Assembly (NCBI RefSeq): GCF_038632915.1
Contig: NZ_CP152050.1
Location: forward strand, 2,201,001-2,265,000
Reading direction: 5' to 3'
Source: Paenisporosarcina sp. FSL H8-0542
Lineage (GTDB): Bacteria > Bacillota > Bacilli > Bacillales_A > Planococcaceae
DNA: 64,000 nucleotides
This document shows, piece after piece, positions 1-64,000 of the stretch. The notes beneath the pieces were generated by a model. That model had not been told where the DNA came from. It worked only from the letters and a program-made list of their open reading frames with translations, and ran no database searches. The number at the start of each line of letters is the position of its first letter. The stretch's first letter is position 1. A program made the translations under genes and the position numbers.

Positions 1-15
1 TTCCGTTTTTTCACC

Positions 16-1683
16 TTAATATTCCATAATAATCGGGATGATCATCGGACGTCTTTTCGTTTTTTGGTATAAGTACGAATTTAAGGTATCACGTATTTCT
101 TGTTTTATGTTTGTCCATTCGAACGTTTCTTTGCTGACATATTTCTCAACGATTTTCTTCACTAACTCAGCTGATTCATCCATAAGCTGTTCAGACTCAC
201 GCACGTAGACAAATCCACGGGATAAGATTTCTGGACCAGATGCAATTTTCTTTTGTGCGCGGTTTAAGGTAACGACTACGATAAAGATACCGTCTTGTGA
301 CAGAAGTTTTCGGTCACGTAGAACAATGTTCCCAACGTCTCCTATACCAATACCATCGATTAACACGTTACCTGCCTGAACGCGGCCGCTCATACGCATT
401 TTACCAGCTTTATATTCGACAATATCCCCTTTATCTGCAATAAAGATTTGTGACTTGGCCAAACCAGTAGCCTGGGCAAGTTTTGAGTGAGCCATCAACA
501 TGCGGTATTCACCTTGAATCGGGATAAAGAATTTAGGTTTCATCAAGTTCAGCATCATTTTTAAATCTTCTTGGCTGCCATGTCCGGAAACATGCACTTT
601 TTTACTGGCGGTTAAAACTTTTGCACCAGTTTTTGCTAAGTGATTCATTGTTTTAAACATCGCAACTTCCATACCTGGTGACGGAGTGAATGTAATTAAC
701 ACTGTGTCTGTATCTTTGATTTTCACATCTTTATGATGTTTTCTAACCATTTTTTCAAGCGCTTCAAGGGGTTCCCCTTGGTTACCCGAAACGATAATAA
801 CTACTTCATCATCTGCATAATTGCCGATTTCTTTGATTGAAATTAATGTTTCTTCATCAATTTTCAAGTATTCGAGACGTTTTCCAACATCAAAGACGTT
901 TTCCAATGTTTTACCTACAACCGCTACTTTGCGTTTTGACTCAATTGCTGTGTCAAACACTTGTTGGATACGAATGAAGTTAGAAGAATACAAGGAAACT
1001 AGAATACGGCCTTTTGCACCGTGGAAAGTTTCCGAAAGTTGTTCTTCAATCACTGATTCAGGAGTTGTGTATCCAGGTCGCTCCGCTTCAGTAGAATCAG
1101 ACATTAAAATAAATACCCCTTCTTCACCAAGACCAGCCATTTTAGCGATGTCTGGACGGTAACTCCCTTTAGCAGATTGGTCGAATTTAAATTCTCCCGT
1201 ATGCACAATCGCGCCCTCAGATGTATGGAAGACAATCCCTAAAGAATCGGGAATACTATGTGTTGTATGGAAAAATGTAACATGAGTCGATTTGAAGTTC
1301 ATGCGGCTTTTGTTAGTCACTTCAAAGAATTTTACAGGCTGTGCAGCCGGCAATTCTTTCAGATGCTCTTTTGCTAAGGCAATCGTCAAACGAGAACCGT
1401 AGACTGGTGCATGGATCTTGTTTAACAAATACGAAATTGAGCCGATTGCATCTTCATGCCCGTGTGTTAAAAAGATTCCTTTTACGCGCGCTTTATTTTC
1501 TTCTAAGTATGTTACGTCCGGAATGACAATATCAATTCCAAGCATTTCGTCTTCAGGGAACATGAGTCCACTGTCTACGACAAAGATTTCTTCATCTATT
1601 TCTACTACGTACATTGCTTTTCCGATTTCCCCAACTCCACCGAGGGGGATAATACGGATGGTTTCATTTATTGTTTTAGTCAC
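16..1683 (-). CDS. rnjB: Ribonuclease J2 (RNase J family)
   Basis: A 555-residue metallo-beta-lactamase/beta-CASP ribonuclease. RNase J enzymes carry 5'-3' exonuclease and endonuclease activity in mRNA decay and rRNA processing, and J2 usually partners J1 in the cytoplasm. The metal-binding motif THGHEDAIG is visible at residues 73-81 (His74, His76, Asp78), and the length fits the family. The start is GTG, seven bases after AGGAGG. Position after dapA matches ymfA/rnjB of B. subtilis, which is why J2 is preferred over J1. A strong promoter lies just upstream of the gene and just downstream of the dapA terminator, so it is probably transcribed on its own. The J1/J2 choice rests on synteny, not on sequence comparison. 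Confidence 0.93.
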   Translation of the reverse strand: MTKTINETIRIIPLGGVGEIGKAMYVVEIDEEIFVVDSGLMFPEDEMLGIDIVIPDVTYLEENKARVKGIFLTHGHEDAIGSISYLLNKIHAPVYGSRLTIALAKEHLKELPAAQPVKFFEVTNKSRMNFKSTHVTFFHTTHSIPDSLGIVFHTSEGAIVHTGEFKFDQSAKGSYRPDIAKMAGLGEEGVFILMSDSTEAERPGYTTPESVIEEQLSETFHGAKGRILVSLYSSNFIRIQQVFDTAIESKRKVAVVGKTLENVFDVGKRLEYLKIDEETLISIKEIGNYADDEVVIIVSGNQGEPLEALEKMVRKHHKDVKIKDTDTVLITFTPSPGMEVAMFKTMNHLAKTGAKVLTASKKVHVSGHGSQEDLKMMLNLMKPKFFIPIQGEYRMLMAHSKLAQATGLAKSQIFIADKGDIVEYKAGKMRMSGRVQAGNVLIDGIGIGDVGNIVLRDRKLLSQDGIFIVVVTLNRAQKKIASGPEILSRGFVYVRESEQLMDESAELVKKIVEKYVSKETFEWTNIKQEIRDTLNSYLYQKTKRRPMIIPIIMEY

Positions 1684-1728
1684 TTGCTTTCCTCCTAAAA
1701 ATTACCCGATCAACATCCACTAGTAATC

Positions 1729-1757
1729 ATTATACGGGACGTATGACAACAGTACAA
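1729..1757 (-). promoter_or_regulatory. Sigma-A promoter of rnjB
   Basis: On the minus strand TTGTAC (1752-1757) is followed after exactly 17 bases by a perfect TATAAT (1729-1734). The -35 box abuts the poly-T of the dapA terminator, so rnjB appears insulated from the lysine/dipicolinate genes upstream. The call is by eye from consensus and spacing. Confidence 0.7.
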
Positions 1758-1788
1758 ACAAAAAAAGGTCAGCTGAACACTGACCTTT
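1758..1788 (-). terminator. Rho-independent terminator of dapA
   Basis: On the minus strand a 9-bp perfect stem (AAAGGTCAG/CTGACCTTT, loop of 7) runs straight into a T-rich tract, starting six bases after the dapA stop codon. Confidence 0.85.
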
Positions 1789-1794
1789 CAAAAT

Positions 1795-2688
1795 TTATTT
1801 AAAACTTTTTCTTTTTGCCTCATATTTCGCCCAAGCTTGATCGAAATCTTGCTTCTCATCACTCGTCATATCAACAAGCGGAAGTCGAACTGATCCAACA
1901 TCTAAACCCAGTTTAGATAATGCATATTTCACTGGCACGGGATTCGGTTTTGCAAAGAGTGCACGAATGAGTGGTAACATCGCATGGTGTATTTCCGCTG
2001 CATCAGTGTGTCTACCTTCTTCAAAAGCACGAATTAACTTTTGCATATCTTCGCCTACAATATGAGAAGCTACAGACACTACACCTGCACCTCCGATTGA
2101 AAGCAATGGCAATGTTAATCCATCATCCCCACTATAAACTGCGAAATCTGCCTGGCATTCTGAAATAATATCAGACATTTGCTCCAAATTCCCGCCAGCC
2201 TCTTTGATTGCTTGGATGTTTGAAATCTTACTTAATGCCAGAACCGTCTCTGGCAACATATTAACTACTGAACGACCCGGTATATTATAAAGAAGTACAG
2301 GCAATTTCGTTTCATTCGCGATCGTTTTAAAATGCTCATACATCCCTCGTTGATCCGGCTTATTGTAATACGGAGTAACGAGCATAATGCCATCCACTCC
2401 AGCTTCTTCAGCTATTTTGGTCAGTTCGATTGATGCTCTCGTGCTATTGCTACCAGTACCTGCATAGACTGGGATTCGTTTGTTAACTGATTCTACAGTA
2501 AAACGGATTAAGTCTGCTTTTTCTTGATTCGTTAATGTAGGAGATTCTCCCGTTGTTCCACAGACCACAATCGAGTCTGTGCCAGTTGCGATTAAATGTT
2601 CGATAAGTTTTGCGACCATTTCAAAATGTATGGAGCCATCTGGTAAGAATGGTGTGACCATCGCAGTAGATACGCGACCGATATTCAT
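1795..2688 (-). CDS. dapA: 4-hydroxy-tetrahydrodipicolinate synthase
   Basis: A 297-residue class I aldolase-fold enzyme that condenses pyruvate with aspartate semialdehyde, the entry to lysine, diaminopimelate and dipicolinate synthesis. Visible are the CGTTGESP motif near residue 43, the catalytic tyrosine in YNIPGRS (Tyr134) and the Schiff-base lysine in AIKEAGG (Lys162). It follows asd by 14 nt and is closed by a clear terminator, so asd-dapA is probably a two-gene operon. In B. subtilis the aspartokinase gene dapG lies between asd and dapA; here it is absent. Its product feeds DpaA/DpaB, encoded just upstream. Confidence 0.96.
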   Translation of the reverse strand: MNIGRVSTAMVTPFLPDGSIHFEMVAKLIEHLIATGTDSIVVCGTTGESPTLTNQEKADLIRFTVESVNKRIPVYAGTGSNSTRASIELTKIAEEAGVDGIMLVTPYYNKPDQRGMYEHFKTIANETKLPVLLYNIPGRSVVNMLPETVLALSKISNIQAIKEAGGNLEQMSDIISECQADFAVYSGDDGLTLPLLSIGGAGVVSVASHIVGEDMQKLIRAFEEGRHTDAAEIHHAMLPLIRALFAKPNPVPVKYALSKLGLDVGSVRLPLVDMTSDEKQDFDQAWAKYEAKRKSFK

Positions 2689-2702
2689 TAGAATCTCCCC
2701 TT

Positions 2703-3743
2703 TTAAATAATTCCGTCTTCAATCATTGCTTCAGCTATTTGGATTGAGTTCAATGCTGCACCTTTTAATAAATTATCTGCAACAATCCACATGTGGAACC
2801 CTTTGTCATTTGACAGATCTTTTCGTATGCGACCAACAAAAACTGCATCTTGACCTTCTGCAAACAAAGGCATAGGGTATTGTTGTTTCGCAGGATTATC
2901 AAGTACTTCAATCCCTTTTGCCGCTTCTAAAATGGACCTTATTTCAGCAACGCTTACGCCCTCTTTATCGACTTCAATAAAGACAGACTCAGAGTGGCCA
3001 GATACAACCGGCAATCGTACACATGTAGCTGCAACTGATAAATCCGGAGCATGCATGATTTTCTTCGTTTCATTAATCATTTTCATTTCTTCCAGCGTAA
3101 AGCCATTATCATCAAATGTATCAATTTGAGGAATAGCATTGAACGCGATTGGATAATGTGTCTCAGCACTTTTAACTGGCAATACTTGAGCCACTGCATT
3201 TTTAGTTTCCCCAAATGTAGCACTTTGGGCTTCGAGCTCATTAATTGCAACAGCTCCAGCACCTGAAACTGCTTGATACGTGGAGACGATCACATTATTC
3301 AAACCAAACGCTTCTTTAATTGGTTGCAATGCACAAACCATTTGAATCGTCGAACAGTTTGGGTTGGCTATGATGCCATTGTGCAATTTAAGATCTTGAC
3401 GATTTACTTCAGGCACGACGAGTGGAATATCTTTATCCATTCGGAATGCACTTGTGTTGTCGATAACGACTGCCCCACGTTTAGCCGCTTCTGGCGCAAG
3501 GACTTTCGAAACTGATCCTCCTGCGCTGAATAATGCAATATCAACACCCTCAAACGCCTCAGGTGTCGCTTCTTCAATCGTATAAGATTTCCCTTTGAAT
3601 TCAATGTTTTTTCCGGCTGAACGTTTTGAAGCCAGGAACTTTATATGTTGAATCGGAAAATTTCGTTTTACGAGTTGTTCCATCATTTTCTCTCCAACTG
3701 CACCGGTTGCACCGACAACAGCTACTGTGTAGCTTTTAGCCAT
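2703..3743 (-). CDS. asd: Aspartate-semialdehyde dehydrogenase
   Basis: A 346-residue NADPH-dependent enzyme that reduces aspartyl phosphate to aspartate semialdehyde. The Rossmann motif GATGAVG lies at the N terminus and the catalytic cysteine is in NPNCST (Cys130). The ATG at 3743 was chosen because a GGGAG ribosome-binding site lies eight bases upstream; an in-frame GTG nine bases further out overlaps that site. A promoter with an extended -10 lies in the 78-nt gap after dpaB, so asd can be expressed independently of the sporulation genes before it. Confidence 0.95.
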   Translation of the reverse strand: MAKSYTVAVVGATGAVGEKMMEQLVKRNFPIQHIKFLASKRSAGKNIEFKGKSYTIEEATPEAFEGVDIALFSAGGSVSKVLAPEAAKRGAVVIDNTSAFRMDKDIPLVVPEVNRQDLKLHNGIIANPNCSTIQMVCALQPIKEAFGLNNVIVSTYQAVSGAGAVAINELEAQSATFGETKNAVAQVLPVKSAETHYPIAFNAIPQIDTFDDNGFTLEEMKMINETKKIMHAPDLSVAATCVRLPVVSGHSESVFIEVDKEGVSVAEIRSILEAAKGIEVLDNPAKQQYPMPLFAEGQDAVFVGRIRKDLSNDKGFHMWIVADNLLKGAALNSIQIAEAMIEDGII

Positions 3744-3786
3744 GACACTCACTCCCTCTAGCCAACTAATTGGTCATAATGACGGT

Positions 3787-3815
3787 ATTGTATCATAAAC
3801 TTGCGTGATTGTGCA
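3787..3815 (-). promoter_or_regulatory. Putative promoter of asd-dapA
   Basis: Minus strand: -35 TGCACA (3810-3815), 17-bp spacer, -10 TACAAT (3787-3792) preceded by TGA, giving an extended -10. It lies between the end of dpaB and asd. The -35 match is moderate (4 of 6). Confidence 0.5.
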
Positions 3816-3821
3816 TGAAAA

Positions 3822-4415
3822 TTAATCCGATTGCCCGTGTTGGATTAATAAGGGTTGAAGTTGTTGATGTTCTAGAGCTTTGACAATCGTTGGTAGAATC
3901 TGATTGAAGTCGGAGATGAGGGAGTTTGGTTTATTATATGGATCATCCTGACCGAATGGAATGAAGTAAATGTGTTTGGCATTTATTAATCTCATGACGT
4001 TTACGCCATTTAATCCAAGTGCATCATTAGTTGAAATGCCAAGGACGACAGGTCGACCGATTCGCATGGTTGCTTTGGCAGCCATCAAAACAGGTGAATC
4101 CGTTATTGCATTAGCTAAGCGACTGATTGAATTGCCCGTTATTGGTGCAATGACCATGCAATCAAGTGGCGCTTTTGGTCCGAGTGGTTCTGCATCGGCA
4201 ATAGTGGAAATTACTTTTGCCCCAGCAGCATCCTCTATTTTTCTTACCCATTCATCCCCTGTGCCAAAGCGAGTGGCAGCTACTAGCACGGAATGTGAAA
4301 CGACTGGTACAACCACTGCACCCTGTTCTCTCAAAATAGTGATTTTCGGAACTACTTCTTCATACGTACAATGTGATGCTGTTATACCGAACCCTATTCG
4401 TTTACCTGTTAGCAC
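3822..4415 (-). CDS. dpaB: Dipicolinate synthase subunit B (flavoprotein)
   Basis: A 197-residue protein of the HFCD/flavoprotein fold. It is the B subunit of dipicolinate synthase (SpoVFB), which converts hydroxytetrahydrodipicolinate to dipicolinic acid in the mother cell during sporulation. The N-terminal GKRIGFGITASHCTYEE segment and a later PITGNS segment are typical of the family. The start is GTG, six bases after AAGGAGG. The gene lies 11 nt after dpaA. It indicates an endospore-forming organism. Confidence 0.93.
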   Translation of the reverse strand: MLTGKRIGFGITASHCTYEEVVPKITILREQGAVVVPVVSHSVLVAATRFGTGDEWVRKIEDAAGAKVISTIADAEPLGPKAPLDCMVIAPITGNSISRLANAITDSPVLMAAKATMRIGRPVVLGISTNDALGLNGVNVMRLINAKHIYFIPFGQDDPYNKPNSLISDFNQILPTIVKALEHQQLQPLLIQHGQSD

Positions 4416-4426
4416 ACCGTTCCTCC

Positions 4427-5227
4427 TTAGATATCTTTAGCTGATTCTGTCAAACATTTAAACAATATTTTTGATGCATCTTCTTTCAAAAATTGCCCTG
4501 GCAAAGAAGTACAGAGGCGATAGCATTCAGCATAATCGCCCTCCAATTCTAAGCAGCCAGGAGCGGAAGCAATATCATAAAACCGTTTGCTGGTTTTTAG
4601 TAACGATTGATAATCTTCTGTTAACCATTTCGCAGGAATTGTGTTGATGAATATTGCCTGATCACACGAAATTCCTTTTTCTAATTTTTTCACTTCGTAG
4701 CCCATCGCCTGAGCTTCAGCCAATTGGACTGGTGAGCGTACGACTATCAGTGGATGTGCATCCATCCGTTTAAGCTGTGTCGCCAGCAATTTTGCTACTC
4801 GCCCGAAACCGGATATCATAAATTGTTTGCCTGCAACGGTTTCATGTTCTTCTAGATAATAGGCAGCAATAAATCCTTCTGCCGTTAACTTTGCATTCAA
4901 CCAAATAAATTGTTCATCTTCAAGGTAGGCTACTGTATTCAGTTCACTTGCTTCAAAAAAGCGTGTCCACTCTGGAGATAATTTTCCGATGAAACATTTT
5001 TTTACATTTTGAAAAAATTCCATTCCAATTGTATCGGTTACAATTTCAAGTGGCTGAATAGGTAAGACCATGATTTCTGGTTGAAAAGACAACAAATCCC
5101 GTTCCACTTGATAACTCCATGCTTTGGATGGGATATATAATACTTGCTCGTCAATGTTTTTCAACAAAGTAGCAAGCTTTTCCATGCGAGGATCCGTACC
5201 TATGACACACCATTTTCGGTTCGTCAT
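4427..5227 (-). CDS. dpaA: Dipicolinate synthase subunit A
   Basis: A 266-residue NAD(P)-binding protein, the A subunit of dipicolinate synthase (SpoVFA). A Rossmann-type segment ISGFGRVAKLLA lies near residue 138, as in the family, where an N-terminal catalytic region precedes a 2-hydroxyacid dehydrogenase-like fold. At 266 residues it is somewhat shorter than the roughly 297 residues of B. subtilis SpoVFA. Its ATG overlaps the ymxH stop by four bases (ATGA), so ymxH-dpaA-dpaB are translationally coupled. In B. subtilis these genes are expressed in the mother cell under sigma-K; no sigma-K promoter was identified by eye here. Confidence 0.92.
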   Translation of the reverse strand: MTNRKWCVIGTDPRMEKLATLLKNIDEQVLYIPSKAWSYQVERDLLSFQPEIMVLPIQPLEIVTDTIGMEFFQNVKKCFIGKLSPEWTRFFEASELNTVAYLEDEQFIWLNAKLTAEGFIAAYYLEEHETVAGKQFMISGFGRVAKLLATQLKRMDAHPLIVVRSPVQLAEAQAMGYEVKKLEKGISCDQAIFINTIPAKWLTEDYQSLLKTSKRFYDIASAPGCLELEGDYAECYRLCTSLPGQFLKEDASKILFKCLTESAKDI

Positions 5228-5493
5228 ATGGATTGATCCGCATGTAGATGAGACGTCTTAGTGAAGAGTATCCGATGTTCACCGATAAGGACGATATCTT
5301 CCCAAGCAATGTAGACATTTTGACTGGTTGATTTCGATTTAAAGGGCCGATTGCCTTGTTCTTTTAATACGAGAAATCCAATGATTTTTCCACTCGTTGG
5401 CTCAAATAGTAATTCAGTATCAGCAAGCAATCCAAATCGTTTGCCGTCTTCAACTTGGATTAATTCTTTTACCGCCAATTCTGATAGCAACAT
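5224..5493 (-). CDS. ymxH: YlmC/YmxH family PRC-barrel sporulation protein
   Basis: An 89-residue protein with a single PRC-barrel-like domain (LLSELAVKELI at the start, EDIVLIGEHRILF near the end). The family is common in sporulating Firmicutes and its biochemical role is unknown. It starts at an ATG with GGAGGAG upstream and overlaps dpaA by four bases. Order and position match ymxH of B. subtilis. Immediately upstream lies the repeat array at 5571-6232, so its promoter must lie in the short stretch 5494-5570 or inside the array. Confidence 0.85.
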   Translation of the reverse strand: MLLSELAVKELIQVEDGKRFGLLADTELLFEPTSGKIIGFLVLKEQGNRPFKSKSTSQNVYIAWEDIVLIGEHRILFTKTSHLHADQSI

Positions 5494-5815
5494 ATGACTC
5501 CTCCTCCATGTTCATCTCCTTAAATATATGCAAAAAAAGACCACATGTTCACACGAAAAGCAGAAAGCGCTACTTTAGCTCGACTCCGACGGTGGAAGAA
5601 ACGAATCGGAAACCCGTTTCCGAATGAGGTTCTGAAGCGGAGGTGCGAGCTGGCGCTTGGAGCTAGACATCACGAAATGTGAAGATGGCCAATTTAGACC
5701 GACGCCGGCGCTGGAAGGGCCGATTCGAAAGCTTGCTTTCGAAAGAGGGCCTGAAGCTTAGGTGCGGTCTGGCCTTCGGAACTAGACATCAAGAATAAGT
5801 ACGAAGGCTAAATTC

Positions 5816-5857
5816 CCGACATCGTGTCGGAACGCCTTCATGATCCACATCCTGTGG
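5816..5857. repeat. Double-hairpin unit, copy 1
   Basis: Two small perfect hairpins in a row: CCGACA-TCG-TGTCGG (5816-5830) and CCACA-TCC-TGTGG (5845-5857), joined by a spacer containing CGCCTTCATGA. It sits between copies 2 and 3 of the larger array. A second copy lies at 5982-6023 with the outermost base pair of the first hairpin swapped from C-G to G-C. Confidence 0.75.
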
Positions 5858-5981
5858 ACCCAAGCGCTACTTTAGCTCGACTCCGACGGTGGAAGCAAGG
5901 TTTCCTTTGCGACGAGTAACCGCAGGAGCAATCGAATCGGAAATCCGTTTCCGAATGAGGTTTAGGAAGGAAGGCGAAAGC

Positions 5982-6023
5982 GCGACATCGTGTCGCTACG
6001 CCTTCATGACCCACATCCTGTGG
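5982..6023. repeat. Double-hairpin unit, copy 2 (inside copy 3 of the large repeat)
   Basis: GCGACA-TCG-TGTCGC (5982-5996) and CCACA-TCC-TGTGG (6011-6023) with the same spacer as copy 1. It interrupts copy 3 of the ~120-nt element between its central hairpin and its inner 3' stem, so it looks like an insertion into an existing copy. Confidence 0.75.
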
Positions 6024-6240
6024 ACCCAAGCGGAGGTGAGAGCTGGCGCTTGGAGCTAAACATCACGAAATGTGAAGATGGCCTATTTAGACCGACTCCG
6101 ACTTTGAAACTAGCGAATCGAAAACTTGTTTTCGAATGAGGGAGTGAAACGGAGGTGCGGTCTGGCCTTCGGAGCTAGACATCACGAAATGTGAAGAAGG
6201 TCATGTTAAACCAACTTCTACCGTGGAAGGTGTTAAGGAC

Positions 6241-6282
6241 AAAGAGGGGTGGACTGTGACTAAGTCACTTCGTCCACCCCTC
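6241..6282 (-). terminator. Long hairpin, probable terminator of the DUF402 gene
   Basis: An 11-bp perfect stem (GAGGGGTGGAC/GTCCACCCCTC) encloses a second 5-bp stem (GTGAC/GTCAC). On the minus strand it is followed by CTTTGTCC, a weak U-tract. It lies 80 nt after the stop codon of the gene at 6363-6914. Confidence 0.5.
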
Positions 6283-6362
6283 AACAATTGTTGATATTTC
6301 AGTCTTAAATAGAGCCTAAATTTTAATGTCAGTTTTTTGATACGCACCCTTAGTTTTTTAAG

Positions 6363-6914
6363 TCAAACTGGTTTGCTACTTTTCTCAAGAAGTAATGCTC
6401 TATGTTCTTTTGCCAGGGTCATCAACACAAATTTATTGGACTTAATCAAATTATTAATTCTATCTGCTTCGTAACATGCACTATTGTATAAAGTGTTATC
6501 AATTATTCCGACAGCTAACGCATCTTCGAGTTCATCAGCATCTAACTGAATAATTTCTCCTGATGGTAGTACAACAATATCTAGAAATAAGTCGTCCAAC
6601 CAAGGTATATCATTTTCACAACCATTGCTTTGACAGATATCAATATACCACTGAACAACCTCGCCTTTAGAATCGAACATCGTTGTTAATGAATGGCTTT
6701 TTCCACTTGGGAAATGTTGTAGCCAACTATAACCGTCATTAACAATACAAACATTTCTTTCACCGTATTTAACAAATAACGGCTCTGAAACACGATGAAC
6801 TTTTAGTAAAGTAACATATCCTTGAAACTCTTCGGTATCAAGAAAAGATTGTATATATTCTCTTTTTGTTACTCTCTTCCATCCTGAACGGTCACCATAT
6901 TTCCTTTTTAACAA
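6363..6914 (-). CDS. DUF402 domain-containing protein
   Basis: A 183-residue protein if it starts at the TTG at 6914, which has AGGGG at good spacing upstream and gives the N terminus (M)LKRKYGDRSGW, as I recall for Bacillales relatives. The open frame continues to 7040, but the extra 42 codons look unlike the family. The DUF402 core is QWYIDIC through PWLDDLFLDIVVLPSGEII to LDADELEDAL, an acidic-rich motif seen in FomD-like and YgaC-like phosphate-hydrolysing proteins. Substrate is unknown. The gene is not part of the B. subtilis gene order at this place. It stands alone, with repeat-rich DNA on both sides. Confidence 0.72.
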   Translation of the reverse strand: MLKRKYGDRSGWKRVTKREYIQSFLDTEEFQGYVTLLKVHRVSEPLFVKYGERNVCIVNDGYSWLQHFPSGKSHSLTTMFDSKGEVVQWYIDICQSNGCENDIPWLDDLFLDIVVLPSGEIIQLDADELEDALAVGIIDNTLYNSACYEADRINNLIKSNKFVLMTLAKEHRALLLEKSSKPV

Positions 6915-7079
6915 GTTCTCAACCCCTAAAAGAAAATACACTCTCATATTCCTTGTTAAACTAACTGGTTTTAGTAATTTAAGAAGGTAGTGTAAATATG
7001 GATACGTACTTAATGAATGATAAGTTTCAATGATTGGCAATCAGTCAATTGTATCAGCATCTCTAAAGGGAATTGTGAC

Positions 7080-7194
7080 ACTCCCGCCGAAAAACTGACT
7101 TTCGAGACCCTGGAGAGCTTAAGCTCGAAGCGGCTCGGGAGTTAGTCTGCAGGAAAGATTAGGACCAAAGGTTGATTGGGTCTAATCTTTCCTA
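7080..7194. repeat. Composite palindromic repeat element
   Basis: ACTCCCG (7080-7086) is inverted as CGGGAGT (7136-7142), enclosing a perfect 12-bp palindrome GAGCTTAAGCTC (7115-7126). A long hairpin (AGGAAAGATTAG at 7151-7162 against CTAATCTTTCCT near 7182-7193) follows directly. The first part resembles GC-rich dispersed repeats of Bacillaceae/Planococcaceae intergenic regions. The 413-nt gap 6915-7327 holds this element and the mlpA terminator; nothing coding was seen. Confidence 0.6.
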
Positions 7195-7263
7195 CGAAGC
7201 AGTGCAGCAATGTAGAGCACGGGTTTTAGTAAATTCCCTACATATTTCATATCTAAATCAAAT

Positions 7264-7310
7264 TAAAAAGACTGCAAACAAACTCAAAAATAAGAGTTTG
7301 TCTACAGTCT
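7264..7310 (-). terminator. Rho-independent terminator of mlpA
   Basis: Minus strand: a long stem (AGACTG and AACAAACTC paired with GAGTTTGT and CAGTCT, with one or two mismatches) followed by a T-run (TTTTTAATT), 18 nt after the mlpA stop codon. Confidence 0.8.
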
Positions 7311-7327
7311 GAGACAATTACAAAGGA

Positions 7328-8554
7328 TTAGTCTTTTGGTGTAATGATTGAGATGGCTGGTTGAATGGTAAAAATATCCGTTACGAGTTTCTGTACTTGA
7401 TGGATATGCACTTCATCAATCGACTCCAATACTTCATCATACGTTTTATGTTCATTGAAAATTAATTCATTTTTCCCATTGCGATTCATTCGAGCGTTCG
7501 TGCTCTCTAAACCGAGCATTAAATTTCCTTTTAATTGCTCTTTTGCATTGTTCACTTCTGTATCGGTAACCCCTTCATCCACCACTTTTTGAATGGTTTC
7601 ATAAATGGTTTCTTGGAGTTTCTGCAATTGATTGCTGGAAGTGCCTCCATAAATAGCAACGGATCCTGCATCTTCATATGAAGAATGATACGAATAGATG
7701 GAGTAGGCCAACGCTTTTTCTTCACGGACTTCCTGGAACAATCGAGAAGACATATTTCCACCCAAAATATTATTCAATACAACAAGATCATAAATATGCT
7801 TATCTTTCACGCTTAGTCCAGGATAGCCAAGACATATATGCCCTTGTTCCGTTTCGCGTGATTTACGTGATTCACCCGGTTGGAAAACTGGTGTGTCAAA
7901 CGATGGACGAGCAGACATTGCAGTACTTGATCTGAATTGGCCGAATAAGGAATCAGTGTAATCGATCAAGCCATCCGGAATATTCCCCGCGATAGAAATC
8001 ACAATATGTTCAGGTCGATAATGATGATCCATAAATTGATGGATGGAATCTTTGTTGAACGTTTCGAGTGATTCTTTAGTTCCCAAAATCGATGCACCTA
8101 GCGTCTGGTTCGGATACATCACATTCCATAATTGTTCATGGACATCATCATCAGGTGTATCTTCTACCATCAGTATTTCTTCCAATACCACTTGGCGTTC
8201 TTTCTCTAATTCCTGTTCATCAAACTGAGAATGGAAAAACATATCTGCCAATACCGAGATGGCATGCTTCGCATGATGGTCTAATACTTTTGCATAATAG
8301 CAGGTTTGTTCTTTTGATGTAAATGCATTGACATGACCACCAATACGATCGAACTCTTCAGCAATCTGACGAGCAGACCGAGTAGCAGTTCCTTTAAAAA
8401 GCATATGTTCGATAAAATGAGTTAAGCCATTTTCTTCAGGTTTTTCATGTCTAGATCCAACATCAACCCATACTCCGACAGCAACTGATCGGACATGTGG
8501 GATGTGTTCATAGACAATACGCACACCGTTTTGACTTGTTCTTTTTTGTAACAC
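7328..8554 (-). CDS. mlpA: M16 family zinc peptidase (MlpA/YmxG)
   Basis: A 408-residue M16 peptidase of the mitochondrial-processing-peptidase type. The inverted zinc motif HFIEH lies at residues 46-50 and two M16 domains are recognisable by length. The start chosen is GTG at 8554, eight bases after GGGGG, giving (M)LQKRTSQNGVRIVYE. In B. subtilis MlpA lies between pnpA and the sporulation genes and has been linked to control of extracellular protease levels. The gene ylxY, which separates pnp and mlpA in B. subtilis, is absent here. The gene has its own terminator. Confidence 0.92.
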   Translation of the reverse strand: MLQKRTSQNGVRIVYEHIPHVRSVAVGVWVDVGSRHEKPEENGLTHFIEHMLFKGTATRSARQIAEEFDRIGGHVNAFTSKEQTCYYAKVLDHHAKHAISVLADMFFHSQFDEQELEKERQVVLEEILMVEDTPDDDVHEQLWNVMYPNQTLGASILGTKESLETFNKDSIHQFMDHHYRPEHIVISIAGNIPDGLIDYTDSLFGQFRSSTAMSARPSFDTPVFQPGESRKSRETEQGHICLGYPGLSVKDKHIYDLVVLNNILGGNMSSRLFQEVREEKALAYSIYSYHSSYEDAGSVAIYGGTSSNQLQKLQETIYETIQKVVDEGVTDTEVNNAKEQLKGNLMLGLESTNARMNRNGKNELIFNEHKTYDEVLESIDEVHIHQVQKLVTDIFTIQPAISIITPKD

Positions 8555-8576
8555 ACTAAAAGCCCCCAAACTTTAG

Positions 8577-8613
8577 AAAAAAGGTTGCCATACACTGATT
8601 GGCAACCTTTTTT
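8577..8613 (-). terminator. Rho-independent terminator of pnp
   Basis: A perfect stem (AAGGTTGCCA/TGGCAACCTT) followed by a T-run on the minus strand, in the 178-nt gap between pnp and mlpA. The flanking As and Ts make it usable in both directions. Confidence 0.85.
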
Positions 8614-8732
8614 CTTTGTTTACTATTAAGAAAGAATAAACTTTTTTTCAGTTGTTTTCTTTTTTCAAGTTTAGCTATATCTAAGCTCCAAACGCCTGTC
8701 AGGATTACGTGACGTTTCTCGCTTTTCTTATA

Positions 8733-10850
8733 TTATGCTTGCTCTTTTTCTGCCGCTTCTTTTTCTTCTTTTACGACAATTTTACGCGACAAGTTCACGC
8801 GACCTTGGTTATCAATTTCAATAACTTTGACGAACATTTCATCACCAAGTTTTAAAACATCTTCAACTGCTTTCGTACGTTCTTCCTGGATTTCTGAAAT
8901 ATGAAGTAGTCCATCTTTACCAGGGAAGATTTCTAGGAATGCACCGAATTTTTCAATACGTTTCACTTTAGCCATATAGTATTCACCAACAGCTGCTTCG
9001 CGCACGATATTTTCAATGATTTCTTTTGCACGTGCATTCATTTCTTGGTCAATTGAAGAAATGTAAATCGTACCATCTTGCTCTGTATCGATTTTCACGC
9101 CAGTTTCATCGATGATTTTGTTGATTTGCTTACCACCCGGTCCAATAACGTCACGGATCTTATCAGGATTGATTTTAATCATGATAATTTTCGGAGCATA
9201 TTGAGACAAATTCGTGCGTGGTTCAGAAATTGTTGCCATCATGCTATCTAAAATATGCATACGGCCGATTTTTGCTTGTGTCAAAGCCTCTTCTAAAATG
9301 CTGCGAGACAAGCCATCAATCTTAATATCCATTTGAAGTGCCGTAACACCTTTAGCAGTACCGGCTACTTTGAAGTCCATATCACCTAAGTGATCTTCCA
9401 TTCCTTGAATATCCGAAAGAACAGAATAATGCTCACCGCGCTTGATCAGACCCATAGCAATACCTGCAACTGGTGCTTTAATTGGAACACCCGCATCCAT
9501 CATGGCAAGAGTTGATGCACAAATACTTGCTTGAGAAGTAGAACCGTTTGATTCCAATACCTCAGAAACTAAACGAATTGTGTATGGGAAATCTTTTTCA
9601 TCAGGAATAACAGCAACAAGTGCACGCTCACCTAAAGCACCATGACCGATTTCGCGACGACCTGGTCCACGGATAGGTCCTGTTTCCCCAACACTGAATT
9701 GTGGGAAATTATAATGATGCATGAAACGTTTCGATTCTTCGATTCCTAAACCGTCGATGATTTGAACATCGCCTAATGCACCTAAAGTAGCAATACTAAG
9801 TGCTTGCGTTTGCCCACGAGTAAACAATCCAGAACCATGAGTACGAGGCAAAATCCCTGTCTCAGATGATAATGGACGGATCTCATCTAATTTACGGCCA
9901 TCAGGACGAACTTTATCTTCTGTAATTAAACGGCGAACTTCTTCTTTCACCATTTTATCTAAAATTTGGCGAACTTGTTTTAGTGTTGCTTCATCAGCTT
10001 CACGTTCAACGTAGATCGCTACAACTTCTTCTTTAACTTCAGTGATTGCTAATTCGCGAGCATGTTTTTCATACACTTGAATGGCACTGTTTAATTTTGT
10101 TTCGCACATTTCACTAATTTCGGCAGAAAGTTCAGCATCAAGCTCGTAAAGTTTGATGTCTGTTTTCTCTTTACCCATAACCGCGACTACTTCTTCTTGG
10201 AACGCGATTAATTTTTTGATTTCTTCATGACCGAACATAATCGCTTCCAACATTACTTCCTCAGGAACTTCAAGTGCCCCTGCCTCAACCATGTTGATTG
10301 CCTCTTTTGTACCAGCAACAATTAAATCAATTGTACTAACTGCCAATTGTGCTTGATTAGGGTTAATGATAAATTGACCCTCAATCAATCCTACTTGTAC
10401 GCCTGCAATCGGGCCATCGAAAGGAATATCAGAAACAGATAATGCTAAAGAAGATCCTAACATCGCAGCCATTTCAGTCGTGCAATCTTGATCTTTAGAC
10501 ATAACGATTGAAATAACTTGAACTTCATTACGGAATCCATCAGGGAATAACGGACGGATTGGACGGTCAATTAGGCGACTCGTCAATACTGCGTTTTCTG
10601 ATGGGCGTCCTTCACGTTTAATGAAACCACCTGGAATTTTCCCTGCTGCGTAAAGACGCTCTTCATAGTTACATGTAAGTGGGAAGAAATCTAATGGCTT
10701 AGGATGTTTTGAAGCAGTAGCTGTTGAAAGAACTGTAGAATCTCCGTAACGGACCATAACAGCACCGTTAGCTTGTTTTGCATATTTGCCTACTTCTACT
10801 TGCAATGGACGACCTGCCCATTCGAAATTAAAAATTTGTTTTTCTGTCAT
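8733..10850 (-). CDS. pnp: Polyribonucleotide nucleotidyltransferase (PNPase)
   Basis: A 705-residue phosphorolytic 3'-5' exoribonuclease of the RNA degradosome. It has two RNase PH-like domains, a KH domain ([10 protein letters not shown] segment) and a C-terminal S1 domain ([20 protein letters not shown]), ending in a charged tail. The ATG at 10850 was chosen because GAGGAG lies eight bases before it and [14 protein letters not shown] is the usual N terminus; the frame is open 18 codons further. It follows rpsO, as in most bacteria. The 186-nt gap after rpsO contains that gene's terminator. Confidence 0.96.
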
Positions 10851-10995
10851 TGAATGAACTCCTCTCGTACTAAAAATCCTATTAAATTTAGTTGTATGTA
10901 TCATTAGTAGTGTATCAAAAAAGCGTTTATCATGCGATAAATTATAAAATTGTCATTGAGAGTTGGTTCTATACAAAGAAATCTTTTTGAACATA

Positions 10996-11022
10996 AAGAA
11001 AAAGCGGGACGAATCCCGCTTT
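10996..11022 (-). terminator. Rho-independent terminator of rpsO
   Basis: A 9-bp perfect stem (AAAGCGGGA/TCCCGCTTT, loop CGAA on the plus strand) followed by TTCTTT on the minus strand, 14 nt after the rpsO stop codon. Confidence 0.85.
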
Positions 11023-11036
11023 CACTAAAATGCATC

Positions 11037-11306
11037 TTATCGACGTAAACCAAGTTTAGCGATCAAGTCACGGTAACGTGATACTTCGTTTTCACGTAAG
11101 TATTTTAACAAGTTACGACGACGTCCTACCATTTTGAATAGGCCACGACGTGAGTGGTGATCTTTCTTGTGTGTACGCAAATGCTCGTTCAAGTTATTAA
11201 TCTCTTCTGTTAACACAGCGATTTGAATGTCTGCAGAACCAGTGTCGCTTTCATGAGTACGATACTCAGCGATAAGTTCATTTTTACGTTCTTGTGTAAT
11301 TGCCAT
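11037..11306 (-). CDS. rpsO: 30S ribosomal protein S15
   Basis: An 89-residue S15, the normal length. It is a primary binder of the central domain of 16S rRNA. The sequence [18 protein letters not shown] and the C-terminal [21 protein letters not shown] are characteristic. The ATG at 11306 has TTGGAGGTGA upstream; the open frame before it is the leader. It has its own promoter, a leader of about 100 nt and its own terminator, so it is a single-gene unit before pnp. Confidence 0.97.
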
Positions 11307-11402
11307 CCGGTTCACCTCCAATACTCTCATAATATCCCCAATTACCGAGCAAGCGTTGGTGAATCGCCTTGCCAAGCAACGGTTAAGCATATCTCTATGC
11401 AC
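11307..11402 (-). promoter_or_regulatory. Candidate S15 (rpsO) autoregulatory leader
   Basis: About 96 nt lie between the predicted transcription start and the rpsO start codon. On the minus strand they contain AACCGTTGCTTGGCAAGGCG and CACCAACGCTTGCTCGG, which can pair with each other around GCTTGGC and form a branched structure. S15 leaders that bind S15 are known in several Firmicutes. The match to a defined leader class was not tested. Confidence 0.4.
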
Positions 11403-11408
11403 TTAAAA

Positions 11409-11437
11409 ATAGTAGCACAGTTTAGATGGATATGCAA
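11409..11437 (-). promoter_or_regulatory. Sigma-A promoter of rpsO
   Basis: Minus strand: TTGCAT (11432-11437), 17-bp spacer, TACTAT (11409-11414) preceded by TGC, an extended -10. It lies just past the end of ribF. Confidence 0.7.
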
Positions 11438-11440
11438 CTG

Positions 11441-12391
11441 TTACTTCAACTCTTGAAAAAACGAAATGGCCGTTTGTTTATCCTTTTCAATTTGTTGTTT
11501 CAAGGAGTCGATACCATCAAATTTGCGTTCATCCCGGATATGATGATACCAATCCAAGGATACTTCTTCTCCATAGATGTTCTTATCAAAATTAAACAAA
11601 TGGACTTCAATCGTTAATTTTTTTTCATCCGGGTTTTTAAAAGTCGGTTTATATCCTACATTACAAACGCCATCCACCCATTCGTCTTGAATGAACATGC
11701 GCACGGCGTAAACACCCGTTGCTGGAATGTACGACCCTTCTTTTGCCTGTATATTCGCTGTTGGAAAACCGATTGTACGACCTCGTTTATCCCCATGAAC
11801 AACGACACCTGGAATTTGGAATGGTCTGCCAAGTAATTCATGGACTTTTTCCATATCTCCCTCGGTCAAGGCTTGGCGAATTCGTGTGGAACTGATTTTT
11901 TCCTGTTCATCCGATTTTTTCTCCACAACCGAAACGTCAAAATCATCATTCGCCAATTGAGTCATCACATTCATATCACCTTTTCCGAATGCACCGAATG
12001 TAAAATCAAAACCTGCGGTGACGTGTTTTATATGCAATTGACGAATGAACGTTTGAACGAATTTTTCTGGAGTCAGCTGAGCGAAATCTGAAGTGAAACG
12101 AACAACGAATGCTGTATCGACCCCCATGGATTCAAGCAATTCCATTTTTTGATCCAAGGGCGTTATATAAAATACTTTCTCATTACGCTTACCTAGAACA
12201 ATGGAAGGATGCGGGTCGAACGTCATGACCGCTAATTTAAGTCCCCGTTCAGTTGCGATTTTCTGAGCATGTCCAATCACTTCTCGATGACCTAAATGAA
12301 CGCCATCAAAAAAGCCAATCGCTAAAGAAAAAGGACCAGATATTACTGAATCATTGAGGTGATGTGGATATGATAAGTGCACAATGTTCAT
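11441..12391 (-). CDS. ribF: Bifunctional riboflavin kinase/FAD synthetase
   Basis: A 316-residue enzyme that phosphorylates riboflavin to FMN and adenylylates FMN to FAD. The N-terminal nucleotidyltransferase motif is GFFDGVHLGHREVIGHA (His32 and His35 of the HxGH motif); the C-terminal flavokinase motif is KRGRTIGFPTANIQ near residue 200. Its start overlaps the truB stop by four bases, so the two are coupled. The B. subtilis counterpart is called ribC. Confidence 0.95.
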   Translation of the reverse strand: MNIVHLSYPHHLNDSVISGPFSLAIGFFDGVHLGHREVIGHAQKIATERGLKLAVMTFDPHPSIVLGKRNEKVFYITPLDQKMELLESMGVDTAFVVRFTSDFAQLTPEKFVQTFIRQLHIKHVTAGFDFTFGAFGKGDMNVMTQLANDDFDVSVVEKKSDEQEKISSTRIRQALTEGDMEKVHELLGRPFQIPGVVVHGDKRGRTIGFPTANIQAKEGSYIPATGVYAVRMFIQDEWVDGVCNVGYKPTFKNPDEKKLTIEVHLFNFDKNIYGEEVSLDWYHHIRDERKFDGIDSLKQQIEKDKQTAISFFQELK

Positions 12392-13314
12392 TCTGTATCT
12401 CCTCCTAATCGATTAAACATTTTTTCTGGTTTCATCTTGCCTTCTTTGGTCGGATGGTTGACATAAACAGCAACAGCCTTTTCCTCCACGGTAAAGACAA
12501 TACGGTCATGATTCTTCAGTGCATCAATGGCATCCAATACCTGACCATTCTGAACCGATTTCATCAAAAACGGTGGTACTTCAAATTTCGGCATATCTTG
12601 AAGTGCATAATCCAAGTCATACAATTTCTCAGTCAATATGTTATTTTCGACCAGTTCCTGTACTTGATTCAGCGTCAGACAATCTTCAGCGGTGAATGTA
12701 CCAGAAGCCGTGCGAACTAGTTTTGACATATGTGCTGGATAGCCTAGTTTTTCACCGATTTGTACAGCCAGCGTTCGTATATACGTACCTTTGCTGCATG
12801 ATACGCGAATATTGAAGGTAACAAGTTCTCCAGAAAAAATATCCTCTTCACTAAGCAGAGATAGTTCATAAATCTTTACTTGTCTGCTAGGTCGTTCAAC
12901 GGATTGGCCGGCTCTAGCATATTCATATAGTTTCTTTCCATTCACTTTTACTGCCGAGTACATCGGTGGCGTTTGCTCAATCGTACCAGTCAAGGAAAGT
13001 AAAGAATCAAGGATTTGCTGTCGTGAGAAATGCTTGTTGGATTCATCCGCCTCTACCACTTCACCGTCTGCATCCTCTGTGGTTGTTGCAGTACCAATTG
13101 TCACTTCTGCTTCGTATATTTTCCCTGCATTTGTTAGATACTCCGCTACTTTGGTTGATTCCCCTAAACAAATGGGCAAGACTCCTTCCACACTTGGATC
13201 GAGAGTTCCTGTATGACCGATGCGTTTCATTTTTAAAATTTTTCGTAACTTAAAGACGCAATCGTGTGACGTCATCCCTTGTTCTTTCCATAGCGGAAGA
13301 ATGCCGTTTTGCAT
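12388..13314 (-). CDS. truB: tRNA pseudouridine(55) synthase
   Basis: A 308-residue TruB, which makes pseudouridine 55 in the T-arm of tRNAs. The catalytic aspartate is in HTGTLDPSVEGVLP (Asp39). A C-terminal PUA-like extension follows (from about residue 235). It lies downstream of rbfA, separated by a terminator, and overlaps ribF. Confidence 0.95.
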   Translation of the reverse strand: MQNGILPLWKEQGMTSHDCVFKLRKILKMKRIGHTGTLDPSVEGVLPICLGESTKVAEYLTNAGKIYEAEVTIGTATTTEDADGEVVEADESNKHFSRQQILDSLLSLTGTIEQTPPMYSAVKVNGKKLYEYARAGQSVERPSRQVKIYELSLLSEEDIFSGELVTFNIRVSCSKGTYIRTLAVQIGEKLGYPAHMSKLVRTASGTFTAEDCLTLNQVQELVENNILTEKLYDLDYALQDMPKFEVPPFLMKSVQNGQVLDAIDALKNHDRIVFTVEEKAVAVYVNHPTKEGKMKPEKMFNRLGGDTE

Positions 13315-13345
13315 TCGTTCCCACTCCTTTAATTATGTAATTTAG

Positions 13346-13374
13346 AAAAAGCCTGCTTATAAAAAGCAGACTTC
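13346..13374 (-). terminator. Intrinsic terminator after rbfA
   Basis: Minus strand: AAGTCTGCTT paired with AAGCAGGCTT (one G-U), then TTTTTC. It lies seven nt after the rbfA stop codon and inside the otherwise continuous rimP-to-ribF cluster, so it may act as a partial terminator before truB. Confidence 0.75.
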
Positions 13375-13380
13375 TTTTTG

Positions 13381-13737
13381 TTACTCAGTTTCTTCAGTTG
13401 TATCATTAATCTGTTTAAGTAAAGTGTCAATTTTGTTTCCGTAAGCAGATGACTCGTCAAATTCAAACATAAGTTCAGGTGTCTTACGTAATCGAATTCG
13501 TTGGCCAATTTCAGTACGGATAAATCCTTTAGCTTTAGCTAAACCTTTTAATGTTTCTTGACGTTTTCTATCGTCACCTAGAACAGTAATATAGACCGTC
13601 GCTTGTTGTAAATCACCAGTAACTTCTACATCAGTTACAGTGACAAACCCAATGCGGGGATCCTTAAGTCTACGAGCAATAATTTCGCCTAATTCTTTCT
13701 TCATTTGTTCTGCTACTCGATTTGAGCGATTCGCCAT
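13381..13737 (-). CDS. rbfA: 30S ribosome-binding factor A
   Basis: A 118-residue KH-type protein that assists late 16S rRNA maturation and cold adaptation. [16 protein letters not shown] at the start and [17 protein letters not shown] near the end are typical. It follows ylxP by 22 nt in the nusA-infB operon and is followed by a terminator. Confidence 0.95.
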
Positions 13738-13759
13738 GATGGCTTCACCTCTGTTCTAT

Positions 13760-14038
13760 CTATAAATGTTCACGGATGGTTTCCGTTCGTTCCCATTCTG
13801 GATTTGACTCCAAGTAATGTATGGCGTGGGTCAACTCACGGTCGCTTGCATCAATTGATGAAGCTACACAAACAATCGCAATACGCGTTCTTTGCCATTT
13901 ATCTTGATGATCTACTTCAGAAATAGATACGTTAAACTTTTGCTTCGTTCGAGTAAGCATGCGCTGTAGAACAGCGCGCTTCTCTTTTAACGAGTGCGAC
14001 GTCGGAATGATGAACTCGCATTCCGCGTAGGCAATCAT
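13760..14038 (-). CDS. ylxP: YlxP family protein (DUF503)
   Basis: A 92-residue DUF503 protein, always found between infB and rbfA in Firmicutes and implicated by context in ribosome assembly. It begins [25 protein letters not shown], the typical family start, and ends with an ESNPEW segment. It overlaps the infB stop by four bases. Confidence 0.9.
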
Positions 14039-16548
14039 TTGCGTTTAATTTCTTCCATTACGAATGCTTCAATAATGTCGCCTTCTTTAACATCATTGTA
14101 GTTTTTCACAGTGATCCCACATTCATACCCACGAGCGACTTCTTTTACATCATCTTTGAAGCGTTTTAGTGACTCTAACTCACCTTCAAATACAACGATG
14201 CTGTCACGAATGACACGAACGCCACTATCTCGGCTGATTTTACCTTCTGTTACATAACTTCCGGCAATCGTACCGATTTTCGTAACTTTGAACGTTTCAC
14301 GAACTTCAGCCTGACCGATAATTTTTTCTTGGAATTCAGGATCAAGTAAGCCAGTCATTGCTGCTTCAATTTCCTCAATTACTTTATAAATTACACGGTG
14401 CAGACGAATGTCTACGCCTTCAGCCTCAGCTGCACGTTTTGCATTGGTATCAGGTCGTACGTTGAAACCAATAACAATTGCATTGGAAGCTGCAGCAAGT
14501 GAAATATCTGATTCAGTAATTGCACCAGCACCAGTATGGATGATGCGAACATTAACGCCTTCAACGTCAAGCTTCATCAGAGATGCGGCCATTGCTTCAA
14601 CAGATCCTTGTACGTCTGCTTTCACAATCAGATTTAATTCTTTCATTTCACCTTGTTTCATTTGGTCAAATAAGTTATCAAGCGTCACACGTGTTTTTTC
14701 AGAGCGTTGAGCTTGAAGCGCAGTGGATGCACGTGATTCCCCTACTTGACGTGCTGTTTTCTCATCTTCGAATACTACAAAACGGTCACCAGCTTGAGGC
14801 ACATCATTCAATCCTGTAATTTCAACAGGTGTACTTGGACCTGCTTCTTTCACACGACGACCTAAATCATTGACCATTGCACGTACGCGACCGAAAGTAT
14901 GACCGACTACGATTGGGTCTCCAACTTTAAGCGTTCCATCTTGCACTAGAAGTGTAGCAACTGAACCGCGACCTTTATCAAGTTGAGCTTCAATTACTGT
15001 TCCAATTGCACGACGTTTAGAATCCGCTTTTAGTTCTGCAACTTCTGAAACTAATAAAACCATTTCAAGCAAGTTGTCAATTCCCTCACCTTTTAGTGCT
15101 GAGATTGGTGCGAAAATTGTATCGCCGCCCCATTCTTCAGATACTAAACCATGTTCAGTCAATTCTTGCATTACACGTTCAGGATTAGCAGATGGTTTAT
15201 CCATTTTATTCACAGCAACGATAATTGGCACTTCAGCCGCCTTGGCATGATTGATTGCTTCAATCGTTTGAGGCATTACACCGTCATCTGCTGCAACTAC
15301 TAAAATGGTAATATCGGTTACTTTGGCACCACGAGCACGCATTGTTGTGAAAGCCGCGTGACCAGGAGTATCCAGGAAAGTGATTTTCTTGCCGTTTTCA
15401 ACAACTTGGTATGCACCAATATGTTGTGTAATCCCGCCAGCTTCGCCAGCTGTAACTTTTGTATTACGGATAGAATCTAGAAGTGTTGTTTTACCATGGT
15501 CAACGTGACCCATAATTGTTACAACTGGTGGACGTTCTTTTTGAACGCCTTGTTCTTCTGCTTCACCTTCGAAATAGCCTTCTAAATCCGAAATATCAAC
15601 GCGGATTTCTTCTTCTACTTCAACACCATAATCGGTACAGATCAATTCAATTGCATCTTTATCCAATTCTTGGTTGATTGTTGCCATCACGCCAAGCAAG
15701 AATAATTTTTTGATAATTTCAGATGGCTCTCTGCCTAATTTTTTTGCCAGTTCAGCCACTGTCAATGATTCATAGAATGTGATTTTTTCAGGTAATTCTT
15801 TTTCTTTTCTTGGTACTGGAGGAGCAACAGGTTGACGGTTTTGTTTCCCTTTGTTTCTTCCAGCGCGATTACCAGTGCCTGGACGGTGATTTCCGCCGCC
15901 ACCTGGACGTCCACCAAATCCTGAACCTGCAGGACGGTTTTGTCCGAAGACTTTCTTTTCTTTTGATTGTGCACCTTGATCTTGTTTACGGCTGTCCCCT
16001 GTAGCAGTTGCTGCAGGTTTTTGCTTGTCACGAGAAGGTGTATTCGTCATCCCACGGCTTTGACCAGATGATGGTTTAGCTGGTGTACTTGGTTTATTTC
16101 CTTGATAACCACTTCCTGCAGGACGATCCCCTTGTGGACGATTTCCTTGATATCCACTACCTTGTGGGCGGCTGCCTTGTGAACCAGACCCTTGTGGACG
16201 ATTGCCTTGAGGACGGTCACTTTGTGGACGGTTGCCTTGAGAACCTGAACCCTGTGGACGGCTACCTTGTGAACCTGAACCCTGTGGGCGATTTCCTTGA
16301 TAACCAGAACTTTGGGGACGGCTGTTTTGAGAACCTGACCCCTGTGGACGATTGTTGCTTTGTGGTGCAGTTTTGGTAGCAGGAGCAGACGGTTTCTTGT
16401 AGACAGAGTCCAACTTCGAAACTGCGTCGCCTTCTAATGTCGACATATGATTCGTCACTTGTACGTTCAACTTACTTAATTGCTCAATAACTTCTTTACT
16501 CGTTTTATTTATTTGCTTTGCATATTCATGGACGCGTAATTTGGTCAT
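14035..16548 (-). CDS. infB: Translation initiation factor IF-2
   Basis: An 837-residue GTPase that brings initiator tRNA to the 30S subunit. It has a short IF2-N domain (residues 1-50), a disordered linker, a second IF2-N domain (about 253-305) and the GTPase with GHVDHGKT (347-354), DTPGH (393-397) and NKMD (447-450), followed by domains II-IV. The ATG at 16548 has GGGGGTGA upstream and gives the normal [10 protein letters not shown] start. Residues 61-150 of the linker are a near-perfect 10-residue repeat (consensus [10 protein letters not shown]), nine units long, matched by 30-bp repeats in the DNA. Confidence 0.97.
16099..16368. repeat. 30-bp tandem repeats inside infB
   Basis: This stretch encodes IF-2 residues 61-150 as about nine decapeptides of the form [10 protein letters not shown]. 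The units are similar in DNA as well as protein (for example CCTTGTGGACG recurs at 30-bp spacing), so copy number may vary between strains through slippage. Confidence 0.85.
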
Positions 16549-16552
16549 TTGG

Positions 16553-16873
16553 TCACCCCCGGTTAAATTCGTTGAGAAGTCCGGACAGTTTTTTAGCGAA
16601 ACCGTCGTCAGTAATTGCGAGTACCACGCGGGCCTCTTTTCCTGTAGCATGTCCGAGATCAGAACGATCACCGAAAACATGTAACTCAACGTTGTATGTG
16701 TTGCATTTATCTTGAATTTTTTTCATCGTATTGTCTGATGCATCTGAAGAGATGATAACGAGTTTCGCACGGTTAGTACGAATATCTTTGACTACAAGCT
16801 CTTCTCCAGATATCAACATTCTTGCACGCACTGCCAGACCAATCAATTGTAAGATTCGTTGCTGTGTATTCAT
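16553..16873 (-). CDS. ylxQ: L7Ae-family RNA-binding protein YlxQ
   Basis: A 106-residue member of the L7Ae/L30e/Gadd45 superfamily (K-turn RNA-binding fold). The family pattern is seen in [19 protein letters not shown] and [14 protein letters not shown]. It lies four bases before infB and overlaps rnpM by four bases, so the three are tightly coupled. Its exact target RNA is not established. Confidence 0.92.
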
Positions 16874-17151
16874 ATAATTTGCTCTCTTTCAATCACAGTT
16901 AACAATTCTTCAAAAATGCTTTCTGGTATTTTTGCTTCCAATTGACTATCCAGCACTTTGCGTTTTTTAGCGATTTCTACTGCCTGCTTGGTTTTGGAGA
17001 CATACGCTCCACGACCAGACTTTTTGCCAGTTAGATCGACTGAAACTTCGCCTTCTTTTGATCGTACAACTCGAATCATTTCTTTTTTAGGAAACATTTC
17101 GCCTGTTGCCACGCATTTTCGTAAAGGTATTTTCTTTTGACTAGACATCAA
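16870..17151 (-). CDS. rnpM: RNase P modulator RnpM (YlxR, DUF448)
   Basis: A 93-residue DUF448 protein. The signature RKCVATGEMFPKKEMIRVVR and KSGRGAYVSK are both present. YlxR of B. subtilis is reported to bind and modulate RNase P RNA, hence RnpM. It lies 16 nt after nusA and overlaps ylxQ. Confidence 0.92.
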   Translation of the reverse strand: MMSSQKKIPLRKCVATGEMFPKKEMIRVVRSKEGEVSVDLTGKKSGRGAYVSKTKQAVEIAKKRKVLDSQLEAKIPESIFEELLTVIEREQII

Positions 17152-17167
17152 AATTCACCCTCTTCGC

Positions 17168-18313
17168 TTATTCTTCGTCATCTTTATATAAATCAAAATT
17201 GTCATCGATATTTTCTTCATACTCTTCATCTTCAAGGTCGAGGTTTTCAGAAGCATGGGCAGATGGGTAAATACCTAATTCGCGAGCATCTGTTTCACTC
17301 TTGATATCGATTTTCCATCCTGTCAATTTAGCTGCTAGACGTGCATTTTGTCCACGTTTACCAATGGCTAAAGATAATTGATAGTCAGGTACTACCACTG
17401 TTGTAGATTTCTCTTCTTCATGGACTTGAACATCTAATACTTTAGATGGGCTAAGTGCATTGGCAACAAATACCACTGGATCTTCAGACCATTCCACAAT
17501 ATCAATCTTCTCACCATTCAACTCATTAACAATTGTTTGAACGCGAGAACCTTTTGCACCTACGCAAGAACCTACTGGATCAACATCATCATTATGGGCA
17601 ACAACTGATATTTTCGATCGATCGCCAGCTTCACGAGCGATTGATTTTATTTCTACGATGCCATCGTATATTTCAGGAACTTCCATTTCAAATAGACGAC
17701 GAAGTAATCCAGGGTGTGTACGAGATACAAATACTTGTGGTCCACGAGTTGTACGTTCTACTTTCGTGATATACACTTTAATGCGCTCATGCGGACGGTA
17801 TGTTTCAGTTTGAATTTGTTCATTCACCGGTAATACCGCTTCAACTTTACCAAGTCCTACATAAATATTACGAGCATCCAGACGCTCAACAACACCATTT
17901 ACGATATCTTCTTCGCGATCAACATACTCTTCATAAATCAATCCACGTTCTGCTTCACGAACACGTTGTGTAACCACTTGTTTAGCAGTCTGTGCCGCGA
18001 TACGTCCGAAGTTTCTAGGTGTTACTTCTTGTTCCACAATATCTCCCAGTTCAAACGCAGGATTTACTTGTTTCGCGTCTTCTAATGAAATATGTAGACG
18101 GTCATCCAACACTTCTTCCATTACATCCTTGCGTGAGTAAACCTTCATCGAACCATTATCCAGATTCAAATCAACACGTACGTTTTGTGCTTGATTAAAA
18201 TTGCGTTTATACGCTGTAACAAGCGCCGCTTCAATCGCTTCAATTAGTACATCTCGTGAAATTCCTTTTTGTTTTTCAAGAGCTATTAAAGCATCCAGCA
18301 ACTCATTTGCCAT
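17168..18313 (-). CDS. nusA: Transcription termination/antitermination factor NusA
   Basis: A 381-residue NusA. It has an N-terminal RNA-polymerase-binding domain (1-130), an S1 domain (about 136-200), two KH domains (VGAKGSRV at 251 and [11 protein letters not shown] further on) and a short acidic tail ending [19 protein letters not shown]. Proteobacterial-type C-terminal acidic repeats are absent, as usual in Firmicutes. It follows rimP by 23 nt. The operon leader contains an intrinsic terminator that may serve NusA autoregulation. Confidence 0.97.
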
Positions 18314-18336
18314 TATTTTTCACTCCTACATTCACA

Positions 18337-18819
18337 TTATGCAGAGAAATTAATCGCTAAACGCGCGAATGCAATTTTCTCTTTTGTAAGTTGAACTTTA
18401 ATTTTTCTAGTTTTAATTCGAACTTCCATTTCTAAGCCTTGTTCGCTATAAGCAGTCAAAAAGCCTTCAAACTCTTTTTCTTTCAGGCCATTCACCAGTT
18501 CATATGTTTTCACATGAATGAATTGACCAACTGCACGTTCGAAGTCACTCTCTTTTTTCAATGGACGTTCTGCCCCAGGTGAAGAAACTTCTAAAAAGTA
18601 GTTTTGCTCAATTGGATCCTTTGCATCCAACACTTCGCTGATACGCTCGCTTACAAGCGCACAATGCTCAATGTCAATGCCACCTTGAGGAGTATCTACA
18701 TAAATACGTAAAAACCAATTACGACCTTCTTTTACGAACTCCGTATCAACGAGCTCCAAATTCAACTCTTCAACAATGGGCGTCACAAGCTTTTCTACTT
18801 CGGTTAATATTTTGCTCAT
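18337..18819 (-). CDS. rimP: Ribosome maturation factor RimP
   Basis: A 160-residue protein needed for 30S assembly (YlxS in B. subtilis). Typical segments are VTPIVEELNLELVDTEFVKEG and LEVSSPGAERPLKKESDF. The ATG at 18819 was chosen because GGAGGC lies close upstream and MSKILTEVEKLV is the usual start. It is the first gene of the nusA-infB operon. Confidence 0.95.
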   Translation of the reverse strand: MSKILTEVEKLVTPIVEELNLELVDTEFVKEGRNWFLRIYVDTPQGGIDIEHCALVSERISEVLDAKDPIEQNYFLEVSSPGAERPLKKESDFERAVGQFIHVKTYELVNGLKEKEFEGFLTAYSEQGLEMEVRIKTRKIKVQLTKEKIAFARLAINFSA

Positions 18820-18857
18820 ATATGCCTCCCGCTGCAACTTATTTTCGACATAACAAA

Positions 18858-18886
18858 CAGAAAAGAGCGGGAAATCCCACTCTTTT
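18858..18886 (-). terminator. Leader terminator upstream of rimP-nusA
   Basis: Minus strand: AAAAGAGTGGGA paired with TCCCGCTCTTTT (one G-U, four-base loop), then CTGTTTG. It sits downstream of the predicted promoter at 18918-18946 and upstream of the rimP start codon, so it is inside the operon leader as well as downstream of polC. It could both terminate polC and attenuate rimP-nusA. Confidence 0.8.
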
Positions 18887-18917
18887 GCCGTAAATCTATC
18901 AACAACTTGTTATACAA

Positions 18918-18946
18918 ATGATACCATACGAATGCTCGCAGTGCAA
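18918..18946 (-). promoter_or_regulatory. Sigma-A promoter of the rimP-nusA-infB operon
   Basis: Minus strand: TTGCAC (18941-18946), 17-bp spacer, TATCAT (18918-18923), starting 8 nt past the polC stop codon and upstream of the leader terminator. Confidence 0.7.
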
Positions 18947-18953
18947 ATCAGGC

Positions 18954-21900
18954 CTAGAATAGCGACAATTGATTCGCATCTGGCATGCCTTCGAGACAAC
19001 CAAGTTGATCCATGTATTCAATCAATGTTTTGGAAACACGTCCACGTTGTCCTAAATCTTCTTTCGATAGGAACTCGCCATTTTTCCGTGCTTCCACAAT
19101 CGTTTTGGCTACGTTTGTTCCGAGTCCAGGAATCGCATCGAAAGGTGGAATCAATCCTTTGCCATCAATGACAAATTCAGCCGCCTTTGATTCGTAGAGA
19201 TCCACTTTTTTAAAGTGGTAACCACGTTCACACATCTCCAAGGCAATTTCCAGAACCGTCAACAAGCTTTTTTCTTTCGGAGCGGCATCCAATCCTTTGG
19301 CATTAATCTCATCAATTTTTGCACGGATCGATGCAGAACCTTTCGTCATAGCGTGCAAGTCAAAATCTGCTGCGCGTACTGTGAAATATGCTGCGTAGTA
19401 AAGGATCGGGAAATGTACTTTGAAATATGCAATTCGAACAGCCATTAATACATAAGCGGCTGCATGGGCTTTCGGGAACATGTACTTAATCTTTTTACAC
19501 GCTTCGATATACCATGCAGGAACGCCATTTGCCTTCATGTCTTCTTCAAATTCCGGAGTTAACCCTTTCCCTTTACGCACAGATTCCATAATTTTAAATG
19601 CCAGAGACGGTTCAAGACCCTGGTAAATTAAATACACCATGATATCATCCCGGCAACCAATTACATCCGAAAGCTGACAAGTCCCATTTTGAATAAGTTC
19701 CTGTGCATTTCCAAGCCACACGTCAGTACCATGAGATAGTCCTGAGATTTGAACAAGTTCAGAGAAAGTGGATGGTTTCGTTTCTTCCAACATTTGACGA
19801 ACAAAACGTGTACCAAACTCAGGAATCCCGAGTGTACCCGTCTTACAGCCAATTTGTTCCTGTGTTACTCCAAGTGACTCCGTTCCACTGAAAATCTTCA
19901 TTACTTCAGGGTCATCCGTTGGAATCGTTTTTGGATCGATGCCAGACAAGTCCTGTAACATCCGGATAGCTGTCGGATCATCGTGTCCCAGGATATCAAG
20001 TTTCAATAAGTTATCATGGATGGAATGGAAGTCAAAGTGAGTTGTTTTCCACTCGGAGTCCTGTGCATCAGCAGGGAACTGAATCGGTGAAAAATCGAAA
20101 ATATCCATGTAATCCGGGACAACAATGATTCCCCCTGGATGTTGTCCTGTCGAACGTTTAACTCCAGTACACCCTTGAACAAGTCGGTCGATTTCAGCGC
20201 CACGTATTGTTAAGTTGTGATCATTCGCATAACCACGTACGTAGCCGTATGCTGTTTTCTCAGCAACCGTTCCAATCGTACCTGCACGATAAACATTGTC
20301 TTCACCAAAAAGTACTTTCGTGTAGTTATGTGCAATCGGCTGATATTCTCCACTAAAGTTCAAATCGATATCGGGTACTTTATCCCCTTTAAATCCAAGA
20401 AACGTTTCGAAAGGAATATCTTGACCATCTTTTTTGTAAGGTATTTCACAATGCGGGCAGACTTTGTTTGGCAAATCAAAGCCTGAACTGACGGAACCAT
20501 CATCAAAGAATTCAGCATGCTGGCATGAAGGACATACATAATGTGGCGGCAATGGATTCACTTCCGTAATTTCCATTAACGTCGCTACAAGAGAAGATCC
20601 AACGGAACCACGGGAACCTACTAAGTAGCCGTCATCCAAAGATTTCTTTACTAGCTTATGAGAAATCAAATAAATAACTGCAAATCCGTGTCCAATAATG
20701 GAAGTAAGTTCTTTTTCAATACGGGCTTCCACAATTTCCGGCAATGAATCTCCGTAAATCTGTCTTGCCATCGCATAGCTCAATTCTCGAACTTCTTCAT
20801 CAGAACCTTCGATTTTCGGCGTATACAAATCATCTTTAATCGGTTTGATGTCTCCGATTCTCTCCGAAATTTTATGGCTGTTCTCCACAACAATTTGTTT
20901 CGCGGTTTCTTCACCCAGGAAGGCGAAAGCGTCCAACATTTCATTTGTAGTACGGAAATGAACTTTCGGTAACTTGTGGCGGTTCAGTGGATTGGCTCCA
21001 CCTTGCCCTCCAATTAGAATCTGTCTAAAAATCGCATCGTTCTCGTTTACATAATGGACATTTCCAGTTGCGACTACCGGACGTGCAATTTTTTTGCCCA
21101 GTTTAATCATTTTTCGAATGATGTCTTCAAGATTCCATTCATCTCTCACAAGCTCGAGTTCAATTAAATGTGCGTAAACTTCTTTCGGATGGACTTCCAA
21201 GTAATCATAGAATTTTGCAATTCCCTCGACTTCTTCAGGAGATTTCTGCATTAACCCTTCGAATACTTCCCCTTTATCACACCCGGAACCAATCAACAGC
21301 CCTTTACGATGCTTGACTAGAACGGAACGCGGGATCCTCGGAACCCGGAAAAATGTGTTCATATGGGAATACGAGACTAGTTTAAACAAGTTTTTCAATC
21401 CGTCTTCATCCGTGGCAAGAAGCGTGCAGTGAGATGGACGCGCTCTCTTGTACGACTCTCCATTACCTGTTTGATGGTTGAACTCGTCGTGATAGTGAAT
21501 CCCTTTTTGTTCAGCTTCTTTCAACAAGTTCAACAGTAAGTAGCCCGTGGCTTCCGTATCATAGATTGCCCGATGATGCTGGGTGAGCTCGATATTGAAC
21601 TTTTTGGCCATCGTGTTTAATCGATGGTTTTTCATTTCCGGATGAAGGAAACGTGATAATTCCAACGTATCGATGACAGGATGGACCGTTTGTTCCAGAC
21701 CGACTTTCTTATAGCCTACGTACAGGAAACCCATATCGAATGACGCATTATGTGCAACCATGATGCTATCGCCGATCCAATCGTGGAAGCGCTTGATGAC
21801 GTCTTCAATATCCGGTGCATCACGCACCATATCATCGGTGATACCCGTCAAATCGATGGTAGTAGCAGACAATGGATGATGCGGATTTGCAAAGCTTTCG

Positions 21901-23282
21901 AATTTGTCGATGACTTGACCATCTTTGATTTTCACAGCTGCAAGCTCAATAATGGTATCGTATACCGCAGAAAGGCCTGTCGTTTCAACGTCGAATACGA
22001 CATAGGTTGCATCCGCTAGTGCTCGATGCTCCTCTTCATAGGCAATGTTTACTCCGTCATTGACCATGTAGATTTCCAATCCATAAATGATTTTAATACC
22101 ATGTTTTTTTCCGGCTGCATAAGCATCCGGGAAGGATTGAACAACAGCATGATCCGTAATTGCGACAGCGGGGTGTCCCCATTTGGCTGCCTGACTTACC
22201 AAGGCATCTACAGAAGAGACCGCGTCCATCTGACTCATTGGTGTGTGTAAATGAAGTTCAATCCTTTTTTCATCTTCTGGAGCAGTATCTTTTCTGGAAT
22301 CCACTTTAATTTCCATAATATCCTGTGCCATTATGATCAAGTCTCGAACGAATGTATCGTTCTGTACTGAACCACGGACTTTTAGCCATGTCCCTTTTTT
22401 CAGCAGACCCATAAGCTCTGCATCTTCTTTGTCCCGGGAAAACATTTTAACAAGAATCGAGTCTGTGTAATCTGTAACTTTGACTGTTAATAATGAGCGG
22501 CCGCTTCGAAGTTCTTTTACCTCAACATCAAAAACAAAGCCTTCAATCGTGATGCGTCTTTCTTCATCCTGAATTTGCTTGATTTCCATAATTGGCTCGT
22601 CCGCTTTAATCGGGGTACCCAGTTGGAAGGGGCCATTCAAGGTTACCCCAGGATTTGATGCACGATCTTTTTCACGTTTCTGCATATCAGCCAATGCTTT
22701 CTTGCCCAGCTCTTCTTCTTCGATTCTTCGTTGCTCCATAAACGCTTGCTGTGCTTCTGCCAGTTCTGCCTCTTGTTCGATAAATTTAAAATCAATCGGT
22801 AAGATTGGGAAACCATACGAAGCATAGACATCAGCTATTTTAGACGCATATTTGCCTTTCAGTGTACGGAATTCAATTTCCTGTGCACACGTAAAATGGA
22901 CGGTCTGACCATTGAAAGATGGAATTTGTGCATGTAGAAGATTTCGTAGAGGAGGCGACATATCATCAATTTCCTGCAATACAAACGGCCAGTAAGAAGC
23001 GATTAACTCAGCATCGACATGAGGTGATTCACAAGTAAGTGATAATTTTATATCCGCAATGCCAGCAAACTTTTCACGTAACCGCATATTGAATAGTTGA
23101 AACATGTTATAAGGCAATAGTTTCTCAACTTCTATAGTAAAACGCCATACACGCTCTTTTTTATGTACCGTCATACGACTTAGGGAAGCCGATTCAAAAT
23201 GAGTCATGTATTCATCAGCGGTAAGTTCCAATTGTTGTAATAATAGTTGTAACCTTTTTTTGGCATCTTGTTCGTTACTCAT
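18954..23282 (-). CDS. polC: DNA polymerase III alpha subunit, PolC type
   Basis: A 1442-residue replicative polymerase of Gram-positive type. It has an N-terminal domain, an OB-fold region (about 240-325), a PHP domain starting [13 protein letters not shown] at 341 and interrupted by the DnaQ-like 3'-5' exonuclease ([11 protein letters not shown], Asp431 and Glu433), the CPSCQH...CPHCEIP zinc motif, then palm, fingers and a C-terminal duplex-binding helix-hairpin-helix. Length is that of the family. It starts at ATG with GAAAGGAGG upstream. It is separated from proS by a terminator. Confidence 0.97.
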
Positions 23283-23308
23283 ACTCTATGCCTCCTTTCT
23301 TTCATAAG

Positions 23309-23346
23309 AAAAAGAAAGGAAGACCCGATTTCAAGGTCTTCCTTTT
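23309..23346 (-). terminator. Rho-independent terminator of proS
   Basis: Minus strand: AAAGGAAGACC paired with GGTCTTCCTTT (11 bp), then CTTTTTC, between proS and polC and only about 10 bases before the polC ribosome-binding site. Confidence 0.85.
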
Positions 23347-23348
23347 GA

Positions 23349-25061
23349 TTAATCGTTTAATGACGAAAAGAAAGCTTGAAGATGGTCAACTACCTCTTCT
23401 TTTTTCCATTCAAATGCTTCGCCAGTTTTTCTTATTTTCACTTCGACTAAACCTTCGGCTGCTTTTTTACCGACTGTTATTCGGATCGGTAAACCGATTA
23501 AATCTGAATCGGCAAATTTCACACCCGCACGTTCAGCACGGTCATCATATAACACATCGTAGCGATATGATTTCATTAAATTATATAATTCATCAGAAAG
23601 AGCAACTTGTGCTTCGTCCTTTGTATTTACAGGCACTAAATGTACATTATATGGCGCGATTGCACTTGGCCAGATAAATCCTTTATCATCTTGGAACTGT
23701 TCCGCAACAGCAGCCATGACACGGGAAACCCCAATACCGTAACACCCCATAATATAAGGCTGTGAACGGCCATTATCATCAAGGAAAGTTCCGTTCATCG
23801 GTTCAGAGTAGGTTGTACCAAGTTTAAAGACGTGTCCTACTTCAATTCCTTTAGCGAAAACGATTGTTCCATTGCCGTCAGGAGAAGCGTCGCCTTCCAT
23901 GATGAAACGTAAATCTTCATACTGGTCTACTGCAAAATCACGTTCTGGATTAACATTCGTTAAATGGAATCCAGCAACATTTGCTCCACATACGCCATTA
24001 CGAATCGACGCTACAGCATGATCAGCAATGACTTTTACACCTAATGGAATTTTTACAGGACCTAGAGACCCAACTTCACATTGAAGCAAGTTTTGCACCT
24101 CTTCTTCAGATGCAAACTCTACCACTTTTGCCTGCAATGCATTTTTAACTTTTATATCATTGATTTCGTGATCTCCGCGAGCGAGAACCAATACTAATTC
24201 CCCATCCACGTTAAACACCAACGTTTTGATACATTGTTGAGCATCTAGATTCAGGAAGCTCGCTACTTGCTCAATCGTTTTTTGGTCAGGAGTAGCTACT
24301 TTCTCGACCTCTTTTAGCTCTTCTGTTGATGCTTCATATGAAACTTTAACTTCAGCCATTTCAATATTAGCAGCAAAGTCAGATGCGTCAGAATATGCAA
24401 TCGTATCTTCCCCGATTTCAGAAAGGACCATGAATTCATGCGTATCTTTTCCACCGATTGCTCCTGAATCCGCAATAACCGCACGGAAATTCAATCCTAA
24501 TCTAGAGAAAATATTTGAATAAGCTTTGACCATGTCTTCATAAGTCTGATCTAAACTCTCACGTGTAGCATGGAAAGAGTAAGCATCTTTCATAAGAAAC
24601 TCACGGCCACGAAGCAAGCCAAAACGAGGGCGTTTTTCGTCACGGAATTTCGTTTGAATCTGGTAAAGAGTTAAAGGTAATTTTTTATATGACTTGATTT
24701 CGTCACGAAGCAAAGAAGTAATGACTTCTTCATGTGTTGCCCCCAAAGCGAAATCACGATTGTGTCGATCTTTTAAACGCATTAATTCCGGACCATATGA
24801 ATACCAACGTCCAGTTTCTTGCCATAGTTCAGCTTGTTGCATCGCAGGCATTAATACTTCAACACCATTGATAGCATCCATTTCTTCCCGAACAATGCTC
24901 TCTACTTTTTGAAGAACACGTTTTCCAAGAGGTAAGAAAGAATAAATGCCACTTGTATTTTGACGAATAAACCCTGCACGAAGTAGCAGCTGATGCGACT
25001 TAACGTCGGCATCAGCTGGAGTTTCACGAAGTGTAGGGATGAATGTAAGACTTTGTTTCAT
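23349..25061 (-). CDS. proS: Prolyl-tRNA synthetase
   Basis: A 570-residue class II synthetase of the bacterial type with an editing (INS) domain inserted between motifs 2 and 3. Motif 1 area is [14 protein letters not shown], motif 2 [25 protein letters not shown], motif 3 [13 protein letters not shown]; the anticodon-binding domain is C-terminal. It charges tRNA-Pro in the cytoplasm. It lies 37 nt after rasP at the end of the uppS-cdsA-dxr-rasP run and is closed by a terminator. Confidence 0.96.
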
Positions 25062-25098
25062 AAGTTAAAAGCTCCTCATACCATCCGTAGATTAAATT

Positions 25099-26358
25099 TT
25101 AAAAGAAAAATCTTTGTATATCATTCCATGTAACAACAACCATCAGCACCATCAATAACATTATGCCGACAAAATGGATCATTCCTTCTTTTTGTCGGTC
25201 CAATGGTTTCCCTCGAATCGCTTCAAATAAGAAGAATAATAATCGTCCACCATCCAATGCCGGAAGTGGTAGTAAATTCATGATACCTAAGTTAATGCTT
25301 AGAATAGCTGCCCAATTCATTAGATTGAAAACACCATATTGTGCCACTGCTTCGGTTGCTTTATAAATTCCTACTGGTCCTGACAAAGCATCAATTGTAA
25401 ACTGTCCAGTTACCAACATGCCAAGGAGTTCAAAAATTTTCGCAATCCAAGTGATGGTTTGATCAGCACCGAAAGCTAATGCTTTCAAAGGATTTTTTTC
25501 AACTGGACTTTCATATATAACTCCAATTTGTCCATACTTTTCGCCGTCTTTTTCTACGGTTTTTGGTGTGATAGTTGAAGAAATGGTTTCACCATCTCGT
25601 ACGTATTCAAACGTTAATTCTTCTCCTGCACTAGCTTGTACCTTTGCAGCGAGATCTTGCCATTTATTAATGGGCTGACCATCAATTTTAGTAACTAAAT
25701 CTCCGTCCTGCATACCGGCTGCAAGGGCAGGGCTATCATCAGAGACTCCCGAAATAACAGGCTCGTAAGTCGGAACCCCTTGCAACAAGCCAATTGCCAA
25801 GAAGATGAAGAAAGATAAAATAAAGTTAAATAAAGGACCAGCAAAAATGGTCATAGCACGCTTGCCAAGTGATTTCGAACCAAATTGGCGATCATAAGGT
25901 GCTATTAATGTTTCTTTGCCATTCTCTACGATTACGGCTTTGCGTGAAACATTATATCGTACTAAACGTTCATCTTCATCGTATCCTTCAATCCAGAGTT
26001 CTTTTTCCAAATCGGAACGTTCAGTTTCCAAAAACAACATGTCTTGTTGTTGTTTATTATGATTGAGGACGATTTTACGAACTTCTTCTTTTGAGTTTAA
26101 CATGAGTCCGACACGGAATCCTGGCTGTAATTCAACCGAATCCATATCTTCTCCAGCCATTCGCACATATCCACCAAGAGGCAGAAGACGAATGGTATAA
26201 AGAGTTTCCCCTTTTGTGATTCCAAGTATTTTTGGACCAAAGCCAATTGCAAATTCACGTACCATGATTCCGGCACGTTTGGCAAAAATAAAGTGACCTA
26301 GTTCATGAAAAAATACTAGTGAACCAAATATCAGGATAAAAGCAATGGTTGTCTCCAT
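25099..26358 (-). CDS. rasP: Intramembrane zinc protease RasP (RseP family)
   Basis: A 419-residue site-2 protease of the cell membrane. HELGH is at residues 18-22 in the first transmembrane helix, and the second motif NLLPLPALDGGRLLF lies near residue 360. A PDZ domain is between them (QGVPTYEPVISGVSDDSPALAAGMQDGD). In Bacillus RasP cleaves anti-sigma factors such as RsiW and also signal-peptide remnants and FtsL. It follows dxr by 45 nt. Confidence 0.95.
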   Translation of the reverse strand: METTIAFILIFGSLVFFHELGHFIFAKRAGIMVREFAIGFGPKILGITKGETLYTIRLLPLGGYVRMAGEDMDSVELQPGFRVGLMLNSKEEVRKIVLNHNKQQQDMLFLETERSDLEKELWIEGYDEDERLVRYNVSRKAVIVENGKETLIAPYDRQFGSKSLGKRAMTIFAGPLFNFILSFFIFLAIGLLQGVPTYEPVISGVSDDSPALAAGMQDGDLVTKIDGQPINKWQDLAAKVQASAGEELTFEYVRDGETISSTITPKTVEKDGEKYGQIGVIYESPVEKNPLKALAFGADQTITWIAKIFELLGMLVTGQFTIDALSGPVGIYKATEAVAQYGVFNLMNWAAILSINLGIMNLLPLPALDGGRLLFFLFEAIRGKPLDRQKEGMIHFVGIMLLMVLMVVVTWNDIQRFFF

Positions 26359-26403
26359 AAAGTCCCACCTTTTTTACAGCATTTCGCCGTCATCATTCTT
26401 TCA

Positions 26404-27552
26404 TCATTTTATCATGTTTCGAACATCTTTTCTCGTAATTGCATCCACATGCAATATCGTTTCCAAATCCGGAGTACTAATAAGCGTATGTTTGTCCATA
26501 ACTCGTTCAATGCATTCTTCTATTTGGAGGAATCGAATCTCTCCATTTAAAAACAAGGCAACGGCTGCTTCATTTGCAGCATTCAAAACTGTGGTCATTG
26601 TACCACCCGCCCGACCTGCATCGTATGCAAGTTTTAATGCATGAAAACGTTCCATATTCATTTCTTCAAAATGAAGTTTGCCTATTTCAACAAGATTTAA
26701 ACGTTTTGCACTTTTTCTTGGAAGCCTGTCCGGATAAGAAAGAGCATATTGAATGGGAACACGCATATCTGGTGTCCCAAGTTGTGCCATTACACTTGTG
26801 TCATGGAATTCCACCATTGAATGAATGATACTCTCCCTATGCAAGACAACTTCAATATCATCATAAGGCATGTCGAAAAGCACTTGTGCTTCAATCACTT
26901 CTAAACCTTTGTTCATCATTGTTGCAGAATCAATCGTAATTTTTGCGCCCATGGACCAGTTAGGATGACTCAACGCATCCTGTACTGTTACGTTCTCCAA
27001 TTCTTTCCGCGTACGGTCACGGAAGCTACCTCCGGATGCCGTTAAAATCAACCTGCTTACTTGGCTTCTCTTTTCACCATTCATCGATTGGAAAAGAGCT
27101 GAATGCTCGCTATCAACCGGTAAAATAGTTGCTTTGTATTTCTCTGCCGCAGTCATCACCAAATGCCCCGCTGTAACCAGCGTTTCTTTGTTTGCGAGAG
27201 CAATTGTCTTTCGTTGTTTTATTGCCTCTAACGTCGCTTCAAGACCAACACTACCCAAAACAGCATTTACTAAAATGGACGCATCTGGGTGAGTCGCAAC
27301 GTCGATCAATCCATTGCTACCATATGCAAGTTCAATGCTCGGAAATTCCTTCTTAAGTGAAATTGCATCAACTTCTTCTTGAACAGATACAAGTGTAGGA
27401 TTAAATTCACGAATTATTTCTCTAGTCTTTTCAAGATTGCGTCCAGCAGAAAAAGCCACTAGTTTAAATTGATGTGGATGTTCTCTTATGATGTCAATCG
27501 TTTGAATACCGATAGAGCCTGTTGCTCCCAATAAACTAATCAGCTTTGTCAT
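26404..27552 (-). CDS. dxr: 1-deoxy-D-xylulose 5-phosphate reductoisomerase
   Basis: A 382-residue enzyme of the non-mevalonate isoprenoid pathway, converting DXP to MEP with [18 protein letters not shown] lies at the N terminus and the metal/substrate motifs [11 protein letters not shown] and TASGGSFRD in the middle. The ATG at 27552 was preferred over a TTG nine bases upstream that almost touches the AAGGGGA ribosome-binding site. Its isoprenoid products feed UppS, encoded two genes upstream. Confidence 0.95.
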
Positions 27553-27567
27553 AAACGTCAAATCCCC

Positions 27568-28362
27568 TTAACCAGCAAAATGCAAGAAATGTAAAAGTGG
27601 TAACACAAATAATAAGCTATCGAATCTGTCTAAAATTCCTCCGTGTCCAGGTAAGATATCACCTGAATCCTTAACGTTGTAGTGGCGCTTAAGTGCCGAT
27701 TCAACCAAATCGCCCATTTGACCAAAAATGGAAGCTAGTATCGTCACAATGACCAGAATCGTATAGGACGAACTGATTGGGTAAATCCATTGGAAAAGTA
27801 AAGCAAAAATAATAGCCGTCAAGATTCCTCCGATAAATCCTTCAATGGTTTTATTAGGAGAAATATCAGGCCACAATTTCTTTTTACCAAATTTTTTCCC
27901 AGTAAAATAAGCTCCTGAATCGGTTGTCCAAATAACCAGCAAGGCATAAATGACATATTCAATGCCATCCATACGCGTTTCAATGAAATAGAAAAATCCG
28001 ATTCCAATATATAATACGCCCATAATAGAAAATGCAGCATCTTCAAATGTGTAGCGATTCTTCACGACAACGGTGTAGATAAGTAATAAAAGTACAGCAA
28101 TAAGTGCTAAATCTATTTTGGTATACCCCGTTGTTTCCATTAATGGTATCGACCATTGATTAGGCATTAGAAAAACAAATAATGCAAGAAGAGCGATTGC
28201 TCCATGAACTGAAAAAATGGTATGACCTTTCATACGTAATAATTCAAATAATCCGATTGCCGCCATAGCGTAAACGAGAAGTGTAAAAGGAAGACCTCCT
28301 AGCCAAACAATCGGAATGAATAATGCAGCTCCAATTACTGCAGTGATGATGCGTTGTTTCAA
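27568..28362 (-). CDS. cdsA: Phosphatidate cytidylyltransferase
   Basis: A 264-residue polytopic membrane enzyme that makes CDP-diacylglycerol from phosphatidate and CTP. About eight hydrophobic helices are visible. The C-terminal signature is present as ESALKRHYNVKDSGDILPGH followed by GGILDRFDS. It overlaps uppS by four bases and precedes dxr by 15 nt. Confidence 0.95.
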   Translation of the reverse strand: MKQRIITAVIGAALFIPIVWLGGLPFTLLVYAMAAIGLFELLRMKGHTIFSVHGAIALLALFVFLMPNQWSIPLMETTGYTKIDLALIAVLLLLIYTVVVKNRYTFEDAAFSIMGVLYIGIGFFYFIETRMDGIEYVIYALLVIWTTDSGAYFTGKKFGKKKLWPDISPNKTIEGFIGGILTAIIFALLFQWIYPISSSYTILVIVTILASIFGQMGDLVESALKRHYNVKDSGDILPGHGGILDRFDSLLFVLPLLHFLHFAG

Positions 28363-29153
28363 TTTGTTTCTTCTCCCTTCAATCCTCCATAACGGCGATT
28401 TCGGTTTTGGTAACTATCCACTGCGTCGAGCAAGCAGCTTTCGTCAAAATCTGGCCACAGCGTATCCGTAAACCAGAACTCTGTATAGGCCAATTGCCAA
28501 AGCATAAAGTTGCTGAGACGAACTTCTCCGCTTGTGCGGATAAGTAAATCAGGTTCGGGTAACTCACAGGTCATTAAATGCTGTGAAATTAAATCTTCCG
28601 TTACGTCGCTATAGCTAAGCGAACCCTCTTCAACAAGTTGTGCAATTTTTTGCATCGCTTGTGCAATCTCTGCACGACTTCCATAATTCAATGCAAAATT
28701 CAATATTAGTCCCGTATTATCTTTAGTTGCTTCCATTGCTTTGCGAACAGCATTATGTGTATGTCGAGGTAATGTTTCACTTTCACCCATCATGACCACA
28801 CGCACATTTTGTTCGATCAGCTCGGGTAGATAAGTACCTAAAAACTCTTCGGGTAATCGCATAATAAAATCAACTTCAAGTTTTGGTCGTTTCCAATTCT
28901 CGGTCGAAAATGCATATACGGTTAAAACGCCTACACCTAAATCATTGGCAAGTCGAGTAATTTTCCGAACCGTTTTCATACCTTCATGATGACCGGCTAC
29001 TCGTGGAAGAGCCCGTTTCTTCGCCCATCTCCCATTGCCATCCATAATAATCGCAATGTGTTCAGGTATTTGTTCTTTTTTAGAATGCGAAATACGCTCC
29101 GCCAGCGATTGATTTTGTCGTTCGGGTTTTCTCCGAATGAGTTTATGTAACAT
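28359..29153 (-). CDS. uppS: Undecaprenyl diphosphate synthase
   Basis: A 264-residue cis-prenyltransferase that makes the C55 lipid carrier for cell-wall synthesis. IIMDGNGRWAKKR with catalytic Asp38 is at the N terminus, and the C-terminal signature PEPDLLIRTSGEVRLSNF is intact. It starts the uppS-cdsA-dxr-rasP-proS run, after the frr terminator. Confidence 0.96.
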   Translation of the reverse strand: MLHKLIRRKPERQNQSLAERISHSKKEQIPEHIAIIMDGNGRWAKKRALPRVAGHHEGMKTVRKITRLANDLGVGVLTVYAFSTENWKRPKLEVDFIMRLPEEFLGTYLPELIEQNVRVVMMGESETLPRHTHNAVRKAMEATKDNTGLILNFALNYGSRAEIAQAMQKIAQLVEEGSLSYSDVTEDLISQHLMTCELPEPDLLIRTSGEVRLSNFMLWQLAYTEFWFTDTLWPDFDESCLLDAVDSYQNRNRRYGGLKGEETN

Positions 29154-29236
29154 GCTGAATCCTCCACTTTACTCGCTTATCGGAATGTCGTCTTTCCTAT
29201 CATATCAAAAATCGATGGAATTTACTTCTTTCCCAT

Positions 29237-29269
29237 AAAAAAAGACGTCCTATGAAATAGGAACGTCTT
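29237..29269 (-). terminator. Rho-independent terminator of frr
   Basis: Minus strand: AAGACGTTCCTAT paired with ATAGGACGTCTT (one bulged base), then TTTTTAT; 23 nt after the frr stop codon. Confidence 0.85.
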
Positions 29270-29291
29270 AATTGAAAAAAAGTTCAAAAGC

Positions 29292-29849
29292 TTAAACTTC
29301 CAAAATTTCTTTCTCTTTATCTTTGGCAACTTGATCAATTTGAACAATATAATCATCAGTTAGTTTTTGAACATTTTCAGAAAATCCGCGTAAATCGTCT
29401 TCTGTGATTTCGCTTTTCTTCTCTAATTTTTTCAATTCATCATTCGCATCACGGCGGATGTTACGAATGCCGACTTTTGCTTCTTCTGCTTCTTTTTTGA
29501 CTAATTTCACTAAGTCTTTACGACGTTCTTCTGTCAAAGCTGGTATAGCAATACGGATTAATGTACCATCATTTGATGGGGAAATCCCTAAATCTGATTT
29601 TTGAATTGCTTTTTCGATGTCACCAAGAGCAGTCTTGTCATAAGGTTGAATTGTCAGTAAACGTGCTTCAGGTGTCGCGATTCCGGCAATCTGGTTGATT
29701 GGCGTCGGTGCACCATAATAATCAACAAAGATTTTATCCAATAAAGAAGCACTCGCACGACCCGCACGAATTGTTGAAAGTTCACGACTTAAAGCTTGAA
29801 TCGCTTTTGTCATTCTTTCTTTTGTTTGATCAATCACTTGTTTTGACAT
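29292..29849 (-). CDS. frr: Ribosome recycling factor
   Basis: A 185-residue RRF, the normal length, which splits post-termination ribosomes together with [23 protein letters not shown] and [20 protein letters not shown] are diagnostic. Its ATG overlaps the pyrH stop by one base (TAATG), with AGGAGG eight bases upstream. Confidence 0.97.
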
Positions 29850-30574
29850 TACGTATTCCTCCTAACGATCGTACCAATTGTTTCACCTAAAACGGCACGT
29901 TTAATATTTCCATTCTCCATAATTGAGAATACTATGAGAGGGATATCATTGTCCATACATAGTGTTGAAGCAGTCGAATCCATTACTTGCAAGCCTTGTT
30001 GAATGACATCGAGGAATGAAAGAGTGTCATACTTAATGGCATCGCTATTTGTTTTTGGATCAGCTGAGTAGACGCCATCCACATTGTTTTTGCCCATTAA
30101 AATAACATCTGCCTCAATTTCTGCAGCACGCAGCGCAGCTGTCGTATCAGTAGAGAAGTAAGGATTCCCTGTTCCAGCAGCAAAAATAACGACTCTTTTC
30201 TTCTCTAAATGGCGGATTGCTTTTCTACGAATATAAGGTTCAGCTACTTGACGCATTTCAATTGATGATTGAACGCGTGTTTCAATGCCTGATTTTTCAA
30301 GTGAATCTTGCAGTGCTAAAGAATTCATAACAGTAGCTAACATGCCCATATAGTCCGCAGTTGCACGGTCCATACCCATTTCACTACCTACTTTACCGCG
30401 CCAGATATTTCCGCCGCCAACTACAACAGCAACTTCAACACCTAACTCTACAACTTCTTTCACTTGATCAGCTACGGATTTAATGATTTGAGGAGAAAGT
30501 CCAAAACCTTGTTCTCCTGCTAAAGCTTCTCCGCTTAATTTTAACACGACTCGATTGTATTTAGTCTCGCTCAT
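29849..30574 (-). CDS. pyrH: Uridylate kinase (UMP kinase)
   Basis: A 241-residue amino-acid-kinase-fold enzyme that phosphorylates UMP to [20 protein letters not shown] is at the N terminus, [11 protein letters not shown] and [17 protein letters not shown] follow, all characteristic. It overlaps frr by one base and follows tsf after a terminator. Confidence 0.96.
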
Positions 30575-30601
30575 GGGTAGCCTCCATTACACTTTTTTCT
30601 C

Positions 30602-30633
30602 GAAAAATAGGGAACACAAAATCGTGCTCCCCG
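30602..30633 (-). terminator. Rho-independent terminator of tsf
   Basis: Minus strand: GGGAGCAC paired with GTGTTCCC (one G-U), then TATTTTTCG, 25 nt after the tsf stop codon. Confidence 0.7.
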
Positions 30634-30657
30634 GAGTAATAATATATTCGTTTAGTA

Positions 30658-31542
30658 TTAACCTTTGTTAACTTGGCTCATTACTTCTTCAGCAAAGTTA
30701 TCTTGGCGTTTTTCGATTCCTTCACCAACAGCGTAACGTACGAATTCAGTAACAGTACCGCCCGTAGATTTCACGAACTCACGAACTTTTTGATCTGAAT
30801 TTTTAACGAATGATTGGTCAAGCAAACAAACGTCTTCGAAATATTTACCAAGGCGGCCTTCAACCATTTTAGCTACGATGTTTTCTGGTTTGCCTTCGTT
30901 TAGAGCTTGCTCAGTCAAGATTTTACGCTCGCGGTCAACTTCTTCTTCAGACACTTCGTCACGAGAAATATAAGTTGGGTTTAAAGCTGCAACGTGCATT
31001 GCAACATCTTTAGCTGCTTGAGCATCAGTAGATCCTTCAAGAGTTACAAGTACGCCAATGCGGCCACCCATGTGTAGGTAAGGACCAAAAGCATCGTTGT
31101 CTGTTTTTGTGCGAACAACAAAACGACGTAATGTAATTTTTTCACCGATTTTTGCAATCGCATTTGAAATGTGATCTGCAACAGTTAAACCGTTAGACAT
31201 TGTAGAAGCATTTGCTACTTCAACTGTTTCTGGTTTAGTAGCAAGCAAGTGCTCAGCCAATTCTTTAACTAATGTTTGGAAACCTTCGTTTTTAGCAACG
31301 AAATCTGTTTCAGCATTAACTTCAAGAAGAACAGCGTCATTACCTTGCTCTAAAATGTAAGTAGTACCTTCTGCAGCGATACGATCAGCTTTTTTAGCTG
31401 CGCTAGAAAGACCTTTTTCACGTAAAAAGTCTACTGCTGCATCGATATCTCCGTTTACTTCTACTAACGCTTTTTTACAGTCCATCATACCTGCGCCTGT
31501 TTTTTCGCGTAATTCTTTAACCATTTGTGCTGTAACTGCCAT
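30658..31542 (-). CDS. tsf: Elongation factor Ts
   Basis: A 294-residue guanine-nucleotide exchange factor for EF-Tu. The signature [21 protein letters not shown] at residues 11-31 and the [10 protein letters not shown] segment are present. It follows rpsB after a terminator in a 96-nt gap, the usual arrangement in Firmicutes, where some transcripts read through. Confidence 0.97.
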
Positions 31543-31585
31543 TGTTGTTTCCTCCTATTCAAGTATCAACTCTGTGTTATTTCTC

Positions 31586-31622
31586 AAAAAAAGGTGATAA
31601 GGGGTTTAGCCGCTTATCACCT
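31586..31622 (-). terminator. Intrinsic terminator between rpsB and tsf
   Basis: Minus strand: AGGTGATAAG paired perfectly with CTTATCACCT, then an eight-T run. It is strong, so tsf is either served by partial read-through or has its own promoter. Confidence 0.85.
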
Positions 31623-31638
31623 GTAACATACGTGGGGA

Positions 31639-32352
31639 TTACTCAGCAGCTTCAGCTGGAGTTAGATCTTCACCTTGTTTTGACTCAAGTAACGCATCAG
31701 CCATTTTACCAGTTAATAATTTAACGGCACGAATAGCATCGTCGTTTGCAGGAATTACATAGTCGATTTCATCTGGGTCACAGTTTGTATCAACGATTCC
31801 AACTAGAGGGATGTTTAATTTAATAGCTTCTGCAACAGCAATACGCTCTTTACGAGGGTCTACTACGAACATTACGTCCGGTACACCTTTCATGTCGCGA
31901 ATACCGCCTAAGAATTTAACAAGACGTTCGTGTTCTTTTTTAAGTTGAACAACTTCTTTTTTAGGAAGCACAGTGAAAGTACCGTCTTCTTCCATTTTTT
32001 CGATCGCTTTCAAACGGTTTACACGTTTTTGGATCGTACCGAAGTTTGTTAATGTACCACCTAACCAACGTTGGTTAACATAGTACATACCTGAGCGTTC
32101 TGCTTCTTCTTTGATAGCTTCTTGTGCTTGTTTTTTCGTACCAACGAAAAGAACTTTACCACCGTCTGCTCCAACTTGGCGCATGAAGTCATATGCTTCT
32201 TCTAACTTCTTAACCGTTTTTTGTAGATCGATGATGTAGATTCCGTTACGTTCCACAAAAATGTATTTCTTCATTTTCGGGTTCCAACGGCGAGTTTGGT
32301 GACCAAAGTGTACACCAGCTTCAAGTAATTGTTTCATAGAAATTACTGACAT
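31639..32352 (-). CDS. rpsB: 30S ribosomal protein S2
   Basis: A 237-residue S2. Diagnostic stretches are [22 protein letters not shown] at the N terminus and [19 protein letters not shown] further in. The ATG at 32352 has AGGAGG upstream; a longer open frame of 15 codons is ignored. It has its own promoter and a leader of about 114 nt. In B. subtilis the gene before it is swrB at the end of the fla/che operon; here it is codY. Confidence 0.97.
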
Positions 32353-32466
32353 GTTTTGTTTCCTCCTGATATGGTTTTTTTCCTCCGCATTCTTCAACTA
32401 GAGCTCAAGACCTTAACTTTGTTAAGGACCACTTGTCACTATCCAAATGCGTGTGTGATAACACCA
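32353..32466 (-). promoter_or_regulatory. Candidate S2 (rpsB) leader
   Basis: About 114 nt of untranslated leader follow the rpsB promoter. On the minus strand it holds a CCTTAACAAAGTTAAGG hairpin and a following GAGCTC segment. Autoregulatory S2 leaders are known in bacteria; assignment to a known class was not tested. Confidence 0.4.
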
Positions 32467-32472
32467 TTTGAT

Positions 32473-32501
32473 AATATACCATATCTAGACTAACCTCGCA
32501 A
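32473..32501 (-). promoter_or_regulatory. Sigma-A promoter of rpsB
   Basis: Minus strand: TTGCGA (32496-32501), 17-bp spacer, TATATT (32473-32478) preceded by TGG, an extended -10. Confidence 0.7.
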
Positions 32502-32598
32502 GTGTTTCTAACAAAAATCTACAAACAATAATAGTTCGGCTTACTAATCGCAGTTTTTTTGAATACAGTTAGAGTCTGACGTAGGCTCGATTTTATCG

Positions 32599-32683
32599 TT
32601 TTCCAACTAAGGTTGCTATTTTCCCAATTAAACTTTCATATTTTCCATCTAAGCCTTCAATTATTCCAACTAAACTTCTACTC
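32599..32683. repeat. Degenerate ~21-bp tandem repeat between codY and rpsB
   Basis: Four units of 20-22 bp starting at 32599, 32619, 32641 and 32662 share the form TTTTCCAACTAA followed by a TT-rich tail. The 391-nt gap 32353-32743 contains the rpsB leader and promoter, this repeat and the codY terminator; no coding remnant was recognised. Confidence 0.65.
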
Positions 32684-32696
32684 ACCTTTAAAGCTA

Positions 32697-32735
32697 GAAA
32701 AAACGACCACAAAGGCTGAGCCTTTGTGGTCGTTT
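32697..32735 (-). terminator. Rho-independent terminator of codY
   Basis: A 16-bp perfect stem (AAACGACCACAAAGGC and its complement, three-base loop) with T-runs on the minus strand, eight nt after the codY stop codon. It closes the xerC-hslV-hslU-codY operon. Confidence 0.9.
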
Positions 32736-32743
32736 GGTTTTAC

Positions 32744-33523
32744 TTATTTTAATTTTAATTGAGCTAATTCGTTCAAGAATTTATCGTTCAATACTTTGAT
32801 GTATGTTCCTTTCATTCCTAAAGAACGAGATTCGATAACACCAGCACTTTCCAATTTACGTAAAGCATTAACGATTACAGAACGAGTAATACCGACGCGG
32901 TCAGCAATTTTTGATGCTACAAGCAAACCTTCATTTCCGTCAAGTTCTTCGAAAATATGTTCAATAGCTTCTAATTCACTGTATGACAAAGAGTTAATCG
33001 CCATTTGTACGACTGCTTTGCTGCGAGCTTCTACTTCAATTTGTTCTGATTTTTCACGTAGGATTTCCATCCCAACAACAGTTGCACCGTATTCACCAAG
33101 AATTAAATCATCATCATGGAATTCAGCTTTCAAACGTCCAAGAATTAATGTTCCAAGACGTTCCCCACCACCGATGATTGGAACGATTGTAGTTAAACCT
33201 TCTTTGAATAACTCACGATTCTCAACAGGGAAAACTGTATGTTCGCTGTACACATCCAAGTTAGAAGATGTTTCATTTACGTTAAAAAGGTTTTTCGTAT
33301 ATTCTTCAGGGAATTGACGCTCTTCCATCATTTTGATCATGCGCTCGTTCTCAATTTGTTGATTGATGTCGAATCCTAGGAGCTTTCCTTTACGGCTAAC
33401 GATAAACACGTTACATTCGATTACATTGCTAAGAGTTGTTGCCATTTCTTTAAAGTTTACTGGCTTCCCAGCAGACGCTTGAAGCATCGAGTTAATTTTT
33501 CTTGTTTTTCCTAATAAATTCAT
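32744..33523 (-). CDS. codY: GTP-sensing global transcriptional repressor CodY
   Basis: A 259-residue CodY. It has the N-terminal GAF domain that senses branched-chain amino acids ([19 protein letters not shown] start; [12 protein letters not shown]) and a C-terminal winged helix ([20 protein letters not shown], about 203-222). With GTP and branched-chain amino acids it represses stationary-phase genes. It is the last gene of the xerC-hslV-hslU-codY operon, 84 nt after hslU. Confidence 0.97.
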
Positions 33524-33607
33524 TAATGTGGCCTCCTATATTGGGTACTGCTATTTATTAAATATTCTAAAGGTTTTTAATTGTTTTGGGAATAGATATA
33601 ACTTACA

Positions 33608-35002
33608 TTACAAAATAAATTGTGACAAATCTTTGTTTTTTACGATATTTCCAAGTTTTTGGTCGACATATGCAGGAGTTATGTCGATATGCGCGGGAGC
33701 AATGTCAGAAGCCTCATAAGAAAGCTCTTCAAGTAACTTCTCCAAAATCGTATGCAATCGACGTGCACCTATATTATCGGACTCTTGATTCACTTCTGTT
33801 GCAATTTCAGCAATTCGCTCAATTGCACTGTCAGTAAATTCAAGCGTTACCCCTTCAGTTTCCAGCAAAGATTTGTACTGGCGTATCAATGAATGATCTG
33901 GTTCTTTCAAAATACGAACAAAATCATCTTTTGATAATTTTTCAAGTTCCACACGGACGGGGAAGCGTCCTTGTAGTTCCGGTATTAAATCCGAAGGCTT
34001 TGCTGTGTGAAATGCTCCAGCAGCTACGAAAAGCATGTAGTCAGTTTTGACTGCACCATACTTCGTCTGAACGGTCGATCCTTCTACAATCGGTAATATA
34101 TCACGTTGTACACCTTCACGCGAAACATCCGCAGATGAACCGTTGCCCCCCTTGCTCGCAATCTTATCGATTTCATCAATAAAAATGATTCCCGTTTGCT
34201 CGGCACGTTCGATGGATTTTTGAGCTACTTCCTCTGAGTCGATAAGCTTGTGAGCTTCTTCTAGAGTTAAGACTCGTCGTGCATCTTTCACTTGCAAGCG
34301 GCGCTTTTTCTTTTTCTTCGGCATCAGGTTAGATAATGCATCTTGCATATTCTGCCCCATACTTTCCATCCCAGAGCCTTGGAAGGCATCAAACATGGAA
34401 GGAGCCTGTTCTGTAACTTCTACGTTTACCCATTCATCTTCCAATTTCCCGTCTCTTAAGTCTTCGGCAATTTGGGAGCGTTTTAAACGAATGTCTGTAT
34501 CGTCATTTGCAGGTTCTTCCTGTTCTGCTTTTTGACCAAATAACATTTCAAATGGATTTTGCGTATTATGTTTCTTTTTCAAGGATGGTACGAGAAGACG
34601 GACGATGGCATCATTCGCCAATCGCTCAGCTTGTGCTTTTACGCCTTCAGTCATTTCTTCTTTGACTATACGTACAGCCGCTTCTGTTAAATCACGAACC
34701 ATTGATTCCACGTCACGGCCAACATAGCCAACTTCTGTAAACTTGGTGGCTTCTACTTTGATAAACGGTGCGTTCGTAAGTTTAGCTATTCTTCTCGCAA
34801 TTTCCGTTTTACCGACACCAGTAGGACCAATCATCAGTATATTTTTCGGTATAACTTCATTTTTCATCTCATCAGACAACAAACTTCTACGATAGCGATT
34901 TCGCAACGCTACAGCTACTGATTTTTTAGCTTCTTTTTGTCCGACAATAAAACGGTCTAAGTGCTCGGTTATTTGTTTTGGTGTTAACTGTTGTTTAATC
35001 AT
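33608..35002 (-). CDS. hslU: HslU (ClpY) ATPase of the HslVU protease
   Basis: A 464-residue AAA+ unfoldase. Walker A is GPTGVGKT (59-66), Walker [11 protein letters not shown]; an I-domain lies between them and the C terminus ends [12 protein letters not shown], the peptide that inserts into HslV. It overlaps hslV by four bases. It unfolds substrates for the HslV peptidase in the cytoplasm. Confidence 0.96.
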
Positions 35003-35547
35003 TCACTTAACGCCTCCACAATAATTTGATGATTGGTAAATACACAAATATCAGCTGCAGTTGTAAGTGCTGCTTTGGCAATTTCGGTGGCATTCAATGT
35101 TTCACCAGCATATTGTTTCAGTGCACGTCCTGCTGCCAATGCAAAATTCCCACCAGAACCGATTGCTAAAATGCCATCATCGGGTTCAATTACTTCACCA
35201 GTACCTGAAACCAATAAAAGTGTTTCTTTATTCATCACGAGCAACATCGCTTCAAGTCTTCGTAACATTTTGTCGCCTCTCCATTGTTGGGCAAGTTCGA
35301 CTGCAGCTCTTTGTAAGTTGCCATCGTATTCCATCAATTTCGCTTCAAACATTTCAAATAACGTAAAAGCGTCTGCCACTGATCCAGCAAAACCTGCAAG
35401 CACTCGACCGTTGTATAAGCGTCTTACTTTTTTTGCTGTATGCTTCATGACAACTTGATTTCCTAAAGTAACTTGACCATCGCCAGACATTGCAGATTTT
35501 CCTTTATGCTGAATCGCAAAAATCGTGGTTGCATGTATTTCTCCCAT
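34999..35547 (-). CDS. hslV: HslV (ClpQ) peptidase of the HslVU protease
   Basis: A 182-residue N-terminal-nucleophile peptidase that forms the dodecameric core of HslVU. The sequence [16 protein letters not shown] shows the TTIFA segment where the catalytic threonine lies, five residues after the initiator Met; GDGQVTLG follows. The ATG at 35547 has AGAGGTG upstream; the GTG three codons earlier overlaps that site. In B. subtilis ClpQ a serine follows Met; here it is glycine, so a short propeptide must be removed if Thr is the nucleophile. Confidence 0.94.
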
Positions 35548-35578
35548 GAAGTTCACCTCTCGTTTAGCTCATCCTTCA

Positions 35579-36472
35579 TTATGCTCTAGGATGTGCATTC
35601 ATATAAGTTCTTCGCAAATGTTCTTTCGTTACGTGTGTATAAACTTGTGTCGAAGACAAATGACTATGCCCAAGTAATTCTTGGACAGTACGCAAGTCGG
35701 CTCCATTGTTCAGTAAATGTGTTGCAAATGTATGCCGCAACATATGCGGATAGATTTTAGTATGCAATGCTGCTTTTTCCACTAAGTCGCTCAGTATATA
35801 TCTAACACCACGCGGAGTCAAAGGCTGACCACGCATATTTGTAAATACAAAATTGTGTTTAGCTTGTTTCATTAATTTAGGACGCGCTTCGTCCATATAG
35901 AGTTCCAACGCATCTTGAGCAAACTGACCAAACGGTACATATCTCTCTTTTCTGCCTTTACCCATTACTCTCATGATGCCGAGACGCTTATCAATATCGC
36001 GTTCTTCCAAAGATGTTAACTCGCTTACCCGAATTCCGGTTGCATACAACATTTCAAGGATTGCCCGATTACGAAGCACCATGGGTTCTTCGCCTTCAGT
36101 TGCCTGGAATAGTTGTTGTAACTCTTCTTCATAAAAAAAATGAGGAAGTCGTTCCTCTTTTTTGGGATGATATAACGAGCGAAATGCATCTTCTTTTAAA
36201 CCGAATTCCCGGTTGCCAAACTTGAAGAAAGAACGGATCGCAGATATTTTTCTGGAAATCGAAGTACGTGAAAGTGATTCATCGTACAGTTTTGTCACAT
36301 ACAGTCTAGCGTGAATATATTCGACATCATGTAAGCTTGTAATACCTTCTGATTGTAAAAAATCAAAAAAGTACAGTAAGTCTGATTCGTATTCTCGAAC
36401 AGTGTGTTCTGAATAGTTCTTTTCAAGCTGGATATAGCTTTTAAATTGAGACAAAGCTTCTAACGGAGTCAT
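35579..36472 (-). CDS. xerC: Tyrosine recombinase XerC (CodV)
   Basis: A 297-residue site-specific recombinase that resolves chromosome dimers at dif with its partner XerD. It has an N-terminal SAM-like core-binding domain and the C-terminal catalytic domain with GIRVSELTSL, HMLRHTFATHLL, LGHSHLSS and the nucleophile in TQVYTHV (Tyr278). The ATG at 36472 has TTTGGAGGTG nine bases upstream; the 27 extra upstream codons are not conserved. It is the first gene of the codY operon. Confidence 0.94.
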   Translation of the reverse strand: MTPLEALSQFKSYIQLEKNYSEHTVREYESDLLYFFDFLQSEGITSLHDVEYIHARLYVTKLYDESLSRTSISRKISAIRSFFKFGNREFGLKEDAFRSLYHPKKEERLPHFFYEEELQQLFQATEGEEPMVLRNRAILEMLYATGIRVSELTSLEERDIDKRLGIMRVMGKGRKERYVPFGQFAQDALELYMDEARPKLMKQAKHNFVFTNMRGQPLTPRGVRYILSDLVEKAALHTKIYPHMLRHTFATHLLNNGADLRTVQELLGHSHLSSTQVYTHVTKEHLRRTYMNAHPRA

Positions 36473-36595
36473 AGGTGTCTGCACCTCCAAATAGTTAAAG
36501 CGCCAGGAACCGTCCCGTCTTGAAACAGCCGGAGCAGCTGGATGGCAAAACACGTGAAAAATGAATTGTATACGAATTTATAAATATGACAAAGT

Positions 36596-36632
36596 AAAAA
36601 GCCTCTAAATTATAACAATAATTAGAGGCTTT
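36596..36632 (-). terminator. Rho-independent terminator of trmFO
   Basis: Minus strand: AAAGCCTCTAA pairs with TTAGAGGCTTT across an AT-rich loop, then TTTACTTTG; six nt after the trmFO stop codon. It isolates trmFO from the xerC operon. Confidence 0.85.
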
Positions 36633-36638
36633 CAGCAA

Positions 36639-37946
36639 TTAAATCGAATATGAATTCATAAAATTTTGAATTGTGCCGAGTGCACGTTCAGCTTGCTTCT
36701 CTCCACGCTTTTCTTTCGTTTTGTACCGTTGCGGCAAAGCAGGGAATAAACCAAAGTTGACGTTCATCGGTTGGAAGTTTTTCGGATCAGCTTCTGTAAT
36801 ATAGCGAGCCATACTGCCTAGTGCGGTAGCTTCAGGGAACACAAGCAATTCTTCCCCCAAAGCTAATCTTGCAGCGTTTATCCCTGCTATCAAGCCACTT
36901 CCGGCTGATTCAACATATCCTTCAACACCTGTCATTTGTCCCGCAAAGAACAATTGATCATTTGTCTTTAGTTGATATGTAGGTTTCAAAACTCTTGGTG
37001 AATTGATGAACGTATTACGGTGCATCACGCCGTAGCGGACGATTTCCACATCTTCCAAACCTGGAATTAACTGCAAAACTTGTTTTTGTGGACCCCATTT
37101 TAAATGTGTCTGAAATCCGACAATGTTGTACAAAGTGCCTGCTGCATCATCTTGTCTCAACTGTACAACGGCAAAAGGAACCTTACCAGTTTTCGGATCT
37201 TCCAGTCCAACTGGCTTCATTGGACCGAATAATAAAGTCTTTTTCCCACGTTCAGCCATCACTTCGAACGGCATACAACCTTCGAAATAAATTTCTTTTT
37301 CGAATTCTTTCAAAGGCACTACTTCAGCAGAAATCAGAGCTTCATAAAAACGGTCAAACTCTTCTTCCGTCATCGGACAATTGATGTATGCTGCTTCCCC
37401 TTTATCATAACGGGATTTCACATAAACCTTGTCCATGTTAATACTGTCTTTTTCAACTATTGGGGCAGCTGCATCATAAAAGTATAAATAATCCTGACCA
37501 GTCAGTTGTTGTATCTTTTCAGCCAAAGCCTGAGAAGTTAATGGTCCTGTAGCAATAATGGTAATGCCTTCAGGAATTTCAGTTACTTCCTCATTGATGA
37601 CTTCAACAAGAGGATGATTTTTCACTTTTTCTGTTACATACCCCGCAAATTCATGACGATCTACCGCAAGAGCGCCGCCCGCAGGGACAGCACATTGATC
37701 TGCAGCACCCATTATAACGGAGTCCAGCATTCTCATTTCTTCTTTAATGACGCCGACAGCATTAGTTAATGTGTTCGCACGTAAAGAATTTGAACATACT
37801 AACTCTGCGAATTTATCCGTGTGATGAGCAGCTGTTTGTTTAACCGGGCGCATTTCGTACAATCGAACCCGTACACCTCTTTTGGCGATTTGCCACGCAG
37901 CTTCACTTCCTGCAAGACCTGCTCCAATTACATTGACGATTGTCAA
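36639..37946 (-). CDS. trmFO: Folate/FAD-dependent tRNA (uracil-54) methyltransferase
   Basis: A 435-residue flavoprotein (formerly Gid) that makes m5U54 in tRNA using methylene-tetrahydrofolate. The FAD-binding motif [17 protein letters not shown] starts at residue 8; [20 protein letters not shown] and [20 protein letters not shown] are diagnostic. It lies between topA and xerC as in B. subtilis and has its own terminator. Confidence 0.96.
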
Positions 37947-38035
37947 TTCCTACACCAACCTTTTCTATACAATCTGAGAAAAATAGAAACTTTCACAGAT
38001 TTTTATTTCTTTTTTTCTATGTACAGCTCCAAACA

Positions 38036-38072
38036 TCAGTCCAGTTAGCCCACTAAGGACCAACTGGACTGA
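38036..38072. repeat. Inverted repeat between topA and trmFO
   Basis: TCAGTCCAGTT (38036-38046) is repeated in inverse as AACTGGACTGA (38062-38072), with a smaller TTAG/CTAA pair in the loop. There is no U-tract on either strand, so it is not a standard terminator. It lies 20 nt after the topA stop codon. Confidence 0.6.
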
Positions 38073-38091
38073 CACTTGTTGCTTATCTTTT

Positions 38092-40167
38092 TTATGCTTG
38101 TGTATCTTCCTTGTAATCACAAGAAGTACACTGGATTTGAATACCTTTTTTCAGTTTTTTCTCTACTAGCAATTCGCTACATTTCGGACATGGGCGGCTG
38201 ATTGGCTTGTCCCATGAAACGAATTCACAAGTTGGATAGCGATCGCATCCATAAAAAATACGTTTCGATTTACTTTTACGTTCAACGACTTCGCCTTCCT
38301 TACAGCTTGGACACGTCACTCCGATATTTTTAACGATTGCTTTTGTATTACGGCAATCCGGGAAGTTGCTACATGCCATGAATTTTCCATATCTGCCTAA
38401 TTTAAAGACCATTGGAGATTCACATTTTTCGCAATCTTCTCCTGCCGGCTCATCCTTGATTACGACTTTCTCCATCTCTTTGTCTGCGTGTGTTACATGC
38501 TTTTCAAAGTCTCTGTAGAACTTATCAATGATGTGAACCCATTTTTCCTGTCCTTCTTCGACACTGTCCAAATCTTTTTCCATCTGGGCAGTAAACTCGA
38601 TGTCAATAATGTCCGGGAAAAACTCCAACACGAGCTGATGGACAATGCCACCAAGTTCAGTTGGCACAAAACGCTTTGCATCGAGTGATACATATCCGCG
38701 CTTTTGTATTGTATCAAGCGTAGGTGCATATGTCGAAGGACGGCCTATCCCAAGCTCTTCAAGCGTTTTAACAAGTCGGGCCTCCGAATAACGTGGTGGT
38801 GGTTGTGTGAAATGTTGCTTCGGCTCAATTTCAAGCTTCTTCACAAAATCGCCTTTTTCCATTTCCGGTAATATACGATCTTTTTCTTCTACTTGATCAT
38901 CGTTGCCTTCTACATATAATTTCATGAAACCAGGGAATTTCACTTGTGAACCATTCGCACGGAATACAACATTTTCATTTGTTAAATCAACCGTCACAGT
39001 ATCTAATACTGCTGAAGACATCTGGCTCGCCAAGAAACGTTCCCAAATCAACTTGTAGAGACGGAATAAATCTTTTGAAAGAATTGATTTCAGCTGATCA
39101 GGAGATCTCAATACGCTCGTAGGACGAATCGCTTCATGGGCATCCTGAGATTTGCTCGATTGTTTAGTCGGTCCTGTTGAAGTGGTGACATATTCCTTGC
39201 CATATTCCCCTTCTATAAAACTGTGTGCATCTTTCTTCGCTGTATCGGAAATTCGGGTAGAATCTGTACGCATATACGTAATCAAACCGACAGTACCTTC
39301 TTTTCCAACATTCAAACCTTCATATAGCTGTTGAGCAAGCATCATTGTTTTTCGTGCTCGGAAGTTTAACTTGCGTGCCGCTTCCTGTTGAAGGGATGAT
39401 GTAGTAAACGATGGCGCTGGGTTACGTTTACGTTCTTTTTTAACAACGCTCGTGACTTCGAACTTGTCGCCTTTAAGTTGTTTCAAGATTTCTTTTACTT
39501 GGCCTTCGTTTGTCAACTTGACCTTTTCATTTCCATTGCCGAAGTACATCGCGTCAAATGATTTTTTGCCTTTTTCAAAGCTACCTTCGATTGACCAGTA
39601 TTCTTCAGGCTGGAAATTCTTAATCTCATTCTCACGGTCAATGATTAGTCTTAACGCAACGGATTGCACGCGACCTGCAGATAGACCTTTTTTGACTTTC
39701 TTCCATAGAATCGGACTGATGTTATAACCAACCAACCTATCCAAAATACGACGGGCTTGTTGTGCATCTACCAAGTCCATATCAATGGGACGGGGGTTTT
39801 TAAACGATTCTTTAATTGCGTCTTTTGTAATTTCATTAAAAACGACGCGACAATCTGATTCAATATCAATGTTCAATGAATTCGCTAGATGCCAAGCAAT
39901 TGCTTCGCCTTCGCGATCGGGGTCAGCCGCGAGATAAATTTTCTTCGCTTTTTTGGCTGCTGATTTCAGATCCTGCATAACTGGGCCTTTACCACGAATC
40001 GTGATGTACTTTGGTGTGTATTCATTTTCTACGTCTACACCCATTTGACTACGTGGCAAATCACGAACATGACCAAGTGATGCTTTTACTTTGTACTTTT
40101 TGCCAAGATAACGTTCAATCGTTTTCGCTTTGGCTGGCGATTCCACAATCACTAAAAAATCCGACAT
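38092..40167 (-). CDS. topA: DNA topoisomerase I
   Basis: A 691-residue type IA topoisomerase that relaxes negative supercoils. It has an N-terminal Toprim domain ([33 protein letters not shown]), the active-site tyrosine in [12 protein letters not shown] (Tyr298), and three C-terminal zinc fingers ([23 protein letters not shown] pairs). Length is normal. It follows dprA by 105 nt and probably has its own promoter there. Confidence 0.97.
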
Positions 40168-40224
40168 GTATGTGCCTCCTCATAGAGGTTCCTAATAAAT
40201 CAATAAAAGAAATACCTGTTGCAA

Positions 40225-40253
40225 AATGTATAACAGATTTTACTATAATGCAA
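40225..40253 (-). promoter_or_regulatory. Putative promoter of topA
   Basis: Minus strand: TTGCAT (40248-40253), 17-bp spacer, TACATT (40225-40230), in the gap between dprA and topA. The -10 match is 4 of 6. Confidence 0.4.
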
Positions 40254-40272
40254 CCATTTTTCATTACATTGT

Positions 40273-41169
40273 TCAATTTTGAATAGACAATCCTTGAAAA
40301 TCTTCTACAATTTGATAGCCATTCCAGATTGGTTTAGCCCCATCTAATAGCGACCGGTTGGGTCCGAGTGACAGCATTGAGGTGATGGGACCAGGGACAC
40401 AATAGACATCTTTTCCATTGTCCAAAGCATGTTGGAGGGTACTGACTGTTCCACTTTTTTCTTTTGCCTCTGTTACAACCAGTGCTTGAGAAATACCGCT
40501 GATTAGCCGGTTTCGCATAGGAAAATACCATTTTTGCGGGGTGACGTACGGTGGATACTCCGTCAAAGTTAAATGATGCTTTTCCATGATCGTATATAAC
40601 TGGTCATTCTCTTTGGGATAGCGGGTGAAGTGACCATGACCAAGGATTCCGATGGTTTTTCCACCAAGATTATGAGTTGCCTGATGAGCCATTGCATCAG
40701 CACCTTTCGCCATGCCACTGACAATGACCATATCATACTCAATAAGTGGAGGAAGAATCAATGACATCGAAGCTCTCGAATAGTCCGTTGCGTCTCTCGC
40801 ACCAACGACGGACACGTAATATTTCATCGTTAAATAATCAATATTGCCTTTCGCGTAAAGAATTGTTGGCGGGTCATAAAGTGTTCTTAATTGTTTGGGA
40901 TAATTAGGATGGTTAAATGGGATTGGGGTAATGTTATTCGAGTTATATGCTTGTATAAGGGGGGTTTCAAGCACTTTTGCATATGCATCTTTAAATTTCC
41001 TGGCACGTTCAGGAGTCAGTCTCAATAATTTCGAAAGCTGATTGATATCCATTGCCTCGCATGATGCTAATTCAGAATCTACTTGAAGTAGGGGCTCCAA
41101 GCGATTTAGAGGGATTGGCAAAACGTAGTGAAGCGCCAATAAACGATGATGAAATGATAGATTGATCAT
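40273..41169 (-). CDS. dprA: DNA-processing protein DprA
   Basis: A 298-residue DprA (Smf), which loads RecA on incoming single-stranded DNA during transformation. The Rossmann-like core shows YVSVVGARDATDYSR, VSGMAKGADAMAHQATHNLG, FPMRNRLISGIS and CVPGPITSMLSLGPNRSLLDGA. The first 90 residues carry the usual N-terminal region. A hairpin lies in its leader. It follows sucD, as in B. subtilis. Confidence 0.92.
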   Translation of the reverse strand: MINLSFHHRLLALHYVLPIPLNRLEPLLQVDSELASCEAMDINQLSKLLRLTPERARKFKDAYAKVLETPLIQAYNSNNITPIPFNHPNYPKQLRTLYDPPTILYAKGNIDYLTMKYYVSVVGARDATDYSRASMSLILPPLIEYDMVIVSGMAKGADAMAHQATHNLGGKTIGILGHGHFTRYPKENDQLYTIMEKHHLTLTEYPPYVTPQKWYFPMRNRLISGISQALVVTEAKEKSGTVSTLQHALDNGKDVYCVPGPITSMLSLGPNRSLLDGAKPIWNGYQIVEDFQGLSIQN

Positions 41170-41192
41170 GCATTTCCTCCTTTTTTATAGAT

Positions 41193-41229
41193 AAAGAAGC
41201 GAAACATCCGACGATGCGTCGCTTTCTTT
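41193..41229. repeat. Hairpin in the dprA leader
   Basis: AAAGAAGCGA (41193-41202) pairs with TCGCTTTCTTT (41219-41229) with one bulged base, and an inner CATC/GATG pair extends it. It lies 24 nt before the dprA start codon. The U-tracts on both strands are weak. Confidence 0.5.
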
Positions 41230-41357
41230 TATATTAATCTGTTATTTATAAATTGACCAGTTTTCGACTACTTTCGACTTCTACTTTTCTGAGTTTCTTC
41301 TATATAAATTAGATGTTAGAACCGCTTGTTATAAAGAATTATATTATTAGACAAAAT

Positions 41358-41396
41358 CAAAAAAGCCCGAAACGTTGATTTAACAACGTTTCGAGC
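41358..41396 (-). terminator. Rho-independent terminator of sucD
   Basis: Minus strand: GCTCGAAACGTTG pairs with CAACGTTTCGGGC (one G-U), then a six-T run, 13 nt after the sucD stop codon. Confidence 0.88.
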
Positions 41397-41408
41397 ATTT
41401 ATTTTAGA

Positions 41409-42311
41409 TTAATGTGTTTTACATTGATCGTACAAGCCTTTTTCTTTAATCACTTTGATTAAAGTTTCACCAATAACAGATGGAGTAGCTGCAACTTCCA
41501 TGCCAGCTTCATTCATCGCTTTGATTTTGTCAGCAGCTGTACCTTTACCACCAGAGATAATCGCACCGGCATGGCCCATACGTTTACCTTCAGGAGCTGT
41601 TTGTCCACCAATGAATCCTACTACAGGTTTAGTCATGTTAGTTTTGATCCACTCAGCAGCTTCTTCTTCAGCTGTTCCGCCGATCTCACCAATCATTACT
41701 ACTGCATACGTATCTGGATCTTCATTGAATGCAGATAATGCATCGATGAAGTCAGTTCCGTTTACTGGGTCTCCACCAATACCTACAGCTGTACTTTGTC
41801 CAATACCTTCTTGAGAAAGTTGGTGTACTGCTTCATAAGTTAGTGTACCAGAACGAGAAACTACGCCTACATGGCCTTTTTTGTGAATGTATCCTGGCAT
41901 AATACCAATTTTACATTCTTCAGGTGTAATAACACCTGGGCAGTTCGGTCCGACTAAACGAGTTTTCTTGCCTTCCATATAGCGTTTAACTTTTACCATA
42001 TCAAGAACAGGAATGTGTTCAGTAATACAAATCGCCATATCCAAGTCAGCATCTACTGCTTCAAGAATAGCATCTGCAGCGAATGGAGCTGGAACATAAA
42101 TAACGGACACGTTAGCGCCAGTTGCTTTCACAGCTTCTTCTACTGTATTGAAAACGGGTACGCCTTCAGCTTCAGTTCCGCCTTTACCTGGAGTTACACC
42201 AGCGACGATTTTTGTACCATATTCAAGCATTTGCTTTGTATGGAAAAGAGCTGTTGATCCCGTAATACCTTGCACGAGTACTTTCGTATCTTTGTTAATA
42301 TAAACGCTCAT
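41409..42311 (-). CDS. sucD: Succinyl-CoA synthetase alpha subunit
   Basis: A 300-residue subunit of the TCA-cycle enzyme that makes ATP or GTP from succinyl-CoA. The CoA-binding Rossmann motif [16 protein letters not shown] is at the N terminus; the phospho-histidine loop [18 protein letters not shown] is intact. It follows sucC by 18 nt and ends in a strong terminator. Confidence 0.97.
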
Positions 42312-42329
42312 CTTTTGTCCCTGCCTTTC

Positions 42330-43490
42330 TTAGCCTACAAGTTCAACAATTTTTTGCGCGCCATCAGCCATAGAGCCAGCCGCAATAATGTTTAAGCCAG
42401 ATTCATTCAATAATTTCTTCCCAAGTTCTACGTTTGTACCTTCCAAACGAACAACTAAAGGTACTTGCAATCCAACTTCTTTCGCAGCTGTGATTACGCC
42501 TTCAGCGATAACGTCACACTTCATGATTCCGCCAAAGATGTTAACGAAGATCCCTTTAACATTTTTGTCTGAAAGAATGATTTTGAATGCTTCCGTTACT
42601 TTCTCAGCTGTCGCACCGCCCCCAACGTCAAGGAAGTTAGCGGGTGATCCGCCGTAGTAGCTGATTGTATCCATTGTTGCCATAGCTAGTCCAGCACCGT
42701 TAACCATACATCCGATGTTGCCATCCAATGAGATATAGCTTAAGTCATATTTAGAAGCTTCGATTTCTTTTGCATCTTCTTCGTCATAGTCGCGTAATTC
42801 CAAAATGTCTTTATGACGGTATAAAGCATTAGCGTCGAAGTTAAACTTCGCGTCAAGTGCCATAACGTCTCCACCACCTGTTACAACTAGTGGATTGATT
42901 TCAACGATTGCCGCATCTTTTTCAACAAACACTTGGTAAAGACCAAGCATGAATTTCACAGCTTTGTTTACTAGCTTAGCTGGAATGTTCATGTTGAAAG
43001 CCATACGACGAGCTTGGAAGCCTGTTAATCCAATAACTGGATCGATTACTTCTTTGAAGATTTTTTCAGGAGTTGCTTCAGCAACTTCTTCAATGTCCAT
43101 TCCGCCCTCTTCAGAACCCATAAGAGTTACACGTGAAGTTGCACGGTCAAGTACTAAACCTAAGTAGTACTCTTTCTTAATGTCGCAGCCTTCTTCAACT
43201 AGAAGACGCTTGATTTCTTTTCCTTCAGGACCTGTCTGATGAGTGACAAGGACTTTACCAAGAAGTTCCTTCGCGTATGTACGAACTTCATCCAAGTTCT
43301 TCGCGATTTTAACACCGCCAGCTTTACCACGACCACCTGCGTGGATTTGAGCTTTCACCACGACAACTTCAGTGCCTAGTTCTTTTGCAGCTTTTACTGC
43401 TTCTTCAGGAGAAAAAGCAACTAAACCGTTCGACACTGCGACACCATATTGTCTGAGGAGTTGTTTACCTTGATATTCATGGATATTCAT
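42330..43490 (-). CDS. sucC: Succinyl-CoA synthetase beta subunit
   Basis: A 386-residue ATP-grasp subunit. [20 protein letters not shown] is the usual start; [14 protein letters not shown] and [19 protein letters not shown] are signatures. The ATG at 43490 has AGGATG upstream; the frame is open six codons further. A good promoter lies in the 142-nt gap after ylqH, so sucC-sucD form a two-gene operon. Confidence 0.97.
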
Positions 43491-43538
43491 TTTACATCCT
43501 CCAATCAAACTTCTGTCAAGTAATTTACTACCTTAACC

Positions 43539-43567
43539 ATTGTATAAAACCTGTCATACAATGTCCA
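43539..43567 (-). promoter_or_regulatory. Sigma-A promoter of sucC-sucD
   Basis: Minus strand: TGGACA (43562-43567, 5 of 6), 17-bp spacer, TACAAT (43539-43544). The sequence ATTGTAT...ATACAAT makes a partial inverted repeat across the promoter, which may be an operator. Confidence 0.65.
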
Positions 43568-43632
43568 CACTTGTCCTTAATATTACTGAAACATCGAATA
43601 TTCTGTACTTTTTTGTCGAAAAAAGAGTTTTT

Positions 43633-43917
43633 CTATTTATTCATGCCATGCGACTTGTCAATCCGGTAAATAAATGCAAACACTTCTGCAACCGCTTGAT
43701 ACAACTCTTCAGGAATCGATTCATTAATATCCAATTGGCCAAGCAGCGACACTAAACTAGGATCTTCTTGTATGGGAATTTTATGTTCATGTGCTTTTTT
43801 TATTAGATTTTCAGCAATTACACCTTTGCCTTTAGCTATGACTGTCGGGGCATTTTCTACATTCTGTTTATATGTCAATGCGACAGCTTCTTTGATGGTC
43901 TTGTTTTCTTCCCTCAT
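43633..43917 (-). CDS. ylqH: FlhB-C-terminal-like protein YlqH
   Basis: A 94-residue protein equivalent to the cytoplasmic C-terminal domain of FlhB/YscU (TIKEAVALTYKQNVENAPTV; GVIAENLIKKAHEHKIPIQED). The NPTH self-cleavage motif and the membrane part of FlhB are absent, as in B. subtilis YlqH. The ATG overlaps the stop of ylqG (ATGA). Function is unknown; FlhB C-domain homologues control substrate switching in flagellar export. Kept here although no flagellar operon lies nearby. Confidence 0.85.
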   Translation of the reverse strand: MREENKTIKEAVALTYKQNVENAPTVIAKGKGVIAENLIKKAHEHKIPIQEDPSLVSLLGQLDINESIPEELYQAVAEVFAFIYRIDKSHGMNK

Positions 43918-45794
43918 ATTAGAACATCCACTCCCCACTTGCTTACTTGCGCCTCTGTCAATATTGGATGGGGCTCCGGTTGCTTTATATAACTTTTCAT
44001 AAATACGCCTGATAATTGATAATTTAACGAGCTAAGACCTGTTTTAAGCGCTTCTCTGAACTGTTCTGCATAAGGCATTAATGCATCACTTTCGTTAAAA
44101 ATATTAATTGTGATAACACGATTTTGTATTTGCATATCAATTACAGTCTCTTTCAAAGAAGCTAAGTCCAGATAAAACATGACACGGGCATAATTGGAAT
44201 CGATTTTCCCATCCTCTTTCATTTGACCATTCCATTGCAGTGAGGCATCCATGCGTTTTCCGAGAAAATCCAGTGGAACTTGCATAAGAAACTGATGTTG
44301 AGGACCATTTTCACCCGATAATATTTGCATCCCATTCAACCGGGAAACAATCATTTCTGCTGTTTCTTTCAACGTGGTTGCAATCGCTTGATTTTGTAGT
44401 AATGCCAGCAATTGGGGTTTAAGCGAATCACTTAATTGGCTCAGATTCGCTCCTTTCGCTAATTTTGCTTCGTAAGCAAATCCGATATTGCCAAGTATTT
44501 GTTTCATTGCTTGTTCGATCGCTATGCTGTTTATTCCAGATTGAATTGTAGCTTCTGCTGTAATAAAAGCTTGCTGAACGGGTAGTTGATTGGATTTACT
44601 AGATAGCAGTGTTAATTGTTCAAATACCTTTGCGTCCAACTCTTTACCGTTCAAGGAAGTTAATATGGACAACACATAATCCTTTGGTGTAAACAATTTC
44701 TGGTCAGTGTGAAATGGTTGGGATTGACTTGCTTCGGCAAATGCCTTTAATACTTCATTTATTAAAGACTTTATAGCCGTATTCCATTCTCGCGTTTGAG
44801 GTGCTATCTGCACTACTTTTTGAATCAGTTGTTGGATTTCATCTTTTCCTTCAGCTGATAGAAGTTGATTCTGTTGAATCATGTTTTGAAGAAATTTCAA
44901 TAGTTCCTGAGCTCGAACTGGGTTTTGCAATTGAAGAAGTAGTTGTCCAACTTGCAAACCTTGCCCATCAGCTGGTGATTCAATGGATGTTACTTGTGAA
45001 CTTAACCAGTTGGCAAGTGTTGCTTGTTTTGGGACAAGTCCAACGTCTTTCAACAAATTCAACAATGCCAGCTTGTCACTTTCGCTTGTTTTCTGTGATT
45101 GTAATCGTTCAATCACTTGTCCGAGTATTGCCCCGCCAAGTTCATTTGAGAAAGGCTGAGATATTTGCGCTAATGCTTTATCAAGGTTTCCCTTTTGGCT
45201 GGATGGAATGGACGTATCATTTTGTAACGCTATATTAAATGCATCCAATAGCTGATGTAAGCCATTCTTATCTTGTCCGCTGATTAACGTGCGAAAGTTT
45301 TCATTCGTAAATAATAAATTGAGCTCACTCAGTTTCTGAATCGCCAACAAACCTTCTTCCATTTTAACCTGTGGTGGGATTTCTTTCAGCCATTGTTCTG
45401 CCAATAGTAACTGTTCTTTAGATAGAGGTATTTTCTCTTTGACCATCTGTTGCACAATACTCTGCATTTCGGTTGTTTTCGGCAACTGAAGAGAGTCCAT
45501 TAACTGCTTCGTTTGACTGGATGTGGCTTTGGAAGAGTTTAGAGCGTCTGTCACTACCTTTAATTGCAAAGTTGCTTTATCACCTACTATTTGAAAGTAA
45601 TGAGCATCTCCGGCTTTTAAAGGAACTTCTAATATCGCCATCATTTTTTGATTTCCCACTTGAACTTCGGCTCTTTGGTCAGGAAATAATTTTTTCACAC
45701 TCCCATGAACCACTTGACCGTGTTTTAACAAGAAAACCTGTTCACTTGTGACTGCGGTTCGAATGGATTGCTGTATTGTGGATGACATGCTCAA
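43914..45794 (-). CDS. ylqG: FliK-like protein YlqG
   Basis: A 626-residue Gln/Leu-rich, mostly helical protein. The C-terminal part (MQIQNRVITINIFNESDALM, then EQFREALKTGLSSLNYQLSGV) resembles the FliK hook-length-control C-terminal domain. It lies between rnhB and ylqH like ylqG in B. subtilis. No signal peptide or membrane helix was seen. With the FlhB-like YlqH it reproduces the FliK/FlhB partnership, but its function is unknown. The FliK relation is judged by eye and is moderate. Confidence 0.78.
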   Translation of the reverse strand: MSMSSTIQQSIRTAVTSEQVFLLKHGQVVHGSVKKLFPDQRAEVQVGNQKMMAILEVPLKAGDAHYFQIVGDKATLQLKVVTDALNSSKATSSQTKQLMDSLQLPKTTEMQSIVQQMVKEKIPLSKEQLLLAEQWLKEIPPQVKMEEGLLAIQKLSELNLLFTNENFRTLISGQDKNGLHQLLDAFNIALQNDTSIPSSQKGNLDKALAQISQPFSNELGGAILGQVIERLQSQKTSESDKLALLNLLKDVGLVPKQATLANWLSSQVTSIESPADGQGLQVGQLLLQLQNPVRAQELLKFLQNMIQQNQLLSAEGKDEIQQLIQKVVQIAPQTREWNTAIKSLINEVLKAFAEASQSQPFHTDQKLFTPKDYVLSILTSLNGKELDAKVFEQLTLLSSKSNQLPVQQAFITAEATIQSGINSIAIEQAMKQILGNIGFAYEAKLAKGANLSQLSDSLKPQLLALLQNQAIATTLKETAEMIVSRLNGMQILSGENGPQHQFLMQVPLDFLGKRMDASLQWNGQMKEDGKIDSNYARVMFYLDLASLKETVIDMQIQNRVITINIFNESDALMPYAEQFREALKTGLSSLNYQLSGVFMKSYIKQPEPHPILTEAQVSKWGVDVLI

Positions 45795-45801
45795 ACCGCC
45801 T

Positions 45802-46566
45802 TTATGAAATCATGGATTTTATAGGTTCAAATGATTTTCTATGAATGGGCGTTGGACCAAACTCACTCAAAGCTTCCAAATGTAAAGCTGTCCCGTATCC
45901 GGCATTTTTCGAAAAATGATATTCTGGATAGATTTTATCAAACTCATCCATTATTTCATCACGCGTTGTTTTTGCTAATATCGATGCTGCAGCGATGGCC
46001 AGACTCTTGGCATCCCCTTTGATGATCGAGTGTTGTGATGTTGTTGTAGGCAGCTTCATGGCGTCAACCAGTAAGACATGCGGTTCTATCGACAAGTTGT
46101 CAACTGCTTTCATCATGGATAACCGTGTCGCTTCGTAGATATTTAAGGTATCAATTTGTTCAACTTCTTGAATATGTATGGAATAACAATGTGCATGTTT
46201 TTTAATGACTTCTGCGAAACTCTGCCTTTTACTGCGTGACAGCTGTTTGGAGTCATTTATCCCAAAAAGTTCGCTCGGGTAATCCTTGAAAATGACAGCC
46301 GCAGTTACGACAGGACCAGCAAGAGGGCCTCTCCCTGCTTCATCTATGCCAGCTACCAAATCATTCATCGTAAGCTTGTGACTATTGTCAAAATGAATCT
46401 TTTCTTCATGTTCAAGTTGAACTTTTTTCTGCATTTCCAGTCTCTTTAGCCAGGACGCAACCAGCTTTTGAACACCCGTCCGTTGATCGTTCATGAGTTC
46501 ATTCGTCCAGTCATTAGGTTTTGATGTGTTCCTAAGTTGTTCTGAAATTGCCTTTATTGTTAGCAT
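45802..46566 (-). CDS. rnhB: Ribonuclease HII
   Basis: A 254-residue enzyme that removes ribonucleotides and RNA from DNA-RNA hybrids. VAGIDEAGRGPLAGPVV holds catalytic Asp75 and Glu76, and further acidic residues lie in VLLVDAMKLP and KTTRDEIMDE. The N-terminal 70 residues are the usual Firmicutes extension. It precedes ylqG by seven nt. Confidence 0.96.
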   Translation of the reverse strand: MLTIKAISEQLRNTSKPNDWTNELMNDQRTGVQKLVASWLKRLEMQKKVQLEHEEKIHFDNSHKLTMNDLVAGIDEAGRGPLAGPVVTAAVIFKDYPSELFGINDSKQLSRSKRQSFAEVIKKHAHCYSIHIQEVEQIDTLNIYEATRLSMMKAVDNLSIEPHVLLVDAMKLPTTTSQHSIIKGDAKSLAIAAASILAKTTRDEIMDEFDKIYPEYHFSKNAGYGTALHLEALSEFGPTPIHRKSFEPIKSMIS

Positions 46567-46717
46567 TCCGCTTCACCTCTTTGTCTGTGTTTTGCTATAT
46601 ATGTATGAATGTTGATGATATTGAATATAAAACGAGAGCGTGCATTTACACCTTGCTCTAATAAGAACCCAATTTGAAGGTTGCCGTTGATATTCCACAA
46701 AAAACGTCTTGTGTTTA

Positions 46718-46753
46718 TAAAAAAACCTTTCTTACCCGAAGGTAAAAAAGGTT
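46718..46753 (-). terminator. Rho-independent terminator of rbgA
   Basis: Minus strand: AACCTTTTTTACC pairs with GGTAAGAAAGGTT (one mismatch, TTCG tetraloop), then TTTTTATA. The stem begins within the rbgA stop codon. Confidence 0.85.
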
Positions 46754-47621
46754 ACTGTTCAGGTTCTGATACCAATTCATCCACAATATCAAACGTCAAT
46801 TTACCGAGATGTTGCCCACGGATATCACGTACAATAAGTTGCGCAACTTGATCATAATCGATTTCCCCACCACCTGCGTAGGCACGTCTAAGTTTCCCGA
46901 TATGGTCAAATGTGACAACTAAGTCCTCATCTACTTCAGATAATTTGTAGCGTTCTTCCATACGTTTTGGATAATGTGCAGCTAAGAACTTCAGACCATA
47001 TACAGCCAAGTCTTCCATATTGGTTATGGTGTCTTTGATTGCACCTGTCAATGCCAGTTTGTAACCTACAGCCTGGTCTTCAAACTTCGGCCACAGGATA
47101 CCTGGTGTATCCAAAAGCTCTAGTTCTTTCCCAACTTTTATCCACTGTTGGGCTTTTGTGATACCAGGCGTATTGCCCGTTTTAGCTAGATTCTTCTTCG
47201 CCAGACGGTTGATTAACGTTGATTTACCAACGTTAGGAATCCCGACGATCATCGCACGAATAGCTCGTGGTTTGATTCCACGAAGGCGCATACGCTCCCA
47301 CTTTTCGAACAACAGCTCACTTGCTGCTTTGGTCACAACTTGTAACCCTTTGCCTTCAAGCGAATTGATGGCAACAGCACGGTGCCCACGTTCTTCAAAA
47401 TATTGAATCCACTTTTTCGTTTGAAAATCATCAGCCATGTCCATTTTATTTAAAATCAAAAGACGTGTCTTCTGCCCGATCACTTCATCAATCATCGGAT
47501 TTCGTGAAGACAGCGGCAATCTTGCATCAATCAATTCAAATATAATATCGACTAATTTTAATTTTTCCGTAACTTCACGACGAGCTTTCGCCATATGACC
47601 CGGAAACCATTGAATGGTCAT
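46752..47621 (-). CDS. rbgA: Ribosome biogenesis GTPase RbgA (YlqF)
   Basis: A 289-residue circularly permuted GTPase essential for 50S assembly. The G motifs appear in the order G4-G1-G3: NKMD (58-61), GIPNVGKS (127-134), DTPG (171-174). The N-terminal [13 protein letters not shown] is typical. It follows lepB by 19 nt. Confidence 0.96.
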
Positions 47622-47640
47622 TTTCTAATCTCCTCCTGTG

Positions 47641-48201
47641 TTACTCAACAAGTCCCATTTCAGTTGGTGGCCAGAAAATAACTTTCGTACTGCCTATTAT
47701 TTCTTCCATTGGCACCACACCGATAATTCGGCTGTCTTTACTGTATCTTCGGTTGTCCCCCATGACAAATACATGCCCTTCAGGAACAACTTCCATTTGA
47801 ATCAGTTCTTCAAGTGTAAAATCTTCTGTTAATGTACCTTCAATAATATCTTTTTTATATGCGTCCAAGTATGGTTCCGGTTGAGGTTTCCCATTGATAT
47901 AAAGCTGATCATTTTTATAAGCGATATGATCTCCTGGTACACCGATGACACGTTTAATGTAATCCTTCTTCTCAGGTGCATGGAACACGACGATATCGAA
48001 ACGGTCTGGTTCCCCCACTTCATAGCCGATTTTGTTGACAATCATCCGATCTCCGTCTTCAAGAGTCGGCATCATCGATTCCCCATCAACTACGATTGGT
48101 GTAAATAAAAAATATCGAATAAGCCAGGCTAGTCCAAATGCGATAAGCAAAGCTTTTGACCATTCCCATAACTCATTTTTCTCTTTTTTCGTCTGTTCCA
48201 T
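47641..48201 (-). CDS. lepB: Type I signal peptidase
   Basis: A 186-residue membrane-bound signal peptidase (SipS type). One transmembrane helix (about 13-33) is followed by the catalytic serine in GESMMPT (Ser42) and catalytic lysine in DYIKRVIGVPGD (Lys83); GDNRRYSKDSR is box E. The ATG at 48201 has GGGGGCAA upstream. It lies between rplS and rbgA, an arrangement I recall from other Bacillales, and probably forms an operon with rbgA. Confidence 0.94.
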   Translation of the reverse strand: MEQTKKEKNELWEWSKALLIAFGLAWLIRYFLFTPIVVDGESMMPTLEDGDRMIVNKIGYEVGEPDRFDIVVFHAPEKKDYIKRVIGVPGDHIAYKNDQLYINGKPQPEPYLDAYKKDIIEGTLTEDFTLEELIQMEVVPEGHVFVMGDNRRYSKDSRIIGVVPMEEIIGSTKVIFWPPTEMGLVE

Positions 48202-48255
48202 TTTGTTGCCCCCTTGCGTCAATTACTTATATTGTACAAGTATTTATAAAGACAA

Positions 48256-48294
48256 GCAAAAAGAAAGAGAGCTTGTTAGCCAAGCTCCCTTTCT
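48256..48294 (-). terminator. Rho-independent terminator of rplS
   Basis: Minus strand: AGAAAGGGAGCTTG pairs with CAAGCTCTCTTTCT (one G-U), then TTTTGCTTG, about 10 nt after the rplS stop codon. Confidence 0.85.
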
Positions 48295-48304
48295 GATTTG
48301 ATAA

Positions 48305-48649
48305 TTATCGAATTTCTTTAATACGAGCTGCTTTACCACGTAATTCACGTAGGTAGTACAATTTCGCACGACGTACTTTACCACGACGAAGAACTTCTAA
48401 ACGAGCAATTTTTGGTGTGTGTACAGGGAATGTACGTTCAACACCTACACCGTAAGAAATTTTACGAACTGTGAAAGTCGAGCTTACACCGCCACCGCGA
48501 CGTTTAATAACAATACCTTCATACATTTGAATACGTTCGCGAGTTCCCTCAACGACCTTAACGTGTACACGTACAGTGTCACCAGGACGGAATTCAGGAA
48601 GATCCGTACGAAGTTGTTCTTTAGTGATTTCAGTAATAATGTTTTGCAT
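48305..48649 (-). CDS. rplS: 50S ribosomal protein L19
   Basis: A 114-residue L19 at the 30S-50S interface. [20 protein letters not shown] and [20 protein letters not shown] are diagnostic. It has its own promoter, a leader of about 85 nt and a terminator, so it is a single-gene unit after trmD. Confidence 0.97.
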
Positions 48650-48734
48650 GGTTTTCTCTCCTTAGACAGATGCTCATGCCAGCGACAATGGCTGCAGCGG
48701 AACACCGTAATTCAGCACTTCACATAGAAGTACA
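48650..48734 (-). promoter_or_regulatory. Candidate L19 (rplS) leader
   Basis: The leader between the promoter and rplS, on the minus strand, contains GTGCTGAATTACGGTGTTCC and then GCAGCCATTGTCGCTGGCATG, able to form two small hairpins. L19 leaders of about this size are described in Firmicutes. The class was recognised by position and length, not by a model search. Confidence 0.5.
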
Positions 48735-48740
48735 GAATAG

Positions 48741-48769
48741 ATGATACCACAATTCATCGAAGCTAGCAA
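48741..48769 (-). promoter_or_regulatory. Sigma-A promoter of rplS
   Basis: Minus strand: TTGCTA (48764-48769), 17-bp spacer, TATCAT (48741-48746) preceded by TGG. The -35 lies in the gap right at the end of trmD. Confidence 0.65.
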
Positions 48770-48775
48770 GGCAAA

Positions 48776-49516
48776 TTAGTTGGTTTTTTCATTCTCCCAC
48801 CGTGCGATGAGCTTTTTCTCAGCTGCTGTCAATTCATGATTGGACAACAAATCTGGTCGTCTGCTCCACGTACGATATAAAGACTGTTCACTGCGCCATT
48901 GATCAATGTGTGCATGATTTCCTGAAAGTAATACGTCTGGCACTTTCAGCCCTCTGAAATCGGCAGGACGTGTATATTGTGGATGTTCAAGCAATCCAGT
49001 TGAAAATGAATCCTGTACGGGTGACTCTCCATTTCCAAGTACGCCAGGTAACAATCGTACGACACTATCGATGACAGTCATTGCACCAAGTTCTCCACCA
49101 GTCAATACAAAATCCCCAATCGAGATTTCATCCGTCACCAAGTGTTCGCGGATTCGTTCATCATAACCCTCATAATGTCCACACAAAAACACTAACTCTT
49201 CTTCAAGCGCCAATTCTTCAGCTTTCGCTTGAGTAAAGCGCTCCCCTTGAGGACACATCAAAATGATGCGAGGTTTCTTGGAGCTAGCGGTAATTGCCTC
49301 CACGGCTTGAAATAAAGGCTCTGGCTTTAACACCATGCCTGCACCGCCACCATATGGATAATCGTCCACCTGGTTATGTTTATTGCCCGAATACGTACGG
49401 AAATCGGTTACTGCCAGTGAGACTGCCTGCTTTTCCTGTGCTTTTTTTAAAATCGAAGATCCGAAGACACCATTAAACATGTCTGGGAATAACGACAACA
49501 CATGAATACGCATCAT
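48776..49516 (-). CDS. trmD: tRNA (guanine(37)-N1)-methyltransferase
   Basis: A 246-residue SPOUT-class enzyme that makes m1G37 and prevents frameshifting. [30 protein letters not shown] and [16 protein letters not shown] (trefoil knot) are diagnostic. It overlaps rimM by four bases. Confidence 0.97.
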
Positions 49517-50025
49517 GACAATAAGCCGTCCAATACATCAATGACGATTTTCTTTTCATCGACATCAATTTCTTTTACTACATCTTCAATATAAGGAATG
49601 TAATGAGCTTTCCCTTTTGCAGGCGTTACGGTCCAAACATCATTTGCTCCCGTTTGCAAAATATCCGTCACCACTCCAATTTCCTGTCCATCCTGGCCAA
49701 ACACAGTACAACCTAGGATTTCATGGAAATAGTACTCGTCCCCTTCTAAATCGGACAACTGATTTTCAGACACTTTTAAAATGCCGTCGCGGAACTCTTG
49801 CACCATTTCAATCGTCAAATAGCCTTCGAATGTCAATAAATCAAAGTTCTTATGTTGACGGTGACTTGCAACAGTTAACACTAGAGGCGATTTTCCATCT
49901 TTGAACAAAGACAGCTTATTACCTACTGCATAACGCTCTTCAGGAAAATCTGTACTTGAAATGACGCGCACTTCTCCACGAATTCCATGTGTATTAACAA
50001 TTTTACCTACGTTATACCAATTCAT
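49513..50025 (-). CDS. rimM: Ribosome maturation factor RimM
   Basis: A 170-residue protein for 30S head maturation, with an N-terminal RimM domain ([17 protein letters not shown]) and a C-terminal PRC barrel ([25 protein letters not shown]). The ATG at 50025 has CGGGAGTG upstream. It is coupled to trmD. B. subtilis ylqD, between khpA and rimM, is missing; a hairpin occupies the gap. Confidence 0.95.
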
Positions 50026-50050
50026 TAAAATCACTCCCGATTTAAAGTGC

Positions 50051-50082
50051 AAAAAAGGAAGGAACCATAAGCTCCCTCCTTT
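50051..50082 (-). terminator. Intrinsic terminator between khpA and rimM
   Basis: Minus strand: AAAGGAGGGAGC pairs with GTTCCTTCCTTT through two or more G-U pairs, then TTTTGC. It lies six nt after the khpA stop and 26 nt before the rimM start codon. Confidence 0.65.
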
Positions 50083-50087
50083 GCGTC

Positions 50088-50321
50088 TTAATCTAAAATG
50101 TCGACATACGTCTTCTTTTTGTGGTGACTGCTTGCTGCTGAATAAACAATGGTACGGATTGCTTTCGCAACACGACCTTGCTTACCAATAACTTTCCCCA
50201 TATCTTCAGCATGGACAGAAAGTTTGTAGACAATACGGTTTGCATTTTCGTCTAATTCAACACGAACTTCTTCCGGATAATCAACTAATGGTTTAACAAT
50301 TGTTTCAATCAGCTGCTTCAT
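50088..50321 (-). CDS. khpA: KH-domain RNA-binding protein KhpA (YlqC)
   Basis: A 77-residue single KH-domain protein with the GxxG loop in [16 protein letters not shown]. KhpA pairs with KhpB (Jag) in many Gram-positives and affects cell elongation and RNA metabolism. It follows rpsP by 14 nt. Confidence 0.93.
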
Positions 50322-50335
50322 TATGCTGCCCCCGA

Positions 50336-50608
50336 TTATTTAGCGTTTTTTGCGTTATGGAATTTCTCCATGATGCCTTGTTCAGAGAACAAGTTACGTA
50401 CTGTATCAGATGGTTTAGCACCAGTTGATAACCATTTCAACGCTAATTCTTCGTTGATTTTAACTTCAGCTGGTTTTGTTAATGGGTTGTAAGTACCAAC
50501 TGTTTCGATTTGACGGCCGTCACGTGGAGCGCGAGCGTCAGCAACAACAATACGATAGAAAGGAGATTTTTTAGCTCCCATACGTTTTAAGCGAATTTTA
50601 ACTGCCAT
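50336..50608 (-). CDS. rpsP: 30S ribosomal protein S16
   Basis: A 90-residue S16. [20 protein letters not shown], then [21 protein letters not shown], are diagnostic. The ATG at 50608 has CGGAGGTG upstream. A promoter lies in the 104-nt gap after ffh. Confidence 0.97.
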
Positions 50609-50646
50609 GTTTAATAGCACCTCCGAATAGTTTCACACAAGATAGT

Positions 50647-50675
50647 ATATTATCAAGGATTTATTTGTTTGTAAA
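50647..50675 (-). promoter_or_regulatory. Sigma-A promoter of rpsP-khpA
   Basis: Minus strand: TTTACA (50670-50675), 17-bp spacer, TAATAT (50647-50652) preceded by TGA. Confidence 0.6.
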
Positions 50676-50712
50676 GTGTTTTTTCTTAACACCTAATATT
50701 TTGCCTGAAAAA

Positions 50713-52071
50713 TCACTTGAAAAGGGAATCCAAGCCAGGCATTTTCATCTTTTTCTTACCTTTTTGTTGTTGCATGTTCGACATTTGCTTCATCATTTTC
50801 TTCATGTCTTCGAATTGCTTAAGCAAACGGTTCACGTCTTGAATAGACGTTCCAGATCCTTTTGCAATTCGTTTTTTCCGACTGGAGTTAATGATATCCG
50901 GTGTCGTTTTTTCTTGAGGTGTCATAGCGTAAATAATCGCTTCTACACGCCCCATTTGTTTTTCATCAACTTTGGCATTTTCTAGCCCTTTGATTTTACC
51001 TGCCCCAGGAAGCATTTTAATGATGTCCTCAAGAGGACCCATTTTCTTCACTTGGTTCAGTTGTTCAACAAAATCATCTAACGTAAAGCTTTGAGTTCTG
51101 AATTTCTCTTCCAACTCTTTCGCTTTTTCTTCATCTACGTTAGCTTGAGCTTTTTCAATCAACGACAACATGTCACCCATCCCTAAAATACGGGAAGCCA
51201 TACGCTCAGGGTGGAAAGGTTCAAGGGCATCCATTTTTTCACCCATCCCGACAAATTTAATCGGTTTTTGAGCTACTGAACGAATGGAAAGTGCTGCACC
51301 ACCACGTGTGTCCCCATCAAGTTTCGTTAGGACAACACCTGTAATGCCGATGCTTTCGTTGAAGCTTTGAGCAACGTTGACAGCATCTTGACCTGTCATT
51401 GAATCTACCACTAGGAACACTTCATCCGGTTCCTTCAATGCACGAATGTCTTTCAATTCTTGCATAAGGTCCTCGTCGATGTGTAAACGTCCCGCAGTAT
51501 CAATGATAATGACATCGTTGTGATCTTCTTTTGATTTCTCAAGAGCTTGACGGACGATTTCAACAGGAGAAACTTCTGTCCCTAATGAAAATACAGGCAA
51601 CGATAACTGCTTACCAATTGTTTGCAATTGTTGGATGGCTGCTGGACGATAAATATCCGCTGCTACCAATAAAGGATTACGGTTATATTTTTTACGCAAA
51701 ATATTCGCCAATTTCCCGGTAGTGGTTGTTTTACCAGCACCTTGCAAACCGACCATCATTATAACGGTTGGTGGTTTTTTCGCAAACTGAATCGGACTTT
51801 GTTCCCCACCCATCAATTCAGTCAATTCATCTTTTACGATTTTGATGACTTGTTGACCTGGAGTCAAACTCTTCATGACATCCACGCCAACTGCACGCTC
51901 ACTTACTTTTTTGACGAATTCTTTGACTACTTTTAAGTTTACGTCTGCTTCGATTAAAGCAAAACGGACTTCTCTCATCATTTCTTTGACGTCTGCTTCG
52001 GAAACTTTACCTTTACCTTTAATACGTTGGATGGTTCCTTGCAGCCGCTCGGCTAATCCTTCAAATGCCAT
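50713..52071 (-). CDS. ffh: Signal recognition particle protein Ffh
   Basis: A 452-residue SRP54 GTPase that binds signal sequences of nascent membrane proteins. It has an N domain, a G domain (Walker A GLQGAGKTT from 108, then DTAGRLHID and TKLDGDTRGG) and a C-terminal methionine-rich M domain ending MKKMMKQMSNMQQQKG. It follows ylxM by 12 nt. Confidence 0.97.
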   Translation of the reverse strand: MAFEGLAERLQGTIQRIKGKGKVSEADVKEMMREVRFALIEADVNLKVVKEFVKKVSERAVGVDVMKSLTPGQQVIKIVKDELTELMGGEQSPIQFAKKPPTVIMMVGLQGAGKTTTTGKLANILRKKYNRNPLLVAADIYRPAAIQQLQTIGKQLSLPVFSLGTEVSPVEIVRQALEKSKEDHNDVIIIDTAGRLHIDEDLMQELKDIRALKEPDEVFLVVDSMTGQDAVNVAQSFNESIGITGVVLTKLDGDTRGGAALSIRSVAQKPIKFVGMGEKMDALEPFHPERMASRILGMGDMLSLIEKAQANVDEEKAKELEEKFRTQSFTLDDFVEQLNQVKKMGPLEDIIKMLPGAGKIKGLENAKVDEKQMGRVEAIIYAMTPQEKTTPDIINSSRKKRIAKGSGTSIQDVNRLLKQFEDMKKMMKQMSNMQQQKGKKKMKMPGLDSLFK

Positions 52072-52083
52072 GCATGCCGCCTC

Positions 52084-52419
52084 CTAATCCGATTCTTTTA
52101 GCATCTCAATCAATTCAGAAGCTAGTTCTTTATTGACTGATTCCGCTTGAATTACTTGTTGTAATTGATTCATTACAAGTTGGCGTTGCTGAAATTTTTC
52201 CAGTAATTTAAGTTTTTCTTCGTATTCTTCTAACATCGCTTCTGTGCGACGAATATTATCATAGACAGCTTGTCTTGAGATTTCGTATTCGTCAGCTATT
52301 TCACCCAGTGAGTGATCATCCAGATAATAAAGATGCATATAGCTTCGTTGTTTATCGGTCAGCAAAGACTGATAAAAATCATATAGAAAGTTCATACGTG
52401 TCGTTTTTTCAAGTAGCAT
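52084..52419 (-). CDS. ylxM: YlxM, SRP-associated helix-turn-helix protein
   Basis: A 111-residue protein of the UPF0122/YlxM family, with a sigma-70 region-4-like helix-turn-helix ([21 protein letters not shown]). In streptococci YlxM associates with the SRP. The ATG at 52419 has GGGAGAG six bases upstream. It starts the ylxM-ffh transcript, with a clear promoter. Confidence 0.93.
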
Positions 52420-52452
52420 TGTGATCTCTCCCACCTACAACTTCCTACATGT

Positions 52453-52481
52453 ATCATATCGAGCATTACTTTGAGCGTCAA
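52453..52481 (-). promoter_or_regulatory. Sigma-A promoter of ylxM-ffh
   Basis: Minus strand: TTGACG (52476-52481, 5 of 6), 17-bp spacer, TATGAT (52453-52458), between ftsY and ylxM. Confidence 0.7.
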
Positions 52482-52495
52482 GTATTTTTACTTGT

Positions 52496-53503
52496 CTACT
52501 TAGTATCTTCCGCTTCTTCCTGCTCCAGACCTTCTGCAAATAAACCGTATACATATTTCTCCGTATCGAAAGGCTGTAAATCGTCCATTTTTTCTCCGAG
52601 CCCTACAAATTTAACCGGGATGTGCAATTTGTTACGGATTGCCAGAACAATTCCGCCTTTTGCTGTTCCATCTAATTTTGTCAGAACAATTCCTGTTACA
52701 TTTGTTGCATCTTTGAATGCTTGTGCTTGGACTAATGCATTTTGACCTGTTGTCGCATCAAGTGCAAGCAACACTTCGTGTGGAGCACCTGGTACTTCAC
52801 GTTCGATTACGCGATGAACTTTTTGCAATTCATTCATCAAGTTCACTTTGTTTTGCAATCGACCAGCCGTATCACAAATCAATACGTCAATCCCTTTGCT
52901 TTTCGCTGAACGTACCGCATCGTACATAACCGCTGCAGGATCTGACCCTTCGGATTGTTTAATTACTTCAACTCCTACGCGGTCTCCCCAAACTTGCAGT
53001 TGATCAATTGCACCCGCACGGAAAGTATCTCCAGCTGCCAGCATGACAGTTTTTCCTTGTTGTTTCAGGCGATGTGCAAGTTTACCAATGGTTGTTGTTT
53101 TTCCAACGCCGTTTACCCCTACAAACAAAATAACCGTTAAGCCATCTTCCTGAATAAGGAGTTCGTTTGATTCTTCTTCACCAGATTCGTATATTTCTAC
53201 TAACTTCTCAGAAATCACAGATTGAATACCAGCAGTGTCTTTCATGTTTTTACGTTGAACCTCAAATCTCAACGCATCCATCAATTCCATTACCGTTTCA
53301 ACCCCAACATCGGCTTGAAGCAATAAATCTTCCAGTTCCTCAAAGAAATCCTCATCCACTTTACGGTACTTCGCCACTAAATCATTCACTTTGGAAGTAA
53401 ATTGATTGCGTGTTTTAGATAATCCATCCTTGAATTTTTCGGATATAGAAACCGATTCACTGGTTCCTGTTAATTTTTCTTTCATTTTTTTAAAGAAACT
53501 CAA
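52496..53503 (-). CDS. ftsY: Signal recognition particle receptor FtsY
   Basis: A 335-residue SRP receptor GTPase with a short N-terminal region, no long acidic A domain (usual in Firmicutes), an N domain and a G domain (GVNGVGKTTTIGKLA from 129; DTAGRLQNK; TKLDGTAKGG). It overlaps smc by four bases. Confidence 0.96.
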   Translation of the reverse strand: MSFFKKMKEKLTGTSESVSISEKFKDGLSKTRNQFTSKVNDLVAKYRKVDEDFFEELEDLLLQADVGVETVMELMDALRFEVQRKNMKDTAGIQSVISEKLVEIYESGEEESNELLIQEDGLTVILFVGVNGVGKTTTIGKLAHRLKQQGKTVMLAAGDTFRAGAIDQLQVWGDRVGVEVIKQSEGSDPAAVMYDAVRSAKSKGIDVLICDTAGRLQNKVNLMNELQKVHRVIEREVPGAPHEVLLALDATTGQNALVQAQAFKDATNVTGIVLTKLDGTAKGGIVLAIRNKLHIPVKFVGLGEKMDDLQPFDTEKYVYGLFAEGLEQEEAEDTK

Positions 53504-56500
53504 GCTCTTTCGCTCCCTTGTGCGACAAGTGTCGGTTGATCTTCTTGCATTTTGACAGATACCAATTTAGAAATACCTGATTCCTGCATGGTAATTCCAT
53601 ATAGAACATCTGCACCTTCCATCGTACCTTTGCGATGGGTGATAACGATAAACTGTGTATCTTGACTAAATTTTTTCAAGTATTGACTGTAACGAATTAC
53701 ATTTGATTCATCCAGTGCCGCTTCTACTTCATCCAGAATACAGAACGGTACAGGACGAATGTTTAGAATGGCAAACAATAAGGCAATGGCTGTGAGCGCA
53801 CGCTCTCCACCTGAAAGCAAACTTAAATTTTGTCGCTTTTTCCCAGGAGGCTGGGCAACGATTTCGATGCCAGTTTCCAGCATATCTGAAGGATCGGTCA
53901 ATACTAAATCCGCTTGGCCACCACCAAACAATTCTCGGAAGACGCGGCCGAATTGCGCCCGAATGGCGTAGAATGTATCACTGAAACGCAACGTCATTTC
54001 TTCATCCATTTCTTTAATAGCTTCATGCAATGTTTCTTTTGCATCCAATAAATCCTGACGTTGATCGGTCAGGAAAGCATGACGCTCAGAAACTCGTTCG
54101 AATTCTTCAATGGAGGCTACATTCACAGGACCCAACTCTTCAATGGATTGCTTCAGCAGTTTCACTTTTTTTCGTGAAACGTCTTCTTCAAATGTATCCA
54201 TATCTGGCAGTTCCAATTCATCCAATGTCAGATGATAGTTTTCTTCCAGCTGGGTATGCAGCGTATGCTGTTCAACGTCAAAACGATTCAGCTTCACTTC
54301 AGCGGCTCTCAAAGCGTCCAACTGTTGTTTATGCAAATGTTGATTTTTCTTCAGTTGCAGTTCAACCTGTTGTAGTTGGACATGAATTTGTCCACGTTTT
54401 TCTTTGCCTACGGTAATACGATCAACAAGTGTTTGCTTTTTCTCTTTCCACTCAATCAGTTGCTGGTCAATTTCTTCCGGAGTTGGACCCATTTGATTGT
54501 CACCAGATTCATACCATTGCATTTCCTGTTTGGCGTGATCAAGCTTTTGCGAAACTTTTTGTTGTTTTTCCTGCAAATCGACAACTACATCGTTGGAAAC
54601 ATTCAATTGCTCGGTTAAAACCGCCTGTTTCGAACGAAGTTCAGCCATTTGTTCTGTTAATTGATCCCGTTCATTCAGCGTCTGTGATTTGAGATTGGTT
54701 AACCGATTGATTGTATCATTCAGTGTTTCCAGTTCATTCTTTAATTCATGAAGACGTTGCTGAGCTTGATTTTTCTTTTCTTTTGCTTGTTCATGTCGAC
54801 TTGAAACATCTTTTGTTTCCGAATTGGAAATAAATGCTCGTTCATTAAGACGCTTGAAAGCGGTTTCGAGTTCACGAAGATTAGAACTTAGTTCCAATTC
54901 CTGCGCTCTGCGTTGTTCCCCTTCGGTACGCATACTTTCAAGTAACTCAACTTGTTGGTCAATAGACTTTTTCAGTGTGGCCACTTGAGATTCAGCTATA
55001 AGAATGGACTGATCCATCGCTTTTAATTTCATTGAAAGTTCATCCAGCTCGGCTTTCCTTGAGAAGACAGAGGACTGTTGCTTAGTGAATCCTCCGGTCA
55101 ATGAACCGCCTGCATTGACGATATCTCCATCCAGTGTAACAACTCGGTAGCGATATTGAATGGATTTGGCAATTTGGGAAGCCCCTTGCAAATCTTTGAC
55201 CACAATGACATTTCCAAGTAAATTTTCGACAATGGATTTTGACGATGGATCAAAGGAAACGAGTTCATCCGCTGTTTGAACGAAAGAAGGATGACCTCCA
55301 ATGCTTCTCAATGTATCCGCTTGTATTTTTCTCGACTTCATGACCGTCTTCGGAAGGAATGTAGCACGGCCAGAGCGTTTGTTTTTCAAAAACGCAATAG
55401 CTTTTCGCGCATCTTGATCCGACTCGGTAACAATATGTTGCATAGCTCCACCAAGCGCTGTCTCGAGCGCTTTTGTATATTCAGGCTTTACTTGAATAAG
55501 CTCTGCTACCGCACCTGTAATGCCGGACAGTTCGCCCTTTTCACGCGCAACCAATACTTCTTTGACCCCTTGGAAGAAACCAGAGAAATCCGCTTCCAGT
55601 GCTTCTAACGATTCTTTTCTTGCTTTCAACTGTTGTTGGTGTTGATAAGCTTGATATAGCATCGATTGCTTGGAATCAAGTTTCTCTTTTTCTTTTGAGA
55701 AAGCCTCTTGACGTTTTTTGTAATCAGTCAGGTTTTTGTCCAGTTCACTTCGAATTTGTGATAACTGCTTATCCACTTGCTTCTTTTGTATCTCGACAGT
55801 TGATAAGTCTGAAGTAATCTGTTCATATTCATTCGTCATTTTATCTTTGAATTCATGTTGTTGAAGAAGCTGTTGCTCCAAATGTTTCAGTTCATTTTTG
55901 ACAGTCGCTTCTTCATTTAACAAATCAATATATGTTGACTTATGATCTTCGATTTCCACTTCAATCTCTGCACTGGATTGTTTCAATAAATGATCCAACT
56001 GTTTGACTTCCTGTTGGACATTTCGCAATTCCGTTCTTGCTTTCGAGGTAGCGGCTTGCTTTAGTTCCAACTGGGTCGTTAACTGGTTTTTCTCTTCTTC
56101 AAGTTCATCAATGGTTAAGCGAAGTTTATCGATTTGCTGATCCATATTTTGACGCTTTTCAGCCATCAATTGTTTACGCCCATCCCAGCGCTCAAGCTCA
56201 GAACTGGCTTCAACAAGTGATTCCTGTGAATCATCAATTAATCGGTCCTGCTCTGTCAATTGCTCACGAACCGTATGTAACTCAGTTTCCATTTTAGCTA
56301 TGAGGTCTTCCAGTTCCTTTTCTTGCTTTTCGAAGACTTCTACTTCCTGCTTAACTTCACCTAAGCGTTTTTCGACTCGTACCAAATCAAAAGCAATTAA
56401 CCCTAAGTCAACGCCCTTTAATTCTTCGGACATGCGTAAATAATCGGTGGCTGCTGACGCTTGCATTTGAAGCGGCTCCATCCGACTATCCAGTTCGTGT

Positions 56501-57084
56501 AAAATATCCAGCACTCTGTGTAAATTGTCATCGGTTTCAAACAATTTGTTCTCGGCTTTCTTTTTACGCAATTTATATTTTAGAACACCCGCAGCTTCTT
56601 CAAAAATAGAACGGCGGTCTTCTGGACGACTGTTGAGAATTTCATCCACTCGTCCTTGTGAAATAATCGAAAAGGCTTCTTTACCTAGCCCGGAATCCAT
56701 AAATAAATCATTAATATCTTTTAATCTACAAGTTTGTTTATTTAATAAGTATTCACTATCGCCCGAACGAAACACGCGTCTCGTGACACTGATCTCGTTG
56801 TAATCCAATGGCAAGCGCTCATCTGAGTTATCAAGTATAAGAGTAACTTCTGCAAAATTAAGCGCTTTTCGTGAGTCGCTTCCTGCAAAAATGACATCTT
56901 CCATTTTGGCGCCGCGAAGTGATTTTGCGGACTGTTCTCCCAAAACCCATCGAATAGCATCCGTTACATTACTTTTCCCACTTCCATTTGGACCGACCAC
57001 TGCGGTCACGCCTGGTACAAAATCAATGCCAATTCGATCCGCAAACGATTTAAATCCAATGACTTCAAGTCGCTTTAGGAACAA
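53500..57084 (-). CDS. smc: Chromosome segregation protein SMC
   Basis: A 1194-residue condensin subunit. Walker A GPNGSGKS (31-38), two long coiled coils (about 170-500 and 670-1000) around a hinge (LEALEADFSGFFQGVKEVL to NAGGSLTGGF), and the C-terminal ABC signature LSGGERALTAIALLFAI with Walker B PFCILDEVEAALD. It acts with ScpA/ScpB. It lies two nt after rnc and overlaps ftsY. Confidence 0.97.
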   Translation of the reverse strand: MFLKRLEVIGFKSFADRIGIDFVPGVTAVVGPNGSGKSNVTDAIRWVLGEQSAKSLRGAKMEDVIFAGSDSRKALNFAEVTLILDNSDERLPLDYNEISVTRRVFRSGDSEYLLNKQTCRLKDINDLFMDSGLGKEAFSIISQGRVDEILNSRPEDRRSIFEEAAGVLKYKLRKKKAENKLFETDDNLHRVLDILHELDSRMEPLQMQASAATDYLRMSEELKGVDLGLIAFDLVRVEKRLGEVKQEVEVFEKQEKELEDLIAKMETELHTVREQLTEQDRLIDDSQESLVEASSELERWDGRKQLMAEKRQNMDQQIDKLRLTIDELEEEKNQLTTQLELKQAATSKARTELRNVQQEVKQLDHLLKQSSAEIEVEIEDHKSTYIDLLNEEATVKNELKHLEQQLLQQHEFKDKMTNEYEQITSDLSTVEIQKKQVDKQLSQIRSELDKNLTDYKKRQEAFSKEKEKLDSKQSMLYQAYQHQQQLKARKESLEALEADFSGFFQGVKEVLVAREKGELSGITGAVAELIQVKPEYTKALETALGGAMQHIVTESDQDARKAIAFLKNKRSGRATFLPKTVMKSRKIQADTLRSIGGHPSFVQTADELVSFDPSSKSIVENLLGNVIVVKDLQGASQIAKSIQYRYRVVTLDGDIVNAGGSLTGGFTKQQSSVFSRKAELDELSMKLKAMDQSILIAESQVATLKKSIDQQVELLESMRTEGEQRRAQELELSSNLRELETAFKRLNERAFISNSETKDVSSRHEQAKEKKNQAQQRLHELKNELETLNDTINRLTNLKSQTLNERDQLTEQMAELRSKQAVLTEQLNVSNDVVVDLQEKQQKVSQKLDHAKQEMQWYESGDNQMGPTPEEIDQQLIEWKEKKQTLVDRITVGKEKRGQIHVQLQQVELQLKKNQHLHKQQLDALRAAEVKLNRFDVEQHTLHTQLEENYHLTLDELELPDMDTFEEDVSRKKVKLLKQSIEELGPVNVASIEEFERVSERHAFLTDQRQDLLDAKETLHEAIKEMDEEMTLRFSDTFYAIRAQFGRVFRELFGGGQADLVLTDPSDMLETGIEIVAQPPGKKRQNLSLLSGGERALTAIALLFAILNIRPVPFCILDEVEAALDESNVIRYSQYLKKFSQDTQFIVITHRKGTMEGADVLYGITMQESGISKLVSVKMQEDQPTLVAQGSERA

Positions 57085-57086
57085 AT

Positions 57087-57854
57087 TTAGCCCTCCTGTC
57101 TGCTTGCAACTTGGCCTTGTATGCGAATAATCGCTACTTGGGCCGCTTTTTGTTCAGCTTCTTTTTTAGACTTGCCTTTACCTTCACCCAACTCGGTGTT
57201 GCCTAATCTCACACTGGAGACAAACGTTCGATTGTGGGCAGGTCCCTTTTCTTCTACAATTTCATAGTTCAATGCACCATTGTTCATTTGTTGAACCATT
57301 TCTTGTAACTGACTCTTGTAATCCATCACATGCGAAAAAGCACCGATTTCGACTTTTGGAAACACAACTTGTTCCAAAAACTTCACAACAGGTTGTAAGC
57401 CTTGATCTAAATATAGTGCGCCGACAAATGACTCAAACACATCTGCAAGAAGTGCTGGTCTTTCGCGTCCACCTGTAATCTCTTCTCCCTTACCTAAAAG
57501 CACATACTTCCCAAAGTTTAATTCATTCGCAAATAAAACGAGTGACGGTTCGCAAACGATCGCCGCACGTAATTTGGTCAATTCACCTTCGCTCATGGCA
57601 GTAAACTTTTGAAATAAGTATTGAGAGACAGAGAGTTCAAGAACAGCGTCACCTAGAAATTCAAGTCGCTCATTGTCCGTGTAAAATTTCCGTCGATGCT
57701 CATTCACATAGGATGAATGGGTAAATGATTGATAAAGAAGTTCAGGGTTTTGAAATTGAACTCCTAATTCTTGCTGTAATACCGCAAATGATTGCTTGAC
57801 TGTTTCGGAAAATGTTCCGTTTTTTTGAGGAGTTCCTCTACGTTTACCCGTCAT
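57087..57854 (-). CDS. rnc: Ribonuclease III
   Basis: A 255-residue dsRNA endonuclease. The RNase III signature [14 protein letters not shown] starts at residue 61 and the C-terminal dsRNA-binding domain ([12 protein letters not shown]...[18 protein letters not shown]) covers about 178-245. It follows acpP after a terminator and starts the rnc-smc-ftsY run. Confidence 0.97.
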
Positions 57855-57916
57855 CTATATAATCTGCCTTCCTTTAGTTTCTACGGTCTAGTTTACCCGT
57901 TTGTCCTGTAATGTGC

Positions 57917-57969
57917 AAAAAGAAATAGAGACGCGATAGACCATTCTTAAAGAATGTCTATCGCGTCTC
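57917..57969 (-). terminator. Rho-independent terminator of acpP
   Basis: A 14-bp perfect stem (GAGACGCGATAGAC and complement), extended by an inner ATTCTT/AAGAAT pair, followed by TATTTCTTTTT on the minus strand. It closes the fapR-acpP operon. Confidence 0.9.
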
Positions 57970-57985
57970 GCAAGTGAATAATTGC

Positions 57986-58222
57986 TTATCCTTGTTTGCT
58001 TTCGATATAAGTAACTGCATTTCCTACAGTACTGATCTGTTCAGCATCTTCATCTGAAATCTCCATGTCGAACTCATCTTCCAATTCCATTACAAGTTCA
58101 ACTACATCTAGAGAATCAGCACCTAAATCATCACGGAAAGAAGCTTCCATTTTCACTTCGCTCTCGTCTACACCTAAACGATCTACGATTACTTTTGTTA
58201 CGCGCTCTACTACTGTTGCCAC
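57986..58222 (-). CDS. acpP: Acyl carrier protein
   Basis: A 78-residue ACP that carries growing acyl chains on a phosphopantetheine arm attached at the serine of ADSLDVVEL (Ser37). The start is GTG at 58222, eight bases after GGAGG, giving (M)[19 protein letters not shown]; a GTG nine bases upstream lies within the ribosome-binding site. It is the last gene of the FapR-controlled operon. A TATAAT at about 58240 may give an additional promoter, without a good -35. Confidence 0.95.
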
Positions 58223-58280
58223 TAAAGTCACCTCCCCTCAATGATTATACAAAAAACCACGCTTACTTCATAGAGGATAA

Positions 58281-59027
58281 TTACATTATCATTCCGCCAT
58301 CGACATGAAGCGTTTGACCTGTAATGTAGTTCGAATCATCGGAAGCCAAAAATACAACCGCTTTTGCTACATCTTCAGGATTGCCTAGCTTCGCCAACGG
58401 AATTTGAGTCAGCATTTGCGATTTCATTTCTTCGGACAGTTCGTCTGTCATATCAGTAGTGATGAATCCTGGTGCAATAGCGTTGACATTAATGTTACGA
58501 CTAGCCAATTCTTTCGCAGTTGTTTTCGTCAATCCAATAACACCCGCTTTAGCTGCTACATAGTTAGCTTGACCCGCATTACCTGAAACGCCGACAATCG
58601 ATGCAATATTGACGATTCTGCCAGCACGTTGCTTCATCATTTGGCGAGTAACGGCTTTCGTACACAAAAATACACCTTTTAGATTTGTGTTGATCACGTC
58701 GTCCCACTCATTTTCTTTCATACGCATTAAGAGATTGTCGCGTGTAATCCCAGCATTGTTGACTAAAATATCGATACTGCCGTAACGGCTCATTGTTTCA
58801 GCAATCATTGCAGATACACTTTCTGCATCGCTGACACTTGCCTGAATGGCGAAAGCTTCTCCACCATTTGCAAGTATGTCATTCACAACTTCTTCAGCTT
58901 TTGCTTGGCTGCCGCTGTAGTTCACAGCAATGCGTGCCCCTTCTTTAGCTAAATACTTTGCGATTTCAGCACCAATTCCTCGTGAAGCTCCAGTGACGAT
59001 TGCCGTTTTCCCCATTAATTTCCCCAT
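58281..59027 (-). CDS. fabG: 3-oxoacyl-[acyl-carrier-protein] reductase
   Basis: A 248-residue short-chain dehydrogenase, the NADPH-dependent reductase of fatty-acid elongation. [16 protein letters not shown] binds the cofactor; the Ser-Tyr-Lys triad is in [10 protein letters not shown] and NYVAAKAG. The ATG at 59027 overlaps the fabD stop (TAATG) and has GGAGTG upstream. Confidence 0.96.
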
Positions 59028-59971
59028 TACGCCCACTCCTTTGCTGCCTCAATTACTTGCTCAACAGTTTCGTTATCATAAGCTGCATAAACGACTGCCG
59101 ATCGATCAATTTTTTTCACTAATCCACTCAGAACTTTACCAGGTCCACATTCAATGAATGTGTTTACGCCTAAGTCCAATAATGCACGGATTGATTCTTC
59201 GAAACGCACAGGTGAATAAAGTTGTTCAACCAGTAGCTGTTTCATTTCCTCAGCCGATGTTACAGGTCCGGCAGTAACATTTGAAATGACAGGAACATCT
59301 GTATTATGCATGTCCAGTTCATTTAATGCATTCTCCAGTTTCGATGCTGCAGGTCTCATAAGCTCAGAGTGGAACGGTCCGCTGACAACCAGTGGGATCG
59401 CTCGTTTAGCTCCAGCTTCTTTTGCTTGCAGACAGGCTTTTTCAACGCCGGCTTTTGTTCCTGATATGACGATTTGGCCAGGACAATTCAAGTTTGCGAG
59501 TTGGACAACTTCACCCTCAGCTGTCACTTGATCCGTTACCATTTTTAGAGCATCAGCTTCCATACCGAGAATGGCAGCCATAGCCCCTAGTCCAGCAGGT
59601 ACCGCTTCATTCATAAATAACCCACGTTGATGGACAATTTTCACACCGTCTTCAAAAGACATAACGCCTGATGCAACAAGTGCTGAATATTCTCCAAGAC
59701 TGTGACCTATTGTATAATCTGGTTTTAAACCAGCAGCTTGCAGAAGTTCAGATACCATTGTGCTTGTTGTCAAAAGTGCGGGCTGTGCATTATAAGTGTA
59801 CGTCAATTCTTCAACCGGTCCTTCCAACATCAGCGTTGAAAGGGAGAATCCCAATTGCTCATCGGCTTTATCATAAAACGCCTTGTTACCTGTATTGCTC
59901 TGAACCAATTCATTCCCCATGCCAATCGCTTGAGATCCTTGTCCTGGAAAAATAAATGCAATTTTTGTCAT
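59027..59971 (-). CDS. fabD: Malonyl-CoA:ACP transacylase
   Basis: A 314-residue enzyme that loads malonyl groups on [15 protein letters not shown] near the N terminus and the catalytic serine in [10 protein letters not shown] (Ser91). It overlaps plsX by four bases and fabG by one. Confidence 0.96.
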
Positions 59972-60960
59972 TTAGTTTTACCTCCTTCAATAGTTGAATG
60001 GATTGTGCCACACACATCAAATTCAACCATTGTACGTGCCTGGCGGATTGCGTTCATTACGGCATTGGCATTGGAAGACCCATGTGCTTTGATGACAGGT
60101 GCTTTCAGACCAAATAATGCAGCGCCTCCGTATTCGGTATAATCCATTTTGTTTTTTAGACCACGTAAATCATCTTTGACTAGATAAGCGGATATTTTTG
60201 ATTTCGTAGAAGCGCCAAATACTCCTTTTAACATACTGAAAAAGCTAGCTGCAGTTCCTTCTATTGACTTCAATACCATGTTGCCTGTAAAACCATCCGT
60301 CACAACAACATCAGCGACATTCATCAGTAAATCTCGTGATTCCACGTTCCCAACGAAGTTAATCGGTGCTTGTTGTAATTGACTAAAAGCAGCCTTCGTT
60401 AATTCATTTCCTTTTGTTTCTTCCGTCCCGATGTTCAGCAATCCAACTCGTGGTGATTCGATCCCACGTACTTTTGCCGCATAAATACTCCCCATAATAC
60501 CGAACTGAACCAAATGCTCAGGCTTCGCATCAGAATTTGCTCCCAAATCGAGCATAACAAATCCTTGTCCATCGATTGTCGGCAATGTTGGAGCAAGTGC
60601 AGGGCGCTCAATTCCTTCAATTCGACCTACGATGAAAAGTCCAGCAGCCATTAATGCTCCCGTGTTACCAGCAGATACACACGCATTGGCTTCTCCGTTT
60701 TTCACGGCTTCCGCCATGCGAACCATCGAAGCATCTTTTTTCCGACGAATCGCTCTTACAGGTTCATCGTCTGCTTCTATTTTTTCTTCTGTATGTATAA
60801 GTGTTAACCGTTCATGAGTTGAAAGAAACGGTTTCACCTTTTCTTCATGACCGTATAAAAGAATATGGATATCTTCGAATTGCTCCAGTGCTTTTAAAAC
60901 ACCTTCCACGATTTCTTTAGGTGCGTGGTCTCCACCCATTGCGTCTACTGCGATTCTCAT
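59968..60960 (-). CDS. plsX: Phosphate acyltransferase PlsX
   Basis: A 330-residue enzyme that makes acyl-phosphate from acyl-ACP for phospholipid synthesis. [20 protein letters not shown] and [19 protein letters not shown] are diagnostic. It overlaps fapR and fabD by four bases each, so translation through the operon is coupled. Confidence 0.97.
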
Positions 60961-61541
60961 GATACATCACCTTTACCATGCTCATTTGTGCGATACATTT
61001 CAAAATGTCCTTCAAAAACAATTTCATTTTCGACAGTTGAAGTGACTTCGACAAATGTGCGATTTTTATCTTGATCTTTTTTTGTCACTGCTGCTTTTGC
61101 AATAACGCGATCTCCAAGTTTGACTGGTTTAACAAAAGACAAATTCGATTTCACAGTCAACGCTAACTCATCATTAATGACAGCCACTGCCAACGAATTG
61201 GCCTGAGCGAATAAATGATGCCCACGTGCGATTCGATTTCGTTTGAATACATGTTCCGTTTTAACGTCAAACAATGAAATTGCTCGGACATCCAACTCAA
61301 TGTCTACCATTTCACCGATTACTTCATTTAACGGCAATGAACGTACCTCATCTTCAAAAGATTTCGAAGCGACATGTTTTATGCGCTCGCGTAACTCGGG
61401 AATTGATAATTCCAATCGATCCAATCGTATTGTCTGGACACTTACGCTAAACTGGCCTGCCAGCTCTTCATCCGTGATGAAGGGATTATTTTTTATCGTA
61501 TCTATTAACAGTTGTTGACGTTCTTTTTTTGAGCGTTTCAT
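60957..61541 (-). CDS. fapR: Fatty acid and phospholipid biosynthesis repressor FapR
   Basis: A 194-residue repressor that senses malonyl-CoA. An N-terminal helix-turn-helix ([22 protein letters not shown]) is joined by a linker helix to a C-terminal hot-dog domain that binds malonyl-CoA ([20 protein letters not shown]). The ATG at 61541 has GGTGACC upstream. A FapR operator overlaps its own start site, so the operon is autoregulated. Confidence 0.96.
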
Positions 61542-61557
61542 ATGGTCACCATCCGAT

Positions 61558-61576
61558 ATTAGCACTTGGTACTAAT
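61558..61576 (-). promoter_or_regulatory. FapR operator
   Basis: Minus strand ATTAGTACCAAGTGCTAAT, an imperfect palindrome that fits the known FapR inverted repeat (TTAGTACC...GTNCTAA). It begins four bases after the -10 box and covers the predicted transcription start, the position expected for repression. Confidence 0.88.
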
Positions 61577-61579
61577 ATC

Positions 61580-61608
61580 AGTATATTAATACAACAAAAA
61601 GAATGCAA
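61580..61608 (-). promoter_or_regulatory. Sigma-A promoter of fapR-plsX-fabD-fabG-acpP
   Basis: Minus strand: TTGCAT (61603-61608), 17-bp spacer, TATACT (61580-61585), directly upstream of the FapR operator. The 320-nt gap 61542-61861 holds this promoter, the operator and the divergent MocR upstream region; a weak plus-strand reading frame at 61615-61732 is not supported. Confidence 0.8.
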
Positions 61609-61758
61609 GGATTCTATGAAAGTTCATACTTCAAATGGAGCATCAAAAGAGTGCATTTTTCAAAGGCGAGCAATTTTTTCGGGCCATCTAAGAAAAGAAG
61701 AAGTTAAAGAATATTTCATACAGACTAATTGATGCATAGCGTTTAATTTTTCTCTTGG

Positions 61759-61772
61759 TGGCATTGGTGCCA
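61759..61772. promoter_or_regulatory. Inverted repeat upstream of the MocR-type gene
   Basis: TGGCA-TTGG-TGCCA (61759-61772) overlaps the start of CATAAT (61771-61776), a possible -10 for the rightward gene. MocR proteins often bind their own promoters, so this is a candidate operator. No good -35 was found. Confidence 0.3.
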
Positions 61773-61861
61773 TAATAGAGACAAGCAAAAGAAATCGTAA
61801 CTAAACCAATAAAACACACGATCAACTGCATTGATAAACGTACTAAAGGGGAATGTGAAAA

Positions 61862-63301
61862 ATGAACTGGATGCCGGATAGAAATGCCAAAAAAGCAATC
61901 TATAAACAGCTTGCGGAATATATCGAAGCCGGAATTGCGGATGGAACTTTTCCGCATGATGAACCACTTCCGTCGGAAAGGTTCTTGGCTAAGGAATATA
62001 ACATTAACCGCAGTACAGTTGTGTCTGCATACGACGAATTGGAATCCAATGGGCTTATCCAAAGAAAAAGAGGAAGCGGTACAACAATAAATAAAGACAT
62101 ATGGGGGATTACGAAGAAACGGATTCCGAGTTGGAATCGATATATTGAGGCTGGCTCTATATTGCCTAATTTAGCCGTAACCCAAAAAATCCGAAAAGAA
62201 GTGGCTGATCATAAATTGATCAATTTAGCGAGTGGAGAATTGTCGGAAGACCTCTTCCCACAGGCCACACTGAGAAGCATTGCATCAAACAGATCATTTT
62301 TCGGAAGCTTGGGCTATGATCACCCTCAAGGGAATGTGATATTAAGAAATACAATTGCAAAACATGTGATTCATCAAAGGAAAATGGAGGGAACAGATCC
62401 GTCCTCAATCCTTATTACCTCTGGTGCACAGCAAGCTTTGCATTTAGTCATCCAATGCCTGTTAAAGCCAGGTGATGCAGTAGCTATAGAGAATCCATCG
62501 TATTCTTACAGTCTCCCTATATTCAAATCTGCAGGTATCAGGACCTATTATTTACCCATGGACACGGAAGGAATTAATCCGGATGACTTAGTATCCTTAT
62601 ATAAAAAGCATAAAATCAGAATGATTTTCTTGAATCCCGCTTTCCAAAATCCAACTGGAACATTTCTATCCCAGAGTAGAAGAAAAGCTGTTTTGGACAT
62701 ATCATCTAAGTACGGAATTCCTATTGTGGAAGATGATCCATACAGTTTATCTTCCTTTAGGGGTGATGAAGTCACCACCTTAAAGTCGATGGACACCCAA
62801 GGGAATGTCCTGTATATAAGTTCATTATCAAAAATCGTGGCTTCCGGATTGAGGATTGGCTGGATCATAGGTCCAAAAGCGGTGATTGAACGATTAACAG
62901 ATGCGAAGCAGCAGATTGATTTTGGACATTCGAGTTTCACTCAATGGATTGCAAATGATTTCCTGGAATCAGAAGACTTTCCTGCACATATAAAAAGGTT
63001 AAACATGCAGTTGAAAAAGCGAAGAGATCAAATAGCCAAAAGCCTTGAATTTTTTCTTGGGAAACAAGTCGATTTTCATGCTCCCGAAGGAGGCATTCAT
63101 ATCTGGTGCAAGCTGAATATAGAATTTAATGAAATGAAACTGCTGGAAGAATCCATAAAAAGAGGGATTATATTTGTTCCTGGAACAACAATGGGTTCAG
63201 AAAAAGGATATGTCCGTTTTACATTTGCTAGAGAAAATGAAGGAAATATACATGAAGGAATAAAACGATTTGCAGAAGCCTTGCAAGTGGTTCAAGAGTA
63301 A
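61862..63301 (+). CDS. MocR-family transcriptional regulator (GntR HTH + aminotransferase domain)
   Basis: A 479-residue protein: an N-terminal GntR winged helix (about 10-80; LPSERFLAKEYNINRSTVVSAYDEL) and a class I aminotransferase-like domain. PLP-site residues are intact: QNPTG (262-266), EDDPYS (Asp291/292), SSLSK (Lys324) and SGLRIGW (Arg331). Such regulators sense PLP or amino compounds (GabR, PdxR, TauR). The ATG has GGGGAATG upstream. It is divergent from fapR and is absent from the B. subtilis order. The regulated gene is unknown; the small membrane protein downstream is the only local candidate. Whether the domain also has aminotransferase activity is unknown. Confidence 0.9.
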   Translation: MNWMPDRNAKKAIYKQLAEYIEAGIADGTFPHDEPLPSERFLAKEYNINRSTVVSAYDELESNGLIQRKRGSGTTINKDIWGITKKRIPSWNRYIEAGSILPNLAVTQKIRKEVADHKLINLASGELSEDLFPQATLRSIASNRSFFGSLGYDHPQGNVILRNTIAKHVIHQRKMEGTDPSSILITSGAQQALHLVIQCLLKPGDAVAIENPSYSYSLPIFKSAGIRTYYLPMDTEGINPDDLVSLYKKHKIRMIFLNPAFQNPTGTFLSQSRRKAVLDISSKYGIPIVEDDPYSLSSFRGDEVTTLKSMDTQGNVLYISSLSKIVASGLRIGWIIGPKAVIERLTDAKQQIDFGHSSFTQWIANDFLESEDFPAHIKRLNMQLKKRRDQIAKSLEFFLGKQVDFHAPEGGIHIWCKLNIEFNEMKLLEESIKRGIIFVPGTTMGSEKGYVRFTFARENEGNIHEGIKRFAEALQVVQE

Positions 63302-63308
63302 TTTATTT

Positions 63309-63384
63309 TTGAAAATAGCACAAAAGTGGATGGTATAATTAATACCGAAATGGATGGTCATAAATTTAGTAAATCCTTTATAAT
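63309..63384 (+). promoter_or_regulatory. Promoter region with direct repeats, upstream of the small membrane protein
   Basis: TATAAT at 63334-63339 has TGG before it (extended -10) and TTGAAA 19 bases upstream (63309-63314). A second TATAAT at 63379-63384 has TGGTCA 18 bases upstream. An exact 8-bp direct repeat TGGATGGT lies at 63327-63334 and 63351-63358, overlapping the first -10 and the second -35. This looks like an operator for a dimeric regulator such as MocR. The leader to the next start codon would be 120-170 nt. Confidence 0.45.
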
Positions 63385-63512
63385 TATATGCGATAGGGCA
63401 GTAGGAAAAGTAGAAATACATTTTTTATCTCATATGTAATCATTTCAATGTTTGAATGTAAGGATATATTCTAAACAAGGTTTACGATAAAGATGACATT
63501 CAAGGAGGAAAT

Positions 63513-63698
63513 ATGAACATTCTCATTTTATTAATTATCGTTTCCATAATTTTGGTGATCGCTCTGGTAAGTACACTTTTAGTTACAAAAGAAAGAGACG
63601 CTGTTTATAGTAGTGAAAAAAGTATAACTAAACTTGGATTGATGTATAGCGCCTTACTTCCACTAATAATTATTGTAGCGTTGATTTTTTGGTTTTAA
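63513..63698 (+). CDS. Small two-helix membrane protein
   Basis: A 61-residue protein, MNILILLIIVSIILVIALVS at the N terminus (one helix), a short charged loop (TKERDAVYSSEKSITKLG) and a second C-terminal helix ending in IFWF. AAGGAGGA lies at ideal distance from the ATG and a strong terminator follows, so I regard it as real. No family is recognised. It is 211 nt after the MocR-type gene, in the same direction, with its own promoter region. Confidence 0.7.
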   Translation: MNILILLIIVSIILVIALVSTLLVTKERDAVYSSEKSITKLGLMYSALLPLIIIVALIFWF

Positions 63699-63738
63699 AA
63701 TAAATACCATTTGAATGGTTCGACTATTCAACATGGAG

Positions 63739-63773
63739 AAATCGCACAGGAAAATGCTCCTGTGCGATTTTTT
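63739..63773 (+). terminator. Rho-independent terminator
   Basis: A 13-bp perfect stem (AAATCGCACAGGA and complement, six-base loop) followed by TTTTTT on the plus strand, 40 nt after the small membrane protein gene. The As on the other side make it usable in both directions. Confidence 0.9.
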
Positions 63774-64000
63774 GCGTACAATGAAGTTCGCCTCGAGTCA
63801 CCACGCTAATAATTAATGGCTTTTGCGCATAGCAAGCCGCAAGAATGAAAATGGTCAAAGGTAGTTTGACCTGCAGCTTGTTGACAAAAGAATAATAATT
63901 AATCTAAAAGTATAAAAATTGAGTTCTTATTTTTTGCACTCTATCGAAATAGATTGTGGTCGGCTATATCTTTCGCTTTCCGCGGACGAAACGCTAGCCT
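63774..64000. other. Intergenic DNA with the edge of a dispersed repeat
   Basis: No coding region is seen after the terminator. The last 31 bases (CTTTCGCTTTCCGCGG and onwards, 63970-64000) match the recurrent GC-rich edge of intergenic repeats that I recall from Bacillaceae and Planococcaceae genomes. The element continues outside the window. Confidence 0.4.

Follow-up and report, generated by a model that had tools for sequence, protein, structure and literature searches.

A MocR-type regulator, a paired direct repeat and a small two-helix membrane protein as a putative regulatory cassette in Paenisporosarcina and other genera

Genes and features at the locus

The stretch of DNA analysed here, referred to as the window, comprises 64,000 nucleotides from Paenisporosarcina sp. 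FSL H8-0542 (genome G000, C1:2201001-2265000), the chromosome of which is a single contig of 3.63 Mb. A gene for a MocR-type regulator of 479 amino acids lies on the plus strand at 61862-63301 and is followed in the same direction by an ORF for a 61-amino-acid membrane protein with two predicted helices (63513-63698). Between these two genes, also on the plus strand, the heptamer TGGATGG occurs twice, as a distal repeat at 63327-63333 and, 17 nt later, as a proximal repeat at 63351-63357, which together are regarded as a candidate operator. A putative promoter of the small gene spans 63355-63384 and consists of a -35 box (TGGTCA, 63355-63360), an 18-nt spacer and a -10 box (TATAAT, 63379-63384). 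Reading of the same strand further gave a ribosome-binding site (AAGGAGG, 63502-63508) and, between the small gene and the convergent recG, a likely terminator (63740-63773), formed by a perfect 12-bp hairpin and a run of T, which was not among the terminators listed by a terminator scan.

The genes that flank MocR and the small gene lie on the minus strand on both sides, and we take them to be fapR and recG. The original prediction had placed fapR on the other side of the regulator, and an ORF is present there outside the unit (60957-61565, minus strand), its name being a presumption on our part. Among nine Paenisporosarcina genomes, recG and fapR are about 80-390 nt apart in six, and MocR adjoins fapR in three (G000, G006 and G004). 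In G003 and G007, recG and fapR are close together and the pair of MocR and small gene is found elsewhere in the chromosome. The pair also occurs in four other Paenisporosarcina genomes, two of which carry it at other chromosomal sites, and this recurrence argues against chance. MocR and the small gene stay together as their surroundings vary in this genus.

The regulator

The window protein has the domain composition of the MocR subfamily, a GntR winged helix (residues 14-76, Pfam E 4e-17) followed by an aminotransferase class I/II domain (residues 118-469, Aminotran_1_2, E 1.1e-40). Residues K324, N263, D291, D292, R331 and R452 are identical in 91 of 91 aligned MocR sequences, window included, and the DNA-binding residues N49-T52 are likewise identical across the 91. 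The first five of these residues, comprising the PLP lysine and cofactor residues, presumably act at the PLP site, and the earlier expectation of a MocR protein with intact PLP residues was borne out, with K324, D291, D292 and R331 at the positions given for them. R452 is taken to be the carboxylate-binding arginine of aminotransferases; because it is invariant, a carboxylate is favoured, which suggests an amino acid-like effector. An amino compound or PLP itself would be plausible. The candidate operator also supplies what is expected of the subfamily, a repeat near the genes that are putatively regulated.

GabR from Bacillus subtilis has the same domain order, and the window MocR matches the GabR chain over residues 12-473 (E 1.7e-29), with several plain aminotransferases matching it better than the GabR chain does. 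The GabR model of NCBIfam scores 153 on the window protein against a cut-off of 600. GabR also resembles the window regulator in having an operator of direct repeats, but its regulons hold gabT, gabD and gabP, as given in the available text of PMC5320631, whereas the putative target in the window is a small membrane protein.

The small membrane protein

In an AlphaFold2 model of the 61-amino-acid protein, helices extend over residues 3-25 and 34-60, with a mean pLDDT of 79.8 and a pTM of only 0.47. The protein reaches the cut-off of no Pfam or NCBIfam family; in all, five family members were searched against Pfam and three against NCBIfam, and none reached a cut-off (lowest E 0.0038). It had originally been described as a 61-residue two-helix membrane protein of unknown family running in the direction of MocR, and both the ORF and the lack of a family match confirm this. 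A phage holin was considered and rejected, as matches were weak throughout: the SPP1 holin gave E 0.67 in Pfam and 0.12 in NCBIfam, and two members searched against PHROGs gave a lowest E of 0.068. A role in anti-phage defence was dropped as well, since the two members searched gave no PADLOC match.

Family members were collected by looking downstream of operators, one mismatch being allowed, for small ORFs with two helices; operator, hydrophobicity and ribosome-binding site served as criteria. This gave 73 placements and 64 distinct proteins, of which five are from Paenisporosarcina, 17 from the family genus labelled g17 and 42 from other named genera such as Neobacillus, Peribacillus and Cytobacillus (loci from the best 80 of 186). 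As the members were chosen by their operator, the 64 proteins alone cannot prove a link to it; their mutual similarity does bear on that link despite the way of selection. In group profile searches (Z 100,000), g17 and the Bacillaceae-type group found each other with best E values of 1.4e-5 and 4.5e-5, and the best value between groups was 4.8e-9 (Paenisporosarcina to the Bacillaceae-type group), as compared to 3.2e-3 for the best control, a reversed sequence. Profile-profile probabilities among the three groups were 95.6 to 97.9%. The three groups are probably homologous, a relation drawn from short hydrophobic sequences. Invariant positions in 41 aligned members are M1, T21, D29, Y32 and Y45.

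A search independent of the operator, with four Paenisporosarcina proteins as queries, identified relatives in 30 of 261 genomes, all of them in Paenisporosarcina (g1) and g17. Five further genera contribute 36 genomes with MocR, and this narrow model had no match in any of them; the small protein therefore does not accompany MocR obligately.

The candidate operator

The conserved element TGGATGG-N17-TGGATGG emerged from reading the intergenic regions of orthologues, and the window copy spans 63327-63357. All operator counts given here cover the 17-nt gap between the repeats only. In the 3.63-Mb genome, the exact operator occurs as a single copy, in front of the 61-amino-acid gene, and the reversed control pattern has no match. 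A whole-genome search for the TGGTTGG variant gave no copy in this genome, and the only two further sites that deviate at a single position are located within ORFs of 611 and 517 amino acids. As far as can be read from the sequence, the sole intact operator in the window's genome is thus the small-gene promoter.

The sequence TGGATGGATTCCGTATGGAATCCGTGGTAGG is present in at least seven copies outside ORFs of 100 amino acids or more in G000 (L112, L113, L115, L116, L118, L123 and L128, at 1501-1531); perhaps these copies belong to repeated RNA operons.

MocR orthologues were searched in 261 genomes of the family from 19 genera with E at most 1e-130, and were present in 60 of them (64 matches listed). 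After the second matches of G065 and G066 (45% and 46% identity) had been dropped, 62 MocR genes were left, that of G056 being partial. In 60 of these 62, the operator or its TGGTTGG variant lies no more than 1.2 kb from MocR; the two without either are the genes of G124 and G053. Exact sites number 80 in the 261 genomes, and 59 of them are within 700 nt of a MocR gene. The 60 genomes with MocR account for 69 of the 80 (in 43 genomes); ten of these are elsewhere in the genome, some of them falling within genes by chance. The other 11 come from the 201 genomes that lack MocR. For the T variant, 34 sites were found, 20 within 700 nt of MocR, five elsewhere in MocR genomes and nine in genomes without MocR. 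The reversed control pattern gave six matches over the 261 genomes, five of which came from one genome.

Two regions had been proposed for binding of the regulator. The region 63300-63400 does contain the candidate operator, and 61740-61860 is devoid of one. Autoregulation through the latter was rejected, as the best operator-like site in 61566-61861 has mismatches at six of 14 positions. By the script criterion, an operator is present in the MocR promoters of 27 of the 80 named loci (the best 80 of 186).

According to the available text of PMC5320631, MocR proteins form head-to-tail dimers fit for direct repeats. In the same work, Suvorova and Rodionov described 86 MocR regulon groups in 2016, in which two direct boxes are common and most motifs hold TGT or TGG, in line with the element found here. 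Neither TGGATGG and GGATGG nor Lysinibacillus and Planococc- occur in the main text of PMC5320631, and the group of the window might be contained in its supplements.

Promoter geometry

The -35 box of the window promoter, TGGTCA, overlaps the proximal operator repeat. The promoter matches the consensus at 10 of 12 positions, and such matches are no more frequent in the region than in shuffled sequences, so a bare consensus match is no evidence. A more specific signal is the position of the -10 box. In 63 of the 64 distinct small-gene promoters, a box with at least five of six matches lies 21-22 nt past the proximal repeat (21 nt in 11 and 22 nt in 52 promoters), whereas mononucleotide shuffles of the 64 promoters averaged 5.4 with such a box and reached 13 at most. 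The next best 3-nt interval in the real promoters, 15-17 nt after the repeat, holds a -10 box in 26. The hexamers at the place of the -35 box consist of TGG followed by TTA in 17, TTC in 15, TCC in 13 and TCA in seven of the 64. The distance from operator to start codon ranges from 63 to 204 nt across the small genes and is 155 nt in the window.

Co-occurrence and loss of regulator, operator and small gene

The original prediction had left two ways for the pair to fail, namely that the two genes never occur together elsewhere or that the regulator acts only on a distant operon. The genes do co-occur, in five of five Paenisporosarcina genomes with MocR, in 19 of 19 of g17 and at 42 of 61 loci of other genera (from the best 80 of 186), and the position of the sole intact operator at the small-gene promoter speaks against a purely distant target. 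In g17, 18 of the 19 small genes adjoin MocR behind an operator; those of G167, G173, G177, G178 and G220 were found by inspection of the MocR flanks, outside the list of the homology search. In G222, operator and leader are kept and another ORF follows, with a small-gene homologue without operator about 1.9 kb away. The operator in front of the small gene has no mismatch in five of five MocR genomes of g1 and one mismatch in 18 of 19 of g17. For a second copy of the small gene in G007, no operator was seen in the upstream sequence.

A homologue of the small gene without MocR is present in 11 genomes of g1 and g17. Ten of them were scored for the operator; the hit of G212 holds a stop and was left unscored, as were second copies in G195 and G230. 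The best site had no mismatch in G179, two in G195 and G228, four in G231, five in G227 and G230, six in G008, G204 and G229, and seven in G221, so that seven of the ten carry four or more mismatches. In G204, the DNA that surrounds the small gene has a broken MocR remnant beside the decayed operator; the corresponding stretches of eight other genomes without MocR, a set that excludes G228 and G212, showed no such remnant. As the genomes with and without MocR are related, these counts do not represent independent events.

Arrangement and targets in other genera

Beyond the family set, with which they overlap, the best 80 of 186 loci were taken as named loci; some genomes contribute two loci and a few stretches are incomplete. 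By genus name, 19 of the 80 were assigned to the family of the window and 61 to other genera. The fetched stretches of 42 of these 61 loci (from the best 80 of 186) include a small gene linked to an operator; the gene lies in tandem upstream of MocR in 19, convergent to it in 15 and in tandem downstream in eight. Nine of the 42 are more than 650 nt away from MocR. The small genes of g17 run convergent to MocR, with TGGTTGG-N17-TGGATGG preceding their own promoter. The operator thus accompanies the small gene in all three orientations relative to MocR.

The 37 tight units (gap no larger than 650 nt; four from Paenisporosarcina; from the best 80 of 186) lie in 35 distinct outer contexts, as judged from the longest ORF to the left and right of each unit; these 74 ORFs form 58 similarity groups. 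The number of contexts is an upper estimate, as some flanking ORFs may not be genes. The gene adjoining the pair in several g17 genomes (L065, L068, L069, L071 and L178) is presumably topB, encoding DNA topoisomerase III. In L068 (3353-3712 and 6219-6560) and L071, pieces resembling the 5' end of topB flank the pair left and right, a pattern that would fit target duplication by an insertion.

Operators beside MocR or away from it also lie in front of genes for YfmQ (PF10787), deoC, a histidinol-phosphate aminotransferase (HisC), another aminotransferase, a HemQ-type heme synthase, a nitrilase and an Orn/Lys/Arg-type decarboxylase. Family models were run on a single example of each kind. The deoC, HisC, HemQ and YfmQ examples reached the family cut-offs, the second aminotransferase reached that of a model named only hypothetical protein, and the nitrilase and decarboxylase examples reached none. 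In the fetched stretches of the 80 named loci (best 80 of 186), YfmQ-like genes are present in 34, qoxA-like in 12, decarboxylase and deoC in seven each, nitrilase in five, HisC and the other aminotransferase in four each and HemQ in three, tallies that count presence in the stretch and are not proof of control. The name qoxA for the oxidase-like neighbour is our assumption.

In L078 (G237), three operators follow in a row (1451-1481, 3895-3925 and 5507-5537); they precede a pair of HisC-like and aminotransferase genes, HemQ-like and PLP decarboxylase-like genes, and MocR itself, with oxidase-like genes divergent. In two genomes of g8 (L172 and L173), an operator lies before a deoC-like gene on a contig different from that of MocR. 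At four loci chosen for operators away from the MocR regions (e.g. L180 and L181), the motif is inside or against ORFs and looks like chance. Since the same operator fronts different genes across genera, MocR targets appear to be lineage-specific, and in the genome of the window no target other than the small gene has an intact operator.

Literature searches brought up no work linking MocR to YfmQ and nothing on a MocR-family operator together with a membrane protein of unknown function. For MocR and small membrane protein, only the RNA RydC in E. coli surfaced, and for MocR and Lysinibacillus only antifungal activity.

A probable regulatory cassette and its alternatives

The pair together with its operator very probably forms a compact regulatory cassette, in which bound MocR controls the small gene upon reaction of an effector with PLP. 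The small stand-alone response unit that had been proposed from the window is well supported by comparative genomics, and it is on such comparisons that the putative operator, the promoter geometry and the links to MocR and the small gene rest. DNA binding, sign of control, the chemistry of PLP and effector and the role of the membrane protein are what we infer from them. MocR would bind the paired TGGATGG repeats as a head-to-tail dimer, an amino acid-like effector would react with its PLP, and bound MocR would then, most likely, activate transcription of the two-helix membrane protein. As the proximal repeat overlaps the -35 box, bound MocR would control transcription of the small gene, and the weak -35 box under this repeat suggests activation. 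What speaks against the cassette is that 11 genomes keep a small-gene homologue without MocR, among them G179 with a perfect operator and G195 and G228 with two mismatches, and that the narrow small-protein model had no match in the 36 further MocR genomes.

The same unit might also work with the opposite sign, MocR repressing the small gene until an effector relieves repression, which is possible but clearly less probable. The overlap of the proximal repeat with the -35 box fits repression as well as activation, and EnuR, of the MocR/GabR group, is termed a repressor in the available text of PMC8739950. However, at the -35 position the hexamers bear little resemblance to TTGACA and the -10 box follows at a long distance, as expected of promoters that need help.

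A different effector was considered in view of MpaR from Pseudomonas aeruginosa. MpaR is a MocR-type regulator adjoining a membrane-protein gene that it activates; as described in the available text of PMC10790758, it responds to cyanide by inducing an orphan oxidase subunit, and its PLP lysine is needed. The two systems, likened by description, differ in that MpaR has a palindromic motif and an oxidase subunit as its target (PMC10790758), whereas the window has direct repeats and an undescribed two-helix protein. By analogy, the window MocR would respond to a reactive small molecule such as cyanide, and the small protein would protect or adjust a terminal oxidase. The qoxA-like (12), nitrilase-like (5) and HemQ-like (3) neighbours among the 80 named loci (best 80 of 186) would fit, but no oxidase gene was seen beside the window pair, the alternative targets deoC, HisC and YfmQ do not suit a cyanide or oxidase reading, the invariant R452 points to a carboxylate effector, and the scanned nitrilase stays far under the Nit6803 cut-off (217 vs 503). 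This reading is unlikely, and the MpaR response to cyanide along with the oxidase- and nitrilase-like neighbours is a lead for the effector, no more.

That the window protein is PdxR, controlling vitamin B6 synthesis elsewhere with the small gene as a bystander, is highly improbable. PdxR is its best NCBIfam model, and the protein passes the cut-off narrowly (336.7 vs 320 bits). However, a separate MocR in G000 scores 621.8 on this model and is oriented divergently to pdxS, the two ORFs being about 80 nt apart (C1 about 20537-22941, L008:328-2732), and no operator site with up to one mismatch lies near pdxS. Linkage to genes of PLP synthesis is thus a property of this higher-scoring paralogue and not of the window MocR (pdxS at C1:22075, window MocR at C1:2262862), and the PdxR identity was rejected. 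As a caution, the model score alone would name the window MocR PdxR.

It is barely credible that the two genes merely hitch-hike in a mobile stretch, neutrally and without any regulation, for although the unit often changes place, operator and -10 spacing are conserved whatever the gene order, and the operator has mostly decayed where MocR was lost.

Meaning for the family

Many MocR regulators are without a known effector, because their targets are hard to tell. The cassette described here would be a new regulon and target family inside a known regulator class. As its predicted target set in one genome is one promoter with a defined operator, it offers one clear site for reporter and binding assays. 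It is a rather speculative, though not wholly fanciful, idea that the unit is a self-contained and often relocated sensor-effector cassette of Bacillaceae and their relatives. In this view, a PLP regulator would respond to a small reactive or amino compound, possibly cyanide or a respiratory poison akin to it, by turning on the undescribed two-helix protein, which would modify a membrane complex directly; the cassette would spread as a unit and would have drawn metabolic genes into its regulon in some genera. The small protein linked to MocR gives access to a so far undescribed family of small membrane proteins, which annotation misses as a class.
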